Origin: SAR116 cluster alpha proteobacterium HIMB100
GTDB taxonomy: Bacteria; Pseudomonadota; Alphaproteobacteria; Puniceispirillales; Puniceispirillaceae
Direction: 5' to 3'
NCBI GenBank assembly: GCA_000238815.2
Contig: AFXB01000010.1
Coordinates: forward strand, 186,001-250,000
DNA length: 64,000 nt
Shown: piece after piece, positions 1-64,000 of the stretch
Layout: each line of letters begins with the position of its first letter
Position numbering within the stretch: the first letter of the stretch is position 1
Notes under the pieces: generated by a model
What the model was told of the DNA's origin: nothing
Database searches by the model: none
Seen by the model: the letters and a program-made list of their open reading frames with translations, nothing else
Program-made: the position numbers and the translations under genes

Positions 1-738
1 CGCACATATCCGGTTAAGCTAGCCCGTTCTGGTACCCGTATCAATATCCACCTGCCGAAAAGAGTCAGCGAATTCGCCCTGCTCAGCCTGATGAATCACG
101 TCAGAAGCATGAAACATTTCGACTTCATGCTGACATCAGAGCTAAAGGTGCTGGCAACCAAACGCTATGCTTCTGTTGAACCCTTCTGCCTTGATCTGGG
201 TCTGGCCTGTCTGCGCCTGTTTGAACAAAAGGAGCCAAACGGTCTGAACAGCATTGTCACCGTATGGGACAAGACCGAGCTGGAGACCGCCGCACTGCCG
301 TTTGATATGCTGAATCTGAGCCAGCAGAGGCTGATCCATCTGGATACACCCAGCGCGCTGGCCAGCCTGCCCGAAAAACTGACCCAAAATGCCGCTCTTT
401 ACCGGTTCAGCGCGGAACGCCAGCTGGTCCTGATTAAATTGCCGAGAACAGTCACTCCAGATACCAGCGAGCTGGTGAGCCAGCCACAGCTGGAGGATAT
501 TATTGATGAGCGCTATATCCGCTGGCTGTCGATTTGCGGACATACCACTTTGGCCGTTGGCACGCCCTTGTGCCAGCAAGGCGAGGTGGTCTGGCAGTTG
601 CGCGGCCAGGAGACAGCCGAAAAACACCCCTTCATCCGCCTCCTGCTTTACCCCCTCACCTCACCTTATGAACGCCCGAATAATTACCGCCTTATCACCA
701 TAACCTACCTGACCGACATCAAAAGTTTCATCCTGTAA
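1..738 (+). CDS. Unrecognised protein, 5' end outside the window
   Basis: The reading frame is open from the first base to the TAA at 736-738 (245 codons), so the gene begins upstream of the window. The first internal ATG is at 91 and has no clear ribosome site. The visible part is soluble-looking, with no membrane segment or signal peptide and no motif I recognise; the C-terminus is rich in Leu, Tyr and Thr. A hairpin with a T run follows about 40 bp later, so it probably ends its transcript. Function unknown; that it is a real gene rests on length and the downstream terminator. Confidence 0.6.
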   Translation, partial: RTYPVKLARSGTRINIHLPKRVSEFALLSLMNHVRSMKHFDFMLTSELKVLATKRYASVEPFCLDLGLACLRLFEQKEPNGLNSIVTVWDKTELETAALPFDMLNLSQQRLIHLDTPSALASLPEKLTQNAALYRFSAERQLVLIKLPRTVTPDTSELVSQPQLEDIIDERYIRWLSICGHTTLAVGTPLCQQGEVVWQLRGQETAEKHPFIRLLLYPLTSPYERPNNYRLITITYLTDIKSFIL

Positions 739-777
739 GACACACCCCTGACCCGTTTTTTTCTGCTTACCTGTCCT

Positions 778-805
778 GCCACCCCTTTTTGTGGGGCTTT
801 TTTTT
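778..805 (+). terminator. Rho-independent terminator after the first gene
   Basis: GCCAC and GTGGGGC can pair with a two-base bulge around a CCCTTTTT loop, followed by eight T. It lies 40 bp past the stop of the first gene. The stem is short, so strength is uncertain. Confidence 0.6.
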
Positions 806-923
806 GCCCATCAGACCAGTTTTCAACACGCTTCAGGTTTTTTAAAACAACCATTAGTATATTTTATTTTATTTAATTTTACTATAGTTTTAAGTGGATT
901 AACCTGCCGAAACAGAGGACCGC

Positions 924-1253
924 ATGGCACGACCACATGACCTTAGCCTGGAAGAGTCGCGTTCGACGGCGATTTTAAAAGCAATCGGGAATAACCAGCG
1001 GCTGCAGATCATCACCCATCTTTCTGATGGGGCAGAATGGTCAGTCTCAGAAATAGAAGCGTTATTTCCTGATTTAAGCCAGTCTGCCTTGTCACAGCAT
1101 CTTGGCAAATTACGAAAAGCCCAGATTGTGAAAACACGCCGCCAGTCACAAACCATTTTTTATTCGATCGCCGATCAGGATGTGGTCAGATTATTGCGGT
1201 TGCTGCGGCATATCTATGTGGATGACCCGGCGCTGGCGCTTGCCCGTCAATAA
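924..1253 (+). CDS. ArsR-family winged-helix transcriptional regulator
   Basis: A 109-residue ArsR/SmtB-type repressor. The winged helix spans roughly residues 15-90, with a recognition helix around SQSALSQHLGKLRKA and a wing after it. AGAGGA sits 5 bases before the ATG. The protein contains no cysteine, so it is neither a classical thiol-metal sensor nor a persulfide switch like SqrR/BigR. It lies upstream of a TauE/SafE exporter and its partner on the same strand, which suggests it controls them, but a 279-bp gap separates them. AT-rich DNA (840-900) upstream is the likely promoter and autoregulation site. Ligand unknown. Confidence 0.85.
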   Translation: MARPHDLSLEESRSTAILKAIGNNQRLQIITHLSDGAEWSVSEIEALFPDLSQSALSQHLGKLRKAQIVKTRRQSQTIFYSIADQDVVRLLRLLRHIYVDDPALALARQ

Positions 1254-1356
1254 AACCAAACGCAGGATGCCCATAGCCTGAGCGCGGCGTGTTTTGAGTT
1301 GTCTGGGCATTGATCTGCGCATTTATCTGCGCATTTATCCAGGCAGTTATTGGTGC

Positions 1357-1392
1357 ATTTGCCTGGTGATTTGCCTGGTGATTTGCCTGGTG
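1357..1392 (+). repeat. Three perfect tandem copies of a 12-bp unit
   Basis: ATTTGCCTGGTG occurs three times in a row, followed by a decayed fourth copy. Just upstream (1313-1338) is a second small duplication of TCTGCGCATTTA. The repeats lie in the gap between the ArsR gene and the exporter gene, so they may vary in copy number and change the leader of the exporter. Confidence 0.8.
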
Positions 1393-1532
1393 GTTTGTTG
1401 GCGCGGCCCCCTTGATTTCAGACGCCAAACATGGCACATCTGGAAAGCAACGCCGCTCGGGAGGTCTGGCGAATAAACACGCAGGCCAGCCGCATTCACA
1501 CAGACGGCGTGCGGACCGGATGTTAAACGCGC

Positions 1533-2447
1533 ATGTATATTTATCTGCCTATTGCTGAAGTTTCGATGCATATCGCTGTCGTCATCGGATTAGGTGGCGG
1601 TGTCGGGTTTCTGTCTGGCATGTTCGGGGTCGGTGGCGGTTTTTTAATGACGCCTCTGTTGATTTTCTTAGGCGTGCCCTCAGCAGTTGCGGTCTCAACT
1701 GAAGCCAATCAGATTGTGGCCTCGTCTGTTTCTGGCGTGCTGGCACATTGGCGGCGCGGCAATGTTGATTTCAAAATGGGGGGCATTTTGCTGGCCGGGG
1801 GGCTGGTCGGCTCTTCTCTTGGTGTGCTTTTATTCTCTATTTTGCGGGATATCGGTCAGATCGATTTGGTAATCAAGCTGTCCTATGTGGTGTTTTTGGG
1901 CATCATTGGCGGGCTGATGTTGATGGAATCAGTCCGTGCCATCATGCGCACCCGCCAACCCGGGGCGAAACGCGGCAAATTACATCAGCATAACTGGCTG
2001 CATGGTCTGCCGCTGAAGGTCAGGTTCCGCAAATCCAAATTATATATCAGTGCGCTGCTGCCGTTTTTCCTGGCGGCCTTTGTCGGCATTCTGTCAGCGA
2101 TTATGGGGGTCGGCGGCGGCTTTATTCTGGTGCCGGCGATGATTTATCTGCTGGGTATGCCAACATATGTTGTGATCGGCACATCATTGTTCCAGATTAT
2201 TTTTGTGACGGCCAATATCACCATTTTGCAGTCTGTACAGACGCAGACAGTGGATTTTGTGCTGGCCGGTCTGTTGCTGGTTGGGGCGGTTATCGGCGCA
2301 CAATTCGGCGCCCGGGTCGGGGCGCTGTTGCGGGGTGAGCAGCTACGCGGGCTGCTGGCTCTGATGGTGCTGGCTGTGTCGCTGAAGCTGGGTTTTGATT
2401 TGGTGGTCACACCTGATGATCTGTTTTCTGTCGAGTTCTTAAAATGA
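1533..2447 (+). CDS. TauE/SafE-family sulfite/sulfonate exporter
   Basis: A 304-residue polytopic inner-membrane protein of the TauE/SafE family (8-9 predicted helices). Glycine-rich repeats typical of the family are seen twice: GMFGVGGGF near residue 30 and AIMGVGGGF near residue 190. The start at 1533 is preferred because the N-terminal MYIYLPIAE segment resembles, from memory, homologues of this subtype; an internal ATG at 1566 is the alternative. The stop overlaps the next gene by 4 bp (ATGA), so the two are translationally coupled. Family members export sulfite, sulfoacetate or related anions; the substrate cannot be read from sequence. Confidence 0.88.
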   Translation: MYIYLPIAEVSMHIAVVIGLGGGVGFLSGMFGVGGGFLMTPLLIFLGVPSAVAVSTEANQIVASSVSGVLAHWRRGNVDFKMGGILLAGGLVGSSLGVLLFSILRDIGQIDLVIKLSYVVFLGIIGGLMLMESVRAIMRTRQPGAKRGKLHQHNWLHGLPLKVRFRKSKLYISALLPFFLAAFVGILSAIMGVGGGFILVPAMIYLLGMPTYVVIGTSLFQIIFVTANITILQSVQTQTVDFVLAGLLLVGAVIGAQFGARVGALLRGEQLRGLLALMVLAVSLKLGFDLVVTPDDLFSVEFLK

Positions 2448-3190
2448 GGGTGGGGCTGACAGGCATTATAATGATGGCCTTATGCTGGGTGATGCCTGCA
2501 TCAGCATCTACGCTGGTGGCTGATTTATCTTTGGATGAGGTTGCCATCACCACCGATTTCAATGGCGAAAGCCTGTTGTTATTTGGTGCGGTCAGTGCCG
2601 GTGCACAAAGCGATATTGTGGTGATTTTCAAAGGTCCGCCGGTCAAGCTGGCGTCGCGCAAGAAAGAGCTGGTCAGCGGTATCTGGATGAACCGCAAGAC
2701 GGTGGTCTGGCAGAATGCCCCCAGTTTTTATCATATTTTTTCAAACCGCGCATTGAATGAGGTATTAAGCCCAGACAAACAGCAAGCCCTGCGCATCGGG
2801 GCGGATAATTTAGGCCTGCGGACAGCAGATCTGAGGCAGAGTGATGAGGAGATGCGGCTGTGGCGCGGGGCGCTGGCCCGCAATATGACCACGCGCGGGC
2901 TGTGGCAAGTGAATGATGAACAGGTCTCTATCATCCGTGGCGCGCTGTTCCGCACACCGGTTGAGCTGCCCGCAAATATCGTACCAGGGGATTATGAGGT
3001 GCGGGTCCTGCATGTGCAGGATAATCAGCTGATCGCTGAAGACACCACCTATATATCTGTTGCCAAAACCGGCATCGGCGCGATGATTTACAGCTTTGCG
3101 CATGAATATTCTATTTTTTATGGATTTTTCGCGGTGTGTTTTGCTGTATTTGCCGGCTGGCTGGCCGCAGCAGCATTCCGCAAGCAGTGA
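2444..3190 (+). CDS. TIGR02186-type membrane protein (Alph_Pro_TM), TauE partner
   Basis: A 248-residue protein with an N-terminal signal peptide (residues 1-22, ending ASAS), a periplasmic beta-rich domain of about 180 residues and a C-terminal transmembrane helix (about 222-245) followed by RKQ. It matches the alphaproteobacterial family TIGR02186/PF09608, which I recall lying next to TauE/SafE exporters. Start codon overlaps the exporter stop by 4 bp. Probably a periplasmic partner or anchor of the exporter; biochemical role unknown. Confidence 0.8.
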   Translation: MRVGLTGIIMMALCWVMPASASTLVADLSLDEVAITTDFNGESLLLFGAVSAGAQSDIVVIFKGPPVKLASRKKELVSGIWMNRKTVVWQNAPSFYHIFSNRALNEVLSPDKQQALRIGADNLGLRTADLRQSDEEMRLWRGALARNMTTRGLWQVNDEQVSIIRGALFRTPVELPANIVPGDYEVRVLHVQDNQLIAEDTTYISVAKTGIGAMIYSFAHEYSIFYGFFAVCFAVFAGWLAAAAFRKQ

Positions 3191-3258
3191 TTTGAATTTA
3201 TCTGCCCGCCTGCCTATATTAAGGGGAGGCAGACCGTTGTGATAAGGACATGACCATT

Positions 3259-3759
3259 ATGGCCGCAAAGACAAAAACACCTGTGATTCAGGCCAAGTTT
3301 TTTCTGGTTCTGGTTGATGAATCAGAAGAGCTGCATCAGGCGTTATATTATGCCTGTATGCGCGCCAAATCTACCGGGCTGCGGGTTGCCCTTCTCTATG
3401 TCAGCGCCCCTGCTGAGTTCGCCCATTGGGCCGGTGTAGGCGAGCTGATGCGCGAAGAAGCCCGTGAGCTGGCCGAAGATAAAATGCGTGTGCATGGCGA
3501 TTATGTGCAAGAGCTAACCGGTCAGCCGCCGCTGATGCATATCCGTGAAGGCAAGGTGGTTGAAGAGGTGATCAGCCTGATTAATGAAGAAGACGGGATA
3601 ATTTCGCTGGTCCTGGGTGCGGATACAGAATCAGACAGTGCGGGGCCTGTGATCAGCCATCTTTCTGGCCGCGGTATTGGCCAATGCCGCGTACCTGTGG
3701 TGATTGTGCCTGGCAATTTATCTGATGAACAGATAGATGTGTTGTGCCAGAGGTCATAA
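3259..3759 (+). CDS. Universal stress protein (UspA family)
   Basis: A single-domain UspA-like cytosolic protein, 166 residues from the chosen start. It has the family pattern: an N-terminal beta strand FFLVLVDES, a helix with ALYYACMRAKSTG, and a C-terminal G-x9-G-like segment ending VPVVIVPG. AAGGA at 3244-3248 is one base from the ATG at 3250 but ten bases from the ATG at 3259, so 3259 is more likely. It stands alone between two transcription units. Whether it binds ATP is uncertain because the nucleotide loop is only partly typical. Confidence 0.82.
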   Translation: MAAKTKTPVIQAKFFLVLVDESEELHQALYYACMRAKSTGLRVALLYVSAPAEFAHWAGVGELMREEARELAEDKMRVHGDYVQELTGQPPLMHIREGKVVEEVISLINEEDGIISLVLGADTESDSAGPVISHLSGRGIGQCRVPVVIVPGNLSDEQIDVLCQRS

Positions 3760-3894
3760 CGGCCGGCATTATAAAGCAGGCCTTGACGGCTGCTGATCTT
3801 CGCGCCATCTAGATCAACACATCTGGTCGCCGGTTCAGCCCGAAACGGCGATCGTCTTTTTTATCTTTTTTCAATCAAACAAAGGATTACCAAG

Positions 3895-4425
3895 ATGCGG
3901 CGTGGTTTGTTTAAAGTCCGGCTATCTGTTTTATCTGCTGTTTTAGGAGCGTTTATTATTATGTCAGAGAAATCATCTGAAGCGGCTGTGCTTGTGCTGG
4001 AGACCAGCAAAGGCCAGGTTAAAATTGAAATGAAGCCGGATCTGGCCCCAAGACATGTGGAGCGGATTACTGAACTGGTCAAGGACGGGTTTTATGACGG
4101 CATTATCTTTCACCGCGTGATCCCGGGCTTTATGGCCCAGACAGGCGATCCGACAGGCACTGGCATGGGCGGGTCTGGTGAAAATTTGAAAGCTGAATTC
4201 ACTGATTATGAATATGTTGAAGGCACAGTTGGTATGGCACGGGCGATGAACCCGGACAGCGCGGACAGCCAGTTTTTCATCTGTTATGAAGGCTGCGGGC
4301 ATCTGACCGGACAATATACCGTCTGGGGCCAGGTCAAAAAAGGCATGGATGTGGTGCGCAAAATTAATGAAGGCCAGCCCCCGGCTGAGCCTGATTCAAT
4401 CGTCACTGCCCGGATGGCGGAGTAA
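3895..4425 (+). CDS. ppi: Cyclophilin-type peptidyl-prolyl isomerase
   Basis: Catalyses cis-trans isomerisation of Xaa-Pro bonds. The cyclophilin core runs from about residue 30 with LETSKGQVKIEM, the catalytic FHRVIPGFMAQTGD block and the SQFFICYEG block. Two starts are possible. The ATG at 3895 has AAAGGA at an ideal 8 bases and gives a basic-hydrophobic leader that could be a signal peptide (periplasmic form). The ATG at 3961 has AGGAG 11 bases away and gives a cytoplasmic PpiB-like form. I list the longer one. Location in the cell is therefore unresolved, while the enzyme family is clear. Confidence 0.9.
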   Translation: MRRGLFKVRLSVLSAVLGAFIIMSEKSSEAAVLVLETSKGQVKIEMKPDLAPRHVERITELVKDGFYDGIIFHRVIPGFMAQTGDPTGTGMGGSGENLKAEFTDYEYVEGTVGMARAMNPDSADSQFFICYEGCGHLTGQYTVWGQVKKGMDVVRKINEGQPPAEPDSIVTARMAE

Positions 4426-4435
4426 GCCAATCAGG

Positions 4436-5111
4436 TTAATGCCGGGGGTGTTTGCCCCTGACATAGTCAATATGCTGTCGGTCTGTCTCTGCCCCGCGTG
4501 GCAGGCAGGCCGCCTCTATCTGTTCTGCAACAGAGGCTATTTGTTCATGCCGGAACAGGGTCTTGTCCTTCGCGTCAATGAAATCGACTAACTCATCAAG
4601 ATAGAGACCATTATCCGGCATATCAGTTTTAAATTGCGCGTCTGCCGAAAATACGATGACTGAGAAAAAGCAACGGTGTGGTACTTACTGGCAGAAGACG
4701 GCGCAAGGCATCAAGGTGAGCAGCATTTTGTTTGAGCGGATTGGCAAATCTGTTTTTCTGACGGTACAGAATCTGAGTCCATTGTCTTTGCCAGGGTGCG
4801 CCAAAAATCCAGCCGCTGATATGTTTTGTCTCAATGACAAAGATGCCAAATGTTGACACCAGAAAATGATCCACCTGTGTGGTCCCTTGACCCAGAGGCA
4901 GAGTGAGATTATCAATCAGCCGGTAGTTGTCTTCAGAAAAATTGCAGCTGATCTCCCTGCTAACAGAAGTTTCGCCAATCCTTCCTTTTTTTGCTGTCTG
5001 TCCTGACAACCAAGGTTTTGAGGTTCGCCCACCCCTGTCAGATGAAATTACGATAAACAGCAGGCCGATAAAACCAGCTATTACAAAGAGCAGAACAGCG
5101 AGATCAGGCAT
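4436..5111 (-). pseudogene. NERD-domain protein split by a frameshift
   Basis: The frame from 5111 encodes an N-terminal transmembrane helix, then a nuclease-related NERD domain (TTQVDHFLVSTFGIFVIETKH, then NAAHLDALRRLL). It runs off into RIFGRRAI and stops at 4629. The missing C-terminal half (VIVFSADAQFKT, MPDNGLYLDELVDFID and on to 4436) is in another frame. Removing one base from the five-A run at 4665-4669 (T on the coding strand) joins the two halves into a normal-looking NERD protein of about 225 residues. Either a recent pseudogene or a sequencing error in a homopolymer. NERD proteins are thought to act on nucleic acid; exact role unknown. Confidence 0.8.
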
Positions 5112-5207
5112 AAAAATTTTGTCCCCTGTAATCTGGTTAAGGGCAAATTCTTCTAAAGCCTATCACACACCTGTTAAGAAAATGTGAATCTGTGAGTCAT
5201 ATTTAAC

Positions 5208-6104
5208 TCAGGCCGCTGTCCTGCGTCTGGCAGGGTCGAGGTGCAGGATAAGGGCCAGCCAAATCAACGCAAAGGCCACCATATCCACACCGCCAAAGGG
5301 TTCTGAGAACACAAACAGGCCCAATAAAAGCTGCAGCGAGGGGTTGATGTAAAACATAAACCCTGCCACCGATAACGGCAGATACCGATTGCCAATATGA
5401 AACAGGACAAGCGGTGCAGAGGTCACCACCCCTGAGCTGAACGCCATCATGATGCCGTAGGCTGTGCCATCCAGCAAAAAAGAGGCCCCAGCCGGTTTCA
5501 TTACCGCGGTGATATAGATAATCACGCCCAGCGCAAACGGGGCGATCATCAGTAATTCAGCAACCATCGCCGCGAACGGATCCATGGCAAGGCGTTTACG
5601 GATTAACGCATAAAACGCGAAACTGGCCCCGATAATGAGCGCAACCCACGGAAACCCATCCAGCAAGGTTGCTTTGACCGCCACCCCAGCCGCCGCACAG
5701 CCCAGCGCCGCCCATGACCGCGCAGACAGCCGTTCGCCCAAGACAGTGACACCCAGGCCAATCGCCATCAACGGATACAGAAAATAACCCAGAGCCGATT
5801 GGGTAATCTGGCCCGTTTCAACAGCATAAAGATAGGCCGTCCAGTTGACCGTCACCAGCGCCGCCCCTGAGGCAAGGCAGAGAAAAACAGGCCAGCTGGA
5901 CACAGACGCAGACAGGCTGCGCAGACCGCCTGTAAACAGCAGAATCGTAAACAAAAACACCGCGGCCCAGAGCGCGCGGTGTGCCACAATTTCAGGCATC
6001 GGAAAGGCGACCAGCAAGGCAAAATATAACGGGGCAACCCCCCAGATGAGATTGCAGCCCACAGCCCCCAGATAGCCGGTTTGCTTGTCAGAAAAAGACG
6101 CCAT
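5208..6104 (-). CDS. rarD: EamA-family transporter RarD
   Basis: A 298-residue inner-membrane protein with ten predicted helices in two EamA repeats. The N-terminal GYLGAVGCNLIWGVAPLYF and the repeat containing NWTAYLYAVETGQITQSALGYFLYPL are characteristic of RarD rather than of general DMT transporters. RarD homologues are named from chloramphenicol sensitivity in other bacteria, but their true substrate is not established. Eleven bases separate it from the upstream glycerate kinase gene, so the two are probably cotranscribed. Confidence 0.88.
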   Translation of the reverse strand: MASFSDKQTGYLGAVGCNLIWGVAPLYFALLVAFPMPEIVAHRALWAAVFLFTILLFTGGLRSLSASVSSWPVFLCLASGAALVTVNWTAYLYAVETGQITQSALGYFLYPLMAIGLGVTVLGERLSARSWAALGCAAAGVAVKATLLDGFPWVALIIGASFAFYALIRKRLAMDPFAAMVAELLMIAPFALGVIIYITAVMKPAGASFLLDGTAYGIMMAFSSGVVTSAPLVLFHIGNRYLPLSVAGFMFYINPSLQLLLGLFVFSEPFGGVDMVAFALIWLALILHLDPARRRTAA

Positions 6105-6115
6105 AAGAACAGGTT

Positions 6116-7393
6116 TCAGGTCAGCACTACACGAAAATCATTGACGTTGGTTTTGGTCGGGCCAGTGACAAGACCATCCCCCAGCGCGGCAAAGAAAGAA
6201 TGGCTGTCATTATTGGCCAGCAAGGCTGCTGCATCCAGCCCCCTTGCCGCCGCACGAGACAGCGTATCTGGCATGATCACAGCCCCCGCCACAGGCCCGT
6301 CCGGCAGCGGCCGGCCGTCAATCCCGTCTGTATCAGCGGCTAGGCCGCAGAACCGGTCATCACCATCAAAGGCCAGCGCCAGCGCATGAATGAATTCAGC
6401 GTTGCGCCCGCCATAGCCAGAGCCACGCACCAGAACCGTCGTCTCGCCGCCGGAAATCAGTGCTTTACCCGGGCCCGCGGTACGGGCCTTATCCGCCATC
6501 CAGGCGGCCAGATCGCGTGAGGTGCCTTCCAGCGCATCGCCCAAAATCACCGGCTCATACCCGACCTGTGCTGCCACTTCAGCAGCAGCGACAAGCGATT
6601 TTTGTGGCGTGGCGACAAGATGCAGCTCAGACGCAGATAAACTGACATCATCAGCAAAAGGGGTCTCGCAAGACTGGCTGTCAAGCAACGCCGCCACAGC
6701 AAGCGGCAGGTCAATCTGGTAGCGCGCAAGGATGGCGCGGGCATCAGCAGCGGTGGTCGGGTCCGGCACGCTGGGGCCAGAGGCGATTACAGCCGGGTCA
6801 TCCCCGGGCACATCAGAAATGGCCAGCGCCAGCGTCCGCGCCGGATAGGCAGCCGCCGCCAGATGCCCGCCTTTAACAGCAGACAGATGTTTGCGCACAC
6901 AATTCATCTCGTCAATCGGTGCCCCTGCGGCCAGCAAGGCTGTTGTTATCTGTTGCTTTTGATCCAGCGTGATCGCTTCATGCGGCAGGCAGAACAGGCT
7001 GGAGCCGCCGCCGGAGACCAGAACCAGCATCAGATCATCTGCGCCCAGCGACCTGGCTTTTGTCAGAATCCGCGCTGCCGCCGCCCGGCCACGCGAATCC
7101 GGAACAGGATGAGCAGCAGACGTAATGGTAAGGGCTGCACAGGCGTCTTCATGACCGTCAGGGACAATCACCTCGCCAGAACAGCCTCTGCGCAGACCTT
7201 CAGGCAGATGGATTTCCGCAGCTCTTGCCATAACCGCAGAAGCTTTGCCAAAACCGGTAATAAACAAGCGGCCATTCAGCGTTTCAGGCAGCAGGCTCTG
7301 GATCGCCTCCGGCATAAATTGGTTCGGATCAGCTGCCTGTACCGCACGTGCAAACATGGCGCGCATCAGATTGCCTTTTTCAGCAAATGACAT
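6116..7393 (-). CDS. Glycerate 2-kinase (DUF4147/MOFRL family)
   Basis: A 425-residue cytosolic enzyme of the GckA/TtuD family, which phosphorylates glycerate to 2-phosphoglycerate; older annotations call it hydroxypyruvate reductase. Visible family features are the N-terminal GFGKASAVMA loop, the glycine-rich LVLVSGGGSSLFCLP segment, the SDVPGDDPAVIASGP block and the C-terminal MOFRL part with SGGETTV and GGRNAEF. GAGG precedes the ATG. With the class V aminotransferase and the amine-demethylating genes in this window it would fit serine/glyoxylate carbon entering central metabolism (inference). Confidence 0.9.
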   Translation of the reverse strand: MSFAEKGNLMRAMFARAVQAADPNQFMPEAIQSLLPETLNGRLFITGFGKASAVMARAAEIHLPEGLRRGCSGEVIVPDGHEDACAALTITSAAHPVPDSRGRAAAARILTKARSLGADDLMLVLVSGGGSSLFCLPHEAITLDQKQQITTALLAAGAPIDEMNCVRKHLSAVKGGHLAAAAYPARTLALAISDVPGDDPAVIASGPSVPDPTTAADARAILARYQIDLPLAVAALLDSQSCETPFADDVSLSASELHLVATPQKSLVAAAEVAAQVGYEPVILGDALEGTSRDLAAWMADKARTAGPGKALISGGETTVLVRGSGYGGRNAEFIHALALAFDGDDRFCGLAADTDGIDGRPLPDGPVAGAVIMPDTLSRAAARGLDAAALLANNDSHSFFAALGDGLVTGPTKTNVNDFRVVLT

Positions 7394-7397
7394 TACA

Positions 7398-7461
7398 GTT
7401 TGACCTCTTCACAGCACACAGACCGCCTCACCCTAGCCGGGTGAAGGGGCCGAGGTCAAAC
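7398..7461 (+). promoter_or_regulatory. Nested inverted repeat in the divergent promoter before tupB
   Basis: GTTTGACCTC (7398-7407) is perfectly complementary to GAGGTCAAAC (7452-7461). Inside it is a second hairpin, TCACCC (7428-7433) with GGGTGA (7439-7444). It lies in the short gap between the glycerate kinase gene (minus) and tupB (plus). It could be a folded leader RNA of tupB or a double-stranded operator. It does not match any riboswitch consensus I know. Confidence 0.5.
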
Positions 7462-7501
7462 CCGTTTCCCTATCGCCAGAACAGCAGAACATTTTTACCA
7501 A

Positions 7502-8209
7502 ATGGATTTTTTCACCCCCTTTGTTATCGCTGTACAGATGCTGGCCGGATTTGACGCCAGTTTATATGAGATTATTGGCTTGTCTTTGCAGGTCAGCCTG
7601 GTCGCGGTAGGTGCCGCCCTGATGCTGGGCCTGCCTCTGGGCGCAGTATTGGCCAGCTTTCAGTTTACCGGCCGTACAGCTGTGGTGGTGGTCACCAACA
7701 CGTTGCTGAGCCTGCCGCCAGTGGTGGTCGGGCTCGTGGTTTATCTTTTGATTTCGCGGACCGGCCCGCTGGGATTTCTGGATCTGCTCTATTCCCCTGC
7801 TGCGATGATGATGGCGCAATTTATTTTGGTGCTGCCCTTGTCTGTTGCCTTGTCACGTCAGGTCTTTGAAGGGCTGCATCAGGATTATGACCTGTTGTTT
7901 CAATCGCTGAATTTAAGCTGGCGGAAACGGGTGGTCACCTTGCTGGCAGATGGCAAGGCCGCGCTGGTCACGATTGCGCTGGTCTGTTTCGGACGGGCGA
8001 TTTCAGAGGTGGGCGCGGTGATTTTGGTTGGCGGCAATATCAAACATGTCACCAGGGTGATGACCTCGGCTATCGCGCTGGAGACGGCACGTGGTGAGCT
8101 GGCCTTTGCGCTGGCGTTAGGGCTTGTGCTGTTATTCATCTCGCTGCTGGTCAATATCATCAGCCATCAGATCAGAAGCCGGTTTGAACAGGAGGGCAGA
8201 CATGGCTGA
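7502..8209 (+). CDS. tupB: Tungstate-type ABC transporter permease
   Basis: A 235-residue inner-membrane permease with five to six helices and the EAA-like loop (DLLFQSLNLSWRKRVVTLL) that docks with the ATPase. The overall sequence (SLPPVVVGLVVYLLIS and FGRAISEVGAVILVGGNI) is typical of TupB permeases of the oxyanion family. Its stop overlaps the ATPase start by 8 bp. The binding protein of this system is not here but at 46.8 kb. Tungstate is favoured over molybdate by family resemblance and the nearby formate dehydrogenase. Confidence 0.85.
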   Translation: MDFFTPFVIAVQMLAGFDASLYEIIGLSLQVSLVAVGAALMLGLPLGAVLASFQFTGRTAVVVVTNTLLSLPPVVVGLVVYLLISRTGPLGFLDLLYSPAAMMMAQFILVLPLSVALSRQVFEGLHQDYDLLFQSLNLSWRKRVVTLLADGKAALVTIALVCFGRAISEVGAVILVGGNIKHVTRVMTSAIALETARGELAFALALGLVLLFISLLVNIISHQIRSRFEQEGRHG

Positions 8210-8885
8210 GCCCCTATTTGTGCCTGTACAGCTGGCGGCCCGCGCATTGTGTGTTGAGCGCGGCGATAAAATGCTGCTGAAAGAAATAACAGCTGAAATT
8301 CCGGCAGGTCAGGTCAGTTTGATTTTAGGCCATAACGGGGCCGGAAAAACGCTGTTGATGCAGACCCTGCACGGGCTGGTCAACCCTACTTCCGGAACGG
8401 TAGAGGGGCCAGATAGAGATGTGCAGAAAATGGTGTTACAGACCCCGGTGATGCTGCGCCGGACCGCCAGCCAGCATTTTGATTTTCTGTGCCCCGGCCT
8501 TGATAAGGAAGAAAAACAGGACTGGTTCAGACGCGCCAGCCTGGTGGGCCGGATGGGCGTGCCTGCCCGCGCGATGAGCGGCGGTGAGCAGCAAAAGCTG
8601 GCCATCATTGGTGCGCTGGCCAGCCGGCCGCATTTGCTGTTTCTGGATGAGCCTGCCGCCAATCTGGATTTTGAGGCAACCGCCTTTGTTGAAGAGATTA
8701 TCAAACGGTCAAAACAAGCCGGGACCACCATTGTGATGGTCAGCCATAACCGAGCCCAGGCCGAGCGGCTGGCTGATCATATTTTATTTATGGATAAAGG
8801 CCGGCTGATGGAACAGGCCCCGGCAGAGCAGTTTTTCACAGCCCCGCAATCAGAGGCCGGAAAGACCTATCTGAAGTTTGTGTAA
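8202..8885 (+). CDS. tupC: Tungstate-type ABC transporter ATP-binding protein
   Basis: A 227-residue ABC ATPase that powers the permease encoded just upstream. Walker A is GHNGAGKT, the signature is MSGGEQQKLA and Walker B is LLFLDEPAANLD, with the switch histidine in VSHNRAQ. The frame is open to 8124, but the ATG at 8202 is chosen because CAGGAGGG precedes it and the protein then starts as homologues do. It lacks a C-terminal TOBE domain, as is usual for TupC. Confidence 0.87.
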   Translation: MAEPLFVPVQLAARALCVERGDKMLLKEITAEIPAGQVSLILGHNGAGKTLLMQTLHGLVNPTSGTVEGPDRDVQKMVLQTPVMLRRTASQHFDFLCPGLDKEEKQDWFRRASLVGRMGVPARAMSGGEQQKLAIIGALASRPHLLFLDEPAANLDFEATAFVEEIIKRSKQAGTTIVMVSHNRAQAERLADHILFMDKGRLMEQAPAEQFFTAPQSEAGKTYLKFV

Positions 8886-8911
8886 GCAAAGACACCCCCC
8901 TTGCCCCAGCC

Positions 8912-10231
8912 TCAGCCGAGGACAGAAAAGCTGGATTCAGTGTTGATGGGGCGTTTGCGCGAATAAAACCCGGCATCAATTTCCACACCAGTATAGGGCA
9001 TTTTAAAGCGAAGCGGGCGGGTATCATGATCAACCCCATTTTCGCAATACTCCACCAGTCCAGCCATTAATTTGCCTGCAATCGGCGCATTTTTATATTG
9101 ATTGCCGCTGGTCCCACAGGCCATGTAAAACCCGCCCAAAGCCGATTTGTCATAAACCGGAATCCAGTCAGTCGACGCATCATACAAATCCACAACCCCG
9201 CGCAGTTTTGAGCTGATGGGCAAAGCCGGCACGCGCTGGGCATAACGCAGGGCCTGCGTGGTCCATTGATCAGAAAAGCTGTCATCATAGCCGGTATCAC
9301 GCTCCACCCATTTATGAGCATCACAAGGCGGGTCTTCACTGCCGATCAGAATATGATTGCCATGTTCTGGCCGGCAATAAAGCGCAATATCACTGTCTGA
9401 AACAATCATGCCGTTCTGTTCAAAATCAAATCCGGCAGGGGCAGGCAGATGCACAACTTCCTGGCGCAAGGGGCGGGTTGCAATGGTCATATCACCCGTA
9501 ACCCCCGCCAGCCGGTTGATATGAGCTGAGCCCGGGCCCGCAATATTGATCACCACAGGAGCATGCAGCTGGCGCCCGTCAGCAAGCTTCACCCCCGTAA
9601 CCGCCCCGCCATGCTGCAGGATTTCGGTAATTTCTGCGCCCAGTAAAAACCGTGCCCCATGCTGGGTCGCGGCAGCCGCCAGATTCTGGGCCGATAAGGC
9701 CGGGTCAGTAACATAACCCGCATTCGGCCAGAATATCCCGCCTTCTATGCGGGTTCCGTTTGGCTGGCCGAAAACGTCATCATCACGCCGTTTTGCCGGC
9801 GCATAAGAGGCCAGATCATAAATCGGCAGACGGGCTGTTATCTGGGCGGCATCCCAGTCTTCTATGGGTATCGACAGGGCCTTGCTGTGCTGAATATGCT
9901 TGTCCAGATATTCATTAGCCTGTGTTTTCATCACAAGACAGCCGCATTCGATAAAGCGGGCCAAAGCCTGGTCAGAAGACAGGCCCAGATAATCCGCCCA
10001 GTCACGCCAGTAATGATAGCCTTCAAAGGCAAAAGCGGTTCCGTCCCGGGTGGAATAATGCATCCGGATGATCGCACATGACCCGGCTGTAGAGCCGTGC
10101 CCTATCTGGCTGTTCCGATCCACAGACAGGGTTTTATACCCCTGTTTGGCCAGTTCAAACGTGGTTGCGGTGCCAATTACACCTGTACCAATAATGATGA
10201 CATCTGCTGTATCTGAGGCTGTACCAGTCAT
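8912..10231 (-). CDS. FAD-dependent amine oxidase/dehydrogenase (DAO family)
   Basis: A 439-residue D-amino-acid-oxidase-fold flavoprotein related to sarcosine/dimethylglycine oxidoreductases. The dinucleotide-binding motif IIGTGVIGTATTFELAKQG is at residues 11-30, with GHGSTAGSCAIIR near residue 46, where related enzymes attach or contact FAD. Its start overlaps the stop of the upstream DAO-GcvT gene by 4 bp (ATGA), so both enzymes are made together. The likely substrates are N-methylated glycines, but the exact one is not readable from sequence. Confidence 0.8.
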   Translation of the reverse strand: MTGTASDTADVIIIGTGVIGTATTFELAKQGYKTLSVDRNSQIGHGSTAGSCAIIRMHYSTRDGTAFAFEGYHYWRDWADYLGLSSDQALARFIECGCLVMKTQANEYLDKHIQHSKALSIPIEDWDAAQITARLPIYDLASYAPAKRRDDDVFGQPNGTRIEGGIFWPNAGYVTDPALSAQNLAAAATQHGARFLLGAEITEILQHGGAVTGVKLADGRQLHAPVVINIAGPGSAHINRLAGVTGDMTIATRPLRQEVVHLPAPAGFDFEQNGMIVSDSDIALYCRPEHGNHILIGSEDPPCDAHKWVERDTGYDDSFSDQWTTQALRYAQRVPALPISSKLRGVVDLYDASTDWIPVYDKSALGGFYMACGTSGNQYKNAPIAGKLMAGLVEYCENGVDHDTRPLRFKMPYTGVEIDAGFYSRKRPINTESSFSVLG

Positions 10232-12633
10232 ACGCGCATCACAGCCCCGGTTGGATCACAAGGAGACGGGGCGATGACTTCTGCGCGCCGTTCCACACCC
10301 ACCACATGCACAGACAGATTTGTGCCTTCGGCACAGAGGCCGGTATCCACCATCGCCATTGCCAGAGACAAGCCGGTGGTATGCCCGTATCCGCCAGAGG
10401 TGACAAAGCCGACAAGACGCCCGTCTGACCAGACCGGCTCATAGCCTGACGCATCTGCATCACCAGCCTGGACTGACAAGGTGATCAGCTTCTTTTCAGG
10501 GCCATTACCTTCCCGTTCGGCCAGCGCGGCCTTGTGGCCGATAAAGTCATCCCGCTTCCAGTCAATGAACCGGTCCATACCGGTCATGCCAGGGGTGTAG
10601 AGTTGGGTGAATTCAGCTGACCAGATGCCAAAGCTTTTTTCCAGCCGCAGAGACAGCATCGCATTAAAGCCATATTCACGGATGTTACAGTCAGCCCCTG
10701 CCGCCAGCAAAATCCGGCGCAGCGCAATATGGTCGCCCATCCGGCAATTGATCTCATACCCCAGCTCTCCGGCCACAGACAAACGGCCAATACGCGTGCG
10801 CAGCAACCCAATATCAAACATCCCGCAGCCCATAAAGCCAAGCTGGCCGATATCCCCTTCAGTCAGCTGTTCAATGAGCTGTTTTGATTTCGGGCCAGCA
10901 ATTGAAAAGCCTGCCCATTCCTCGCCCAGATCGCGGACCTCAACACCAGCTTCAGGATAGTTGCTGAACCAGCGCATATGCCAGGCCCGCAAATAATATG
11001 AGCCCATTATCCACCAGCGGCCATCCCCCCAGTTAAAGACGGTAAGGTCACCTTTCAGCCGGCCATCAGGGCTTAACATCGGAGCAAGTGCGGCTTTGCC
11101 CGGCTTTGGCATGCGTGCCGCCAAAACCCGACTCAGCCAGGATTCTGCGTTTGGGCCGGTGACTTCAAAACGGGAAAATCCGGTAATATCCAGCAAGCCC
11201 ACATCACGGCGGACCGCATGGCATTCTTCAGCCACAAGATCAAAGGCGTTTGACCGTTTTAAAGAAGGGGTTTCTGTAAAATCCTGTGGGGCAAAATACA
11301 GCGGAACTTCCAAATCCCAGCTATTGCCCCATTGTGCACCTGCTGCTGTCATCGCATCATGTGCTGGTGCCATTTTCAAGGGCCGGCCCGCAGGCAGCTG
11401 TTCATTCGGATAGGTCATCACAAACCGGCGGGAATAGAACTGGCCAGTGGTCTGGCGGATATATTCCTTATTTTCGGCAAATTCGCCGTAACGGGCAACA
11501 TCCATACCGTAAACATCGGCTTCAGGTTCGCCCGCAATCATCCATTCAGCCAGCGATTTCCCTACACCGCCCCCCTGCAGGAAGCCAGCCATCACCGCAC
11601 AGGCACACCAATAGCCCTTTTTGCCCGGCACCGGCCCGACAAGCGGATTACCGTCAGGAGAGAAGGTAAAGGCCCCATTGACCCATGTTTTCACGCCAAC
11701 ATCCTGTAACACAGGATAGCGTTCAAACCCCATAATCAGTTCTTTTTCAATCCTGTCGGTTTGTTCCTGGAACAACTCCATCCCATAATCCCAAGGCGCG
11801 CCATCCATCGCCCAATGTTCATGGTCAATTTCATAAATGCCCAGCAGCACGCCATTCTGGTCCTGACGCAGGTAGGTAAAGCCTTCAAGATCGACCGTCA
11901 TCGGCACTTCAAAATCAAGCTCTTCCAGTTGCGGGATTGAATCTGAGACCAGATAGTGATGTTTCAGCGGGGAGACCGGCAGTTCAATCCCGGCCATGCG
12001 GCCAACCTGTTTTGCCCAGAGACCAGCGGCATTGACCACATGTTCACAAGTAATGGTGCCTTTATCAGTGATAACCCGCCAGCCGTCAGCAGTCTGCTCC
12101 AGGGCCTCAACCTTAGTATGTTCATAATATTCCGCACCCCGCTTTTTCGCCGCTGCCGCATAGGCGTGAACCGTGCCTGTGGTATCCAGATAGCCTTCAC
12201 GGTCAGCCCACATGCCGCCCAGAAACCCGTCTGTTGACATGATCGGGTTCAGTTCGCGCGCCTCATCAGGGGTGACCAGACGACAATCATCAATGCCGAT
12301 AGACTGAAATACACGGTAGGCGGCCTGCAGCCATTCCCACCTGTCTTCGGTTCCGGCCATGGTCAGCCCGCCTGTCATATGCAGGCCGATATTCTGGCCA
12401 CTTTCTTCTTCAATTTCCTGAAGCAGGTCAATTGTATAGGCCTGAAGGGCGGCAATATTCGGGTCTGCATTCAGCGCATGAATGCCGCCAGCTGCATGCC
12501 ATGAAGACCCGGCGGTCAGCACAGAGCGTTCAAGAAGACAGACATCTGTCCAGCCGAATTTGGCCAGATGATAAATCACAGATGCACCGACAACACCGCC
12601 ACCAATGACCACAACTCTGTACTGATCTTTCAT
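10228..12633 (-). CDS. Dimethylglycine/sarcosine dehydrogenase-like DAO-GcvT fusion
   Basis: About 800 residues: an N-terminal FAD domain (VVVIGGGVVGASVIYHLA at the start, SSWHAAGGIHAL after it) and a C-terminal aminomethyltransferase (GcvT) domain that begins near residue 420 and includes GELGYEIN. Such enzymes oxidise an N-methyl group and pass the one-carbon unit to tetrahydrofolate. The ATG at 12633 is chosen because GGAGGAG lies 8-9 bases upstream; the TTG at 12651 is unlikely. It follows the MttB-family gene by 40 bp in one operon. Dimethylglycine or sarcosine is the probable substrate. Confidence 0.85.
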   Translation of the reverse strand: MKDQYRVVVIGGGVVGASVIYHLAKFGWTDVCLLERSVLTAGSSWHAAGGIHALNADPNIAALQAYTIDLLQEIEEESGQNIGLHMTGGLTMAGTEDRWEWLQAAYRVFQSIGIDDCRLVTPDEARELNPIMSTDGFLGGMWADREGYLDTTGTVHAYAAAAKKRGAEYYEHTKVEALEQTADGWRVITDKGTITCEHVVNAAGLWAKQVGRMAGIELPVSPLKHHYLVSDSIPQLEELDFEVPMTVDLEGFTYLRQDQNGVLLGIYEIDHEHWAMDGAPWDYGMELFQEQTDRIEKELIMGFERYPVLQDVGVKTWVNGAFTFSPDGNPLVGPVPGKKGYWCACAVMAGFLQGGGVGKSLAEWMIAGEPEADVYGMDVARYGEFAENKEYIRQTTGQFYSRRFVMTYPNEQLPAGRPLKMAPAHDAMTAAGAQWGNSWDLEVPLYFAPQDFTETPSLKRSNAFDLVAEECHAVRRDVGLLDITGFSRFEVTGPNAESWLSRVLAARMPKPGKAALAPMLSPDGRLKGDLTVFNWGDGRWWIMGSYYLRAWHMRWFSNYPEAGVEVRDLGEEWAGFSIAGPKSKQLIEQLTEGDIGQLGFMGCGMFDIGLLRTRIGRLSVAGELGYEINCRMGDHIALRRILLAAGADCNIREYGFNAMLSLRLEKSFGIWSAEFTQLYTPGMTGMDRFIDWKRDDFIGHKAALAEREGNGPEKKLITLSVQAGDADASGYEPVWSDGRLVGFVTSGGYGHTTGLSLAMAMVDTGLCAEGTNLSVHVVGVERRAEVIAPSPCDPTGAVMRV

Positions 12634-12673
12634 CTTTTGAACTCCTCCCAAATCTTTTTTGTTTCAGACTAGC

Positions 12674-14209
12674 CTAATACCAGGCATCCGGCATCGCGTC
12701 TTTCCGCTTGGCAATAAAGGCCTGCAGCTCTTCATCAATGGCTGGATCAAGTGACGGGGCTGTATAGGCCGCCAGCATGTCTTTCATCAGGGCATTTGCA
12801 CGCACTGCCATATCCATCTCGCCCTTGTCAGCCCATTGCTCAAAGCTTTCTGAGTCAGACAGGCGCGATTCATAAAAAGCGGTCTGGTAATTCGCCATTG
12901 TATGGGCTGAGCCCAGATAATGTGCTGCTGGTTCAATTTCATCAAACGCCTGGCGGCCAAGGGCGTTTTCATCAACCGCCATACCCGCCAGCATAACCTG
13001 ATAGGCGCCCAGGCGATCTGCATCAATCACCAGCTTTTCAAAGCTGGTGACCAGCCCTGATTCAAGCCACCCCGCAGAATGCAGCACAAAATTGGCCCCG
13101 GCCAGGGCGGTGGAATGCATCGAATCAGCTGATTCCGCCGCTGCCTGGGCGTCAGGCAGTTTCGAAGCGGTCAGCCCACCGCCACAACGAAGCGGCAGCC
13201 CCAGACGACGGGCCAGCTGGCCAATCGCATAATTCGACATCACCGGTTCCGGCATGCCAAAAGTCGGCGCGCCTGATTTCAGGGACATAGAGGACAGAAA
13301 ATTGCCTAGAATAAACGGCGCACCAGGCCGGACCAGCTGGGCAAAAGCACAGCAGGCCATCGCTTCTGCCAAAGCCTGGGCAACAGAGGCCGCAGTGGTT
13401 ACCGGTCCCATCGCGCCGCTGAGGATAAAGGGCACAACCACAATGCCCTGGCCCGCCCCGCAATAGGTCATAATCGCTTCAGTCACCACCTTATCCACCA
13501 TCAGCGGTGAATTGGTGTTCACATTGCCCATAATCACACAATTATTTTCGAAGGTTTCCGCCCCATGCAGAATACGGGCCATCGCCACACTATCTTCAGC
13601 CCTGTCTTTGGCCGTAATCGCGCCTAAATGCGGCTTGTCAGACAAGGTCATATGCGCATAAAGCATATCCAGATGCCGTTTGTTCACCGGGACATCACAC
13701 GGCTCGCAGGTTACAAAACCGCCATGATGCAAAGAGGGCAATTGGGCGGTCAGCTTCACCAAATTATTGAAATCAGCAATGCTGCCATAACGGCGGCCAC
13801 CATCAAGATCACGCACGAAAGGCGCACCATATATCGGCGCAAAGACCACATTATCCCCACCAATGCGTACAGACCGGTCAGGATTACGGGCGATTTGAGT
13901 GAATTCAGACGGGGCAGAAGAGATCAGCTGGCGGAACAGTGCGGCTTGTGCGCGCACAATATCACCGTCAATATCCGCACCTGCCTCTTGCCAGAGGGCA
14001 AGGGCAGCCGGGTCATCACGAAAGGCGATCCCCTTTTCACTGAGCAGCCAATCAGCCTGGGCCTCTATTGCGGCCAGCGCATCTTCATCCAGAAAATCAT
14101 AATAGCCGATTTTGCGGGTGATATAGGCCGGAGCGGCAGGTTGGGTGCTGCGTTTGGCCTGGCGGGCCTGTCTGCCGCCGCTTTGTCTGTTTCCTGTCCG
14201 CCCTGCCAT
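12674..14209 (-). CDS. MttB-family (COG5598) methyltransferase, non-pyrrolysine
   Basis: A 511-residue member of the trimethylamine methyltransferase family. The frame is uninterrupted, so there is no amber codon for pyrrolysine; such members include glycine betaine:corrinoid methyltransferases. Glycine- and alanine-rich blocks (FILSGAMGPVTTAASVAQALAE, then AMACCAFAQL) are those of the family barrel. The N-terminus is an Arg/Gln-rich tail of about 25 residues. It leads an operon with two dimethylglycine/sarcosine-type flavoenzymes, which suggests glycine betaine as methyl donor. No corrinoid protein or reactivating enzyme lies in this window, so the methyl acceptor is open. Confidence 0.82.
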   Translation of the reverse strand: MAGRTGNRQSGGRQARQAKRSTQPAAPAYITRKIGYYDFLDEDALAAIEAQADWLLSEKGIAFRDDPAALALWQEAGADIDGDIVRAQAALFRQLISSAPSEFTQIARNPDRSVRIGGDNVVFAPIYGAPFVRDLDGGRRYGSIADFNNLVKLTAQLPSLHHGGFVTCEPCDVPVNKRHLDMLYAHMTLSDKPHLGAITAKDRAEDSVAMARILHGAETFENNCVIMGNVNTNSPLMVDKVVTEAIMTYCGAGQGIVVVPFILSGAMGPVTTAASVAQALAEAMACCAFAQLVRPGAPFILGNFLSSMSLKSGAPTFGMPEPVMSNYAIGQLARRLGLPLRCGGGLTASKLPDAQAAAESADSMHSTALAGANFVLHSAGWLESGLVTSFEKLVIDADRLGAYQVMLAGMAVDENALGRQAFDEIEPAAHYLGSAHTMANYQTAFYESRLSDSESFEQWADKGEMDMAVRANALMKDMLAAYTAPSLDPAIDEELQAFIAKRKDAMPDAWY

Positions 14210-14319
14210 TCTTTGCGGTCCCCCCTGATGTTCTCATCTTAAACGCTAGGTAGGAAAACAGAAGCCCGATATCCACAAGGCGACCTGTCGGTTCGGAAAT
14301 GAAAAAAACAGGAAACAGA

Positions 14320-15555
14320 TCAGCTGAGCAGAGATTTCAGCACAAAATCAGGATTGATGATATCTGATGAGGCCGGGCTGAGACCAGCTTCAAGGCATTT
14401 TTTACCGATCATATAAGCCTGCGGGTCATTTGCTGCTTCAACAGACACAAGTTCAGCCCCGTCATAAGACCAGACAGACAAGCTGTTTTCGCGCCGGCCT
14501 GTGCGGGTGACAGACGAGACAGATGGCGCCTGCGCGGGCACCAGCCCTGCCATCTGATATTTCACATCATATTGATCTGACCAGAACCACCAGGCTTCAC
14601 GAGACGGCACAGCGCTGGCGGTCAGCCGTGCGGCCACCACCGCCCCGCTGAACTGGGCATGATGAATAGATTCAACACGGAACGGATGTATTGCCGGGGC
14701 CCGCGCCACATCCCCAATCGCAGAAATATGCGGATCAGAAGTGAGATATTCTGCGTCAGTCACAATGCCGTTATCAACGGCAAGACCGGCTGCTTCTGCC
14801 AGGGCTGTATCCGGAATAATGCCAATGCCAGCAAGAACAAGCTGTGTATCAACTGCTTGTCCACCGGCAAGATGCACGGCTGTAATCCGGCCTGATTTGT
14901 CTGTTTGTATGTTCTGGGTTGCCGTGCCGAGGTGAAGCTGAACACCATGCTGGCGATGCAGGGCCGCGCAATGTTCGGACAAGGCCGGGCTGGCCACACG
15001 GGCCAGCAGACGCGGGGCCATTTCCACCACATGAACATCAATATCCAGGCTGCGCAATGATGCTGCTGCTTCAAGACCAATATAGCCGCCGCCAATCACC
15101 ACAGCTGTGCGCACAGTCGCCAAGCCAGCCCGCAAAAGCCGTGCATCACCAGCGGTGCGCAACACATGCAGGTTCGGCGCATCAGCAGCCTGTGGCAGAG
15201 GCCGGGCAAACGCCCCTGTGGCCAGCACAAGATGGTCATAAGATACAGAGCTGTCATCAGCCAAATGAATTTGCCGTGCTTCTGGGATGATGGCTGAAAC
15301 CGCGCAATCCGGACGGAACGTGATGTTGAAATTGTCAAACCAATCTGATTTACGCAAGGCAAAGGCCGCTTCGCCGCCAGCAAGATCAGCCTTCAGATAG
15401 GTTTTTGACAGGGGCGGACGTTGCAAAGGCAGACCGGGATCACGATCCAGAACAGTAATCCGGCCATCAAACCCCGCCCCGCGCAGACGTTCAGCACAAG
15501 ACAGCCCGGCATGGCTAGCCCCGATAATCACGATATGATCAGATGTGTCCGTCAT
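14320..15555 (-). CDS. FAD-dependent ferredoxin reductase-like enzyme
   Basis: 411 residues from the chosen start. It has two Rossmann motifs, an N-terminal FAD site (IVIIGASHAGLSCAERLR) and a central NAD(P)H site (AVVIGGGYIGLEAAASLR), and a second FAD contact in HISAIGDVA. This is the rhodocoxin/putidaredoxin reductase layout, which feeds electrons to a small ferredoxin for a Rieske oxygenase or P450. The frame extends to 15732, but the ATG at 15555 has GAGGAG about 9 bases upstream, and the extra 59 residues look like non-coding translation. No ferredoxin or oxygenase partner lies beside it. Confidence 0.85.
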   Translation of the reverse strand: MTDTSDHIVIIGASHAGLSCAERLRGAGFDGRITVLDRDPGLPLQRPPLSKTYLKADLAGGEAAFALRKSDWFDNFNITFRPDCAVSAIIPEARQIHLADDSSVSYDHLVLATGAFARPLPQAADAPNLHVLRTAGDARLLRAGLATVRTAVVIGGGYIGLEAAASLRSLDIDVHVVEMAPRLLARVASPALSEHCAALHRQHGVQLHLGTATQNIQTDKSGRITAVHLAGGQAVDTQLVLAGIGIIPDTALAEAAGLAVDNGIVTDAEYLTSDPHISAIGDVARAPAIHPFRVESIHHAQFSGAVVAARLTASAVPSREAWWFWSDQYDVKYQMAGLVPAQAPSVSSVTRTGRRENSLSVWSYDGAELVSVEAANDPQAYMIGKKCLEAGLSPASSDIINPDFVLKSLLS

Positions 15556-15761
15556 GATGATACGCTCCTCAGCGGCAGAATAAAAACAGACAGAACAAAA
15601 CTGCCTGAAGCAGAGAAAACCAAACCACAGCCCGGCTTTCAATGCCGAAACAGACGAAAAATGAAAAAAAACGCCGCACCCCTGTTCAGCAAAGCTGACA
15701 AGGTCAGCAGAATTCGTCATACTCCGCCGCACGTGTCAAGGTAAAGGAATGTGGAAAAAAC

Positions 15762-16913
15762 ATGGCTATGGACCAGATTACAACCGTTGAAGAGCTGCGC
15801 GCAATTGCCAAGAGACGCGTGCCGACCATGTTTTATGATTATATGGAATCCGGGTCATGGACAGAAACCACCTTTCGGGCCAATTGTGACGATTTCCAGA
15901 AAATCAGCTTTCGCCAGCGTGTTGCCGTCGATATGTCCAACCGCACCACACAGACAGAGATGATCGGCCAAAAGGTCGCCATGCCCTGTGCCATCGCCCC
16001 AACCGGCCTGACAGGTATGCAACATGCAGATGGCGAAATTCTGGCGGCCCGGGCGGCAGCCAAATTCGGCATTCCTTTTACCCTGTCAACCATGTCTATC
16101 TGTTCTATTGAAGATGTGGCCACCCACAGCCCGGACCCGTTCTGGTTCCAGCTTTATGTGATGAAAGATCATGATTTCGCCAAACGGCTGATTAACCGCG
16201 CCAAGGCAGCAGGCTGTTCTGCGCTGATGCTGACACTGGATCTGCAGATTTTGGGCCAGCGCCATAAAGATATCAAAAACGGCCTGACCACCCCGCCAAA
16301 GCTGACGGTCAAAAATATTCTGGATATGGCGATACGGCCGCGCTGGTGCATGGGAATGCTGGGCACGCCGCGCCGGTCGTTCGGGAATATTGTCGGCCAT
16401 GTTGAGGGCGTGTCTGATATGACCAAATTATCCTCATGGGTTGGCGAGCAATTTGATCTGCAGCTGGACTGGGATGATGTGAAGCGGATGAAGGACTGGT
16501 GGGGCGGCAAGCTGATCATTAAAGGCATTCTGGATGCTGATGATGCAGAATTAGCCGCTCAGTCAGGTGCAGATGCGCTGATTGTATCCAACCATGGCGG
16601 CCGCCAGCTGGACGGAGCAGAGAGCTCGATTGCGATTCTGCCTGAAGTCGTCAGCCGTGCCGGCAGCGATATTGAGGTCTGGATGGATGGCGGCATCCGG
16701 TCTGGTCAGGATATATTGAAAGCGGTTGCGCTGGGGGCAAAAGGCACCTGTATCGGCCGGTCCTTTTTATATGGGCTGGGCGCCGGCGGCGAAGCTGGTG
16801 TCACCAAAGTTTTAGAAATTTTGCACAAAGAGCTAGATATGACGATGGCGTTATGCGGCCACCGCGATATCAAAAACGTCACCCGCGATATCCTGAAAAC
16901 CTGTCCGTTTTAG
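15762..16913 (+). CDS. FMN-dependent alpha-hydroxyacid dehydrogenase (LldD-like)
   Basis: A 383-residue TIM-barrel flavoenzyme of the lactate/glycolate oxidase family. The active-site block SNHGGRQLDG puts the catalytic histidine at residue 278; WMDGGIRSGQDILKA, which binds FMN phosphate, follows. Substrate may be L-lactate, glycolate or mandelate. AAAGGAA lies upstream of the ATG. It is transcribed away from the ferredoxin reductase gene, sharing a 206-bp control region. Confidence 0.88.
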   Translation: MAMDQITTVEELRAIAKRRVPTMFYDYMESGSWTETTFRANCDDFQKISFRQRVAVDMSNRTTQTEMIGQKVAMPCAIAPTGLTGMQHADGEILAARAAAKFGIPFTLSTMSICSIEDVATHSPDPFWFQLYVMKDHDFAKRLINRAKAAGCSALMLTLDLQILGQRHKDIKNGLTTPPKLTVKNILDMAIRPRWCMGMLGTPRRSFGNIVGHVEGVSDMTKLSSWVGEQFDLQLDWDDVKRMKDWWGGKLIIKGILDADDAELAAQSGADALIVSNHGGRQLDGAESSIAILPEVVSRAGSDIEVWMDGGIRSGQDILKAVALGAKGTCIGRSFLYGLGAGGEAGVTKVLEILHKELDMTMALCGHRDIKNVTRDILKTCPF

Positions 16914-16929
16914 GGACTCAGAACAGAAA

Positions 16930-17538
16930 TCAGACAGGAGGGTTATAGGCTTGCGGCCGGAAGACAGCTTTTCCTTTTGACAGGATGACCTTGTCTGGAA
17001 GCAAGCTTTGTTCAATCATGACTTCAGTGATTTCACGGGCCAATCCACGCCCAGGCTGAGAGCGCCCAGGGGGCGCCCAAATCTCAACACGCTTTCGCGA
17101 TTGGTTTCGAACCATCCTCACAGCTGGAATGAAATCAGTATCCGCAGAGACCAAAATCGCTTTCTCGTACTTATCTTGCAGCGCATCAGAGACAAGCTGA
17201 ATCGCGATATTCACATCTGTTTATTTTTCTTCAGGCTTTTTGAAGCTTTTGCCACAATGGTTGCATTTGACGGTTTTGTTCTTCTGAAATTTTCCTTCAA
17301 AAAAATTAACATTGACGGCTTTCAGCGCGGCTACATAACGCTGATGACGCCGGTACCCGGCTTCATTCCACGTTGCAAAAGCTGAAAAATACTTTACCGC
17401 GGACAGCTCTTCACCCTCACGCAGAAACAATTCTGACAAGCCCCAGAGATTAACCCATTTCAAGTGATTCCGCCCCGTATCATGAATCGCATGATAGAAA
17501 TTGAACCCATCAAAATAGACGATCACGCGATCCGGCAT
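16930..17538 (-). pseudogene. NYN-domain (LabA/DUF88) gene with one in-frame stop
   Basis: The first half (VIVYFDGFNFYHAIHDTG, then a zinc-ribbon-like CNHCGKSFKKPEEK) and the second half (VNIAIQLVSDALQDKYEKAILVSADTDFIPAVRMV) form one NYN/PIN-like ribonuclease-fold protein of about 200 residues, in the same frame. They are separated only by a TAA at 17221-17223 in EEK-stop-TD, where a CAA glutamine codon would fit. The nuclease acidic residues (YFDGFN, SADTDF) are intact on both sides. GGAG lies 8 bases before the ATG at 17538. Either recent inactivation, or a stop that is read through or restarted at the GTG at 17214. Confidence 0.82.
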
Positions 17539-17592
17539 CTTTGCAGCTCCTTCAGAAGAGACTGTCATCATCAGGTCTGCTTATCAAATGAG

Positions 17593-17624
17593 TAAAGATG
17601 AGCAGATATCACATCAGCGTGAGG
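17593..17624 (+). repeat. 32-bp direct repeat, copy A
   Basis: The 32 bases starting TAAAGATGAGCAG and ending GCGTGAGG recur at 17746-17777 with three mismatches. Copy A lies just upstream of the broken NYN gene. The repeats bracket a segment with two hairpins. Confidence 0.8.
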
Positions 17625-17658
17625 ACCGAAAAAACGTCAGAAAAGCGTCCGTAAAAGC

Positions 17659-17708
17659 GAAAGCCATCCTGTAAAGAATGGCTTTCCCTCTGGCGCAAAC
17701 CCCAGAGG
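17659..17708 (+). repeat. Two adjacent perfect hairpins between the direct repeats
   Basis: GAAAGCCAT (17659-17667) pairs with ATGGCTTTC (17678-17686), and immediately afterwards CCTCTGG (17687-17693) pairs with CCAGAGG (17702-17708). No strong T run follows. The pair may be a small RNA, a paired REP-like element or part of a mobile remnant. Confidence 0.6.
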
Positions 17709-17745
17709 TTGGATAGTTACAAGATAAAACTGTCACATCATATTG

Positions 17746-17777
17746 TAAAGATGAGCAGGTGTCACATCTGCGTGAGG
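17746..17777 (+). repeat. 32-bp direct repeat, copy B
   Basis: Second copy of the 32-base repeat (TAAAGATGAGCAG...GCGTGAGG), differing from copy A at three positions, 153 bp away. It ends 35 bp before the stop of the small membrane-protein gene. Confidence 0.8.
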
Positions 17778-17811
17778 GCTTTACCCCCGAAGATACATCA
17801 GAGGCAACTGT

Positions 17812-18060
17812 TCAGACCAGCCGGTTAACAGCTGAACTGATCACTGCAGATGTCTTTGTATAATTTTCCTTATAGGTCTGGGAATGCCAGCTGAACACAT
17901 AAATCGCAACAGCCACCACCAGCCCGAGAAGCCCATAAGTGATCAGGCGCTTGACCCTGTCCGGCAGGCCTGAAGCCTGCAGCCGGTTGAGAATAAGCCA
18001 GACAGCGCCGCCAATCGCGAAAAAGCCAAACGCCCCGATTAATACTGTATCCTGTGCCAT
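17812..18060 (-). CDS. Small two-helix membrane protein, function unknown
   Basis: An 82-residue protein with two hydrophobic helices (about residues 6-25 and 41-58) joined by a basic loop, and a polar Ser/Lys-rich tail. GAGGGG precedes the ATG at good spacing, supporting a real gene. It is divergent from proteorhodopsin and shares its 253-bp upstream region. No family recognised. Confidence 0.6.
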   Translation of the reverse strand: MAQDTVLIGAFGFFAIGGAVWLILNRLQASGLPDRVKRLITYGLLGLVVAVAIYVFSWHSQTYKENYTKTSAVISSAVNRLV

Positions 18061-18193
18061 TTTGCCCCTCTTGCTGTCCGAATAATGTGTCTTTTTTTAA
18101 ATTAAACAGATATTCCATGATCTGAAAAGCGCTTTAATCCGTAATGATATCAGATAATTAATTTAGCAATCATTGAAATATAACCATAAAAGG

Positions 18194-18221
18194 TTGCCAA
18201 TGAGAGCGAATATGTTAAATT
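18194..18221 (+). promoter_or_regulatory. Candidate sigma-70 promoter of proteorhodopsin
   Basis: TTGCCA (18194-18199) and TAAATT (18216-18221), 16 bases apart, resemble -35 and -10 boxes in an AT-rich stretch. Transcription would start near 18228. This is a match by eye only. Confidence 0.4.
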
Positions 18222-18232
18222 ATCGGTAACTC

Positions 18233-18240
18233 GGGGGGGG
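18233..18240 (+). repeat. Run of eight G in the proteorhodopsin leader
   Basis: Eight consecutive G lie just downstream of the candidate -10 box and about 75 bases before the start codon. Such runs slip during replication and could change the leader or the promoter. Confidence 0.8.
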
Positions 18241-18276
18241 CCTTGTTCTGGCGGGTGCTGGTGCAAGGACAAAAAG

Positions 18277-18314
18277 TAGGACGTTCTAGAACGCGACGTT
18301 TGGGGAGTGTCCTA
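18277..18314 (+). promoter_or_regulatory. Palindrome and inverted repeat spanning the proteorhodopsin start site
   Basis: CGTTCTAGAACG (18282-18293) is a perfect 12-bp palindrome. Around it TAGGAC (18277-18282) can pair with GTCCTA (18309-18314), which covers the first base of the start codon and brackets the GGGGAG ribosome site at 18302-18307. It may be an operator or an RNA fold that limits translation. Confidence 0.45.
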
Positions 18315-19078
18315 TGTCAAAAAACCTTTTTAAGTTTGCTGCACCTGCAGCGCTTATGTCTATGATGCCTGCAATTGCTCAGGCTGCTAATCTGGAATCA
18401 GATGATTTTGTTGGTATCAGCTTCTGGCTGATCTCAATGGCTCTGGTTGCGTCAACAGCTTTCTTCTTCTTGGAAACACAGCGTGTAGCCGGTAAGTGGA
18501 AGACATCTCTTGTCGTATCAGGACTGGTCACACTGGTTGCCGCTGTTCACTATTTCTACATGCGTGACGTGTGGGTAGCCACAGGCGACACACCAACAGT
18601 CTATCGTTATATCGACTGGCTGATTACTGTGCCGCTGCTGATGATCGAATTTTATCTGGTGCTGCGGGCGATTACAAATGTATCAGGCGGCGTCTTCTGG
18701 CGTTTGACCATTGGTACATTGGTGATGCTGATCGGTGGTTACCTGGGTGAAGCTGGTTACATGAATGTAACACTGGGCTTCGTCATTGGTATGGTCGGTT
18801 GGGCCTATATTCTGTATGAAATCTTTGCTGGTGAAGCTGGCAAGGTGGCTGCAGAACATGCCAAGCCATCAGTACAGTCTGCTTATTCAACCATGCGCTG
18901 GATTGTAACAATCGGTTGGGCAATTTACCCGCTGGGTTACTTCTTCGGCTACATGGCTGGCGGTGCAGATATGGCATCACTGAACATCATCTACAACTTG
19001 GCTGACGTGCTGAACAAAATTGCGTTCGGTGTGATCATCTGGAACGTAGCTGTGACAGAAACAGAAGCAGAAGCCTAA
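18314..19078 (+). CDS. Proteorhodopsin, green-absorbing proton pump
   Basis: A 254-residue seven-helix retinal protein with an N-terminal signal peptide (residues 1-24). The pump residues are all present: proton acceptor Asp101 in RYIDW, donor Glu112 in EFYLV, retinal Lys235 in DVLNKIAFG, and His79 next to the acceptor. The spectral-tuning position (equivalent to residue 105 of the first described protein) is Leu109, which predicts green absorption. GGGGAG lies 6 bases before the ATG. A strong terminator follows, so it can be transcribed apart from the retinal operon downstream. Confidence 0.97.
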   Translation: MSKNLFKFAAPAALMSMMPAIAQAANLESDDFVGISFWLISMALVASTAFFFLETQRVAGKWKTSLVVSGLVTLVAAVHYFYMRDVWVATGDTPTVYRYIDWLITVPLLMIEFYLVLRAITNVSGGVFWRLTIGTLVMLIGGYLGEAGYMNVTLGFVIGMVGWAYILYEIFAGEAGKVAAEHAKPSVQSAYSTMRWIVTIGWAIYPLGYFFGYMAGGADMASLNIIYNLADVLNKIAFGVIIWNVAVTETEAEA

Positions 19079-19093
19079 GTTCAGGCTTTGTGG

Positions 19094-19131
19094 GGGTAGG
19101 TGTGCACAGCTGCGCGCCTGCCCCTTTTTTC
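19094..19131 (+). terminator. Rho-independent terminator after proteorhodopsin
   Basis: A 13-bp stem (GGGGTAGGTGTGC with GCGCGCCTGCCCC, three G-T pairs) around a 6-base loop is followed by six T. It separates the proteorhodopsin transcript from crtE. Confidence 0.88.
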
Positions 19132-19140
19132 CTTCAGCTC

Positions 19141-19200
19141 TGCTTTTTTGCCTATTTTTTTGCAGATTATTTTTCAGCCTATTTTTTCAGCTATTTTTTA
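19141..19200 (+). promoter_or_regulatory. Phased T-tract array upstream of crtE
   Basis: Five T runs of 4-7 bases are centred about every 12-13 bp, three of them in the repeated context CTATTTTTT. Such phasing gives curved DNA and can act as an upstream promoter element; it lies where a promoter of the carotenoid operon would be expected. Confidence 0.45.
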
Positions 19201-19233
19201 CATGCGGAAACATCAGAATAAGGGGGCCAGAAA

Positions 19234-20250
19234 ATGACCGAGAGCATGACCAGCCAGCTGAGTCCGGCTATGCAAGCCACCAAATCAGCTGATTTACCTG
19301 ACCTGTCACAAGTCATTTCAGCCTTTATCGACCGCCGTCTGCCCGCAGGCAAACACCCGCTTGGTCCGGCAGCCAAACATCATTTCAAACGTACCGGAAA
19401 ACAGCTGCGCAGCCGGATGGCGCTGGCCGCAGGAGACAGCTTTGGCGTGCCCCGCACCGCCAGCCTGCCCTGGGCAGCGGCCGTTGAAATTCTGCATAAT
19501 GCCTCATTGGTTCATGATGATATTTGTGATGGGGATATGGTTCGCCGCGGCACGCCTTCTGTATGGGCATTATATGGCCGTGACACCGCGCTGGCGCTGG
19601 GCGACTGGCTTATAGCGCTGTCTTTTGAGCTGGCCGCAGAAGCTGCTTTTCATGGGCAGACCCCGCAGCTGGTCTCTATCTTGTCGCGCCATATGTCAGC
19701 CACCACCACAGGTCAGGCGCTGGAATTTGAGGTTAAGTCTTATCCTGACTGGTCTGCTTATATGGAGATCAGCACAGGAAAAACCGCGCCTTTATTTATC
19801 GCATCTGTTGAAGGCATTGCCCATCTGGCCGGACGCCGGGATGTAATTATGCCACTGAACCGGTTTTTCAGCGCTGCAGGGGGGTGTTATCAGATCGCCA
19901 ATGACATGCTGAATGTGATCGGCAAAGATGGTGCAGAAAGCCCGGCATCAGATCTGCTGCGCCGCGCGCCAAACGCGGTTATTGTGATGTTCCAAACCAC
20001 ATTGGACAGACATATGGCTTCTGCATTTGATACATGGCTGGCTTCTGGTGATACGCATGAGGCAGGCGCCTGGCAAAACAGGCTGCGCCGGTCACCTGCA
20101 TTATCGATGACCTCTGCGTCACTGCTGAGCATGCTTGAAGAAGCAGAAGCGTCATCGACAAGCTTTCCGGCAGATTGCCGCGCCATTATCACCCCCATTT
20201 TAGGGCAGCTGCGCAAAGTGTGCAGCGATTTGACGCGTCTGCACAGCTAA
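19234..20250 (+). CDS. crtE: Geranylgeranyl diphosphate synthase (CrtE)
   Basis: A 338-residue all-helical trans-prenyl synthase making the C20 precursor of carotenoids. The first aspartate-rich motif is intact (HDDICD, Asp95, Asp96, Asp99). The second, usually DDxxD, reads QIANDMLN (Asn224, Asp225, Asn228), so two aspartates are replaced by asparagine. AGGGGG lies 8 bases before the ATG. It is the first gene of the retinal pathway operon, whose order (crtE, crtI, crtB, crtY, blh, idi) matches known proteorhodopsin photosystem clusters, so the role is secure despite the altered motif. Confidence 0.9.
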   Translation: MTESMTSQLSPAMQATKSADLPDLSQVISAFIDRRLPAGKHPLGPAAKHHFKRTGKQLRSRMALAAGDSFGVPRTASLPWAAAVEILHNASLVHDDICDGDMVRRGTPSVWALYGRDTALALGDWLIALSFELAAEAAFHGQTPQLVSILSRHMSATTTGQALEFEVKSYPDWSAYMEISTGKTAPLFIASVEGIAHLAGRRDVIMPLNRFFSAAGGCYQIANDMLNVIGKDGAESPASDLLRRAPNAVIVMFQTTLDRHMASAFDTWLASGDTHEAGAWQNRLRRSPALSMTSASLLSMLEEAEASSTSFPADCRAIITPILGQLRKVCSDLTRLHS

Positions 20251-20341
20251 GCGATGAGGCAGCACATGCTTTGGGCAGGACAAGCCCGCATAGCCTATGC
20301 TAGGCTAAACCAAAACCGGCTAGATAATAAGGAGGCGGCAA

Positions 20342-21880
20342 ATGGATGATGCCCGCCCGTTTCCCCTTTCGGACAGTGCCCCCCATACAGTTGTTGTGGG
20401 CAGCGGCTTTGGCGGCATTGCTGCAGCGTTGCGGATGCGTGCAAAAGGACACCGCGTCACCCTGATCGAGCGGCTGGCCGATATTGGCGGCCGTGCACAG
20501 GTGTTTGAACAGGGCGGATTCCGTCATGATGCTGGCCCAACCGTCATCACCGCACCATTTCTGTTTGATGAGCTGTTTGCCCTGTTTGGTGAGAGGCGCG
20601 AGGACCATCTGGCTTTCGTGCCGCTTGATCCCTGGTACAGATTTCATTTCCATGACGGGTCTGAATTTGATTATCGCCCGTCTTTGGAAGATACTCATGC
20701 CGAAATTGCCCGGTTTTCACCAGAAGATGCGGCCAATTATGACCGGCTGGTCATAACATCACAGCAGATATTTGACGTGGGCTTCACCAGACTGGCGGAC
20801 AAGCCCTTCACCCGATTCGGGGCGATGCTGAAGCAGATTCCGCATTTGCTGCGCCTGCGCAGCTATCTGACTGTGGCCCAGCTGGTGAACCGGCATATCA
20901 AGCACCCGTTACTGCGCCAGGCTTTTTCGATCCATCCGCTGCTGGTCGGCGGCAACCCGTTTGATACCACCTCTATTTATGCGCTGATCCATTATCTAGA
21001 GCGGAAATGGGGGGTGTATTTCTGTATGGGCGGCACAGGCAAGCTGGTGGCAGAATTAAAAGCGCTGATGATCCGGCAGGGCGTTGCGCTGCAAATGAAT
21101 ACAGATGTTCTGGAAATTTGCACAGAGGCCGGAAAGGTGACCGGCGTCCGCACAGCCGCAGGCGCGTTTATTGCGGCTGATCATGTTATTTGTAACGCTG
21201 ATCCACCAACTGTTTACCGCCAGATGCTGCCCAGTCAGGCAGGCCGCCGCAAAAAAGCCCTGCCTGAAGCAGTGACCCGCTATTCCATGGGATTATTCGT
21301 GCTGTTTTTCGGCACCACCAAACAATATCCTAATGTGGCCCATCACACTATTTGGATGGGCAAACGATATAAAGAGCTGTTGCATGATATTTTCAACAAG
21401 AAGATCCTGGCTGAGGATTTTTCGTTATATCTGCACCGGCCAACCGCAACAGATGCCAGCTTTGCCCCTGAGGGATGTGACAGTTTTTATGTGTTATGCC
21501 CGGTGCCCAATTTGCAGGGCAATGTGGACTGGCAGACCGAAGGCCCGAAATTGCAGGCCCGCATTATCAAGGCGCTGGACGCCAGCATCATGCCCGGGCT
21601 GAGTGAAGCAATCACCGAAGATTTTTACATGACGCCAGAAGATTTCAAGGCAGATTACCGCTCGGAACATGGCGCCGGATTTTCCATTTCACCCAGCTTT
21701 ACCCAGTCTGCCTGGTTCCGGTATCACAATCGTGACCCGCATCTGAGCAATCTGTATTTTTCCGGGGCTGGCGCACATCCTGGCGCCGGCATGCCCGGGG
21801 TGTTATGTTCAGCCAAAGTCGTGGAAACGCTGATCAGTGAAGATGAGCGGCAGGCGGCCCATGAACAGCCTGTCAGTTAA
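20342..21880 (+). CDS. crtI: Phytoene desaturase (CrtI)
   Basis: A 512-residue FAD enzyme that converts phytoene to lycopene. It has an N-terminal dinucleotide-binding motif (VVVGSGFGGIAAALRMRAKG), the GGRAQVFEQGGFRHDAGPT block typical of bacterial phytoene desaturases, and the C-terminal carotenoid dehydrogenase signature (LYFSGAGAHPGAGMPGV). AAGGAGG lies just upstream of the ATG. The downstream crtB start lies inside its 3' end. Confidence 0.95.
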   Translation: MDDARPFPLSDSAPHTVVVGSGFGGIAAALRMRAKGHRVTLIERLADIGGRAQVFEQGGFRHDAGPTVITAPFLFDELFALFGERREDHLAFVPLDPWYRFHFHDGSEFDYRPSLEDTHAEIARFSPEDAANYDRLVITSQQIFDVGFTRLADKPFTRFGAMLKQIPHLLRLRSYLTVAQLVNRHIKHPLLRQAFSIHPLLVGGNPFDTTSIYALIHYLERKWGVYFCMGGTGKLVAELKALMIRQGVALQMNTDVLEICTEAGKVTGVRTAAGAFIAADHVICNADPPTVYRQMLPSQAGRRKKALPEAVTRYSMGLFVLFFGTTKQYPNVAHHTIWMGKRYKELLHDIFNKKILAEDFSLYLHRPTATDASFAPEGCDSFYVLCPVPNLQGNVDWQTEGPKLQARIIKALDASIMPGLSEAITEDFYMTPEDFKADYRSEHGAGFSISPSFTQSAWFRYHNRDPHLSNLYFSGAGAHPGAGMPGVLCSAKVVETLISEDERQAAHEQPVS

Positions 21881-22829
21881 CGCCTCAGCCAAAGCGCAGG
21901 GCGCAGATCACACGGCTGCTGATGCGCTGGACACGCTCGCAAAAAATGGCAAAAGTTTTTATTGGGCGTCTCGGCTTTTAGGGCGGCGAATGGCGCAGGA
22001 TGCAGCTGAATTATATCAGTTCTGCCGCCTGCTGGACGATATTGCCGATGGTGATGCTGCGGGGGGCAAAGATCGGCTGGAGCTTATCCGCAGTCAGCTT
22101 GTTATCCTGAATAACCGGTCCATGCCGGATAAGACAGATCCGGCGCTAGGTCATTATTTAGGGGTGATGCGGCGTTGTGCGCTGCCGGTCATGCCGATGA
22201 TTCATTTGCTGGACGGGTTGCTGCTGGATCAACACCCTATGCTGATCAAAGATGAAGCTGAGCTGATCCGCTATGCCTATCAGGTGGCAGGCACAGTCGG
22301 CCTGTTGATGTGTCCTGTATTGGGCTGCCGCGAGCGGACCGCATTCCGTTTTGCAGTGGATATGGGGATGGCGATGCAACTGACCAATATTGCGCGCGAT
22401 ATTCTGGAAGATGCGCATCTGGGCAGACGCTATCTGCCGCAAAGCTGGTGCGGGGGCATCAGCCCGGCGCAGCTAATTGCCTGTTCAGCTGAACCAGACA
22501 CAGACACCTATAAAACAGTGCAGGCGAGCACAGATAAATTGTTGCAGCTGGCTGACCGCTATTATCAGAGCGGCGAGAACGGGCTGGGGTTTCTGCCGCC
22601 CCGGGCCCGCATGGGCATTGCGGTTGCCGGACAGGTTTATCGACGGATTGGCGTGCGTTTGCATGCACGCGGCCTGAGATGGGGAGACGGCCGTGTGGTC
22701 ACAAGCCCGGCAGAAAAGCTGAGCGCAAGCCTTGGTGCGCTGAACCAGCTGAACAAAGGGAAACAGGCTGTTCATGATCAACATCTGCACCAGCCTATTG
22801 CTGATCTGATGTCAGAGGCGCTGAGATGA
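21861..22829 (+). CDS. crtB: Phytoene synthase (CrtB)
   Basis: A squalene/phytoene synthase-fold protein of 322 residues that joins two geranylgeranyl diphosphates. Both metal-binding motifs are intact: DDIAD (Asp59-Asp63) and NIARDILED (Asp180-Asp184). The ATG at 21861 is preferred; the upstream ATG at 21837 adds eight atypical residues. Either way the gene overlaps crtI, and its stop overlaps crtY by 4 bp, so the operon is tightly coupled. Confidence 0.93.
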   Translation: MNSLSVNASAKAQGADHTAADALDTLAKNGKSFYWASRLLGRRMAQDAAELYQFCRLLDDIADGDAAGGKDRLELIRSQLVILNNRSMPDKTDPALGHYLGVMRRCALPVMPMIHLLDGLLLDQHPMLIKDEAELIRYAYQVAGTVGLLMCPVLGCRERTAFRFAVDMGMAMQLTNIARDILEDAHLGRRYLPQSWCGGISPAQLIACSAEPDTDTYKTVQASTDKLLQLADRYYQSGENGLGFLPPRARMGIAVAGQVYRRIGVRLHARGLRWGDGRVVTSPAEKLSASLGALNQLNKGKQAVHDQHLHQPIADLMSEALR

Positions 22830-23944
22830 TTCCGCAGAGCGAACAACAGACAGGCTGGCAGACCGGCGCCCCAATTGCGATCATTGGGGCAGGATGTGCA
22901 GGCCTGTCGCTGGCCCGCCGCCTGACGCTGGATGGGTTCAAAAATATCCAGCTATATGGCCCCCTGTCACCTGCCGCCACGAAAGGACATAGCTGGGGGT
23001 TTTGGGCTGCAGAAGGGCTGGCAGATCAGATCCGCCTGGCCGCACATCGCTGGCCAAAATGGCAGATCATCACAGAGCAGCAGAAAATCACCCAAAGCGC
23101 AGACACCGCCCCCTATTGCCGTCTGGACAGCCGGACCTGGCTGAACCATTGTCTGGACACTATAAACGGACAGGTTGCGCATCTGGCTGACGGGCGGCCG
23201 GACCAGAATGAGACGCTGATCTTTGACAGCCGCCCGCCATCCGTTCCAGAGGGGGCGATGCTGCAGCATTTCAGAGGTATTGAGATCAAAACAAACAACC
23301 CTTGTTTTGACCCTGAAACAGCGGTTTTGATGGATTTCAGATGTGACCAGTCAAGAGGCATTCATTTTATCTATCTGCTGCCTTACAGCCCGAATGAGGC
23401 ATTGGTTGAATCAACCATGTTTTCACCAACACCCGAACAAGACCGTTTCTATGATGAAGCCATAACGCGCTATCTGGATGCGTATTGGACCACTGGCGGA
23501 TATCAGATCCGGCATCAGGAGAAGGGCTGCATCCCGATGGCCTTTTTAACCCCTGTTGATAAAAGCCTGTTGCCGATTGGCGCAAATGGGGGATGTGTGC
23601 GACCTTCATCAGGATATGCCTTCAGCTTTATTCAGCGGCAGGTCGACAAAATCAGCCAGCAACTGGCGACAAGCAGACAAGGGCTGAGCCCGTCCAGCCT
23701 GCCGCGCCCAATCCGCCGGTTTGATTTGTTTCTGGATAAAATATTCCTGCGTGTATTGCGCCGCCACCCTGACCGCGCAGCTGAGTTATTTGCCCGCATA
23801 GCGGCTCGTCTGACAGGTGATGAATTTGCCCGGTTCATGTCTGGCCTTGCGGAATTTTCGACTTATGCGAAACTGATCACAGCGATGCCGACAGGTCTGT
23901 TCCTAAAGGCCTTATGGGATGAGGGCAAGGAGCGCCAGACATGA
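22826..23944 (+). CDS. crtY: Lycopene beta-cyclase (CrtY)
   Basis: A 372-residue flavoprotein that forms the two rings of beta-carotene. The N-terminal dinucleotide motif IAIIGAGCAGLSLARRL is clear, followed by SWGFW, a CrtY-type feature. The central FDPETAVLMDFR and the C-terminal PSSGYAFSFIQRQ segments agree with bacterial CrtY. It starts within the crtB stop codon (ATGA). Confidence 0.92.
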   Translation: MIPQSEQQTGWQTGAPIAIIGAGCAGLSLARRLTLDGFKNIQLYGPLSPAATKGHSWGFWAAEGLADQIRLAAHRWPKWQIITEQQKITQSADTAPYCRLDSRTWLNHCLDTINGQVAHLADGRPDQNETLIFDSRPPSVPEGAMLQHFRGIEIKTNNPCFDPETAVLMDFRCDQSRGIHFIYLLPYSPNEALVESTMFSPTPEQDRFYDEAITRYLDAYWTTGGYQIRHQEKGCIPMAFLTPVDKSLLPIGANGGCVRPSSGYAFSFIQRQVDKISQQLATSRQGLSPSSLPRPIRRFDLFLDKIFLRVLRRHPDRAAELFARIAARLTGDEFARFMSGLAEFSTYAKLITAMPTGLFLKALWDEGKERQT

Positions 23945-23957
23945 CAGGACAAGACTG

Positions 23958-24815
23958 ATGGACATATTGTCAACAACTGACCTCATCGCTCTTGTGGCGG
24001 TGATGGTGATTGGTCTGCCTCATGGGGCGTTTGACGGGGCGATTGCCTTTTGCCTGGGCTTTGGGCGCAGCCGTGGCAAAATGGCAGGGTTTTTAATCAT
24101 GTATCTGTTGCTGGCCGGCCTGTCCGCGCTGATTTGGTCTGTATCGCCCGTTTTTGCACTGGCTGCTTTTTTAGCCCTGACAGTGGTGCATTTTGGCACT
24201 GGCGATATTCAGCATCTGCCGCCCTTCGGGACCGGATGGGGTGCACGCGCCCTGAAGGCCTGCCAGATTCTGGTTCATGGCGGTGTGGTGACCATTTTAT
24301 TGCCCGTGTTTCATCAACAAGAGGTTGCTGGTCTGTTTACAATACTGGCCGGACCAAATGCGGTATTGCTGATGGACGCGTTGCAGCCGGCCTTTATCAT
24401 CTGGCTGGCTGCAGCAGCGGTTTATGGCCTTGCCGGATTGACAGGGCGCAGATATGGCCCCGCCGCGCTTGAGCTGGCCGGGCTGGCGATTGCGGTCTGG
24501 CTGCTGCCGCCGTTGGCCGGTTTTGCGTTATATTTCTGTGTGGTGCATTCGCGCCGTCATTTCACCAGCATCTGGACAGCGATGCAGATGTATGTGAGCC
24601 GCCGGGCCATAATGACCAGCGGGGCTGTGCTGACTGGTCTGTCCTGGGCGATGGGGGCAGGCCTATATGCCAGCCAGACCCTCACCGGCGACTTTACAGC
24701 AGATGAAGCCTTTATCCGCACGGTGTTTATCCTGCTGGCCGCGCTGACGGTCCCGCATATGCTGCTGGTCGACACGATGTATCGCCCAACCTTAACAAAG
24801 ATTGCCCAATCATGA
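23958..24815 (+). CDS. blh: Beta-carotene 15,15'-dioxygenase (Blh)
   Basis: A polytopic membrane enzyme of the Brp/Blh family that splits beta-carotene into two retinals, supplying the proteorhodopsin chromophore. Metal-binding histidines are seen in GLPHGAFD, VVHFGTGD, and VVHSRRHF. The frame is open from 23919, but the ATG at 23958 has AGGAC 7 bases upstream and gives an N-terminus like known Blh proteins (285 residues). Its stop overlaps the idi start by 4 bp. Confidence 0.93.
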   Translation: MDILSTTDLIALVAVMVIGLPHGAFDGAIAFCLGFGRSRGKMAGFLIMYLLLAGLSALIWSVSPVFALAAFLALTVVHFGTGDIQHLPPFGTGWGARALKACQILVHGGVVTILLPVFHQQEVAGLFTILAGPNAVLLMDALQPAFIIWLAAAAVYGLAGLTGRRYGPAALELAGLAIAVWLLPPLAGFALYFCVVHSRRHFTSIWTAMQMYVSRRAIMTSGAVLTGLSWAMGAGLYASQTLTGDFTADEAFIRTVFILLAALTVPHMLLVDTMYRPTLTKIAQS

Positions 24816-25852
24816 CCCCAGCAGATGACCTAAAGCAGGCGAAGACCGCTGATCGGAAAAACCGCCATCTGGATCTGGCCAAAGCCAATCTGCCGATGAC
24901 CGAGCATCCGCTGGATCACATCACTCTGCCTTATTGTGCATTACCGGAATGTGATCTGGCCACGATTAACCTCAGCACAACATTATTTGATTGCACGCTG
25001 GCGGCCCCCTTAATGATCACAGGCATGACCGGCGGAACTGACCGCGCACTGGCCATTAATCTAGTCCTGGCAGAAGCCGCCCAGACCCACCGCATCGCCC
25101 TGGGGCTGGGTTCACAGCGAGCCAGTCTGGAATCCGGCCAGAGCCAGGCAGAAGTGCGCCGCATCGCCCCTGATGCGGTTTTGGTTGGCAATCTGGGCGC
25201 CGCCCAACTGGCCGCAGCTGACGGGCTGAAGCTGGCACAGGCCGCAGTGGCAGATATCAAAGCCAATGCGCTGGCGATCCATTTAAACCCGCTGCAAGAA
25301 GCCATCCAGCCAGAAGGTGATCATGACTGGACAGGTGTTCTGGCGGCGATTGAAGCTGCGGTGACCACCCTGCCCTGTCCGGTTCTAGTCAAAGAAGTAG
25401 GCGCAGGTCTGTCCGCAGAGGTGGTCCGTAAATTGGCCAGCATCGGGGTGCGTCATATGGATGTCGCTGCAAGAGGCGGGACTAACTGGGCAGAGATAGA
25501 ACTGCAGAGACGCAGCGCAGAAGATGCGGCAACCTATCAGCCGTTTCTGTCTGCCGGACTGATGCTGCCAGACGCGATTATTCAGGCCCGTGCGGTGTCT
25601 CAGCAGCTCTGTCTGATTGCTTCAGGTGGCGTGCGTCATGGGCTGGATGCCGCAAAATGCCTGTATTTAGGCGCAGATATTGTTGGTATGGCTGGCCAGA
25701 TCCTGCGGGCTACAGAAGATGATGACACGAATCTGCGCCCTGACCGGCTGGCAGAGGAGCTGGAGCGGATCCAACACCAATTACGCCTGAGCCTGTATTT
25801 GTCTGGTTCACCCCATTTGCGTGCATTCAAACAGCTCAACTCTGCGCAGTAA
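24812..25852 (+). CDS. fni: Type 2 isopentenyl-diphosphate isomerase
   Basis: A 346-residue FMN enzyme that interconverts isopentenyl and dimethylallyl diphosphate, the substrates of CrtE. Family features are RKNRHLDLA near the N-terminus, the MITGMTGG block, ALGLGSQRASLE, and the barrel segments VLVKEVGAGLS and DVAARGGTNWAEIE. It is the last gene of the retinal operon and is followed by a perfect hairpin. Confidence 0.93.
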   Translation: MTPADDLKQAKTADRKNRHLDLAKANLPMTEHPLDHITLPYCALPECDLATINLSTTLFDCTLAAPLMITGMTGGTDRALAINLVLAEAAQTHRIALGLGSQRASLESGQSQAEVRRIAPDAVLVGNLGAAQLAAADGLKLAQAAVADIKANALAIHLNPLQEAIQPEGDHDWTGVLAAIEAAVTTLPCPVLVKEVGAGLSAEVVRKLASIGVRHMDVAARGGTNWAEIELQRRSAEDAATYQPFLSAGLMLPDAIIQARAVSQQLCLIASGGVRHGLDAAKCLYLGADIVGMAGQILRATEDDDTNLRPDRLAEELERIQHQLRLSLYLSGSPHLRAFKQLNSAQ

Positions 25853-25873
25853 CAGGCAAAAATAATTGCCTGT
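25852..25873 (+). terminator. Hairpin at the end of the retinal operon
   Basis: ACAGGCAA (25852-25859) pairs perfectly with TTGCCTGT (25866-25873) and begins at the last base of the idi stop codon. No T run follows, so it may be an RNA-stability hairpin rather than a true terminator. Confidence 0.5.
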
Positions 25874-25888
25874 AACATACTGATTTTC

Positions 25889-26070
25889 CATCATATGGAT
25901 AAATTTTTTGAATAAAAATATACCCACACAAATCTAAATTAGCTCTGTGTGGGTATAAGGTAAGACTTGAAAAAGTCTTCCCCCCGATGGAGGTCTCGGT
26001 TTTCCTACTTTCCGAGACCTCCACTTTATTTGGGGGCCTGTAGTCTGGCTATCCCCTTTTCCATATGATG
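25889..26070. repeat. Inverted-repeat-bounded folded element between idi and moaE
   Basis: An 11-bp inverted repeat (CATCATATGGA at 25889-25899, TCCATATGATG at 26060-26070) bounds three nearly perfect hairpins. Hairpin 1 is 12 bp (25919-25930 with 25946-25957). Hairpin 2 is AAGACTT, GAAA loop, AAGTCTT (25962-25979). Hairpin 3 is 12 bp (25988-25999 with 26012-26023), enclosed by CCCCC (25981-25985) and GGGGG (26032-26036). It lies between the ends of two convergent genes and contains no convincing frame. It looks like a structured RNA or a small inverted-repeat mobile element. Confidence 0.7.
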
Positions 26071-26096
26071 AGGCGGCGTCCAGCAGCAGATAATGA

Positions 26097-26546
26097 TCAG
26101 CCCTGCCATTTTTCAAGCGCTTTATCATCGCAGTCACGCGCTTCAACCCAGGATGCCCCGGCCGGCGTTTCTTCTTTTTTCCAAAACGGGGCTTTGGTTT
26201 TCAGGTAATCCATAATGAAAGAGGCGCTATCAAAAGCAGCCTGGCGGTGGGCAGAGGCGGTGCCAACAAAGACGATATTTTCCTGTGGCAGCAACCGGCC
26301 AACACGGTGAATAACCCTGACCCCCTGTAGCGGCCATCTTGTGCGTGCCTCATCAATAATGGCCTGAATTTCCTGTTCCGTCATGCCCGGAAAATGTTCA
26401 AGCGTCATCGCGGTCAAATCCGGATGCTCTGCTTTGTCACGCACAATGCCGGTAAAGGTCACAATCGCCCCGACCCCGGCCAGGCGCAGGGCCTCTATCT
26501 CGTCCCCGGCGTTGAAATTATCTGTTGTAATGGTGATATCAGCCAT
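26097..26546 (-). CDS. moaE: Molybdopterin synthase catalytic subunit MoaE
   Basis: A 149-residue cytosolic protein that, with MoaD, turns cyclic pyranopterin into molybdopterin. The family pattern is clear: GAIVTFTGIVRD near residue 30, LEHFPGM, VIHRVGRLLPQENIVFVGTASAHR, and the active-site KTKAPFWKKEE lysines. It is the last gene of the cofactor operon, 6 bases after moaD. Confidence 0.95.
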   Translation of the reverse strand: MADITITTDNFNAGDEIEALRLAGVGAIVTFTGIVRDKAEHPDLTAMTLEHFPGMTEQEIQAIIDEARTRWPLQGVRVIHRVGRLLPQENIVFVGTASAHRQAAFDSASFIMDYLKTKAPFWKKEETPAGASWVEARDCDDKALEKWQG

Positions 26547-26552
26547 CCCTGT

Positions 26553-26804
26553 TTAGCCCCCTGTGACCGGTGGGAAAAAGGCCACTTCATCAGCTGAGCT
26601 TATGGGCGTATCCAGAGCTGCATATTTCCGGTTTACCGCAATGCGCACAGTCTTCAGATTACGCAAAGCTGTGGCATGCCCTGCTGACTGGTCCGCCAGA
26701 TAGGTCACCAGTTCAGCGACTGTATGCACATCTTCTGGCAGATCAATCTGTTCAGACGCACAACCGGTATGTTCACGCATCCAGGCAAAATAGAGGATCT
26801 TCAT
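26553..26804 (-). CDS. moaD: Molybdopterin synthase sulfur carrier MoaD
   Basis: An 83-residue ubiquitin-fold protein ending in the Gly-Gly tail (PPVTGG) that is thiocarboxylated for sulfur transfer to molybdopterin. The start KILYFAWMREHTG is typical. Its start overlaps the moeA stop by 4 bp, and moaE follows directly, so the two synthase subunits are made together. Confidence 0.95.
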   Translation of the reverse strand: MKILYFAWMREHTGCASEQIDLPEDVHTVAELVTYLADQSAGHATALRNLKTVRIAVNRKYAALDTPISSADEVAFFPPVTGG

Positions 26805-28036
26805 AACGCCACCTCATGAAACGGATAAAAACGAACCGGCTGGCCAATCCCCAGCCCGGTCGCCGAAAACGGTATTTCAACAAGCCCGTCTGCCCCTGTC
26901 AATGACGAGATCACACCTGCCCCCTTTCGCCCATGCAAAACCGCCTGTTGAGCCCCATCAGCGGTTGTTTCGAGTCGGGCCCGCAAAAATTCAGCTCGCC
27001 CCGGCTGTTTTTTATGTTCAAATCCGCTGGGCACCATCAGGCTGAGCGGCAAGCGCACAAAAGCACCGGCAAGCCGGTCCAGAACCGGGCTGACCAGCAG
27101 GCGAAAACAAACAAAAGCTGCCACCGGATTACCAGGCAGACAAAAAATCATCTGCTTTGCGCGCTGGCCAGCCGCCATTGGCCGCCCCGGTTTCATTGCC
27201 AGCCGCCAGAATACAGGTTCTGCGCCGATATCATTCATCGCACCTTGAGTGTGATCTTCAAGGCCGTCAGACGCCCCGCCAGAAGAGATAATGACATCAC
27301 ACACTTCCAAGGCTTTGTGATAGGCTGCCGTCAGGCTGGCCCTGTTATCCTCAACAATGCCGAAATCAGTCAGCTGGACGCCATGCTGACGGCAGAGGGC
27401 GGCCAGCATCGGCCTGTTGCTGTCAAATATCTGGCCTGTGAACCGGTCCGCACCTGCCTCTACCAGCTCATCGCCTGTTGAGATAAGGCCAATGTGAAGC
27501 GGGCAGAACACCGGAGCATCCGCAAATCCCGCTGCTGCCAACTGGCCTATATCAGCCGGGCTGAGGCGGGTGCCTTTTGCAGCAACACGTTCCCCTGTCG
27601 CCAGATTTTCCCCTGCAGGGCGCATATTGGTCCCTGATTTCAGCAACTTGCCGCAGATGACCCCTTCAGCAGAGATTTGGCAATCTTCATGCATCAGCAC
27701 GCAATCCGGGCCTTGCGGCATCACCGCGCCGGTAAAGACCTGGACCGCCTGGCCGGGCAGAGCCCTGCCCGCAAACGGATGCCCCGCCCGTGCCGTGCCA
27801 ATGATTGTGAACAGATGGTCCGGATGAGCCGCCAGAAAATCAGCATGCACAGCATAGCCATCAACCGCGGCATTATCTGTTTGCGGCAGGTTAAACGGGC
27901 TGGTCAGGTCAGCAGCCAGAACCCGGCCAAGAGCAGCAGATAAAGGCAGATGTTCAGCATCTGGTGCCCTGTTTTCTGCTGCCGCCAGCAACAGCGCGCG
28001 GGCCTCTTCATAAGGGGTGGTGACCGGATGCGGCAT
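26801..28036 (-). CDS. moeA: Molybdopterin molybdenumtransferase MoeA
   Basis: A 411-residue enzyme that inserts molybdate (or tungstate) into adenylated molybdopterin. Domain blocks in order: NLPQTDNAAVDGYAV near residue 55, GAVMPQGPDCVLMHED, VGLISTGDELV-like (IGLISTGDELVEAG), the MoCF-binding VIISSGGASDG, KPGRPMAAG, and the GNPVAAFVCF loop. It follows mobB by 4 bases and overlaps moaD, within one operon. Confidence 0.95.
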   Translation of the reverse strand: MPHPVTTPYEEARALLLAAAENRAPDAEHLPLSAALGRVLAADLTSPFNLPQTDNAAVDGYAVHADFLAAHPDHLFTIIGTARAGHPFAGRALPGQAVQVFTGAVMPQGPDCVLMHEDCQISAEGVICGKLLKSGTNMRPAGENLATGERVAAKGTRLSPADIGQLAAAGFADAPVFCPLHIGLISTGDELVEAGADRFTGQIFDSNRPMLAALCRQHGVQLTDFGIVEDNRASLTAAYHKALEVCDVIISSGGASDGLEDHTQGAMNDIGAEPVFWRLAMKPGRPMAAGQRAKQMIFCLPGNPVAAFVCFRLLVSPVLDRLAGAFVRLPLSLMVPSGFEHKKQPGRAEFLRARLETTADGAQQAVLHGRKGAGVISSLTGADGLVEIPFSATGLGIGQPVRFYPFHEVAL

Positions 28037-28040
28037 TTGT

Positions 28041-28571
28041 TTATCTGCCTTTCAGGCCAGTGGCCTCTCGTACAAAAGCAGCAATAACCGGAATATCATT
28101 CAAGTCCAGAACCGGCAGCGGGCAGTCCGGCAGCAGACTGTCACTGGCAACCGCAATAATCTGTGGATCATCTGGCCAGATATGGGGTTTACCCACTGAT
28201 GCGCGGTAGATTTCCAGCTTGGGCACAGCTTCACGCTTAAAGCCTTCTATCAGCACCAAATCACACGGCTGAAGCCGGTTTAACAAATCCTCCAGGCGCG
28301 GCTCTCCAGCTTCATGTTCAACAAAATGTGCTGAGCGGATCGCAGAAGAGACCAGTACTTGGGCCGCCCCGGCCTTGCGGTGACGCCAGCTGTCCTTGCC
28401 AGGTGTGTCAGCATCAAATTCATGATGAGCATGTTTAATCGTGGCCATCTTCAGCCCTTGTGCTGTCAGTTCTGTTATCAGCTGTTCAGCAAGTGTGGTC
28501 TTGCCTGACCCTGACCAGCCCGCCAGACCAAACAGGGCCGCAGACCCGTGCTTCATGCGCACTTCTGTCAT
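28041..28571 (-). CDS. mobB: Molybdopterin-guanine dinucleotide biosynthesis protein MobB
   Basis: A 176-residue P-loop GTPase (GWSGSGKTTLAEQLI near residue 18) that helps attach GMP to the cofactor, giving the bis-MGD form used by formate dehydrogenase. The LVLIEGFKREAVPKLEIYR block is diagnostic. No mobA is seen in this window, so that partner must be elsewhere. It lies between moaA and moeA with gaps of 11 and 4 bases. Confidence 0.93.
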   Translation of the reverse strand: MTEVRMKHGSAALFGLAGWSGSGKTTLAEQLITELTAQGLKMATIKHAHHEFDADTPGKDSWRHRKAGAAQVLVSSAIRSAHFVEHEAGEPRLEDLLNRLQPCDLVLIEGFKREAVPKLEIYRASVGKPHIWPDDPQIIAVASDSLLPDCPLPVLDLNDIPVIAAFVREATGLKGR

Positions 28572-28582
28572 CTGTTGGCCCC

Positions 28583-29626
28583 TTACCCGCCGGTCACATT
28601 CATATGACGGCCGACGGCCCTGGCCTCACGCCTGTTAATCACAAAATCATGGCCCTTTGGTTTGCGGGCAATCGCCGAAATAATCGCTTCGCGCAAACCG
28701 TCTTCACCCTGTTCCCGCAAGGCGGTGGCCAGATTGGCGTTATCATCCTGCCCAAGACACATGTAAAGCTGGCCCGTACAGGTCAGCCGCACACGGTTAC
28801 AGCTTTCACAAAAATTATGCGTTAAGGGCGTGATGAAGCCCAAACGGCGGCCGGTTTCCGCAACGTTCACATAACGGGCAGGCCCCGCGCTGACATAATC
28901 AGAATCAGTCAGGGTAAAGCGTTTGGCCAGACGTGAGCGGACTACAGATACAGGCAAATACTGATCAACCCGGTTTTCATTGCCGATATCGCCCATCGGC
29001 ATGACCTCAATAATGGTCATATCATAACCCTGGTCACCGGCCCAGGCGACCATATCGCCAAGCTCGTCATCATTGACCCCTTTTAAGGCAACCGCATTCA
29101 GCTTGATAGACAGTCCTGCATCCCGGGCCGCTTTCATTCCGTCCAGAACCTTGTCCAGATCGCCCCATCGGGTAATCAGTTTGAATTTATCTTTGTCAAG
29201 AGTATCGATAGACACATTCAGCCGGCGCACCCCTGCTTCTGCCAGATCATCAGCCATTTTGGTCAGCTGGCTGCCGTTGGTGGTAATGGTCAGCTCGTCC
29301 AGGTTCCCTGTTTTCACCTCAGCGCCTAAATTGCGGATCAGCTGGATGATGTTGCGCCTGACCAGAGGCTCGCCCCCGGTCAGCCTGATTTTACGGGTCC
29401 CCATAGACATGAAGGTACGACAGACCTGTTCCAGCTCTTCCAAGGTCAACAGGTCTTTTTTTGGTAGAAAGGTCATTTCCTCTGCCATGCAATAGACACA
29501 TCTGAAATCGCATCGGTCCGTGACTGAAATGCGGATGTAATCGACCGCCCGGCCAAAGGGATCAATCAGCTGGTTGCCGGCAGCGCTGGGAGCCGGCTGT
29601 GGCGCGGGTGAGATGACATCATCCAT
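28583..29626 (-). CDS. moaA: GTP 3',8-cyclase MoaA (radical SAM)
   Basis: The first enzyme of molybdenum cofactor synthesis. The N-terminal radical-SAM cluster motif is CDFRCVYC, and the C-terminal second cluster starts with [21 protein letters not shown] binds SAM. The family C-terminal Gly-Gly is present (NVTGG). The ATG at 29626 is chosen because AAGGA lies 7 bases upstream; the longer frame to 29677 has no ribosome site. moaC, moaB/mogA and mobA are not in the window. Confidence 0.94.
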
Positions 29627-29732
29627 GGCAAGATCCTTAAAGTTAACAGACCAGAGAGCAGGTCTCTGTGTGTCCATACATAAAGATAGATGAGCTTAGC
29701 CTGTTGAGGCAAGCCGCGCTTTGATATCTATT

Positions 29733-30464
29733 TCAGTGGGTAAAAACATCTGTCTGTTCCTCCCATTTCAACATCACCTGTTCGATAAGAGCAGCTGAAA
29801 CAGCAAAATTTACCCCGGCATCACTGTCTTCAGATTTTGTGAAGATGGCGTTGATCAGGCCTAAAGCCTGGCCGTCTCCATTCACCAGAATACCGCCAGA
29901 TGCACCAGGGTTCACAGCTGCGTCTGTTTGGATGAAATCTTCAACCGCATTAAAGCCAATGCCGGACCGGCCCGTTGCAGACACCACACCACAGGACAGG
30001 CTGATCCCCAGACCAAAGCTGTTTCCCGCTGCACAGACATGCGCCCCAACAAGCGGTGTTTGCGCGTGCAGCTGAACCGCAGGCGCAGAAAAGGGCAATT
30101 CCAGCAATGCAAGATCAGTATCGGGATCAGACGCCAGAAGCCGGACATCCACACGCTGGCCCTGAGGGCTGACCACTTCAATACGTGTCGCCCTGTCCAC
30201 CACATGCGCCGCGGTCAGAAGATAATGGCTGTCCTGCATCTGGCCGGCGGGTCGGGCAACCACAAATCCGGTCCCTTCAGGGGCGGTCCCGGGCGGTGCA
30301 CCAAATCCCGGCCGGTTATAGCCCGGCCATGTCGGCAGAACCGGCATAACAGATGCAGCGACAGCCTGATAGCTGTGCGGGCCATGATCTGCCCGCAGGG
30401 GAAGTGCAAACCACAACACGGCCAGAACGGCCAGGGCTGTGCGCATGCTTGTTCTGGTGAGCAT
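29733..30464 (-). CDS. Secreted trypsin-like serine protease (DegP-like, no PDZ)
   Basis: 243 residues with a signal peptide (about 1-25) and a trypsin fold. The triad is visible: His in LLTAAHVVD, Asp in DPDTDLALLEL, and Ser in NPGASGGIL. No PDZ domain follows. Its start codon overlaps the stop of a 40-residue peptide (TGATG), implying coupled translation. Its place between the cofactor genes and the formate dehydrogenase genes suggests a periplasmic quality-control role there, but that is inference. Confidence 0.85.
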   Translation of the reverse strand: MLTRTSMRTALAVLAVLWFALPLRADHGPHSYQAVAASVMPVLPTWPGYNRPGFGAPPGTAPEGTGFVVARPAGQMQDSHYLLTAAHVVDRATRIEVVSPQGQRVDVRLLASDPDTDLALLELPFSAPAVQLHAQTPLVGAHVCAAGNSFGLGISLSCGVVSATGRSGIGFNAVEDFIQTDAAVNPGASGGILVNGDGQALGLINAIFTKSEDSDAGVNFAVSAALIEQVMLKWEEQTDVFTH

Positions 30465-30586
30465 CAGAGTCGGACTGCCGCCCCTGACATCACTGTTGCC
30501 GTGTCCATGCCGGTTGATGTCAGCACAAAATACGCCACAACAGCTAGCGCGACCGCAATGGCTGAGCTGAGTAAAAAGATTTTCAT
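30464..30586 (-). CDS. 40-residue single-helix membrane peptide
   Basis: ATG at 30586, stop at 30466-30464. The peptide starts MKIF, has one hydrophobic helix (about residues 3-22, ALAVVAYFVLTS) and a short polar tail ending VRL. GGAGAG lies 6-7 bases before the start, and the stop overlaps the protease start by one base (TGATG). The ribosome site, composition and coupling support a real small gene; function unknown. I recall similar tiny peptides beside c-type cytochrome genes in related bacteria, but that is not checked. Confidence 0.65.
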   Translation of the reverse strand: MKIFLLSSAIAVALAVVAYFVLTSTGMDTATVMSGAAVRL

Positions 30587-30605
30587 GACACTCTCTCCTG
30601 TAAAT

Positions 30606-31955
30606 TTAATCAACTGGTTTTGTCGCTTGCTTCAGATAGGCGATCAGATCATATCTGTCCGCTTCATTTTTCATCCGCTGAATAGGCATTTTTGTTCCCG
30701 GCGTCACCACATCAGGGCCATCGGTAAACAGTCTGTGAATGGTGTCTTCTGCCCAGATTATATCTGAATCCAAAAGCGCTTGTGAATAATTATATCCCGG
30801 CAGCGTGCCCGCTTGCCGGCCAAACAGATTATATAAGGTCGGCCCGGCACGGCGCGCCCCATCAGGCACGAGCGTGTGGCAAACCGAACATTTGCGCGCA
30901 AACTGGCGTTCACCATTGCTGAGTTCTGTTGAGGGGTTAAACCGGCGGGCCGGGCCGGGCGTGTCTAATATCTGGGGCGGAAAATCATGAATCTGCCATT
31001 TGGTGATAAAATCATCCAGGCTGGCGATCATCATGTCGCCATTTTGCGGCATAAACATCACCGACCAGATTGGCCCGTTGGCAGCACGAAAATCGCGCAA
31101 CAGCGCAGTTCTGGTCAGGTCAACAATTTTAATCCGGCCCTTGGCATCGCCAAAGGCCAGCTGGTCACCCGCACGGTTCAGGCCCAATGACAGAACAGGT
31201 GTCCGTTCTTCACCCATACGCAACAGATCTTCACCCGTGTCCAGGGCAGCGATCACCATGGCGCCGTCTGTTGATCCATAGGCCAGAAAATTGCGGGCTT
31301 CGTCAGCCAGCATCACATTCACACCCCACCCATTGCGGATGACAGACCGCAGATACATCCCGTCCGACACCCGCCAGTGCCGGATATGGCCATCATATCC
31401 TGCGCTGTAAAGATGCGTGCCATCTGCAGAAAACTGGACATGATTTACCGGCCCGTCATGCCCCCGCAGCATATAAGGCAGCTGGTCCAGCTGATTGCGG
31501 GCAAGGGCCATGTCCCACAAGCCAATAAACCCATCCCAGCTGGCCGAAGCCAGATACCGGCCATCAGCCGAAAAGGCGAAATCGACAATCTTTCCCTGAT
31601 GGCTGTTCAGCGCAAAAGGACCTGTTTGATCCCCCCTGCTGGCAATATCTGCAACCGACCACAGCAATATCTGGTTATCATCTCCGCCGGTGACCAGCCA
31701 GCGGCCATCAGGCGAAAAGTCCGCTACATTCACAGCAGCATTATGACCGATCAGTGTAGCGGTATCAGCCATATCAGGCACAGACCACAGAACAGCTGAA
31801 TAATCAAAGCTGGCTGAAACCATCAGATCGCCGTCTGGTGACAGAGTCAGATGTTTTACCGGTCCGCCGTGCGCTGTATATTGTTCAAGGGCAGATGCAG
31901 AACCGGCCCCCATCATCAGACCCACTGCCGCGCAAAATACCAGTACCCTGCGCAT
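30606..31955 (-). CDS. WD40-repeat protein fused to cytochrome c
   Basis: 449 residues from the chosen start: a signal peptide (MRRVLVFCAAVGLMMGAGSASA), a beta-propeller of about seven WD40-like repeats (for example LTLSPDGDLMVSASFDYSAV, FSPDGRWLVTGGDDNQ, FSADGRYLASASWDG), and a C-terminal class I cytochrome c with CSVCH haem site near residue 350 and a GTKMP axial methionine segment. It is periplasmic. It follows the formate dehydrogenase genes on the same strand, so it may carry electrons from, or regulate, that respiratory chain. The frame continues upstream to 32003, but the signal peptide fixes the start at 31955. Confidence 0.88.
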   Translation of the reverse strand: MRRVLVFCAAVGLMMGAGSASALEQYTAHGGPVKHLTLSPDGDLMVSASFDYSAVLWSVPDMADTATLIGHNAAVNVADFSPDGRWLVTGGDDNQILLWSVADIASRGDQTGPFALNSHQGKIVDFAFSADGRYLASASWDGFIGLWDMALARNQLDQLPYMLRGHDGPVNHVQFSADGTHLYSAGYDGHIRHWRVSDGMYLRSVIRNGWGVNVMLADEARNFLAYGSTDGAMVIAALDTGEDLLRMGEERTPVLSLGLNRAGDQLAFGDAKGRIKIVDLTRTALLRDFRAANGPIWSVMFMPQNGDMMIASLDDFITKWQIHDFPPQILDTPGPARRFNPSTELSNGERQFARKCSVCHTLVPDGARRAGPTLYNLFGRQAGTLPGYNYSQALLDSDIIWAEDTIHRLFTDGPDVVTPGTKMPIQRMKNEADRYDLIAYLKQATKPVD

Positions 31956-32090
31956 ATAGCGGGCGCAGCTGAGGAAATCAGACAGTTGTGATGAAGACGG
32001 CAAAATTATATTCCTGAAACAAACATGTCCCGAACGTCAGGCCAGGCAGGTATTTTTATGCCCTGCCGGACTTGACGCGTTCCTTTTTGT

Positions 32091-33173
32091 CTATTCAGCG
32101 GGTTTGGCTGTGCCTGTCTTTGCCGCTGCGTCAACTTCCTTTACCCATAAGCCATGGTGTTCCTTGGCCCAGTTCCGGTCGACCTTTCCTGAATTCATGG
32201 CATCTAATGCACCTTCCATACCCACAGAACCGATATAGATATGCGCAACAATGATGGTCATCAGCACCAACGATACAATGCCATGCCACAGCTGATTCAG
32301 CTGTTGTTCCTGCAGGGCTGTCAGCGATGTCGGCAAATCAAACCCAATCACATTCAACAGACCAAATGTTTTCGCAAACATGTCTGTCTGGAACGGGAAC
32401 AGCAACGCAATGCCTGACATAGACACAGACAGGCCGCCCAGCATCACCACCCAGAAAATGATTTTCTGTCCAGCGTTGAATTTGCGGGCAGGCGGATGAA
32501 CCCCTTTGGTAAAGATGCCGCCGCCAGCCTTCAGCCATTCCAGATCGATCTTTGACGGAATATTATGACGGACCCACAGCACAAATGACAGCGCCAGCCC
32601 CGCCATAAAGGCAAAAGACAGATAATTATGCGCATATTTGCCGGCAATCGTAATGGCCGTAAACGCCTCTGGCCCCAATAAGGGCAATAAGGTATAGCGA
32701 CCATAAAGAAGATTAAGACCGGTTAAGGCCAGAATGACAAAAGAGCCCGCCATCAGCCAATGTGCAAACCGGTCAATTGTCCCGAACCGTTCAATAGTCT
32801 TGCCAGACGGCCCGGCATCAATCGTAATGCGGCCGCGCCAGCTGTAAAATGCAGCCAACAGAATAATGATGCCAATCACCCCGGTCGCACCATAGACAGA
32901 TACAGGCCCGTTACGGGCAGCCCGCCAATTATCACCTTCTGATTGGATCATCACCGCAGCCAGTTGATCTTTCATCTGGGTATCACCGGCATTACCGTTA
33001 CGGATAAACCGCCACAGATCTGCATCAGAGTTCAGCCCTAACGCCTGACCCGGGACTTCGCCATTGGTTTGTGCATCTGCCGAATTCACCACAGGCATCG
33101 CACCGCTGAGTGCGAGTGCCGCCAGCACCAGCACAGATGCCAGACTGACCCGAATTGTCTTCACCAGTTTCAT
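32091..33173 (-). CDS. fdhC: Formate dehydrogenase gamma subunit (cytochrome b)
   Basis: A 360-residue membrane subunit that takes electrons from the Fe-S subunit to quinone through two b haems. It has an unusual N-terminal signal peptide and about 80-residue periplasmic segment, then four or more transmembrane helices with candidate haem histidines (FAHWLMAGS, KYAHNYLSF, LWHGIVSL, IVAHIYIG). A ribosome site AGGAGG precedes the ATG. Third structural gene of the operon after fdhA and fdhB. Confidence 0.92.
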   Translation of the reverse strand: MKLVKTIRVSLASVLVLAALALSGAMPVVNSADAQTNGEVPGQALGLNSDADLWRFIRNGNAGDTQMKDQLAAVMIQSEGDNWRAARNGPVSVYGATGVIGIIILLAAFYSWRGRITIDAGPSGKTIERFGTIDRFAHWLMAGSFVILALTGLNLLYGRYTLLPLLGPEAFTAITIAGKYAHNYLSFAFMAGLALSFVLWVRHNIPSKIDLEWLKAGGGIFTKGVHPPARKFNAGQKIIFWVVMLGGLSVSMSGIALLFPFQTDMFAKTFGLLNVIGFDLPTSLTALQEQQLNQLWHGIVSLVLMTIIVAHIYIGSVGMEGALDAMNSGKVDRNWAKEHHGLWVKEVDAAAKTGTAKPAE

Positions 33174-33208
33174 AAGAATTCCTCCTGTTATCCCCGTTTT
33201 GCCCCGCT

Positions 33209-33415
33209 TCAGGCTGCCGTCTGATAGAGTGTGCGGCTTTGCAGTTTTCGCACAGCATCATCGTCAAGCATCTGATCTGAAGGCCCAAGATAAGTGCCTT
33301 TTTTATACATTAAGATGCGATCCCGCTCAGACTCTTTACAGCCTGACAGCCCGGCCACAAGGCCCAGACTTAACACAGCGGCTGTTACATATGATTTGAT
33401 GGTTTTGCGTTTCAT
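33209..33415 (-). CDS. Small lipoprotein in the formate dehydrogenase operon
   Basis: A 68-residue protein with a lipobox (GLSGC, Cys26) after a short hydrophobic segment, then a charged mature part (KESERDRILMYKKGTYLGP) of about 43 residues. The ATG at 33415 has AAAGG 9 bases upstream. It lies between the Fe-S and cytochrome b subunit genes, so it may be an accessory part of the complex. No known domain recognised. Confidence 0.75.
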   Translation of the reverse strand: MKRKTIKSYVTAAVLSLGLVAGLSGCKESERDRILMYKKGTYLGPSDQMLDDDAVRKLQSRTLYQTAA

Positions 33416-33537
33416 CAATAGTGCCTTTCGACAAGATGTTACGGGTGTCCCGCTTGTTCATAAAGAGGGGCGAGGCCAGTCATACAAAATCTGTATGCCG
33501 ATCCCGCCCCTTCATAATGTGGTGTAGTGGCCGTGGC

Positions 33538-34131
33538 TTAGCCGCCCTTCACCTGATAGGCGGTACCCCAGCCCCAGGCCCCTGAGCCGAAACCGCGCAT
33601 CACAACACGCTCGCGGAAGATGTTAGAGACCTGGTCCCCGTCACCTGCCAGAAGCGCCTTTGTTGAGCACATCTCAGCACAGATCGGCAATTTGCCTTCT
33701 GCCAGACGATTGCGTCCATATTTCTGGAATTCAGATTCGGACATATCGTCTTCCGGACCGCCAGCACAGAATGTACATTTGTCCATCTTGCCGCGTGAGC
33801 CATAATTCCCGGCCTGCGGGTATTGTGGCGCACCGAACGGACAAGCATAGAAGCAATAGCCACATCCAATACATAAGTCCTTAGAATGCAGAACAACACC
33901 CTGTTCAGTCTGATAGAAACAATCCACCGGACAAACAGCCGTACAAGGTGCATCAGAACAGTGCATACAGGCAACAGAGATAGATCTCTCACCAGGCTGA
34001 CCGTCCTGAATAGTGACCACACGACGGCGGTTCACCCCCCACGGGACTTCATGTTCGTTCTTACACGCTGTGACACAGGCGTTACATTCGATACAACGTT
34101 CCGCATCACAAAGGAATTTCATACGTGCCAT
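33538..34131 (-). CDS. fdhB: Formate dehydrogenase iron-sulfur subunit
   Basis: A 197-residue ferredoxin-like subunit with four cysteine clusters: CIECNACVTACKNEHEVPWG, CMHCSDAPCTAVCPVDC, CIGCGYCFYACPFGAPQ, and CTFC...CAEMC. This arrangement holds four [4Fe-4S] centres and resembles FDH3-type beta subunits. It lacks the C-terminal membrane anchor found in FdoH, so it relies on the gamma subunit. It follows fdhA by 12 bases. Confidence 0.95.
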   Translation of the reverse strand: MARMKFLCDAERCIECNACVTACKNEHEVPWGVNRRRVVTIQDGQPGERSISVACMHCSDAPCTAVCPVDCFYQTEQGVVLHSKDLCIGCGYCFYACPFGAPQYPQAGNYGSRGKMDKCTFCAGGPEDDMSESEFQKYGRNRLAEGKLPICAEMCSTKALLAGDGDQVSNIFRERVVMRGFGSGAWGWGTAYQVKGG

Positions 34132-34143
34132 ATCAAACCTCCT

Positions 34144-37035
34144 TTACGCCAGCTCAATGTTACACAGAGAGCATTTTGTTTCCTGCATCTGTGTGACTGA
34201 GTCATAGCCATATGTCATCGCTGTGTTCGCAGCTTCCCCAAGCACGTAAGGGTCAGCCCCTTCCGGATACTTGGACCGTAAGTCTTTGCCTTCCATATGT
34301 CCGCCAAAGTGGAATGGCAGGAACGCCACACCGGCAGCAACACGTTCAGTGACCATAGCCATCACCTTAATCCGTGCACCTTCTGGTGTGTTGACCCAGA
34401 CCATATCCCCGTTCCGAATCCGCTTTGAATTGGCATCGCGCGGGTTCAGTTCAACGAACATGTCCTGCTGAAGTTCAGCCAGCCAAGGGTTAGACCGGGT
34501 TTCATCACCACCACCTTCATATTCAACAAGGCGGCCAGAGGTGAGGATAATCGGATAATCCTTGGAATGGTCGACATCCTGGATGGACTTATACAATGTC
34601 GGCAGACGATAGGCCTTGCGGTCACTGTAGGTCGGATAGTCTTCAACCAGATCGCGGCGGCTGGTGTATAGCGGCTCACGATGCAGCGGGATTGGATCCG
34701 GGAAAGTCCAGACTTTCACCCGTGCCTTGGCGTTCCCGAACGGTGCACAACCATGCTTGATCGCTACCCGCTGGATACCCCCTGACAGGTCGGTCTTCCA
34801 GTTTGTCTTATCACCTGCAACGGCGTCGATTGCTGATTTTTCATCAGCAGACAGATCACCGTCCCAGCCCAGCTTTTTCAGCATGGCCATGTTAAATTCA
34901 GGATAGCCATCCTTGATTTCTGAGCCGACAGGATATGACCCTTCAGCCAGCAGATTGTTGCCTTCATGCTCCACACCAAAACGGGCACGGAAGCACAAGC
35001 CACCTTCTGCAACAGGCTTTGAGGTATCATACAGCAATGGTGTGCCAGGATGGCCCATCTCTGCTGTGCCCCAACATGGCCAAGGCAGACCATAATAGTC
35101 ACCATCAGCAGGTCCGCCAATCGCCTGAAGTGTTGTGCGATCAAAGGTATGCTGATTTTCCATGTGCAGCTTCAGCCGCTCTGGAGACTGGCCAGTATAG
35201 CCGATTGTCCACATCCCGCTGTTGAATTCACGTGTGACATCTTCGATTAATGGCTCATCACCATTTACAGAGATGTTCCGGAACATCCGATCAGCAAAGC
35301 CCAGCTTTTTCGCGAACTTATAGATGATGGTATGATCAGGCAGTGAATCGAAAGATGGATCGATAACCTTTTCACGCCACTGCAGAGAGCGGTTTGACGC
35401 GGTCACTGAACCATATGTTTCGAACTGGGTTGTGGCCGGCAACAGATAAACACCATCTGTCCGGTCAGACAGAACCGCAGATACAGTTGGATAAGGGTCA
35501 ATTACGACCATCAGATCCAGCTTTTCCATGGCTGTCTTCATTTCCTTCATACGAGTCTGAGAGTTCGGAGCATGACCCCAGAACACCATTGCCCGCACGT
35601 TATCTGGCTGATCGATATTGTCCTTATCTTCAAGAACACCATCAATCCAGCGTGATACAGGAATACCTTTGAGGTTCATCAGGCTCTTTTCTTTGCCGTC
35701 TGCCCCTTTGATAGAGTCAAACCGGCCCTTCAGCCATTCATAATCCTCGTTCCAGACACGTGACCAATGCTTCCACGCGCCCGCTGACAGGCCATAATAG
35801 CCAGGCAGTGAATGCGAGAGAACACAGAAGTCTGTTGCGCCCTGCACATTATCATGGCCGCGGAAAATATTGGCCCCGCCACCGGCAGTACCCATATTGC
35901 CCAAAGCCAGCTGCAGCGCACAATATGCACGGGTGTTGTTATTCCCGTTTGTGTGCTGTGTGCCGCCCATACACCAAATAAAGGTGCCCGGACGATTATT
36001 GGCCATGGTCTGGGCCACACGCTTCAGCTGTGAACCTGGAACACCGGTGACCCGTTCGGTCTCTTCTGGTGTCCATTTCTTGACCTCTTCCAACACATCT
36101 TCCATGCCGTAGACACGCTGACGGATGAATTCCTTGTCTTCCCAGCCATTTTCAAAAATATGCCACATAATGCCCCAGATCAGGCCCACATCTGTGCCTG
36201 GGCGGAACCGAACATATTCATCAGCATGAGCTGCAGTCCGTGTAAAGCGCGGGTCACACACAATCAGAGGCGCGTTATTCTGTTCTTTCGCCTTCATCAG
36301 GTGCATCAGTGACACTGGATGCGCTTCAGCAGGGTTACCCCCGATAACGAAAATCGCACGTGAATTGTGGATATCGTTATAGGAATTGGTCATCGCGCCA
36401 TAGCCCCAGGTGTTTGCCACACCCGCAACTGTGGTCGAGTGACAAATCCGGGCCTGGTGGTCACCGTTATTTGACCCCCAATAGGCATACAGCTTTCTGA
36501 ACAGATAAGCCTGTTCATTATTATGCTTTGCTGATCCCAGCCAATAGACTGAATCCGGGCCTGACTTGCCACGGATATCCAGCATCTTGTCGCCGATTTC
36601 GTTAATGGCATCATCCCAGCTCATCCGGGTCCATTTTCCGCCAACTAGCTTCATTGGGTACTTCAGACGGCGCTCACCACTGGCTGTTTCCCGCACAGAT
36701 GCGCCCTTTGCACAATGCGCACCGAGGTTAATCGGGCTATCCCAGCCTGGCTCCTGGCCAGTCCAGACACCGTTCTGAACTTCGGCCATAACCGTACAGC
36801 CGACAGAACAATGTGTACATACAGTCTTTTTGATCTCTGCTGCACCACCTGCAACCGCTGCCTGGGCCGGCTTTACATTCGCGCCGACAAGTGCAGAAGC
36901 TGCGGCAATACCGCCAATGGCAAGACCTGAGCCGCGCAGAAACGCACGACGATCAACAACCTTCTCGGCTGCCTTGCCAATGAAAGATGATGCGAGGGGG
37001 CCATTCGCAACCCCTGACGTCTTCTTCCTGAGCAT
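34144..37035 (-). CDS. fdhA: Formate dehydrogenase catalytic subunit, Cys form, Tat-exported
   Basis: A 963-residue W/Mo-bis-MGD enzyme oxidising formate to CO2 in the periplasm. A twin-arginine signal lies at residues 29-50 (DRRAFLRGSG). The [4Fe-4S] site is Cys73, Cys76, Cys80 and Cys108 (CTHCSVGC...GAHCAKG). The active-site residue is Cys198 followed by His199 (ARICHS), where the E. coli enzyme has selenocysteine; the frame has no internal TGA. The C-terminal domain carries the pterin-binding MVWVNTPEGARIKVMA region. Gene order upstream (torD, small Tat protein) supports assembly before export. Confidence 0.96.
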   Translation of the reverse strand: MLRKKTSGVANGPLASSFIGKAAEKVVDRRAFLRGSGLAIGGIAAASALVGANVKPAQAAVAGGAAEIKKTVCTHCSVGCTVMAEVQNGVWTGQEPGWDSPINLGAHCAKGASVRETASGERRLKYPMKLVGGKWTRMSWDDAINEIGDKMLDIRGKSGPDSVYWLGSAKHNNEQAYLFRKLYAYWGSNNGDHQARICHSTTVAGVANTWGYGAMTNSYNDIHNSRAIFVIGGNPAEAHPVSLMHLMKAKEQNNAPLIVCDPRFTRTAAHADEYVRFRPGTDVGLIWGIMWHIFENGWEDKEFIRQRVYGMEDVLEEVKKWTPEETERVTGVPGSQLKRVAQTMANNRPGTFIWCMGGTQHTNGNNNTRAYCALQLALGNMGTAGGGANIFRGHDNVQGATDFCVLSHSLPGYYGLSAGAWKHWSRVWNEDYEWLKGRFDSIKGADGKEKSLMNLKGIPVSRWIDGVLEDKDNIDQPDNVRAMVFWGHAPNSQTRMKEMKTAMEKLDLMVVIDPYPTVSAVLSDRTDGVYLLPATTQFETYGSVTASNRSLQWREKVIDPSFDSLPDHTIIYKFAKKLGFADRMFRNISVNGDEPLIEDVTREFNSGMWTIGYTGQSPERLKLHMENQHTFDRTTLQAIGGPADGDYYGLPWPCWGTAEMGHPGTPLLYDTSKPVAEGGLCFRARFGVEHEGNNLLAEGSYPVGSEIKDGYPEFNMAMLKKLGWDGDLSADEKSAIDAVAGDKTNWKTDLSGGIQRVAIKHGCAPFGNAKARVKVWTFPDPIPLHREPLYTSRRDLVEDYPTYSDRKAYRLPTLYKSIQDVDHSKDYPIILTSGRLVEYEGGGDETRSNPWLAELQQDMFVELNPRDANSKRIRNGDMVWVNTPEGARIKVMAMVTERVAAGVAFLPFHFGGHMEGKDLRSKYPEGADPYVLGEAANTAMTYGYDSVTQMQETKCSLCNIELA

Positions 37036-37089
37036 GTCTTCCTCCTCAAACTTGGTTAAGACAAATTGAACCTGTTTATCGAGCCCCGC

Positions 37090-37284
37090 TTAGAAGCGCG
37101 CAGTCTCGTAAAAGGTCTTTACATGGTCTGTTTCCCGGTACCCTGACCCAGAAACAGGCTTTGCGTCTTCGGCTGCTGCCGACCCTGCTGCCATGACAGT
37201 CCCTGCCGCCGCTGCCCCAAGAGCAGACAGCTTCAGGAAATCACGACGACCAGTTTGGCCAACATCCTGCTTTTTTGTGTCCAT
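37090..37284 (-). CDS. Small Tat-signal protein of the formate dehydrogenase operon
   Basis: A 64-residue protein with a twin-arginine signal (GRRDFLKLSALGAAAAG, Arg13-Arg14) and a mature part of about 25 residues ending FYETARF. This matches the formate dehydrogenase region Tat target family (TIGR02811). GGAGG lies at good spacing before the ATG at 37284, so the long upstream extension to 37434 is rejected. Probably a small subunit or assembly partner; mechanism unknown. Confidence 0.85.
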   Translation of the reverse strand: MDTKKQDVGQTGRRDFLKLSALGAAAAGTVMAAGSAAAEDAKPVSGSGYRETDHVKTFYETARF

Positions 37285-37357
37285 TGTTTTTCCTCCAACA
37301 ATGACGCCCTGCACCTCCGGAGCCGGATAAACAGGGCCATTTGCCCAGGGCCAATCG

Positions 37358-37984
37358 CTACCCGGACAGCTCCATATCAAAAGACTTGCTTTCGATATCC
37401 ATGAACGCCTTGCCGATAGACCCGACAGGCGCAAAAAAGACAGCGTTTTTCGCTGATTCCAAATCTGAGAAAAATAATCCCGCCCATGGCGCGATGTGCT
37501 TTTTGAAAAATGACGCTTGCTCAGCCAAAGTGAACGGGCGGCCGAAATGCCCCCGGACCAGGCCGGCCATCATGTCACATAAGCTGGCGATGTGATCTTC
37601 AGGGTCTTTCACACCATCTGCCCGCACAATGCCGATTGCAGCCATATCCTGGCGCAAATTGGCGAGCGGCTTTTCATTTAAAAATCCGGTGAGATAGTAA
37701 GAGCAATAGGGCAACAGCTCACCGCGCCCAACACCAATGAACAAATCAACATATTCTGAGCGGATATTGACAGCATCCATCTGGCGGGCGAGATGCGCCA
37801 AAGTGGCGGAGGCCTGACCGATAGGGCTGTCATCGCCAGACAAGCCCGTCACCTGAGCCAGCACATCGTCTGACGGCTCAACGCGCAACAAAGTTGCTAA
37901 AAACTCATAAAGCTGGGCACGCAACACATCTTCTTCGCTTATGCCGGTTGTGCTTTCTGTGTTTGTTGCTGTATCTGCCAACAT
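37358..37984 (-). CDS. TorD-family Tat proofreading chaperone
   Basis: A 208-residue helical cytosolic protein of the TorD/DmsD/NarJ family. The core holds YEFLATLLR near the N-terminus, and EYVDLFIGVGRGELLPYCSYYLTGFLNEKPLA, the family's most conserved part, followed by EDHIASLCDMMAGLV. It would bind the FdhA signal until cofactor is inserted. First gene of the structural operon; a 136-bp gap separates it from the DUF3306 gene upstream. Confidence 0.9.
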   Translation of the reverse strand: MLADTATNTESTTGISEEDVLRAQLYEFLATLLRVEPSDDVLAQVTGLSGDDSPIGQASATLAHLARQMDAVNIRSEYVDLFIGVGRGELLPYCSYYLTGFLNEKPLANLRQDMAAIGIVRADGVKDPEDHIASLCDMMAGLVRGHFGRPFTLAEQASFFKKHIAPWAGLFFSDLESAKNAVFFAPVGSIGKAFMDIESKSFDMELSG

Positions 37985-38120
37985 AAATTCTCCCCGATTC
38001 TCAGCTTAAACCCAGTTTCACCGCTTTGCCTAGCGCTGACAGCCCCATTTCTTCCACCACATGGAAAAAATGCCGATTTATTGGGCCAGGGTTAGCATAA
38101 TATTTCGTTTTACCTGATGT

Positions 38121-38930
38121 TCAGGCGCTATTTTTCGTAAACACCATCCGTTTTGGGCGAATCAGCGGCAGATTCGTCGGCGGACTGGTCGTTTCAGGCT
38201 CAAGCAGCGTGTCAGCGCTATCCGGCTGGGCAAGTCCAGAGGCAGGCAGCACATCAGGCTTGTCTGGCTGAGGGTGTGATTCAGCCTGTTCTGCTGTTCT
38301 GTCGGCACCAGATGGTGTGTCAGCTGAATCTGTTTGCGGGGCTGATTCGCCCTGATCTGTGCCAGCAGCCTCTTGCACAGGGCTGTCTTCATCAGACAAA
38401 TCCTGTTCTGGGCTGTCTTCCGGCCCCTTTTCTGGCGATTCTTCTGGCCGTTCATCTGACAGTTCTTCTGGCAGCTGTTCTGCCATCTCTGCCGCCTTGG
38501 CTTGTTCCTCTTCGGCCAGCAGCTTATCCATATAGCCTTTGCCAACTTTATAAGCGGTTTGCATATTTGGTATCACGGTGGCGGCATCGGTGAAATCCTC
38601 ACCATATTCGACCATTTCGTCAGCAAATCGGAACAGCGGGTTCAGCCGCCAGATTCGCCGCATAGCCATCTGACGCAGGCGGTCAGGCACATGGCCGTCA
38701 AAAAAGCCATCCAGCTGTTCTTCTTCGGTACATTCTTCTGGATCAGGCAGCTCATAGCAGGCACGCAACTCTTCATCTGACAGCGCGGCTTCTTCCTCTG
38801 TCTCTTCAGCGACAGCAGCAATGCTGTCCTCTGGCTGTGCGGCAGCCTCTGGTTCATTCTGGCCAGACTGGCTAGCGGCTTTCCGCTTCGCCCAACGGCT
38901 GAGGAACGGTTTTGGATCTGTTTCGCTCAT
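38121..38930 (-). CDS. DUF3306 protein, formate dehydrogenase accessory
   Basis: A 269-residue acidic soluble protein. The DUF3306 signature is at the start (PFLSRWAKRKAAS) and in the middle (RLRQMAMRRIWRLNPLFRFADEMVEYGEDF). The C-terminal half is a low-complexity Glu/Pro/Ser/Asp tail with imperfect repeats of the type EESPEKGPEDSPEQ. The ATG at 38930 replaces a longer frame to 39014 that overlaps the DUF3305 gene. In alphaproteobacteria DUF3305 and DUF3306 genes sit beside formate dehydrogenase; their function is not established. Confidence 0.85.
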   Translation of the reverse strand: MSETDPKPFLSRWAKRKAASQSGQNEPEAAAQPEDSIAAVAEETEEEAALSDEELRACYELPDPEECTEEEQLDGFFDGHVPDRLRQMAMRRIWRLNPLFRFADEMVEYGEDFTDAATVIPNMQTAYKVGKGYMDKLLAEEEQAKAAEMAEQLPEELSDERPEESPEKGPEDSPEQDLSDEDSPVQEAAGTDQGESAPQTDSADTPSGADRTAEQAESHPQPDKPDVLPASGLAQPDSADTLLEPETTSPPTNLPLIRPKRMVFTKNSA

Positions 38931-38955
38931 CTTCACTGCTATCCGGCTGTTGGGG

Positions 38956-39555
38956 TTAGTGGGGACGCTGGCGGGCCAAACGTCTGTCACCGCCGCGCTG
39001 GGTATCAGCATCAATGCGGGCTTTATCGCGCTTGCGCTTCACAAAGACTTCCGGTGTGAAATGCTGTTCAACAAAAGCTTCGACAAACTGGGCAATCGGC
39101 CCCTGAAGCGGCAGTTTTTCGATCTGATCCTCGCCACAATCTTCATAATCCTGGATATTATAAGGTGAGAGGCTGACATCAAACAGGCGCACATCTGCGC
39201 TGTCTTCAGCTGCCTCATCTTCATCGTCATCAACATCATCAGACTGGCGCAGGACAACATAAATCGCCGGATCAGATGATTGCAGATTTTCGGCATAAGC
39301 CTCAGCTTCGGCATGGTGCAAATCAATGCGGATATCCGCCATATATAAATCCAGATCACTGCCTGAGGCATGCAGAGGGCGCAAGGCAATATCACCTGAA
39401 GGTAAGACGCCCAGCCCCGCGCTGAGGTCAAGAGGGATCAGATCATGGACTGCCCATCTATGGCTGATCCATGGATTATCAACAGGCTGGCGTTCAATGA
39501 TCACCCGCACACCATATAAAACGTGACGTGTTGACGCGGTTATCTGATCTGTCAT
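38956..39555 (-). CDS. DUF3305 protein, formate dehydrogenase accessory
   Basis: A 199-residue protein with the DUF3305 opening (GVRVIIERQPVDNPWISHRWAV) and a beta-rich core (DLYMADIRIDLHHAEAEAYAENL), an acidic stretch DDVDDDEDEAAEDSAD, and a basic tail rich in Lys/Arg. No membrane segment. It is 25 bases upstream of the DUF3306 gene, and the pair is divergent from the polyferredoxin gene. Role in formate dehydrogenase production is inferred from location only. Confidence 0.87.
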   Translation of the reverse strand: MTDQITASTRHVLYGVRVIIERQPVDNPWISHRWAVHDLIPLDLSAGLGVLPSGDIALRPLHASGSDLDLYMADIRIDLHHAEAEAYAENLQSSDPAIYVVLRQSDDVDDDEDEAAEDSADVRLFDVSLSPYNIQDYEDCGEDQIEKLPLQGPIAQFVEAFVEQHFTPEVFVKRKRDKARIDADTQRGGDRRLARQRPH

Positions 39556-39742
39556 TTCATCCTCTTCCCCACAGGCCCCTTCTGCACAGATTGGCGCGGC
39601 CTTGTATTTTTTTCCAGCTTTTGTACAGGTCTTTTTTACCCATACTCACATTATGGAAAACAGCGTTGGGCAAACCGAAACTGTGATGCATCATACACCC
39701 CTTATCTTCAGCACAGCATGCGCCACTGCCCAGAGACAACAG

Positions 39743-41758
39743 ATGAAAATTTCACAGACCAAAATCATGTTATGTAATTGCGGCAAAACCATGCCGCTTG
39801 ATGGGACAGCTATTGCTGCAGGATGCGGGATATCCGCAGAGGCTGATCAGACGCCGGTGGCTAGCAGCCTTTGCCGGGCCCAGCAGGAAAGGCTGGCAGA
39901 CGCACTGCAGGGACTGGCCGCAGATGAACAGCTGCTGGTGGCCTGTACACAAGAGACAAAAACGTTTGAAAATATCGCCGATGAGCTGGGCAAACCCGCC
40001 CCGCAGACCGTGAATATCCGCGAGATGGCGGGCTGGTCTGATGCTGCAAAATTAGCCACGCCCAAAATCGCTGCATTACTGCGCGCAGCAACGGACCTGG
40101 TGACAGCAGCGCGTTCCATGGCGCTGACCTCGCATGGGCGATGTTTGATCTATGGCGGGGGTGAGGCTGGCCTGGAGCTGGGCAAGGCTCTGTCTGAACA
40201 GCTGGGTGTGACAGTGATGCTGGATAAGGGGGCTGATGGGCTGAATGCAGGCGGATTTTCCGGGCAGTTAATACAAGGCCGGATCACAAAGGCCAGCGGC
40301 CATTTCACCGCCTTCAGCCTGACCATTGACGGCTTTGCCGAAGCTGAGCCATGGGGCCGTTCAACATGCGTGTTTGGCCCCGCAACAGACGGGGTAGAGA
40401 CAACATGCGACATCCTGATTGACCTGAGCGGCAGCACGCCTTTATTCACCGGAGCAGATAAACGTGATGGCTATTTGCGGTGTGCAGCAGATGACAGCGC
40501 AGGCTTATTGCGGATTCAGCAACAGGCCGCCGAAATGATCGGTGAGTTTGAAAAACCGATTTATGTGGATTTTGATGAGAATTTATGTGCCCATTCCCGC
40601 AACAGCCTGGTGGGGTGCAGCCGCTGTCTGGATGTGTGTCCGGCAGGAGCGATCACAGTTGCCGGCGACCATGTTGCGATCGATTCCGCAATTTGTGGCG
40701 GCTGCGGCATGTGCGGCGCTGTCTGTCCGTCAGGGGCAGCACAAACCGCCTTCCCCCCCCTTGATTCCAGCCTGCACAGCCTGGCAAACCTGCAGCGCTA
40801 TTATACCGAGGCCGGCGGCAAAGATGCGATGCTGCTGGTCCATGACGGGCAGTGGGGCAAAGAAATGATTGAAATGCTGGCCCGCTATGGCAAAGGCCTG
40901 CCAGAGACCGTGATCCCTTATGAGATGCATTCTGTGGGCCGGGTCGGGCATGATCTGCTGGCCGGGGCGGTCACGCTGGGCTTTGCCCGGGTATTTGTGC
41001 TGATGGATCCGCGCAAATCAGCAGAATATGCCAGCCTGCACCAGCAAACAGAACTGGCAGAAGCGTTGCTGGCTGGCGCTGGTGTCAATACAGATAACCG
41101 CTTTGTGCTGCTGGAAGACACAGATCCTGACGCGGTTGAACAGGCCCTGTGGGGCAAACAAAAGACGGCGCCTTATACACCCGCCCCGTATGTGCCGATG
41201 GGAAGCCCGCGGGCGGTGACACGTATGGGCCTGCGCGGCCTGGCGAAAGCCAATGATGCCGCAACAGACGTGATTGCGCTGCCCGCAGGTGCGCCTTATG
41301 GACGGGTTGAGGTGGATACAGATAATTGTACCATCTGCCTGTCTTGTGTCGGGGCCTGCCCGGCTGGCGCGCTGCAGGATAACCCGGACGCACCGCAATT
41401 ATTGTTCAGGGAAGATGCCTGTCTGCAATGCGGAATTTGTGTCGCCACCTGCCCTGAAAAGGTCATTCAGCTGGTGCCGCAATTCAACCTGTCTGACAAA
41501 GCGATGGCAACAGAGCTGATCATAGAAGATGAGCCGTTTCATTGTACCAGTTGCGGTAAACCGTTCGGGACCACGAAATCAATTGAAAATGTGATCGCGA
41601 AATTATCCGGCCACAGCATGTTTCAGGCCGAAGGCCGCACAGACATGCTGAAAATGTGTGAGGATTGCCGGGTTGAAGCTATGTTCGGCCAGACTGAAAA
41701 AATGGCAGATGTCGGCGAGCGGCCAAAGCCGCGCACCACAGATGATTATTTGAATTAG
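39743..41758 (+). CDS. Large 4Fe-4S polyferredoxin beside formate dehydrogenase
   Basis: 671 residues from the chosen start. N-terminal CNCGKTM, then an Ala/Gly-rich Rossmann-like region, a pair of [4Fe-4S] motifs (CSRCLDVCPAGA, CGGCGMCGAVCPSGA), a middle domain, a second pair (CTICLSCVGACPAGAL, CLQCGICVATCPEKV), and a C-terminal zinc-ribbon-like CTSCGKPFG with CEDCRVE. The frame begins at 39602, but the first 47 residues are atypical, and the ATG at 39743 leads straight into the Cys motif. Likely a cytosolic electron carrier or cofactor-assembly protein; exact reaction unknown. Confidence 0.85.
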   Translation: MKISQTKIMLCNCGKTMPLDGTAIAAGCGISAEADQTPVASSLCRAQQERLADALQGLAADEQLLVACTQETKTFENIADELGKPAPQTVNIREMAGWSDAAKLATPKIAALLRAATDLVTAARSMALTSHGRCLIYGGGEAGLELGKALSEQLGVTVMLDKGADGLNAGGFSGQLIQGRITKASGHFTAFSLTIDGFAEAEPWGRSTCVFGPATDGVETTCDILIDLSGSTPLFTGADKRDGYLRCAADDSAGLLRIQQQAAEMIGEFEKPIYVDFDENLCAHSRNSLVGCSRCLDVCPAGAITVAGDHVAIDSAICGGCGMCGAVCPSGAAQTAFPPLDSSLHSLANLQRYYTEAGGKDAMLLVHDGQWGKEMIEMLARYGKGLPETVIPYEMHSVGRVGHDLLAGAVTLGFARVFVLMDPRKSAEYASLHQQTELAEALLAGAGVNTDNRFVLLEDTDPDAVEQALWGKQKTAPYTPAPYVPMGSPRAVTRMGLRGLAKANDAATDVIALPAGAPYGRVEVDTDNCTICLSCVGACPAGALQDNPDAPQLLFREDACLQCGICVATCPEKVIQLVPQFNLSDKAMATELIIEDEPFHCTSCGKPFGTTKSIENVIAKLSGHSMFQAEGRTDMLKMCEDCRVEAMFGQTEKMADVGERPKPRTTDDYLN

Positions 41759-41777
41759 GCCCGGGCAGACGCGCAGC

Positions 41778-42785
41778 TTACGCGTCGCTGAGCGGCAGGT
41801 TGGCCAGCAGATTTTGTGGCTTGGCAGAAACGATACCCGCTGCATTCATCGCCAGACCCAGATAGACAGGCTGGCCGTTCATATCGGCTTTCAGCCCGCT
41901 ATCTATGCTGAGCTTGAACAGGCACAAGATTTCCCGCAGCCGGGGCTCAGTGACCGTCTTGCCCGCATATAAATCATTCAGGATACCGGTTGAATTGCTG
42001 TCCAGTCCGACATGCCAGCGCCAGTTATCATCTTCAATTTTGACCAGCGGAGTGATGGTCACTGACAAATCAAGGAAATGGGCGATCCATTTTTCCAGGA
42101 CCCGGGCCAGCGCATCCAGACCCGGCTGGGTAAAGGCAATATCAATTGAGGTGTCAAACCGGTCTGATCGTTCCCAATAGAGCTGTTTATTGTCAGAGGT
42201 AAGAATGTCTATCTGGACCTCTTCAGGACGGTCTGTCTGCTGCAGGCTGCGCTGATGGTCTGCCTGAAGCTGGACAACAGACTGATCAGCGATCATGATG
42301 CGGCCATCGTCAGTGGTGACAGATTGGCTGCGGAACAAGAGTTCTGCTGCGCGCACCTGCATCGGATCGCTTTCATCGTTCAGAATGTCCCGCAGAATAA
42401 TCTGTGCCAGCTGATCGATGAACAGGGGCGGAAAAGAAATTGTACTGCCCTTTGCAACCGCCATATAGGCCTGCTGCAGCGTGTCATGCTGAGCGATAAA
42501 TCGACGAAACGCCAGCACAGCACGGTAATTATGGGCAATATCAGGGTCTGACAGCGCGGCCAAATCTTCATCTGTCACAGCAGCAAAGGGATCAGCTGTC
42601 AGCCGTTCATGCAAAGCTATTTCCGCAGGACAGGATTCGTCAACCAAGGCCAGCTCAGGACGATGAAAATAAGCCAGCATAAAATCAGCAGATGGCAACA
42701 GGCCGCCTGACGCATTGCGGTCGCACAGATGCCAGCCTGAGGTCAGCCAAAAATCAGGCCGGTTCGCCGGAGGGGTGCTGTTCAT
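41778..42785 (-). CDS. DUF6352-like protein, function unknown
   Basis: About 335 residues, soluble. The opening RPDFWLTSGWHLCDRNASGG, then LLPSADFMLAYFHRPEL, and the C-terminal WRWHVGLDSNSTGILNDLY agree with what I recall as DUF6352; that assignment is from memory. The ATG at 42785 has GAGG about 9 bases upstream and lies inside the 3' end of the upstream gene, as expected for coupled genes. It is the last of five coupled genes near formate dehydrogenase. Confidence 0.7.
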   Translation of the reverse strand: MNSTPPANRPDFWLTSGWHLCDRNASGGLLPSADFMLAYFHRPELALVDESCPAEIALHERLTADPFAAVTDEDLAALSDPDIAHNYRAVLAFRRFIAQHDTLQQAYMAVAKGSTISFPPLFIDQLAQIILRDILNDESDPMQVRAAELLFRSQSVTTDDGRIMIADQSVVQLQADHQRSLQQTDRPEEVQIDILTSDNKQLYWERSDRFDTSIDIAFTQPGLDALARVLEKWIAHFLDLSVTITPLVKIEDDNWRWHVGLDSNSTGILNDLYAGKTVTEPRLREILCLFKLSIDSGLKADMNGQPVYLGLAMNAAGIVSAKPQNLLANLPLSDA

Positions 42786-43269
42786 CTTCTTCATCCTCTT
42801 CAACAATTTGCCAAATCTGTTGTTCAGCACAAGACTCCGCCTTGGCAAGTGCGCGGAACTGTTCTTTGATGCCGGTATCTGTCAGGCTGCGCTGCAGACT
42901 AAGCAATGTGCCGGTTTTATGTTCAGCACAGATCTCTGACATAAAGGTAATTTCATCATCAGCCGCATGGCCAGCAGCGGTTTCATCAGGGGCCCCATAA
43001 ACCGTGATAAAATGGTCAATAAGGGCTGCACGCAGCTGGCTGATATCCTCATCACTGGCCCTGGCCACAGAGACCAATGTGGAATAGCCAAATGAGGGCA
43101 CAGCCAGAAAGCCATTGGCAAAGGCCTGCTTTACCTTGCCGGTAATCTGGTCATCGCGCAGATGCGCAAAAGAAAAACTGCCAGACAGAGCCCATTGGCC
43201 CTCTTCTGCTGCTGTCTCAAAGACATGCTCATCAGACGCATCAAACCGGATGGTGCGGGCCAGCTTCAT
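42754..43269 (-). CDS. DUF6505-like protein, function unknown
   Basis: A 171-residue soluble protein that starts MKLARTIRFDASDEHVF and contains a predicted beta-rich core (GSFSFAHL, AVPSFGYSTLVSVA) and an acidic C-terminus (VEEDEEDEQ). It resembles what I recall as DUF6505. Its start overlaps the stop of the ligase-like gene by one base (TGATG), and its end overlaps the next gene, so translation is coupled on both sides. Confidence 0.68.
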   Translation of the reverse strand: MKLARTIRFDASDEHVFETAAEEGQWALSGSFSFAHLRDDQITGKVKQAFANGFLAVPSFGYSTLVSVARASDEDISQLRAALIDHFITVYGAPDETAAGHAADDEITFMSEICAEHKTGTLLSLQRSLTDTGIKEQFRALAKAESCAEQQIWQIVEEDEEDEQHPSGEPA

Positions 43270-44069
43270 CAGCTCTGCTCCCCCGGACGAGCATTTAGCT
43301 GAGGGCCAGCATCAAGCTGAGGGACAGTAAATATATCAGCCGCGCTCAGCACCGGCACTGCACAAGCCTCTCCATCAAGTTTCAGCAGACCTGAACCGGC
43401 CTCATCAAGGCCCAGCCAGTCTGCCACACGCCCGTCAGCGCTGCGCAGCTCAACCTGTTTTTCGGTGCGGTTTGACCACATATCATGTACTGGCCGAAAG
43501 CCCTCTTCTTCCCATTTATGCACCCACACCAGAAAATGACGACAGCAGGCCTCAAGCAACCGAATGCGGGAAATAAAGCCCGCCCCTTCTTCTTCTAAAG
43601 AGGTATTTGCCATCCGATAGTCAAGCGGCAGATCATCCATCTGGCTGGTCAGACGCAGACGGGCAGATACCACCATCCAGGCCGGTATTGTCTGGTCTGC
43701 GGCCAGCGGACCCTGGACCAGCTGAATCGCTCCGGCAACACCGCGGTTAAACAAAATCGTGCCGGGAAACTGGTAGGTGACCACCACCTCAGGCGGGGCC
43801 AGTGCGCCAACAGCATCACCAACCGCCACCATCAGCGCATGATGCATCTGTGCTGCGGTTGCGGCATCCACTTCCGGGGCCAGGGTGAGCGCGAAATCAA
43901 GCAAGGGGCCTGACGGCGCATAACAGACAAGCCCGACCTCACCAGCAGCTGCTTTGGCCACTGCTTTGGCCTGAACATCTCCTGTGTCAACCGCTTCAGC
44001 ACGAAGCAGAGGCGGCAGTTGTGGCGGGGTGCTTTCATCTGCGGGATCAGGTTCATAATACAGGCTCAT
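43269..44069 (-). CDS. Biotin/lipoate protein ligase-like protein
   Basis: A 266-residue protein related to the ligase catalytic fold (BPL/LplA). The core contains LLDFALTLAPEVD, VVVTYQFPGTILFNRGVAGAIQL and WMVVSARLRLTSQ, and a C-terminal SH3-like DUF4444 segment (VADWLGLDEAGSGLLKLDGE). The usual GRGR-type lipoyl-AMP loop is not apparent, so it may have lost or changed ligase activity. Its start overlaps the Mrp gene stop by 4 bp. Position suggests a role with its neighbours in formate dehydrogenase maturation (inference). Confidence 0.72.
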   Translation of the reverse strand: MSLYYEPDPADESTPPQLPPLLRAEAVDTGDVQAKAVAKAAAGEVGLVCYAPSGPLLDFALTLAPEVDAATAAQMHHALMVAVGDAVGALAPPEVVVTYQFPGTILFNRGVAGAIQLVQGPLAADQTIPAWMVVSARLRLTSQMDDLPLDYRMANTSLEEEGAGFISRIRLLEACCRHFLVWVHKWEEEGFRPVHDMWSNRTEKQVELRSADGRVADWLGLDEAGSGLLKLDGEACAVPVLSAADIFTVPQLDAGPQLNARPGEQS

Positions 44070-45157
44070 GATGTACCCTCCGGTTTCAGATCTGCCCGCT
44101 CAATCAGGCTGACAGCAATCTGTTTGTAAGCAGCCGCATGCGGCGAGTTCGGCTCAGACAGGATAATCGGCATGCCTGAATCAGAGCCTTGCCTGACCGC
44201 CATCGATAACGGAATATCGCCTAACAGATCAATACCGCGGCGACGGGCTTCTTCAGCAGCCCCGCCTTCACCGAATATATGATCTGTGCGGCCACAGTCA
44301 GGGCAGTGCCAGACGGCCATATTCTGGACCATACCCAGAACCGGCACACCAGCCTTTTCAAACATGGTCAGGGCTTTGACCACATCCAGCAGGGCGATAT
44401 CCTGGGGGGTGGAGACAATCACTGCGCCTGCCAGATTGACCTGTTGGGCCAGCGATATCTGGATATCCCCTGTGCCCGGAGGCAGGTCAATGACAATCAC
44501 ATCCAGCTCGCCCCAAGCGACCGCATTCAGCATTTGCGTCAGAGCTGACTGGACCATCGGCCCGCGCCAAATCATCGCCGTATCATCCGGGACCAGCAGC
44601 CCCATAGACATTAATTTAATGCCATAATTTTCAAGTGGCGCCACCATCTCGCCACCGACAGCAGGCGGCTTGCCAGACACCCCCAGCATACGCGGCTGAG
44701 ACGGGCCATACACATCTGCATCAAGCAGCCCCACACGAAGCCCTTCCAGCTTGAGCGCAAGCGCCAGATTCACGGCTGTTGTTGATTTGCCGACCCCGCC
44801 TTTGCCAGAAGCCACCGCAACAAACCGGCGGACTTTGCTTTCCAGGATTTTTTCGCGGGTCTGGCCAGCCTGCGCTTCAGAAGACGATGCTGTTTGCGCA
44901 GCCGCGCGGCTTTCATGAGCGGTGACGATGACTGTCGCACTGGTCACTCCTTCGATGGCCAGGGCAGCCTGTTCAGCAGCTTTCCGGATCGGCTCCATTG
45001 CCGGCCCGCGATGCGGCGGAACCGCCAGCATGAAGCTGATGTTACTATCTTTTATCTGAATGCCCTGAACCAGCCCAAGCGAGACGATATCGCTGTTCTG
45101 AGACGGATCTTCAACTGCAGACAATGCCGCCAAAATCTGATCAGCTGTCACGGCCAT
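44066..45157 (-). CDS. Mrp/ApbC-family iron-sulfur carrier ATPase
   Basis: A 363-residue P-loop NTPase that holds and transfers Fe-S clusters. The N-terminal MIP18-like domain (residues 1-90) is followed by the deviant Walker A VASGKGGVGKSTTAVNLALAL, the DADVYGPSQPRMLG block and DLPPGTGD; the carrier CxxC is in HCPDCGRTDHIFG. The start overlaps the DUF6494 stop by one base. A second Mrp-type copy dedicated to formate dehydrogenase would fit the Fe-S-rich neighbours. Confidence 0.9.
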   Translation of the reverse strand: MAVTADQILAALSAVEDPSQNSDIVSLGLVQGIQIKDSNISFMLAVPPHRGPAMEPIRKAAEQAALAIEGVTSATVIVTAHESRAAAQTASSSEAQAGQTREKILESKVRRFVAVASGKGGVGKSTTAVNLALALKLEGLRVGLLDADVYGPSQPRMLGVSGKPPAVGGEMVAPLENYGIKLMSMGLLVPDDTAMIWRGPMVQSALTQMLNAVAWGELDVIVIDLPPGTGDIQISLAQQVNLAGAVIVSTPQDIALLDVVKALTMFEKAGVPVLGMVQNMAVWHCPDCGRTDHIFGEGGAAEEARRRGIDLLGDIPLSMAVRQGSDSGMPIILSEPNSPHAAAYKQIAVSLIERADLKPEGTS

Positions 45158-45399
45158 CAGCTGTCTTTTGCCTCTGGCAGAATCAGATCAGCCTGAATTT
45201 CGTGGCTGAATTCAAGTTTGGCGATGTGAATGGTTGCGGTCACCGCCATCTTGTCGCCTGGGCGCGCGCCGCTCTGAACACGGGCCTGCAGGGCCTCTTC
45301 CAGCTGCTGATGCGTGGTCACCCCCAGCTGTTTCAGGAATTTGCGCATCGCCACCTCGCTGGCGCTCATTTCGGTCATATCTGGTTTTCTGTCTGACAT
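45157..45399 (-). CDS. DUF6494-like small protein
   Basis: An 80-residue soluble protein with a helical segment AMRKFLKQLGVTTHQQLEEALQARVQSG and an immunoglobulin-like C-terminal beta part. It matches my recollection of DUF6494. First gene of the coupled run DUF6494, Mrp, ligase-like, DUF6505-like, DUF6352-like. Function unknown. Confidence 0.7.
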   Translation of the reverse strand: MSDRKPDMTEMSASEVAMRKFLKQLGVTTHQQLEEALQARVQSGARPGDKMAVTATIHIAKLEFSHEIQADLILPEAKDS

Positions 45400-45438
45400 G
45401 GTCTTGTTCCCTTTTTAATCATTTCTATCTTCAGCTGG

Positions 45439-45870
45439 TTATTGATACCGCACAGTGCCGCCTAAATCTTTTACCGGCACAGTATCGACATAGGTCAGGA
45501 TCGCATCGACTTCATCGGGAGTGAGAAAAATCTGTTTGGTGGTGGCCAGCAGATCTTTGGGGCGTTCAGGTGATATGCCCTCAACCTGAACCACTGAGGG
45601 ATGCGGCAACAAGGACCAGAAGGCGGCAAACCTGTCCTGCCAGTCCGGCAAAGATTTAATCGCCCCGAAAGAGGGGGTAGAACCAATGCCGCCATATTTA
45701 TTCAAATCACCCACCACATGACAACGCGTGCAATGCTGACGGACCAGCTTTTCGCCCTGTTTCAGCAGCGCGCTTTGTTCAGCCTGAACAGCAGACACAC
45801 TGACAAGGCTGGTCATCCCCAGGACAAGACCGGTGAGCAAGCTTGTAAAGCGGAACAAAGAGCGTGTCAT
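45439..45870 (-). CDS. Periplasmic c-type cytochrome
   Basis: A 143-residue protein with a signal peptide (about 1-30, ending VQA) and a single haem site CTRCH at residues 46-50. The rest (GGIGSTPSFGAIKSLPDWQDRFAAFW, then DEVDAILTYVDTV) looks like a small class I cytochrome domain. No clear axial methionine segment before the last helix is seen, so the sixth ligand is uncertain. On the same strand as the accessory genes, 39 bases upstream of DUF6494. Confidence 0.8.
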   Translation of the reverse strand: MTRSLFRFTSLLTGLVLGMTSLVSVSAVQAEQSALLKQGEKLVRQHCTRCHVVGDLNKYGGIGSTPSFGAIKSLPDWQDRFAAFWSLLPHPSVVQVEGISPERPKDLLATTKQIFLTPDEVDAILTYVDTVPVKDLGGTVRYQ

Positions 45871-45890
45871 TATCTGGCTCCGTTAACAGA

Positions 45891-46184
45891 TCATAACGCA
45901 GGGTCAGCCATATTTTCACGCAGCATATCCTGAAACTGTGCGGTCATATGGGTGATCCAGGCGTCCTGATCGTCAATATCAACGACATTTTTGCCCACAT
46001 GGCCGGTGTAACGGGCGGCGGCATACATCAACGCAAAATGAAGTTCTGTTGCCAGAATTTTTTTGTTTCGATCATTGGCAAGAGAAATAAACTGATCGGC
46101 AACGCGCAGGAACGCGTCCTGATCCAGAACGCCTTTTTGTTTGGTTTGCGGGCGGTGATGCCACTGTGGCAGGTCCATTTTCAT
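45891..46184 (-). CDS. DUF3144-like small protein
   Basis: A 97-residue helical soluble protein. The segment FLRVADQFISLAND, then ALMYAAARYTGHV and FQDMLRENMADPA agrees with DUF3144. Transcribed with the cytochrome gene 20 bases downstream. Role unknown. Confidence 0.72.
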   Translation of the reverse strand: MKMDLPQWHHRPQTKQKGVLDQDAFLRVADQFISLANDRNKKILATELHFALMYAAARYTGHVGKNVVDIDDQDAWITHMTAQFQDMLRENMADPAL

Positions 46185-46239
46185 AATCTCCGTATCAGAT
46201 GTTTATCTTCATCTTTGTTGTTTATCTATTTCCGTGTAA

Positions 46240-46632
46240 TCAGACCGCCTGATGGTCTGTCAGCCAGGCTTTCAGATCAGATGACTGGGCCTGGATCTGG
46301 CGATCCTGTTCGTAATACCGTGAAATCAGCTCAGCCCCCAGCTCTGTCAGCTCGAGGGCGTTATCCGAACTCCCAACCGATCTGACAAGTGGTGCTGCAA
46401 AGCCATCTGACATCAGTTTGAGCAGGCTTGAGGCCCGGTCCTCTGGCATCGCCATCGCCGCAGCCGCCAGGGTAAGTGAGCCTGTATTGCCAATCTGCTG
46501 CAGCAGATTGATCTGGCCCAGACCTACCGTCGCCCGCCCCACAAACAATTTCAGGCGGATCCCGGCCGGCCGAACGGCCTGGTCTGCGGCAAAGCGGTCT
46601 GGCCGAACAGCCTTAGAGGACATAGATGACAT
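46240..46632 (-). CDS. ModE-like winged-helix regulator without metal-binding domain
   Basis: 130 residues from the chosen start. The central part (ATVGLGQINLLQQIGNTGSLTLAAAAMAM, then LELTELGAELISRYYEQDRQ) has the layout of the ModE N-terminal DNA-binding domain, but no molybdate-binding MOP/TOBE domain follows. The ATG at 46632 has a GGGGG ribosome site about 8 bases upstream; the frame to 46725 is not needed. It faces away from tupA, so it probably controls the tungstate-binding protein. How it would sense oxyanion without a binding domain is unclear. Confidence 0.72.
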   Translation of the reverse strand: MSSMSSKAVRPDRFAADQAVRPAGIRLKLFVGRATVGLGQINLLQQIGNTGSLTLAAAAMAMPEDRASSLLKLMSDGFAAPLVRSVGSSDNALELTELGAELISRYYEQDRQIQAQSSDLKAWLTDHQAV

Positions 46633-46704
46633 CACAACTGCCCCCTTAACAGGCGTGAAAAGAAACCCTTGTGCCGATGCCGCCCTCGCCGTTAAGATGC
46701 TGGC

Positions 46705-46740
46705 CTGTCTGATTATGAATATCACATCATGACCAGACAG
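46705..46740. promoter_or_regulatory. Inverted repeat between the ModE-like gene and tupA
   Basis: CTGTCTG (46705-46711) and CAGACAG (46734-46740) form a 7-bp inverted repeat with 22 bases between, in the divergent promoter of the ModE-like regulator and tupA. A candidate operator; it does not match the E. coli ModE box. Confidence 0.45.
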
Positions 46741-46781
46741 CTGCGTTCGCGACCATCAGCGTATTGAGACTAAATATTGCC

Positions 46782-47636
46782 ATGAAACTGCCCTATCAGA
46801 GCAAGGCTGCGTTCCGCCTGATAAAAACTGCTTTTCTGCTCTGGACCTGTTCTGTGCAGATCAGCCTGGCCGCGCAGCCTTATATTTTGTTGCAATCCAC
46901 CACATCAACGCTGAATTCAGGCTTATATGATCATATTCTGCCCCGCTTCCGTGAGGATACCGGAATTGAGGTCCGTGTGGTGGCGGTCGGATCAGGTCAG
47001 GCCTTGCGAAATGCGGCAAATTGTGACGGAGATGCGGTACTGGCCCATGCCCCTGAAGATGAGCTGGCCTTTATGGCACAGGGTTATGGGCTGTCCCGTC
47101 TGCCGGTCATGGAAAACCGCTTTATTGTGCTGGGCCCGCAAAATGACCCGGCCGGTGTTTCACAGGCATCTTCAGTTACCGAAGCATTTCAGCTTATCGC
47201 CGATAAAGGCGTTCGGTTTCTGTCGCGCGGGGATGACAGCGGCACCCATCAGGCAGAACGTGCCTTATGGGCTGAAGCCGGCATTGATATCAGCGCGCCT
47301 GACGGCAGCTGGTATCTGGAGGCTGGTCAGGGAATGGGCGCCAGCATTAATCTGGCGGTGCAGTTACAGGCTTATTTACTGAGCGACATCAGTACCTGGC
47401 GCGCCTTTGCCAATAAAGCAGATCATAAGATCCTGTTCCAGAGTGCTGAGGCTGCGCTGGCCAACCGCTACAGCATTATAACGCTCAGCCCTGCACATTG
47501 CCCGACAGTTCATCATGACGGGGCCAAACAATTTGCCGACTGGCTGACCGATCAGGCTGGACAGAAACAGATTGCCAGCTTTCAGCTGAATGGCCAGCAG
47601 ATGTTTACCCCTATCGCCGGACATAGTGAAAAATGA
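46782..47636 (+). CDS. tupA: Tungstate-type ABC transporter binding protein
   Basis: 284 residues: a signal peptide ending SLAAQP, then a periplasmic binding protein with the family's anion-binding TTSTLNSGLYD, followed by CDGDAVLAHAPEDE, NRFIVLGPQNDPAG and FLSRGDDSGTHQAERALW, all typical of TupA. The frame starts with TTG at 46764; the ATG at 46782 gives a normal signal peptide. The permease and ATPase that it serves lie 38 kb away (tupB and tupC), so the transporter genes are split. Confidence 0.88.
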   Translation: MKLPYQSKAAFRLIKTAFLLWTCSVQISLAAQPYILLQSTTSTLNSGLYDHILPRFREDTGIEVRVVAVGSGQALRNAANCDGDAVLAHAPEDELAFMAQGYGLSRLPVMENRFIVLGPQNDPAGVSQASSVTEAFQLIADKGVRFLSRGDDSGTHQAERALWAEAGIDISAPDGSWYLEAGQGMGASINLAVQLQAYLLSDISTWRAFANKADHKILFQSAEAALANRYSIITLSPAHCPTVHHDGAKQFADWLTDQAGQKQIASFQLNGQQMFTPIAGHSEK

Positions 47637-48220
47637 AAATATCCACGGCACCGCCTTCAGCCTTCATCCTTGGCGCGATTGACCAATGGATGGCACAGCA
47701 GCCGGAGCGGAAGAGGATAGAGCTGGTTGATCTGGCCTGCGGGACCGGACGACATGTCACAGCCCTTCTTGATCGCGGCTATCCGGCCTGTGTTCAGATC
47801 ACGGCAGCGGATATCAATACCGGTCATCTGGAGACCATGCTGGCGGGTCTGCCAAAAGACGCGCCGGTCAGGACAGTTTGCACAGATTTGGAGCAGGACG
47901 GCGCAGTATTAGCTGCGCTTCTGGGACAGGCTCAGTTTGATCTGGTCCTGGTGACCAATTATCTGCACCGCCCGTTACTGGGACAGATGTTCGGGCTGGT
48001 CAGGCCGGGCGGGCTGATTTTATATGAAACCTTCGGTCAGGGAAATGAAGCATTTGGCAAGCCGTCAAACCCCGATTTTCTGCTCGCTGAAGATGAGCTT
48101 ATGTCTGTTGTACCTGATGATTTCACAATCGCTCACCAGTTTTTCGGCCAGCGGCAGACGCTGTATCATGAGCGGCCGCCAGCGATTATCTGCCAGCTGG
48201 CGGCTCAGCGCGGCAGATAA
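47633..48220 (+). CDS. Class I SAM-dependent methyltransferase
   Basis: A 195-residue Rossmann-fold methyltransferase with motif I LVDLACGTGRHVTAL, an acidic residue in ITAADINTGHL, and motif IV region FDLVLVTNYLHRPLL with RPGGLILYETFG. It resembles TehB/tellurite-resistance-type small methyltransferases, but the substrate is unknown. Its start overlaps the tupA stop by 4 bp, so its job may relate to metal or oxyanion handling. Confidence 0.8.
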   Translation: MKISTAPPSAFILGAIDQWMAQQPERKRIELVDLACGTGRHVTALLDRGYPACVQITAADINTGHLETMLAGLPKDAPVRTVCTDLEQDGAVLAALLGQAQFDLVLVTNYLHRPLLGQMFGLVRPGGLILYETFGQGNEAFGKPSNPDFLLAEDELMSVVPDDFTIAHQFFGQRQTLYHERPPAIICQLAAQRGR

Positions 48221-48229
48221 GCTGTGTGT

Positions 48230-49693
48230 TTATTTTGTACCGATTGACCGGCCTGCCCCTTCAGGAAGCGGCAATACTGCATGCGCCCTGGCCATCGCTT
48301 CGATACGGTTGGCCATTGGCGCCTGGAACGGTGCTGTTCGGCCAGCCTTCATATCAACATGAAGCCACATCTGTTCAGCTGTTGCCACCTCAACACCAGC
48401 TGCTGTGACGCAGGAATGCCACAGCCTGACACGTTTTTCATCAGCACTGATAATTTGTGTGGTGACATAAAGCACATCCCCCAGCTTGGCTTCCGCCAAA
48501 TGCCGCAGATGCGTTTCAACCGTATAGACGCTGTAGCCCTGGTCCAGATAATCGCGATCAAGACCCAAATCTTCCAGCAACACATCAGAGGCTTCGCTCA
48601 TTACCTGGAGATAGCGAAATTCAGTCATATGACCATTATAGTCAATCCAGGAGGGCAGGACTTCTGCTTTATGTTCACGATAGGGAACCTGTTGTTCAGG
48701 CAAAGTCGGCGGCAACTGGGTCCGGCGCGCCTCGTCCCAGCCTGACAGCACAGACCCTGCTGCCCAGTGATGGTCTTTCAATACTTTCAAAAACCCGACC
48801 AGATTGCGGTCACGCGCCCGTTCAAGTTCACGAATGGTCAGATGTCCTGATTGAGCATCAGACTGGCTAGCGATGGTGTCAATCAGCTCGTCAGTCAGGT
48901 CCGGCACATCCATCAGCTTGGTCCAGGGCCAAGCCAGAGCCGGGCCAAATTGCGCAATGAAATGACGCATGCCCGCTTCACCACCAGCCACACGATAGGT
49001 CTCAAACAGGCCCATCTGGGCCCAGCGCAGACCAAAACCATGGGTGATGATATCGTCAATATCTTTGGTGGTCGCAATACCGTCATTGACCAGCCACAAC
49101 GCCTCTCGCCAGACTGCCTCAAGCAGGCGATCGCCAATATGTGCGTCAATCTCGCCAGCAATTATCACCGGCTTCATGCCGATTTCATCCAGCATATCCT
49201 TTGCTTTGAGAATATAGCTGTTCTCTGTACCGCCCACCAGCTCTACCACAGGAAGCAGATACACAGGGTTGTAGGGATGTGCGACAATAATCTGCTCTGC
49301 ACAGGCCGCCCCTTCACGCAGCTGGGTTGGGGTAAAGCCAGAGGTGGAAGAGGCAATCACGCTGCCTTCACCTGCATGCTCTTGAATATCTGCAAAGACC
49401 TGATGTTTGATAGTCAGCCGTTCAGGAACAGATTCCTGTATCCAGTGCGCACCAGACACGGCCTGTTCCAGCGTCTGGCAAAAGACAAGCCGCCCTTCAT
49501 CTGGCAAGCTAATATCGGCCAGCAAAGGCAGGCTGGCCCGGGCATTGTCCAGAACCTCACCTATTTTGCGGTGGGCATCAGGGTCCGGGTCAAAAATATG
49601 CACCGTCCAGCCATTCAAAAGGAACCTGGCCGCCCAGCCGCCGCCGATAACGCCGCCCCCAATAATCGCTGCTGTTTTTGCCATATCTCTCAT
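48230..49693 (-). CDS. lcdH: L-carnitine dehydrogenase fused to thioesterase
   Basis: 487 residues in two parts. Residues 1-320 are a 3-hydroxyacyl-CoA dehydrogenase-type NAD enzyme (GGGVIGGGWAARFLLNGW; active-site region VAHPYNPVYLLPVVELV), matching carnitine 3-dehydrogenases. Residues 345-470 are a hotdog thioesterase (DYNGHMTEFRYL, VETHLRHLAEAKLGD). Together with the BKACE gene 20 bases upstream, this gives carnitine to dehydrocarnitine, then betainyl-CoA, then glycine betaine. AAGGA lies 9 bases before the ATG. Confidence 0.9.
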   Translation of the reverse strand: MRDMAKTAAIIGGGVIGGGWAARFLLNGWTVHIFDPDPDAHRKIGEVLDNARASLPLLADISLPDEGRLVFCQTLEQAVSGAHWIQESVPERLTIKHQVFADIQEHAGEGSVIASSTSGFTPTQLREGAACAEQIIVAHPYNPVYLLPVVELVGGTENSYILKAKDMLDEIGMKPVIIAGEIDAHIGDRLLEAVWREALWLVNDGIATTKDIDDIITHGFGLRWAQMGLFETYRVAGGEAGMRHFIAQFGPALAWPWTKLMDVPDLTDELIDTIASQSDAQSGHLTIRELERARDRNLVGFLKVLKDHHWAAGSVLSGWDEARRTQLPPTLPEQQVPYREHKAEVLPSWIDYNGHMTEFRYLQVMSEASDVLLEDLGLDRDYLDQGYSVYTVETHLRHLAEAKLGDVLYVTTQIISADEKRVRLWHSCVTAAGVEVATAEQMWLHVDMKAGRTAPFQAPMANRIEAMARAHAVLPLPEGAGRSIGTK

Positions 49694-49713
49694 ATTTGTC
49701 TGTCCTTTTCTGC

Positions 49714-50625
49714 TCAGGCAGGGCTGCGCTTTTCAAGCTGCAGCTCGGCCCGCACCTCGTCAGGGGTCATCAGGCCAACCCCCATCCGGTCAATAATCTC
49801 AGCTGCCTTGGTGACCAGCTGGTCATTGGTGGCCAGAACACCGCGTTCCAGATACAGATTATCCTCGAGCCCCACACGCACATTGCCGCCCGCCAGAACC
49901 GCCGCCGCCACATAAGGCAGTTCATGTCGGCCAATGGAAAACGCCGAAAAGGTCCAGCTGTCCGGTAGATTATTGACCATGGCCATCAGCGTATTCAGAT
50001 CATCAGGCGCGCCCCAGGGAATCCCCATACAGAGCTGAACCATCACCGGGTCTTCGATCAGCCCTTCTGAGACCAGCTGTTTGGCCAGCCACAAATGACC
50101 TGTATCAAAGGCTTCAATTTCCGGCCGCACACCCAGATCACGCATCATCCCGGCCATCGCGCGCAACATGCCGGGTGTATTGGTCATCACGTAATCAGCT
50201 TCAGCAAAATTCATCGTCCCGCAGTCAAGCGTGCAAATTTCCGGACGGCATTCAGCGACATGGGACACCCTGTCTTCAGCAGAAGCCATGTCGGTTCCGG
50301 CCGCATTCAGGGGCAGAGGCGCATCAGGCGGGCCAGTCACCAGATCACCGCCCATGCCCGCAGTCAGATTGAGGACCATATCCACATCCGCTGCCCTGAC
50401 CCGGTCTGTGACTTCGCGATACAGGGCCACATCACGTGCAGGGGCCCCTGTTTCAGGGTCACGCACATGGCAATGCACCACTGCCGCACCAGCCTTTGCC
50501 GCAGCAATGGCCGCATCAGCGATTTGCTGTGGGCTGCGCGGGACATGCGGGCTTTTGTCCTGAGTGCCACCAGAACCGGTGATGGCTGCGGTGATGAAGA
50601 CTTTTTTACGCATAGACAAGGGCAT
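49714..50625 (-). CDS. Beta-keto acid cleavage enzyme (DUF849), dehydrocarnitine type
   Basis: A 303-residue Zn-dependent TIM-barrel BKACE enzyme that splits a beta-keto acid with acetyl-CoA. Visible family blocks are ITAAITGSGGTQDKSPHVPRSP, the metal-binding histidines in VVHCHVRDPETG, LNLTAGMGGD, and the C-terminal GGNVRVGLEDNLYLERG. Next to the carnitine dehydrogenase-thioesterase, its substrate is almost certainly dehydrocarnitine, yielding acetoacetate and betainyl-CoA. AAGGA 10 bases upstream supports the ATG at 50625. Confidence 0.9.
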   Translation of the reverse strand: MPLSMRKKVFITAAITGSGGTQDKSPHVPRSPQQIADAAIAAAKAGAAVVHCHVRDPETGAPARDVALYREVTDRVRAADVDMVLNLTAGMGGDLVTGPPDAPLPLNAAGTDMASAEDRVSHVAECRPEICTLDCGTMNFAEADYVMTNTPGMLRAMAGMMRDLGVRPEIEAFDTGHLWLAKQLVSEGLIEDPVMVQLCMGIPWGAPDDLNTLMAMVNNLPDSWTFSAFSIGRHELPYVAAAVLAGGNVRVGLEDNLYLERGVLATNDQLVTKAAEIIDRMGVGLMTPDEVRAELQLEKRSPA

Positions 50626-50675
50626 GGGCTGGCATCCTTTTCAGGGGCATGATAAATTGAAACGGGTTTATTCTA

Positions 50676-50688
50676 CTCTTATTAAGAG
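50676..50688. promoter_or_regulatory. Palindrome in the divergent promoter of the carnitine genes and hisI
   Basis: CTCTTA-T-TAAGAG is a perfect 6-bp inverted repeat with a one-base centre, 50 bases upstream of the BKACE start in AT-rich DNA. A possible operator for the carnitine operon; no regulator gene lies beside it. Confidence 0.35.
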
Positions 50689-50773
50689 AGATGTTGTTTA
50701 AAAAAATACAGATAATTTCGCTGAAAATTACCCTAAACACGTCATTCCGGCCACACAGCAGAAAGACCGCATT

Positions 50774-51169
50774 ATGACAGATAAGATTTTGTTGCCAGAC
50801 GGGCTGACCTTTAATGCTGACGACCTGATCCCCGCTATCGCTCAGCAATATGATACAGGCGAGGTATTAATGATGGCCTGGATGAACAAAGACAGCCTGG
50901 CTGAGACGCTGGCCACAGGGCGGGTCTGTTACTGGTCACGTTCCCGCCGCAGCTTCTGGCGCAAGGGCGATACATCAGGCCATATCCAGAAACTGATAGA
51001 GCTGCGATATGATTGTGACGGCGATACAGTCCTGGTGCTTGTCGACCAGACCGGGGCTGCCTGTCACGAAGGCAGCCGCAGCTGTTTCACCTGCAAGGTG
51101 GACAGCAACGGGGATGTCAGCAGGGCAGATACCGCGCTGCCGACAAAGGTAAAGGATAGCTTAATATGA
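50774..51169 (+). CDS. hisI: Phosphoribosyl-AMP cyclohydrolase HisI
   Basis: A 131-residue metal enzyme of histidine synthesis that opens the adenine ring of PR-AMP. The family blocks EVLMMAWMNKDSLAETLATG, YWSRSRRSFWRKGDTSGH, DCDGDTVLVLVDQTG and the zinc-binding CHEGSRSCF are all present. There is no fused HisE part. Its stop overlaps the next small gene by 4 bp. Confidence 0.95.
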   Translation: MTDKILLPDGLTFNADDLIPAIAQQYDTGEVLMMAWMNKDSLAETLATGRVCYWSRSRRSFWRKGDTSGHIQKLIELRYDCDGDTVLVLVDQTGAACHEGSRSCFTCKVDSNGDVSRADTALPTKVKDSLI

Positions 51170-51354
51170 CCGACAAGCCGCCAGTCATCACTGTATCGAA
51201 AGAAACCATCTGGCATCTGACCTGCGGGGCATGTGGTTATTACTGGACCGTGCCAACAATGAAAGAGGCAGATGACCCGACCAGACGATCATGGACCTGC
51301 CCGCTTTGTGCGACCAAAAGCGCGGCTGAACGTGTGGACAGTGCTGGTGCATAA
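51166..51354 (+). CDS. Small zinc-ribbon protein coupled to hisI
   Basis: A 62-residue protein with two CxxC pairs (CGAC about residue 20 and CPLC near 46) 23 residues apart, which would hold one zinc. The start codon overlaps the hisI stop by 4 bp (ATGA), so the two are translated together. No family recognised. It could be a zinc-handling helper of the zinc-dependent HisI, or an unrelated RNA/DNA-binding protein. Confidence 0.65.
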   Translation: MTDKPPVITVSKETIWHLTCGACGYYWTVPTMKEADDPTRRSWTCPLCATKSAAERVDSAGA

Positions 51355-51411
51355 ATGGCCTGGGCGCATCACTGGTCTGAACGCATAAATAGTCCCCGGC
51401 GAAGCAACGGT

Positions 51412-52551
51412 TCAGGCGGTAATTTTTTTCAGCGCATCTTCGAAACTGGCCACGGTGCGGTCAATATTCATCAGCTTATCCAGCCCGAACAGACCGATGC
51501 GAAAGGACATGTAATCATCCGGCTCGCCTACCTCCAGCGGAACGCCTGCTGCAATCTGCAAGCCCTGCTGCATGAACTTTTTGCCTGACTTCAGGTCAGG
51601 ATCATCAGTGAAGTTCACAATCACAGACGGTGCTTTAAAGCCTTCAGCCGCCACCGACATAAATCCATAAGATTCAGTCAGAGCGCGCATACGCACGCCC
51701 AAATCAATCTGGGCCTGTTTCACCTTGTCAAAGCCAATATCACGGGTTTCATGAAGCGCGTCACGGAACTGACGCAGCCCGTCTGTCGGCATGGTGGCGT
51801 GATAGGCATGACCGCCATTTTCATAAGCCTGCATAATGGTCAGCCATTTTTTCAGATCTGCTGCATAAGATGTGCTTGTGGTTGCCTCAATCCGAGCCAT
51901 CCCGCCCTTGCCCAGCATCACAACCCCGGCACAGGGGCTGGCTGTCCAGCCTTTTTGCGGGGCGGTCAGCAACACATCAACCCCCAGCGCGGCCATATCC
52001 ACATAAAGCGCACCAGAGGCCACACAATCCAGCACAAAAATCGCGCCGGCTTTATGCGCTGCATCAGCAATACCGGCGATATAGTCATCGGGCAGGATCA
52101 TGCCAGCAGAGGTTTCCACATGCGGGGCGCAAACCACATCCGGCCTGTAGTCAGCAATTTGCTGTTGCAATTCAGACAGAGGGGCCGGTGCGAAAGGCTG
52201 GCGGGTATTGCTGCCATCTGAGGTTGCCTGCTGGCGGGCATATAACACCTTCGTATCTGACGCAATGCGGCCTTTTTCAAAAATTTCAGACCAACGAAAG
52301 GAAAACCAGCCATTACGGATCACCAGACATTTGGCATCTGTGCCAAACTGGCGGGCAATCGCCTCCATGCCAAAGGTGCCGCCCCCCGGAACCAGAATTG
52401 CGGCTTCTGCATTATAGGCTGATTTCAGCCCGACAGACAGATCCCGCATCACCCCCTGGAAGGTTTTTGACATGGAGTTCAAGGACCGGTCATTAAATAC
52501 AACCGAATATTCCAGCAGCCCGCCCTCATCCACGTGATCAAACAGCGCCAT
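51412..52551 (-). CDS. Class V aminotransferase (alanine/serine-glyoxylate type)
   Basis: About 379 residues with the PLP fold of AGXT-like enzymes. Visible features are VPGGGTFGMEAIARQFG (phosphate-binding), VVCAPHVETSAGM, VLDCVASGALYVDM (cofactor Asp), and the PLP lysine in LLTAPQKGW. The frame runs to 52626, but the ATG at 52551 has GGGAG 6 bases upstream and a normal start. Probably moves an amino group between serine or alanine and glyoxylate; this fits the glycerate kinase at 6-7 kb. Substrate not proven. Confidence 0.85.
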   Translation of the reverse strand: MALFDHVDEGGLLEYSVVFNDRSLNSMSKTFQGVMRDLSVGLKSAYNAEAAILVPGGGTFGMEAIARQFGTDAKCLVIRNGWFSFRWSEIFEKGRIASDTKVLYARQQATSDGSNTRQPFAPAPLSELQQQIADYRPDVVCAPHVETSAGMILPDDYIAGIADAAHKAGAIFVLDCVASGALYVDMAALGVDVLLTAPQKGWTASPCAGVVMLGKGGMARIEATTSTSYAADLKKWLTIMQAYENGGHAYHATMPTDGLRQFRDALHETRDIGFDKVKQAQIDLGVRMRALTESYGFMSVAAEGFKAPSVIVNFTDDPDLKSGKKFMQQGLQIAAGVPLEVGEPDDYMSFRIGLFGLDKLMNIDRTVASFEDALKKITA

Positions 52552-52704
52552 TTCTGTCTCCCTAATCAAAAGCTGGCAAAATAATGCTGCCAATTCATGG
52601 AATAACACAACGGTCCATAATGCCACAGCAGCCTTTTGCTGCTACTAACATGGACAGAGCTCACCCCAGTTTCAACCGTGAGCAGAGATAAAGGAAGCGT
52701 GCTG

Positions 52705-53352
52705 ATGGCCAATCCCCCACATCGTCCTGCCCCTGGCAGTCCTGAATTCCACCGTCTGTGGCCGACCTTGTTCATGGCGGTCACCCTGCCCGGACATGAA
52801 CAGGCCAATGCCATGCTGAGCGGACTGGTGCTGGAAAAAAATGCTGAACAAGAGCAAATGACAACTGATTATCTGAACCAGAATCTGATGGAAGAGGATA
52901 ATCCAGCCGTATTATGGCTGAGCCAATGTTTCGACAGGGCCATTCAGGATTACGCACAAGAGGCAGGCATCACCTATGAGATGGACTGGGCCATTCAGGC
53001 CTGGCCAAATGTGAATTTCAGAGGTGATTACCATAATTTGCATAATCACCCGCATGCCTGGCTGTCCGGGACCTATTATCTGAATGTGCCTGACCAAAGC
53101 GCGGCAGATACGTTCCGGTCTGATTTGAACCCTGGTGCGATCAGTTTCTTTGACCCCCGCCCGCAGGCAAATATGGGCGCGGTCCGCGGTGATGGCCAGT
53201 TTGACCCTGAATTCAGACGTCTGCCTGAAGCAGGTGAATTATTCTTATGGCCTGCTTTCCTGCATCATCTGGTGCATCCGAATCTTGTGGATGTCCCGCG
53301 CCTGTCCATTTCATTTAATGTGGTGTTGCGCGACAAGGCCCGTTATTTATAG
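52705..53352 (+). CDS. Putative 2OG-Fe(II) oxygenase (PF13759-like)
   Basis: A 215-residue protein from the ATG at 52705 (AAGGA 9 bases upstream; the frame opens at 52636). The core WPNVNFRGDYHNLHNHPHAWLSGTYYL holds likely iron-binding histidines, GAISFFDPRP follows, and FLHHLVHPN with RLSISFNVVL gives the second metal histidine and the 2OG-binding arginine. This is the layout of PF13759/TIGR02466. Substrate unknown. Transcribed away from the aminotransferase gene. Confidence 0.78.
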   Translation: MANPPHRPAPGSPEFHRLWPTLFMAVTLPGHEQANAMLSGLVLEKNAEQEQMTTDYLNQNLMEEDNPAVLWLSQCFDRAIQDYAQEAGITYEMDWAIQAWPNVNFRGDYHNLHNHPHAWLSGTYYLNVPDQSAADTFRSDLNPGAISFFDPRPQANMGAVRGDGQFDPEFRRLPEAGELFLWPAFLHHLVHPNLVDVPRLSISFNVVLRDKARYL

Positions 53353-53364
53353 GCGTTCGGGCGA

Positions 53365-53766
53365 TCAGTCGTCGCTGCGGCAGGTATAGGTCCGCTGGCA
53401 TTGCAATGAGGGCGACAGGCTGACCACCGTATCATCTAACCCGCGGCCCTGACGCATATAGACACACATGCGTGACCCTGTTTCGGGGTCAATATATTGT
53501 CTGCGCAACCGGCAAATATTGGAAAACTGGGTTGGCGGTGTGGCCTTGCGGCGGCATTTTGCCGGCTCGCGCCCTAAAATGGTCTGTGGCCATGTCAGCC
53601 GCAAATTATCCCATAAAGAACAATGTGCCTTTTCTTCTGCCCCTTCATAAATCCGCCCTTCGCTGTGGGCCGCATTGGACAGCATAAAAAGCGTCATAAA
53701 ACACGTGAAGAGAACGCAGAACATCCCTGGCCTGAGACGCTTAATTAACAATAAAGATACAGACAT
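53365..53766 (-). CDS. Secreted Cys-rich hypothetical protein
   Basis: A 133-residue protein with an N-terminal hydrophobic segment (MFCVLFTCFMTLFMLSNAAHS) that serves as a signal peptide, then a mature part of about 100 residues with several Cys (AHCSLW, AKCRRK, NICRLR, RMCVY, LQCQRTYTCRS) that could form disulfides. The ATG at 53766 is chosen; the GTG at 53772 adds two residues. An ATG at 53724 would start directly at the hydrophobic part. No family recognised; location is convergent with the oxygenase gene. Confidence 0.6.
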   Translation of the reverse strand: MSVSLLLIKRLRPGMFCVLFTCFMTLFMLSNAAHSEGRIYEGAEEKAHCSLWDNLRLTWPQTILGREPAKCRRKATPPTQFSNICRLRRQYIDPETGSRMCVYMRQGRGLDDTVVSLSPSLQCQRTYTCRSDD

Positions 53767-54041
53767 GTTCACCCTAATACCGACCCTGATCCAGATACGT
53801 CAGTCCAACCACCCCCAGGACTTTCACACCGCCAGTTTAACGTCACATACTGTTCTGTGTATAGGGGCAGCGCTGAGAAAACAGCGGCAACAGATGGCTG
53901 TTAAACAAATAGACGCATAGGCCGTTTACCAAAAACAGAGACAGAGCGACCGCGACAGGGCGCTGTGACCTCGACAAAGGTTTACAAACAGATGTCAGAA
54001 CATAAAAAGGGGGGCATCCCCCGGACTAAGGGTGATAAGCA

Positions 54042-54503
54042 ATGCTGCGCAGATATATCCAAATAGCCAGTCTTATGGCCGTTCTTTTCGGGCTGTCCGC
54101 CTGTCAATTCTTCATTGACGGCAGAGATGAATCCCTGCTGGTTGTAACTGCTGAAGAATGGGCCGAAATGCACCGCTATAAAGAAGAAAAGCGGATGGCA
54201 AAGATAGACGCAAACAGACCGCAGGCGATGCCCGGGTCTGAAGCCATCAGCTTTGCCAATTTATCAGATGCCTATCTGGCCGGATGCCGCACATTAGGAA
54301 TTGTTGAGGTGCATCATTATGGCACTTACGAAGAAGCCTTGATCCTGATGCGCAATCAGGCACATCAGCTGGCAGCCAGTGTGATTGTGCCGCTGGATAT
54401 CTATCAGGATAAAACCGCACGGGCGACTGATGCCGGACGGCTGAATTTTGTGAAAGGGCGGATGTTGCGCTGCCCGGATAAATCAGAAGAAGAAAGAGCA
54501 TAA
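54042..54503 (+). CDS. Hypothetical lipoprotein
   Basis: A 153-residue protein with a lipobox (GLSAC, Cys21). The mature part is charged and contains SDAYLAGCRTLGIVEVHHYGTYEEALILMRNQAHQLA, which looks like a compact alpha/beta domain of small envelope lipoproteins; it resembles DUF4156-type proteins, but I am not certain. An upstream GGGGGG/CCCCC hairpin (54009-54023) lies in the leader. Five bases upstream of the next gene. Confidence 0.7.
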   Translation: MLRRYIQIASLMAVLFGLSACQFFIDGRDESLLVVTAEEWAEMHRYKEEKRMAKIDANRPQAMPGSEAISFANLSDAYLAGCRTLGIVEVHHYGTYEEALILMRNQAHQLAASVIVPLDIYQDKTARATDAGRLNFVKGRMLRCPDKSEEERA

Positions 54504-54508
54504 AGCAG

Positions 54509-54838
54509 ATGAGCATGGTTATTGATCTTGCCGCCTACAAAGCGCAACAAAAGGCAACAGCGGCAGCCGAACGACGCAGCCGGAAACGAGCAGCAAACAA
54601 GCTTTTGGATGCTCAAAATATTGAACGGCTGACCGCGCAGATTGATACTCTGCTGGAAGAAGCTGCCCGCCGTGAGCGCCGCCCGGATACGGTAGCGATG
54701 GCCGCTGGACGATATGCAGCGATGCAGTTATTCAGCACTCATGGCCGGGCTCAAACTCAGGCCTTTTTTGAAGATTGTATTCAGACTGCTGAGATTTGTG
54801 ACGATATTCTGGCTCAGCTGGATGATGAGTTTGTCTGA
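54509..54838 (+). CDS. Hypothetical helical protein
   Basis: A 109-residue soluble, Ala/Arg/Gln-rich protein with a predicted N-terminal coiled coil (AYKAQQKATAAAERRSRKR) and an acidic C-terminus (DDILAQLDDEFV). It follows the lipoprotein gene by 5 bases, so it is in one operon with it. The 3' end overlaps the convergent bactofilin gene by 25 bp. Function unknown. Confidence 0.6.
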   Translation: MSMVIDLAAYKAQQKATAAAERRSRKRAANKLLDAQNIERLTAQIDTLLEEAARRERRPDTVAMAAGRYAAMQLFSTHGRAQTQAFFEDCIQTAEICDDILAQLDDEFV

Positions 54839-55152
54839 TCAGGCTTACGTCTGACGGTCCCGGAAATATCCGCCCCGGAATCAACCGACAGGGCATGGGT
54901 GATCAGCTCTCCGGCGACAATTGCGGCCTCAGAAATGGTCAGGCTGTCTGCTTCCAGAACGCCATTAAACCGCCCGCCAACAGTGATGGTGCTGGCACGG
55001 ATCAGCCCTTCAAATACGGCATCTTGCGCGATTTCAACGGTGTCGGCAATCATCTCCCCTTCAAACTGACCTGCGATCACCACTGTCTGGCCAGGCGCGT
55101 GAAACATGCCTGTTAATTTCAGATCAGCTGCGATAAAAGTTGAATCACTCAT
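54814..55152 (-). CDS. Bactofilin, third of three
   Basis: A 112-residue bactofilin-fold protein: a right-handed beta helix with the repeating pattern IAADLKLTGMFHAPGQ, VIAGQFEGEMIADTVEIAQDAVFEGLI and ITVGGRFNGVLEADSLTISE. Bactofilins polymerise without nucleotide on the inner membrane and organise cell shape. The ATG at 55152 lies 7 bases after the previous stop; the longer frame to 55185 overlaps it. Downstream member of a three-gene tandem. Confidence 0.88.
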   Translation of the reverse strand: MSDSTFIAADLKLTGMFHAPGQTVVIAGQFEGEMIADTVEIAQDAVFEGLIRASTITVGGRFNGVLEADSLTISEAAIVAGELITHALSVDSGADISGTVRRKPDQTNSSSS

Positions 55153-55159
55153 TGCCAGC

Positions 55160-55591
55160 TCAATCGTCTGTCGCTGACGGACCATCGCTGCGTTCTGGCG
55201 CCAGCATATCTGTTAAAAAACTGTCCTGCACGGCCGCCGCCGGATCCGCAGGTTTGTCATCCTGTTCTGTCCAGTTATGCAGGATATGGCAATTCAGCGC
55301 CGCCCCACGATCCATCTGTAAAGCATGATATTCAATTTCACCGAAAATTCGCGCCGTGCGCATCATCCAGACGCTGGCGGCCTTCATCCGGCCCTTATAC
55401 GCCCCGGCAAACACCCCCAGCTTGATCTCCAGATTGCCATTCAGCTGGCCGCCTTCGTGAAGATGCAGGCGATCAGCAATAAGGTCAGCATTCATCACCC
55501 CATGGATGTCTATCGCAGAGGCCCTGACCAGCTTGCCGGTAAAGGTTGCCCCTGCGCCAATTACGGATTTGGGTGAGCCGGTATCTGACAT
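55160..55591 (-). CDS. Bactofilin, second of three
   Basis: A 143-residue bactofilin with the beta-helix core (GAGATFTGKLVRASAIDIHGVMNADLIADRLHLHEGGQLNGNLEIKLG). Its C-terminal tail of about 40 residues is longer than in the others and includes charged segments, and may contact a partner. It follows the first bactofilin by 12 bases. Confidence 0.9.
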   Translation of the reverse strand: MSDTGSPKSVIGAGATFTGKLVRASAIDIHGVMNADLIADRLHLHEGGQLNGNLEIKLGVFAGAYKGRMKAASVWMMRTARIFGEIEYHALQMDRGAALNCHILHNWTEQDDKPADPAAAVQDSFLTDMLAPERSDGPSATDD

Positions 55592-55603
55592 CTGTTCCGC
55601 CGG

Positions 55604-55993
55604 TTATCTGTCGGTATGGGGAAGCGCGACAACATCGCGCCGCAATTCAGCTGCCGTCTGGACAAAATTACCATCAATTTGTGCCCCTTCATCCACCTGA
55701 ATCGTCTGGTAAGATAAACTGCCTTTCAAAATCGCCCGAGATTTGATCTGTAGCCGTTCCACCTGAATATCCCCATCAACATGACCGTCAATCACCGCTG
55801 CCTTTGCCGTTATTTTCCCTGTCACTTTACCTGTGGATGAAATGGTCAGCTGGTCACAGCTGATATCCCCTTCAAGGGTCCCGGCCAGAAATACATGTTC
55901 AGGCGAATCAATCTGCCCTTTGATCTGAATATTCTGGCCAATATGAGCTGAATGCGGCTGGGCAGTGGTCTGAGCTGGCTTTTTTCCAAACAT
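55604..55993 (-). CDS. Bactofilin, first of three
   Basis: A 129-residue bactofilin: a short N-terminal tail (MFGKKPAQTTAQ) and beta-helix repeats (IGQNIQIKGQIDSPEHVFLAGTLEGDISCDQLTISSTGKVTGKITAKAAVIDGHVDGDI). First gene of the tandem, divergent from a membrane-protein/M23 peptidase pair, a context linked to local peptidoglycan synthesis and shape in other bacteria. Confidence 0.92.
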   Translation of the reverse strand: MFGKKPAQTTAQPHSAHIGQNIQIKGQIDSPEHVFLAGTLEGDISCDQLTISSTGKVTGKITAKAAVIDGHVDGDIQVERLQIKSRAILKGSLSYQTIQVDEGAQIDGNFVQTAAELRRDVVALPHTDR

Positions 55994-56193
55994 TGGGAAT
56001 CCTGATATTTCAATGTGTTACTATTTTCCGCGCCAGCTTTGGTGCGGACAATGACTCAACAAGAGCCAGCTGTTCGATATAGATTAAACTAAATTAACAA
56101 TAAACACTATAACAGCCGTAAAGCTGTCAGCATCTCAGACGTTGACAGTGACAGGACAGGGCCAGCCAGGCCGCATAACAGAGGCAAAAGACA

Positions 56194-56574
56194 ATGGTCG
56201 TTGATGTGATTGATATCCGCAAGCGGATCGAAAAGATCAGAAATGAAGTGTCTGAAGCAATTGTGTCGAAGCACAGCTACAGCCTGCCTGATGAGCAGCT
56301 GCGCGAAGATGTGCAGTTCTCGGTTGAGGATGCAGAGCTGCGTGAAGCCGCTCCGGAGCTGCCGCTTGAGAATGAGGCTGTGCCTGCGCAAACACCTCAG
56401 ACGGGTGTGTCAGAAACCAGCATTGCCATGCATAAGGCAATGACCAAAGCGATGTCGATGCCCGCATTCAATCTGAACATTAAAAACCGGCATTCCAGCG
56501 GTCTGTTAATCACGCTGATTATTCTGCAGCTGATGTCTAACCTGATGTTAATGGCGATTTTACTGCTGAAATAG
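56194..56574 (+). CDS. Tail-anchored membrane protein next to bactofilins
   Basis: A 126-residue protein with a charged N-terminal region (IDIRKRIEKIRNEVSEAI, probable coiled coil), a Glu/Pro-rich linker, and one hydrophobic C-terminal helix (about 104-124, LLITLIILQLMSNLMLMAILL). AGAGG lies 9 bases before the ATG. It is 8 bases before the M23 peptidase gene and divergent from the bactofilins, so it may link bactofilin to the peptidase at the membrane. No family recognised. Confidence 0.7.
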   Translation: MVVDVIDIRKRIEKIRNEVSEAIVSKHSYSLPDEQLREDVQFSVEDAELREAAPELPLENEAVPAQTPQTGVSETSIAMHKAMTKAMSMPAFNLNIKNRHSSGLLITLIILQLMSNLMLMAILLLK

Positions 56575-56582
56575 GGCATGTG

Positions 56583-57938
56583 ATGATAAGGTGGATGATC
56601 CGCAAACTGGCGTTTGTACTGCCGCCCGCTATCGATGCGGACAGCCAGCAGATGCGGTTTTCAACCACACAGAAACGCCTGTTCCTGCATGAAACCCGAT
56701 TTCTGTTTTTGAGTGAGCGCGGCCCTGTAGAGCTGGCGTTGCGGCCAGGGATGGTACTGACCAGCCTGGGCAGCGGGGCAGCCCTGATCTGTCTTATCAT
56801 GTTTGCGCCAGCGATGTCCGTCTTTTCATGGATGACCACCCTGCCGTCCGTGCCGGCATTGTCACAGCTGGCCGGCCTGTCGCCGCTGAGGACGGATAAT
56901 CAGCAGCCTGTGCAGACCGCAAACAGCTTTTCGCTGTCATTTGACGGCAGCAGCCTGGCTGCGCTGCTGGAGGGGCTGAAGCCCGGCGATGAGATCAGGT
57001 CAGGCACATCACAACCCGCACCAACCTTGCCCGCGATGCAGCTGAATGAACCGCCGGGACAAGCAAAGACAGTGCTGGGACAAACAACGCTGGCACAAAC
57101 AAGGCTGGCCGCCCGCAGGCAGCCAAACTTTACCGATATTGATGAGCCAACCGATGAGCTGATTCTGGACCCGCTTGATCGACAGCCAGATGAGAGCCCT
57201 GAACCCGTAATAGCCGCCGCAAGCATTGCGGTCCCGGCGGCCCGGCCCGCGCCTGAGCCCATGGATCCTGAATTTGTGCACTTTGATGGTATCAACAGAC
57301 CGCCGTTGCAGTCTGAACAGGTCAAAATGCATCGCCGGTTTGCCAATGTTTTGGCTGAGGTAGGCCGGATTGAGGTGATGCTGAACCAGCTGGGTATCAC
57401 CCCTGATGGCCTTCCACAGCCCTGGGACAACGCAAAACAGCCTGACGAACAACATTTGCCCGCGCTTTATATGCATCGCGACAATTGGCGGGAAATTCTG
57501 CATCTGATCCCGCTGAATGCCCCCTTGCGCTATTATTATGTGACCAGCCCTTACGGCATGCGCACAAATAAAAAATCCGGTCTGCGGCGGTTTCATCATG
57601 GCGTTGATCTGGCCGGAACCTGGAAAGCCCAATTGCGCCCTTCGGCAAGCGGGGTGGTCACATTCGCCGGACGTGATGGCGGGTTTGGCAAGGTTGTACG
57701 GATCGAACATGCGCACGGGATTGAGACAGTCTATGCCCATTTATCCTCTGTTCAGGTCAGTAAAGGCAGCTTTGTCACGCCGCAGGATATTTTAGGCACG
57801 ATGGGCAATACAGGCCGTTCAGATGGTATGCATTTGCATTATGAAATCAGAATCAACGGCCAGTCAAAAGACCCTGAAGATTTCTTCTCTTTCGGGCACA
57901 GGCTGACGCTGACAGGCGCGTTGGCTGGTGATTTATAG
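56583..57938 (+). CDS. M23-family peptidoglycan endopeptidase
   Basis: 451 residues: an N-terminal membrane anchor (about residues 45-75), a long Pro/Gln-rich periplasmic linker, and a C-terminal LytM/M23 domain. The zinc-binding residues are complete: His339 and Asp342 in HHGVDLAG, and His417-Leu-His419 in HLHYE. AGGG before the ATG supports this start. Paired with bactofilins, it resembles the bactofilin-LmdC type of shape-determining system known in other alphaproteobacteria. Confidence 0.88.
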   Translation: MIRWMIRKLAFVLPPAIDADSQQMRFSTTQKRLFLHETRFLFLSERGPVELALRPGMVLTSLGSGAALICLIMFAPAMSVFSWMTTLPSVPALSQLAGLSPLRTDNQQPVQTANSFSLSFDGSSLAALLEGLKPGDEIRSGTSQPAPTLPAMQLNEPPGQAKTVLGQTTLAQTRLAARRQPNFTDIDEPTDELILDPLDRQPDESPEPVIAAASIAVPAARPAPEPMDPEFVHFDGINRPPLQSEQVKMHRRFANVLAEVGRIEVMLNQLGITPDGLPQPWDNAKQPDEQHLPALYMHRDNWREILHLIPLNAPLRYYYVTSPYGMRTNKKSGLRRFHHGVDLAGTWKAQLRPSASGVVTFAGRDGGFGKVVRIEHAHGIETVYAHLSSVQVSKGSFVTPQDILGTMGNTGRSDGMHLHYEIRINGQSKDPEDFFSFGHRLTLTGALAGDL

Positions 57939-57996
57939 AGCTGCGCGCGGCTCTTTGCTGTTCTGTTCTGTTTAATCTTTGGCTGAGATGATGTTA

Positions 57997-58012
57997 TGGC
58001 ACGCAGGTTGCA
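57997..58012 (+). promoter_or_regulatory. Near-perfect sigma-54 promoter
   Basis: TGGCACGCAGGTTGCA matches the sigma-54 consensus TGGCAC-N5-TTGCA exactly, with ten bases between the GG and GC pairs. Transcription would start near 58023, 45 bases before a 59-codon gene with AAAGGA. rpoN itself lies convergent and close by. Confidence 0.82.
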
Positions 58013-58067
58013 GTTTAATCTGTAGATCTGCAGTGCCGCAGATCGCTGCAAACAAAGGATATATGTC

Positions 58068-58247
58068 ATGAACCCAAAAAAATATTCTGCTGAAAAAATG
58101 GCAATCAAATTTGTTGAGTTTGACCAGAATGACATGCCTGTATCTGAAAATGTTGTGCCGCTTGGCTTATATTTGCATGAACATGAAATCAGCGATCAGG
58201 AGCGGGAAATGACTGCCCAGCTCTCCGCTATGGTGGCCAAGCGTTAA
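58068..58247 (+). CDS. 59-residue protein under a sigma-54 promoter
   Basis: ATG at 58068, TAA at 58245-58247. AAAGGA lies at 58055-58060 before the ATG. The peptide is soluble, charged at the start (MNPKKYSAEKMAIKFVEFDQ) and acidic-helical at the end (HEHEISDQEREMTAQLSAMVAKR). It sits alone between the M23 peptidase and the rpoN terminator. The ribosome site, codon composition and the consensus sigma-54 promoter make it a convincing gene. Function unknown; a small regulator or flagellar/shape-related effector is possible. Confidence 0.72.
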   Translation: MNPKKYSAEKMAIKFVEFDQNDMPVSENVVPLGLYLHEHEISDQEREMTAQLSAMVAKR

Positions 58248-58321
58248 TTCACCCCCCCTCTTCATTTTTGTTTTGCCTGTTGCGGACAAGCCGCACAGAT
58301 ATCCACTGCGTCAGAGCAGAT

Positions 58322-58356
58322 AAAAAAAAAGACCCCGACGGTCACGCCGCCGGGGT
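58322..58356 (-). terminator. Rho-independent terminator of rpoN
   Basis: On the minus strand ACCCCGGCGG and CCGTCGGGGT form a 10-bp stem (one G-T pair) with a 5-base loop, followed by nine T. A second perfect hairpin (GCAGTCAG with CTGACTGC, 58363-58380) lies just before it on the rpoN side. Confidence 0.92.
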
Positions 58357-58409
58357 ATAAGAGCAGTCAGAACTGACTGCGGTCTTTGGGAGAATTTGGT
58401 CTATATGCT

Positions 58410-59924
58410 TTACCGGAATTCAGACAGGCGGGCCTGCATCCGGCGCTGAGATGAAGAGGGAATATTCAGCATCTCGCGATATTTGGCGACGGTCCGGCGG
58501 GCCAGATCAATACCTTGTTCAGAAATCATCTTTGAGATGGCTTCATCACTGAGTGGCTTATTCGGGACTTCCTGTGAGATAATTTTCTTCACCATGTTGC
58601 GTACAGATGCTGCAGACGCATTCACATCAGAATCACGTGACGCAATATTCACACTGAAGAAAGATTTCAGCGGCATACCGCCTCTTGGTGTGGAAATCAG
58701 CAGCCCTGTGGTCACACGGCTGACAGTGCTTTCATGCATGCCAACCGCCTGGGCCACATCACGCAATGATAACGGCTTCAGATAATCAAGGCCCTTATCC
58801 AAAAAGTCAGTCTGATGACGGATGATTTCCGCGCTGATTTTCAATGTGGTCTGGTTGCGTTGTTCAACCGCCCGTTTCAGCCAGCGGGCATTGGTCAGGC
58901 TGTCTGATGAATAGTCCTGTACCGCCTGATCAGCACGTTTCTGGTTCGCCATCATTTCGGCATATTGTTCATTCACCAGAACCGCAGGCAGAGTGGACCG
59001 GTTCAGTTCAACAGACCAACCGCCTTTTTTGCGCGTCACAATCACGTCTGGGCTCGGCATTTCCCGGAATTCAATCCCCAGATGTTCACCTGGTTTTGGG
59101 TTCAGGGTGCGGATCACACCCAGCATATCAACGATATCTTCAGGCTCGCATTTGAATTTGCGTGATAACTGTTTGATTTCACCCCGGCCTAATTGTTCAA
59201 GATTATCCAGAAGCTGGCCAAACAAAGGTGTATATTGTTCAGATTCAATCAGCTGAATTTTCAAACATTCTGCAAGGTTGCGCGCAAACAGACCAGCGGG
59301 TTCAAACCCCTGCAGTGCGGCCAGAACAGCCTCTGCCTGTGTTTCTGAACAGCCACTTTCCGCAGCGATATCCTCTACGGTAGTGCCGATCCAGCCCGTT
59401 GGTTCAAGCGCATTAATAAAATGTGTCGCAATGATGCGGTCTGTGGGATCTGTAAACGTCAGGTTCATCTGTTTAAACAGCATCGGATAAAACCCATCTT
59501 CTGCAGACAGATTATCGATCAAATCAAAATCGCCATCCGCAAAGCCCTGGCTGGGGCCGGATGCGCGGGGCATATCGACAAGCGCGGTATCAAATCTGTT
59601 TTCAACTTCCTGATGCTGGGTCGGATCATCGCTTAATGCTGCGCTTTCCCGCAAAGCTGACACATCATTCTGACCTTCAGTAGCAGACAGATTTTTGTTC
59701 AGCGCTTCAGCGTCAGCCGGACCAGCCGTTTGCTTTGTGGTCTCATTCAGGGCAGTTTCGGTTGCGCCGGTCACCTCAAGAAACGGGTTGTCATACATCT
59801 GTTCCTGAAGATGTTGTGATAATTCCAGATTGGTCATCTGCAGCAGCTTGATCGCCTGTTGCAGTTGCGGCGTCATGACCAGTGACTGCTTCTGACGCAG
59901 CTTTATGGACTGTGATAATTGCAT
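58410..59924 (-). CDS. rpoN: RNA polymerase sigma-54 factor
   Basis: 504 residues. Region I is glutamine-rich (MQLSQSIKLRQKQSLVMTPQLQQAIKLLQ), followed by an acidic linker, the core-binding region, the helix-turn-helix (SLRDVAQAVGMHESTVSRVT), and the C-terminal RpoN box (ARRTVAKYREMLNIPSS). GGGAG lies before the ATG at 59924; the frame to 60008 is not needed. It stands without the usual lptB, hpf or ptsN neighbours. Its terminator is strong. Confidence 0.95.
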   Translation of the reverse strand: MQLSQSIKLRQKQSLVMTPQLQQAIKLLQMTNLELSQHLQEQMYDNPFLEVTGATETALNETTKQTAGPADAEALNKNLSATEGQNDVSALRESAALSDDPTQHQEVENRFDTALVDMPRASGPSQGFADGDFDLIDNLSAEDGFYPMLFKQMNLTFTDPTDRIIATHFINALEPTGWIGTTVEDIAAESGCSETQAEAVLAALQGFEPAGLFARNLAECLKIQLIESEQYTPLFGQLLDNLEQLGRGEIKQLSRKFKCEPEDIVDMLGVIRTLNPKPGEHLGIEFREMPSPDVIVTRKKGGWSVELNRSTLPAVLVNEQYAEMMANQKRADQAVQDYSSDSLTNARWLKRAVEQRNQTTLKISAEIIRHQTDFLDKGLDYLKPLSLRDVAQAVGMHESTVSRVTTGLLISTPRGGMPLKSFFSVNIASRDSDVNASAASVRNMVKKIISQEVPNKPLSDEAISKMISEQGIDLARRTVAKYREMLNIPSSSQRRMQARLSEFR

Positions 59925-59969
59925 AACATGTCTCCCTTCATGTCTTCCTCGCCACCCACACTGGCCAGA

Positions 59970-59985
59970 CGGCATGCCATTTGCA
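59970..59985 (+). promoter_or_regulatory. Weaker sigma-54-like promoter upstream of rpoN, plus strand
   Basis: CGGCATGCCATTTGCA has the GG and GC pairs with exactly ten bases between and the TTGCA half, but two changes in TGGCAC. It would read toward the small gene at 60166 through a leader of about 170 bases. Could be chance. Confidence 0.35.
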
Positions 59986-60097
59986 AAATAAACGTTTGAC
60001 AGCCCCATCTGTCAGAATTTTATCGTGTAAAATACATGTATTTCAATATGTTAAAAAATGTTGTTAATGTTTTGTTAAGTTTTATGTCAGAATTCAG

Positions 60098-60115
60098 ACA
60101 GCACATCTGTGCTGT
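60098..60115. promoter_or_regulatory. Perfect 8-bp inverted repeat in the rpoN/60166 control region
   Basis: ACAGCACA and TGTGCTGT are separated by two bases. It lies in the control region shared by rpoN and the small membrane-protein gene. A candidate operator or leader hairpin. Confidence 0.4.
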
Positions 60116-60165
60116 GTCGGCCTCATCATCAGGTCAGAACCGCTGACGCCAGGAGCAAGAACGCC

Positions 60166-60408
60166 ATGTTTTCCACCCGCACAGACGTTAAACGCGAGCC
60201 CTGCAGACGCTGTCAGATCCTGCGTGTCTATCTGGCAATGATTTTAGGGGTGATTGTATTCGGAGTTCTGGCACGTGACCTGCTGGACGGGCTGGCCGGA
60301 CTGACGCCGCACATGTTTGGTTACGCGTTTGCAGGCCTGCCGGTTATCCTGTTTGCTGCTAAATTTTGGGCACATAAACGCAAATCAGCCCAGAAACAGA
60401 GCCGCTAG
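60166..60408 (+). CDS. Small two-helix membrane protein
   Basis: An 80-residue protein: a Cys-containing N-terminus (EPCRRCQ), two hydrophobic helices (YLAMILGVIVFGVLA and MFGYAFAGLPVILFAAKFW) and a basic tail. The ATG at 60166 has GGAG 10 bases upstream; the longer frame to 60109 runs through the inverted repeat. Its stop overlaps that of the convergent DUF1566 gene by 4 bp. Function unknown. Confidence 0.65.
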   Translation: MFSTRTDVKREPCRRCQILRVYLAMILGVIVFGVLARDLLDGLAGLTPHMFGYAFAGLPVILFAAKFWAHKRKSAQKQSR

Positions 60409-60908
60409 CGATCGCGCACCAGCCGTACCGCCAGCCGCTGATAAGGAAAAAAACGGCCATAGCTGTGCCCGGTCATAAAATTCACTGACCAGAGATTTTT
60501 CGGTGAAATCCAGTTTTTCTGTCCGGTCCAATAGGGCTCTGACACCGTGCCGGGAAACACCGTCTCGTCAATCTTTGGGGCATCACAGCTGGTGCAGACC
60601 AGATATTCAAGTTCTTCACGGGTAGGCAGGCGCCATATGCCGCCCAATTCGCTATTCGCCAGACGGACAGCTTCGGCTGCTTCATCCTGGTTCAGGCGTA
60701 ACACCTCGCCAACACAAGCACCATCCTGATAGCGCTGCCCCACAGAACAGCGCAGCCATTCCACCCCTGAACGCAGATCGATCACCCGATCGGCACGCAC
60801 AACATAAGTGCCATCAGATGAGGTTTGCGCCAAACCTGTTCCAAATATTGCCAGCCACAGGCCAACAACACAGACAAAACCAGATAAGCAGCAGCGAAAA
60901 CGCCTCAT
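60405..60908 (-). CDS. Secreted DUF1566 (Lcl-like) protein
   Basis: 167 residues with a signal peptide (about 1-28) and a DUF1566-type domain: VIDLRSGVEWLRC, the family signature GIWRLPTREELEYLV, SEPYWTGQKNW, and a terminal YQRLAVRLVRDR. DUF1566 proteins are secreted or surface modules related to C-type-lectin-like folds. Four cysteines could form two disulfides. Partner unknown. Confidence 0.82.
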   Translation of the reverse strand: MRRFRCCLSGFVCVVGLWLAIFGTGLAQTSSDGTYVVRADRVIDLRSGVEWLRCSVGQRYQDGACVGEVLRLNQDEAAEAVRLANSELGGIWRLPTREELEYLVCTSCDAPKIDETVFPGTVSEPYWTGQKNWISPKNLWSVNFMTGHSYGRFFPYQRLAVRLVRDR

Positions 60909-61080
60909 TTAATCCTCTTAACAGGTCAGTGTCCCGTTCATATTTTAAATATAAGCAAATTAAGATATATTGACCATGTCTAAATCAGAAGATGCCCGGC
61001 CAGGAAAGACTGTTCAGGCGACGAGAAAGTATGAGGCAGACTGAGCGGGCATCGGTCAAAAAGCAGACAGATAGCCGGTT

Positions 61081-61097
61081 TTGGTATCAAACTTGCA
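61081..61097 (+). promoter_or_regulatory. Sigma-54 promoter upstream of motA
   Basis: TTGGTATCAAACTTGCA has TTGG and TTGCA with the correct ten bases between GG and GC; only two bases of TGGCAC differ. A start near 61108 would leave a 55-base leader before the stator gene, fitting sigma-54 control of flagellar genes. Confidence 0.65.
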
Positions 61098-61162
61098 AAA
61101 TCTCCGGTGGCGTCGTGTATGCGGCCAGCTGTGAATAACATAAGCAAACAGGTGAATTCTTC

Positions 61163-61924
61163 ATGGATATAGCGTCTCTTATCGGGTTGATTGGCGGTGT
61201 CGGCATGATCATCGGAGCGATGATTTCGGGCGGCGGGCTGGCTCCATTTGTTGATATTCCGTCTATCCTGATTGTGTTCGGCGGCACAGCCTTTCTGGTC
61301 TTATATGCCGTTCCACTGCCAATTTTTCTCGGCCATTTCGCAGCGATGGGAAAGGCCTTTATGCCCCCTATCAAAAAAATGGATGAGCTGATCGAGCGCA
61401 TGGTTGAGCTGTCCGGCATTGCCCGCAAAGATGGCATGATGGCCCTGGAAGGCCAGGAAGTACCGGACAAATTTTTCCAAAAAGGGTTGCAGATGCTGGT
61501 CGATGGTGCAGATGAAGCCAAGCTGGTCACCCAGCTGAATAAAGAGATTAAGGCGATGAAAAAGCGCCATGAGGTAAATCAAAATGCGGTCAAAGCCTGG
61601 ATCGATATCGCACCGGCCATGGGTATGGTGGGCACGCTGATTGGTCTGGTGCTGATGCTGGGCAATATGTCTGATCCAAAAGCGATTGGCCCGGCGATGG
61701 CGGTGGCCTTGCTGACCACAATGTATGGCGCAATCATCGCCAACGTATTGTTTTTGCCGCTGTTAAATAAGCTGGAAGGCTATACCGAATATGAGGTGGT
61801 CTATCGTGAGATGGTGGTCACAGGCCTGCGCAATATCGCCCGCAGTGAATCGCCGCGCAATATTCAGGATCAAATGGTCGCTAACCTGGCGCCGAAGATG
61901 CAGGAAAAACTGGAAATGGCGTAA
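61163..61924 (+). CDS. motA: MotA/PomA-type flagellar stator subunit
   Basis: A 253-residue protein with four transmembrane helices that forms the ion channel of the flagellar motor with MotB. The MotA signature is seen in AWIDIAPAMGMVGTLIGLVLML and in AVALLTTMYGAIIANVLFLPL; the cytoplasmic loop carries charged residues (KKRHEVNQNAVKA). The overall shape is closer to sodium-driven PomA than to E. coli MotA. MotB follows after 62 bases. Confidence 0.93.
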   Translation: MDIASLIGLIGGVGMIIGAMISGGGLAPFVDIPSILIVFGGTAFLVLYAVPLPIFLGHFAAMGKAFMPPIKKMDELIERMVELSGIARKDGMMALEGQEVPDKFFQKGLQMLVDGADEAKLVTQLNKEIKAMKKRHEVNQNAVKAWIDIAPAMGMVGTLIGLVLMLGNMSDPKAIGPAMAVALLTTMYGAIIANVLFLPLLNKLEGYTEYEVVYREMVVTGLRNIARSESPRNIQDQMVANLAPKMQEKLEMA

Positions 61925-61986
61925 CAGCGGTCTGAAACTCTCCCTTCGGACCAGCCCCCGCCCCCTTCAGATAAAGGCAGAAAACA

Positions 61987-63120
61987 ATGGCAGAAGCCCA
62001 AGCGCAGGAAATTGAAGAAGAACAGGAAGAATGCCCGAAATGCCCCCCTGTGGGTGCACCGGCATGGATGGCCACTTTTGCGGATATGGCCACGCTGTTG
62101 ATGGCGTTCTTCGTGCTGATTCTGTCATTTGCCGAATTTAATGTGCCGAAATTTAAACAAATCTCTGGCTCGCTGCGGAACGCTTTCGGGGTACAGAAAG
62201 TCGTACCTATCGTTGAACAGCCAAAAGGCACAACTGTGCTGTCCTTGAATTTCAGCCCGTCGCCGAGCCGGTCTGTCACCAATGAGATGACCCAGCAAAC
62301 CACGCAGGTCAACCAGCCTGAGCTGGAGGTCCAGAACAAGACCAAAGACAGTGATGGTGATGCCGAAGACAGTGCAGATAATGTGGTCAAAGCCCTGGAA
62401 GAGGCCATTGCCAGAGGCGATATTGAGGTGCAGACCTTAGGGGAAAAGGTGGTGGTGAATTTCACCCCGACAGAAGCTGAAGAACAAGATTTGCCACAAT
62501 TGCTGCAGAAAACCCTGAATGCGGTTGAACGGGCAAAATCAGCTGCCGGAAAATCAGATCAAGAAGTGATGTTTGGCGGGCTGGAAGGCACGCTGGCCCA
62601 GCTGGCCCAGGCCACAGCTGAATTAACCCAGCAAGCCCAGGCCCAGGCCGAAAATCAGAAACAATCTGTGGATGAGGCGAAAAAGGCTGCAGATGAGCTG
62701 AAAATTGCCCTGCGTCAGGAAATTGGCCAGGGGCTGGTCGCGGTTGAACAGGATGAAGATAAGGTGATTGTCACCGTTGGTGCAGGCGGGGCCTTTGCGT
62801 CCGGATCTGCGGACCTGACCCCTGAGGCAATAGAGATTATGCAGCGCATCGCCGGTGTGAATGCCGAAAATGACAGCGAGATTACCGTATCCGGCCATAC
62901 CGATAATGTGCCTTTGATCTTTGGCTCGCGCTACCGTGATAACTGGGATCTGGCCGCGGCACGATCTGCATCAGTGGTGCAGTCCCTTGCCGGTGACGGG
63001 GTGATCACAGATAACCGTCTGGAAGCCATCAGCTATGGCGAGAGCCGCCCTGTGGACAGTAATGATACAGCTGTCGGCCGTGCGAAAAACCGCCGGATTG
63101 AGATTGAGATCAATTACTAA
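61987..63120 (+). CDS. motB: MotB/PomB-type flagellar stator subunit
   Basis: 377 residues: one transmembrane helix with the ion-binding Asp33 in WMATFADMATLLMAFFVLILS (very like PomB), the plug/linker, a long Ala/Gln coiled-coil part (AQLAQATAELTQQAQAQAEN), and a C-terminal OmpA-like peptidoglycan-binding domain with TVSGHTDNVPL, NWDLAAARSASVVQ and GRAKNRRIEIEI. Sodium as coupling ion is inferred from PomB likeness. Confidence 0.93.
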   Translation: MAEAQAQEIEEEQEECPKCPPVGAPAWMATFADMATLLMAFFVLILSFAEFNVPKFKQISGSLRNAFGVQKVVPIVEQPKGTTVLSLNFSPSPSRSVTNEMTQQTTQVNQPELEVQNKTKDSDGDAEDSADNVVKALEEAIARGDIEVQTLGEKVVVNFTPTEAEEQDLPQLLQKTLNAVERAKSAAGKSDQEVMFGGLEGTLAQLAQATAELTQQAQAQAENQKQSVDEAKKAADELKIALRQEIGQGLVAVEQDEDKVIVTVGAGGAFASGSADLTPEAIEIMQRIAGVNAENDSEITVSGHTDNVPLIFGSRYRDNWDLAAARSASVVQSLAGDGVITDNRLEAISYGESRPVDSNDTAVGRAKNRRIEIEINY

Positions 63121-63233
63121 AGGCATGAGGTGGGGGGAATTTGTAAAAGCCCCCTCACCCGTTCTGATGCTGACAAGATAAAACAGAGTCAGCCCTCAGC
63201 TGATCCAAAAACACCTTTACGCTCTGTTAAAAA

Positions 63234-63560
63234 TCAGGGCTGGCGCATCAGTTTCATCTGGGCCTCCAAAATTTCTGTCTGCCGTTTTTGCTGGTTCACT
63301 ATCTGACGTAACATGACTGACTGAACTTGCGTCTGTGCCATAATCACATAACCCATCGCCACCAGCCCGCATAACAGCGCGGCAAAGACTACACCCACCG
63401 CCACCAGTCCCACGCCAGAAAGCAAGGCAAGCATGCCTGCTTCTGAAGCTGCGATGAGGGCGGCAACTCCGGCAAACGCTGCGCCCAATACAATCAGCCA
63501 GGCTATAATGGCGTTAATCCCGCCCAACAATCCGGCCAACATCTGACTGCTGCTCTGCAC
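63234..63560 (-). CDS. Small membrane protein, function unknown
   Basis: A 108-residue protein with two long hydrophobic helices (about residues 15-38 and 43-73) and a basic, Gln-rich amphipathic C-terminus (LRQIVNQQKRQTEILEAQMKLM), probably a short coiled coil. Convergent to motB. No family recognised. The gap 63561-63801 holds only a 10-codon frame at 63700 with a good ribosome site. Confidence 0.55.
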   Translation of the reverse strand: MQSSSQMLAGLLGGINAIIAWLIVLGAAFAGVAALIAASEAGMLALLSGVGLVAVGVVFAALLCGLVAMGYVIMAQTQVQSVMLRQIVNQQKRQTEILEAQMKLMRQP

Positions 63561-63801
63561 CTAGCCTGATATCTCAGTAGTTTGCATATCACCCTCCTGT
63601 GATGAATTATCAGCAAACAGGCTAGCACAGGCAGATTAATATTTGGTTAGTCAGAATAAGCTTTTCCACTCATTCTTACCTTGCAAAGGAAAACAGATAA
63701 TGACCACTATTTTCAACCGCGCTATCAGCTAAGCTGAGCAGCTGGTTGTTTCTGTTCAGGAGAGAAAATCGAAACTAGGGATGTGACAGCCTTAAGCCGT
63801 A

Positions 63802-64000
63802 TTAAGCTGTTTTTGGCGCACCGCTATCGGTTTCAGCATCCAGATCAGCTTTGGCTTCTTTAATCAGGGCTGCCAGGCGTGCTTCTTCAGCCTCGTCAAT
63901 TTTGGGGTCCGGGACATGCGAGAAGGCAAACCGGCATTTTTCATCAAACCGGCGCAGGCGTTCCTGGGCTTCACGGGTAGACCGTTCAGCAAAGATAAAC
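63802..64000 (-). CDS. Unrecognised protein, C-terminal part only
   Basis: On the minus strand the frame is open from the window edge to the TAA at 63804-63802, giving 65 residues of a C-terminus. They are rich in Glu/Ala/Arg and look helical (RSTREAQERLRRFDEKCRF, then DEAEEARLAALIKEAKADLD). The start lies beyond the window. No family can be assigned. Confidence 0.6.
   Translation of the reverse strand, partial: FIFAERSTREAQERLRRFDEKCRFAFSHVPDPKIDEAEEARLAALIKEAKADLDAETDSGAPKTA

Follow-up and report, generated by a model that had tools for sequence, protein, structure and literature searches.

Light capture by proteorhodopsin is widespread at the ocean surface. In the SAR116 bacterium HIMB100, the rhodopsin gene is the first in a cluster with retinal genes, and a strongly folded element of about 180 bp lies beyond the last gene of that cluster. 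What this element is, and which of its strands is under selection, is the question raised by the locus. A preliminary description, made from the letters of the DNA, had offered three readings: a structured noncoding RNA, a bidirectional terminator or insulator, and a miniature inverted-repeat element. The window, meaning the whole stretch of DNA that was analysed, covers 64,000 nucleotides of a contig of 1,167,490 bases, in a source genome of 2,458,945 bases and 10 contigs. The draft genome of HIMB100, of the SAR116 clade, is the subject of PMC3368413, in its accessible part. The genes and folded parts of the locus are as follows.

18314–19078, plus strand: rhodopsin gene (PF01036, E = 8.5e-48), first in the same cluster as the retinal genes.
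24812–25852, plus strand: fni-like gene, a window open reading frame whose top-ranking family is FMN_dh (PF01070); it immediately precedes the element.
25889–25902 and 26057–26070: near-terminal inverted repeat (14 nt, 93%).
25919–25957: SL3 hairpin.
25962–25979: GAAA-capped hairpin, AAGACTT/AAGTCTT.
25988–25999 and 26012–26023: arms of the 12-bp hairpin.
25980–25985 and 26032–26036: C-run and G-run flanking the 12-bp hairpin.

All the pairings claimed for the hairpins and the repeat are found in the window. The pairing had also been described as far above chance, and the folding energies agree, with z-scores of −7.73 on the plus strand and −7.15 on the minus strand and with none of 200 shuffles equally stable on either strand. 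The element sits, as described, between the retinal and moa genes, where the ends of fni (25852, plus strand) and moaE (26097, minus strand) face each other. The gene preceding fni is BCD/blh (PF15461). We take the gene at 24812–25852 to be fni, presumably encoding a type 2 isopentenyl-diphosphate isomerase.

Homologues of the element are found in a limited set of relatives. A DNA search of its own genome and 40 relatives, in which many weak short matches were set aside, gave strong matches in 12 relatives (E ≤ 6.8e-18), at one place each among the matches listed. The conserved unit among relatives spans about 25911–26023, and its core consists of the following parts.

25952–26023, plus strand: conserved 3′ UTR core (SL2, C-run linker, and SL1), 72 nt, in 22 f1 genomes.
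25962–25979, plus strand: SL2, AAGACUU-GAAA-AAGUCUU; all cells pair on the plus strand, and one pair is altered on both sides.
25978–25988, plus strand: linker UUCCCCCCGAU, complementary to the G-run of the rhodopsin leader.
25988–26023, plus strand: SL1, a stem of 11–12 bp with the 12-nt loop UUUUCCUACUUU (26000–26011); one pair is altered on both sides.

A covariance model of the core gave 22 strong matches in 136 Puniceispirillales genomes (E ≤ 1.9e-9), one per genome and all in family f1, and a weak match (E = 0.004) in G025 of family f2. The core of the window itself scores 102.9 bits with the plus-strand model and 103.6 bits with the minus-strand model. A 20-letter pattern matched 18 records in a species-genome collection (84,980 species), once each; all are SAR116 or Alphaproteobacteria, and they correspond to genomes already found with the covariance model. 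The element pattern gave no hit in viral contigs and no match in phage or plasmid collections. At the Rfam 15 gathering score there was no match in the window or in 20 loci (19 of the element and one of the leader).

The core is far more conserved than fni. Its identity to the window is 73–97% in 21 relatives, while that of fni DNA is 48–68% in the 20 measurable ones; the 100 bases upstream of the core are 21–51% identical in 20 relatives, one more being cut by a contig end. All 22 core matches share a contig with blh, about 1.15–1.5 kb beyond its 3′ end, and lie on the strand opposite to blh when scored by the minus-strand model. The fni gene was read directly next to the core in 21 of the 22 loci; in G005, a run of N falls inside the fni frame, and the fni end is in place. 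Contigs end inside the element in G003 and G120 (L046 and L040), perhaps because of the strong hairpins.

The miniature inverted-repeat transposable element can be judged here. The 14-nt inverted repeat starting at 25889 and 26057 is what speaks for such an element, and the terminal repeat is indeed present in the window. However, its left arm is not conserved among relatives, its right arm belongs to an upstream motif that is conserved separately, and the arms are thus not kept as a pair. The genome-wide search for further copies found one per genome and no second, always at one syntenic place, and the phage and plasmid collections hold no match. A transposable element is therefore extremely improbable, and that claim falls. 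The C5/G5 stem fared partly alike: it is present in the window, but its G-run is not conserved in relatives. The element is conserved as an RNA and is not mobile. The structured noncoding RNA reading is strongly supported by homologues, covariation, and purifying selection; as to covariation, two core pairs are altered on both sides in the 22-row plus-strand alignment.

Diverged homologues should also be noted. The blh gene is present without a strong core match in 84 genomes, and the stretch beyond blh was taken from 38 of these. Three f2 genomes, G025, G130, and G034, carry diverged homologues at the same place and on the same strand (with a weak score for G130, E = 0.011). In G003, SL3 is cut by the contig end. 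None of the remaining 34 stretches exceeds 8.9 bits with either model. Beyond the element, and on the same strand as the retinal genes, the f2 genomes G025 and G130 have a photolyase-related gene, recognized in G025 by Pfam (DPRP; L070, 2173–3300) and in G130 by likeness (L071, 656–1501).

The far side of the element is variable. The neighbour there is moaE in five of the 22 loci, an enoyl-CoA hydratase-like gene in two, a divergent FMN dehydrogenase gene in ten, and a divergent FAA hydrolase-like gene in one; three loci have no clear adjacent gene, and one is at a contig end. Pfam was applied to a single representative of moaE, of the FMN dehydrogenase, and of the FAA hydrolase, and the enoyl-CoA hydratase-like assignment is our own reading. 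The neighbour points away from the element in 11 of the 22 loci. The position of the rhodopsin gene varies among SAR116 genera according to the accessible part of PMC8547437, and the changing far-side neighbours are in line with this variation.

This variability bears on the second reading, in which the element would serve only as a bidirectional terminator or insulator between convergent operons and would have no pairing partner. The position between fni and moaE, SL3 with its T-tract on the minus strand, and the stable SL1 on the plus strand all suit such a role. However, moaE adjoins the element in only five of the 22 loci, the neighbour points away in half of them, and the invariant 12-nt loop and linker are not needed for termination. 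The plus-strand tail after SL1 has at least five T in its first 9 nt in 12 of 21 loci and fewer in the other nine. We consider this reading improbable as the whole explanation. Of the terminator claim, the minus-strand part stands, through SL3 and its T-tract, strong in about half of the genomes; on the plus strand, the tail after SL1 is T-rich in only 12 of 21.

Which strand is selected can be judged from one-sided changes in the hairpins, since an A-C mismatch on one strand is a G-U pair on the other. Twelve SL1 cells over the 22 loci mismatch as A-C when read on the minus strand and form G-U when read on the plus strand, and none is the reverse; in SL2, there is one such cell and again no reverse. 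All 13 variant one-sided cells thus pair, as G-U, on the plus strand only. In the plus-strand alignment of 22 rows (20 distinct), all 314 cells pair. Both types of change occur in SL1, C replacing U at one site and A replacing G at two others, and the wobble changes are spread over genera g3, g5, g6, and g8, so a single mutational bias does not explain them. The sixth SL1 pair is a G-U wobble on the plus strand in eight of the 22 loci (L021, L027, L030, and L032–L036), and may be a tuned weak point.

Model scores point in the same direction. The plus-strand model outscores the minus-strand model in 20 of the 22 f1 loci, being lower in L019 (the window's own) and L026. For the three f2 homologues, the plus-strand model gives 30.2, 23.8, and 16.7 bits against 24.5, 16.0, and 11.2 bits for the minus-strand model; the two models also differ by an unsupported outer stem. 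This outer GGG/ACC stem of the minus-strand fold, with 22 of 65 lettered cells unpaired, was dropped. Since the core hairpins pair fully on the plus strand only, we read from the sequences that the core is selected as plus-strand RNA, that is, as the 3′ UTR of the retinal operon. The asymmetry of the wobble cells and the higher plus-strand scores speak against a minus-strand small RNA as the main reading.

The minus strand nevertheless has two candidate features of its own.

25911–25957, minus strand: SL3 hairpin (25919–25957) with T-tract, a probable intrinsic terminator of minus-strand transcription.
26060–26073, minus strand: near-palindromic upstream motif YTCACATNGTGGAA, in 14 of 14 representative loci.

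SL3 has been rebuilt with different sequence in different genera, its folding being retained. In an RNAalifold alignment of 13 sequences, six of 22 pairs have changes on both sides, and five of these are in SL3. The mean energy of SL3 is −14.0 kcal/mol on the minus strand and −10.7 on the plus strand, and the minus strand is more stable in 20 of 22 loci. On the minus strand, SL3 is strong (−18 or below) in 11 loci and weak in ten g8 genomes (−2.7 to −9.9 kcal/mol) and G021 (−4.0). At least six T in eight follow the SL3 position on the minus strand in 21 of 22 loci, and lie further out in G021. SL3 thus probably ends transcription coming from the other side. The YTCACATNGTGGAA motif has a log-likelihood of 73.5, compared with 34.5–43.0 in six shuffled sets that were run with fewer restarts, and starts 48–78 nt upstream of SL1 on the minus strand in all 14 representatives (loci L019–L039). 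It is a possible promoter or operator of a putative minus-strand RNA.

These features define a further reading, a free-standing minus-strand small RNA with its own promoter and SL3 as terminator, which would be a decoy for whatever binds the rhodopsin leader or an antisense RNA to the 3′ UTR. The T-rich stretch, the greater stability of SL3 on this strand, and the constant upstream motif all fit it, and the strand carries the leader's own words, AAAGUAGGA and UCGGGGGG. In G012, G025, and the ten g8 genomes, the upstream neighbour runs divergently, so that an own promoter would be needed there, and an Hfq gene is present in the source genome. However, the variation in SL1 and SL2 always leaves the plus strand paired, the distant homologues fit the plus-strand model better, and SL3 is weak in the g8 genomes and G021. 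We regard this small RNA as rather unlikely to be what the core is kept for. A decoy of the CsrA type (the CsrB/RsmY kind), prompted by GGA words, is excluded, because CsrA (PF02599) was found in none of the 136 genomes, while three of 14 control genomes were positive. In 16 genomes, each compared with 60 mononucleotide shuffles, the minus-strand RNA has no excess of pairing with the leader (z −1.39 to +1.02). The neighbour pointing away in 11 loci leaves room for an antisense RNA, and a minus-strand transcript ending at SL3 may coexist with the 3′ UTR as antisense or decoy.

At the other end of the cluster, the rhodopsin gene has a conserved leader, 7.7 kb from the element.

18231–18316, plus strand: rhodopsin 5′ leader, running as far as the start codon (AUG from 18314); leader model R2.
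18231–18238, plus strand: leader G-run UCGGGGGG, complementary to the C-run linker of the 3′ UTR.
18273–18281, plus strand: leader AAAGUAGGA, complementary to the SL1 loop.
18277–18314, plus strand: leader hairpin UAGGACGUUCU/GGAGUGUCCUA, in which the Shine-Dalgarno region is paired and which extends to the A of AUG.

The leader hairpin is predicted both in single folds and in the alignment; none of its 14 pairs covaries, because they are nearly invariant. A model of the 3′ part of the leader matched 22 of the 136 genomes (E ≤ 2.3e-9), always before the rhodopsin gene, which in G011 is cut by the contig end. Weak matches occur in nine further genomes (E = 0.045–0.34), with a second weak one in G118. 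Four leader pattern matches in viral contigs were not recovered by the leader model. The region upstream of the rhodopsin gene was read in 41 genomes, of which 20 have the leader, 20 do not, and one (G015) is cut off; those without it include the three f2 genomes carrying the diverged element. In our reading, the leader is kept with two N-terminal types of rhodopsin within genera g1 and g8. Genomes without the leader (L123–L142) have other rhodopsin leaders, namely TTAACGGAGG in the ten f1 genomes among them, CTCAACGTTGAGGAGTAT in G025, G130, and G034 of f2, and AAGGGGAGTT in three of four f4 genomes.

The leader and the element occur together in 18 genomes. The element alone was found in G009, G111, G115, and G116, whose assemblies lack the start of the rhodopsin gene, and the leader alone in G003, with its contig ending in SL3, and in G006, G011, and G016, where no blh was found. 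These eight single occurrences fit assembly gaps. In an RpoB tree of 31 f1 genomes, the 15 with leader or element and the 16 without are split by one branch (100/100). Since both lie on one branch, the joint occurrence amounts to one event, an origin or a loss, and independent co-gain of the two is not supported.

The two RNAs are complementary at two sites. The plus-strand SL1 loop UUUUCCUACUUU is complementary to leader AAAGUAGGA, which overlaps the 5′ arm of the leader hairpin, and the linker UUCCCCCCGA is complementary to leader UCGGGGGGA. Pairing was computed for 17 of the 18 genomes having both parts, the leader of G120 not being among the regions taken. The best leader site of the loop is AAAGUAGGA in 16 of 17 (−9.4 to −12.4 kcal/mol), with a better site elsewhere in G017, and this energy is reached by none of 20 control SAR116 5′ UTRs. 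The best site of the linker is the G-run in 15 of 17 (−14.6 to −23.2 kcal/mol), equalled by 0–2 of the 20 controls; in the other two, G019 and G117, the leaders given end before the G-run. Against shuffled leaders, the loop is equalled by 2–109 of 300 and the linker, in the 15, by 1–136 of 300, and the energies are only modestly special in this comparison because the words are simple. The best sites are at about −86 and −44; the one at −44 shares bases with the hairpin arm that faces the Shine-Dalgarno region and does not touch that region.

Changes at these sites give a mixed picture. The g8 leaders read AAGGUAGGG or AAGGUAGGA, changes that retain pairing as G-U. Immediately before CGGGG, both loci have U in G000, G004, G005, G007, and G021, and both have A in G001, G002, and G012. 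At the edge base of the G-run, compared in six g8 genomes, G118 and G113 match and four mismatch. For A, B, and C, the three groups with more than one member (14 genomes), the matched arrangement of linkers and leaders has the lowest summed energy of six permutations (−53.0, the next being −49.7); the own linker is preferred by leader groups A and B only, the linker of group E tying in the row of group A, and not by C (g8), D (G019), or E (G017). The SL1 loop pairing contains no double compensatory change, and the leader may keep AAAGUAGGA for its own hairpin. The f2 homologues gave no significant pairing with their own leaders (16–58 of 200 shuffles as good, five segments tested).

The words shared by the two loci are scarce elsewhere. 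In the window, TCGGGGGG occurs only at the leader G-run and, on the minus strand, in the element, and AAAGTAGGA only at the leader and the element. In the whole genome, AAAGUAGGA has five matches, including the leader site and the element (minus strand), and AAAGTAGGA has five as against 36 for its backwards control, two of them being the leader and the element. Over eight genomes of the genus, AAAGTAGGA has 50 matches in sum (backwards control 269), including eight leaders and six elements, and no set conserved across the genus was seen among the rest. One AAAGTAGGA match, in the source genome only, falls in the ribosome-binding region of a gene read as sdhB (L147, near 1500). The longest word common to element and leader is 9 nt in nine of 17 genomes (AAAGTAGGA in eight, TCGGGGGGA in one); shuffles reach that length in 0–6 of 60 cases for eight of these genomes and in 9 of 60 for G007. 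In G118, the common word is a different one, 10 nt long (2 of 60 shuffles), and the other seven genomes are unremarkable.

The computed conservation, strand of selection, leader, joint distribution, and complementarity lead us to propose that the element is a structured 3′ UTR pairing with the rhodopsin leader, in cis or as a 3′ UTR-derived small RNA, and tuning rhodopsin translation. We hold this to be somewhat probable. The leader hairpin, whose 5′ arm overlaps AAAGUAGGA, would hide the Shine-Dalgarno region. The C-run linker and the 12-nt SL1 loop would base-pair with the G-run, near the 5′ end of the leader, and with AAAGUAGGA. Either the mRNA would bend back so that its two ends meet, or a small RNA released from the 3′ UTR would make the contact; the pairing would remodel the leader hairpin, so that rhodopsin translation would be tuned to complete transcription of the retinal genes. 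We infer here that a single mRNA carries the rhodopsin gene together with the retinal genes, that leader and 3′ UTR come into contact, whether in cis or in trans, and that this contact has an effect of one sign or the other. As both sites lie upstream of the start region, blocking of the ribosome seems less likely than remodelling of the hairpin, and for the same reason we lean toward activation. With AAAGUAGGA held unpaired, the predicted access to the Shine-Dalgarno region rises modestly in 13 of 16 leaders, and access to the start codon changes both ways.

A stronger form may be imagined, in which the far end of the operon licenses rhodopsin translation. The leader would stay closed until the 3′ UTR pairs with it, and the minus-strand copy of the leader words would compete, making a switch of three RNAs. 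We consider this form unlikely as it stands. If it were true, the opsin would be made only when its pigment pathway is, the 3′ UTR being made after all the retinal-synthesis genes.

A matched leader and 3′ UTR would constitute a direct RNA link from the opsin gene to the pigment pathway, and it is testable, since HIMB100 is a cultured strain. In the accessible parts of the open-licence literature, including PMC5069720, PMC8547437, PMC12262181, and PMC11813361, we found no RNA regulator for SAR116 or proteorhodopsin. Among the 136 genomes searched with the models, G013 has neither the leader nor the element as a strong match. We take G013 to be strain IMCC1322. This strain expresses its pump regardless of light according to the accessible text of PMC12262181. 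If the two are the same, a light-independent expresser of the pump is without leader and element.

Three known systems may be compared, each as far as the accessible part of its source describes it. In icaR of Staphylococcus aureus, the 5′ and 3′ UTRs base-pair (PMC3868564). That pairing concerns one gene and targets the Shine-Dalgarno region, whereas the present one would span a multigene cluster and involve two sites ahead of that region, as well as a structured hairpin loop; no 3′ UTR word complementary to the Shine-Dalgarno region is found here. OppZ and CarZ of Vibrio cholerae are autoregulatory small RNAs derived from 3′ UTRs (PMC7398697). These RNAs, like the present element, come from an operon's 3′ end and pair with the transcript of their own operon, a pairing that is here predicted from complementarity. 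For OppZ and CarZ, release by RNase E and repression have been demonstrated, whereas the present case comes from computation alone and its partner is a dedicated conserved leader. The element is located in the 3′ UTR of the operon that it would regulate, assuming one mRNA from rhodopsin to fni, and the predicted base-pairing falls on the same leader sites in 16 of 17 genomes for the loop and 15 of 17 for the linker, weakly against shuffles. RNAs of this class usually have a Rho-independent terminator of their own at the 3′ end, for which the T-rich tail after SL1 would be a candidate counterpart in the 12 loci noted above. The third system is PcrX, an RNA at the 3′ end of an alphaproteobacterial phototrophy operon that acts on the same operon (PMC8625941). 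PcrX targets pufX, while the partner proposed here is the leader of the first gene in the rhodopsin cluster, and the likeness meant here is one of arrangement.
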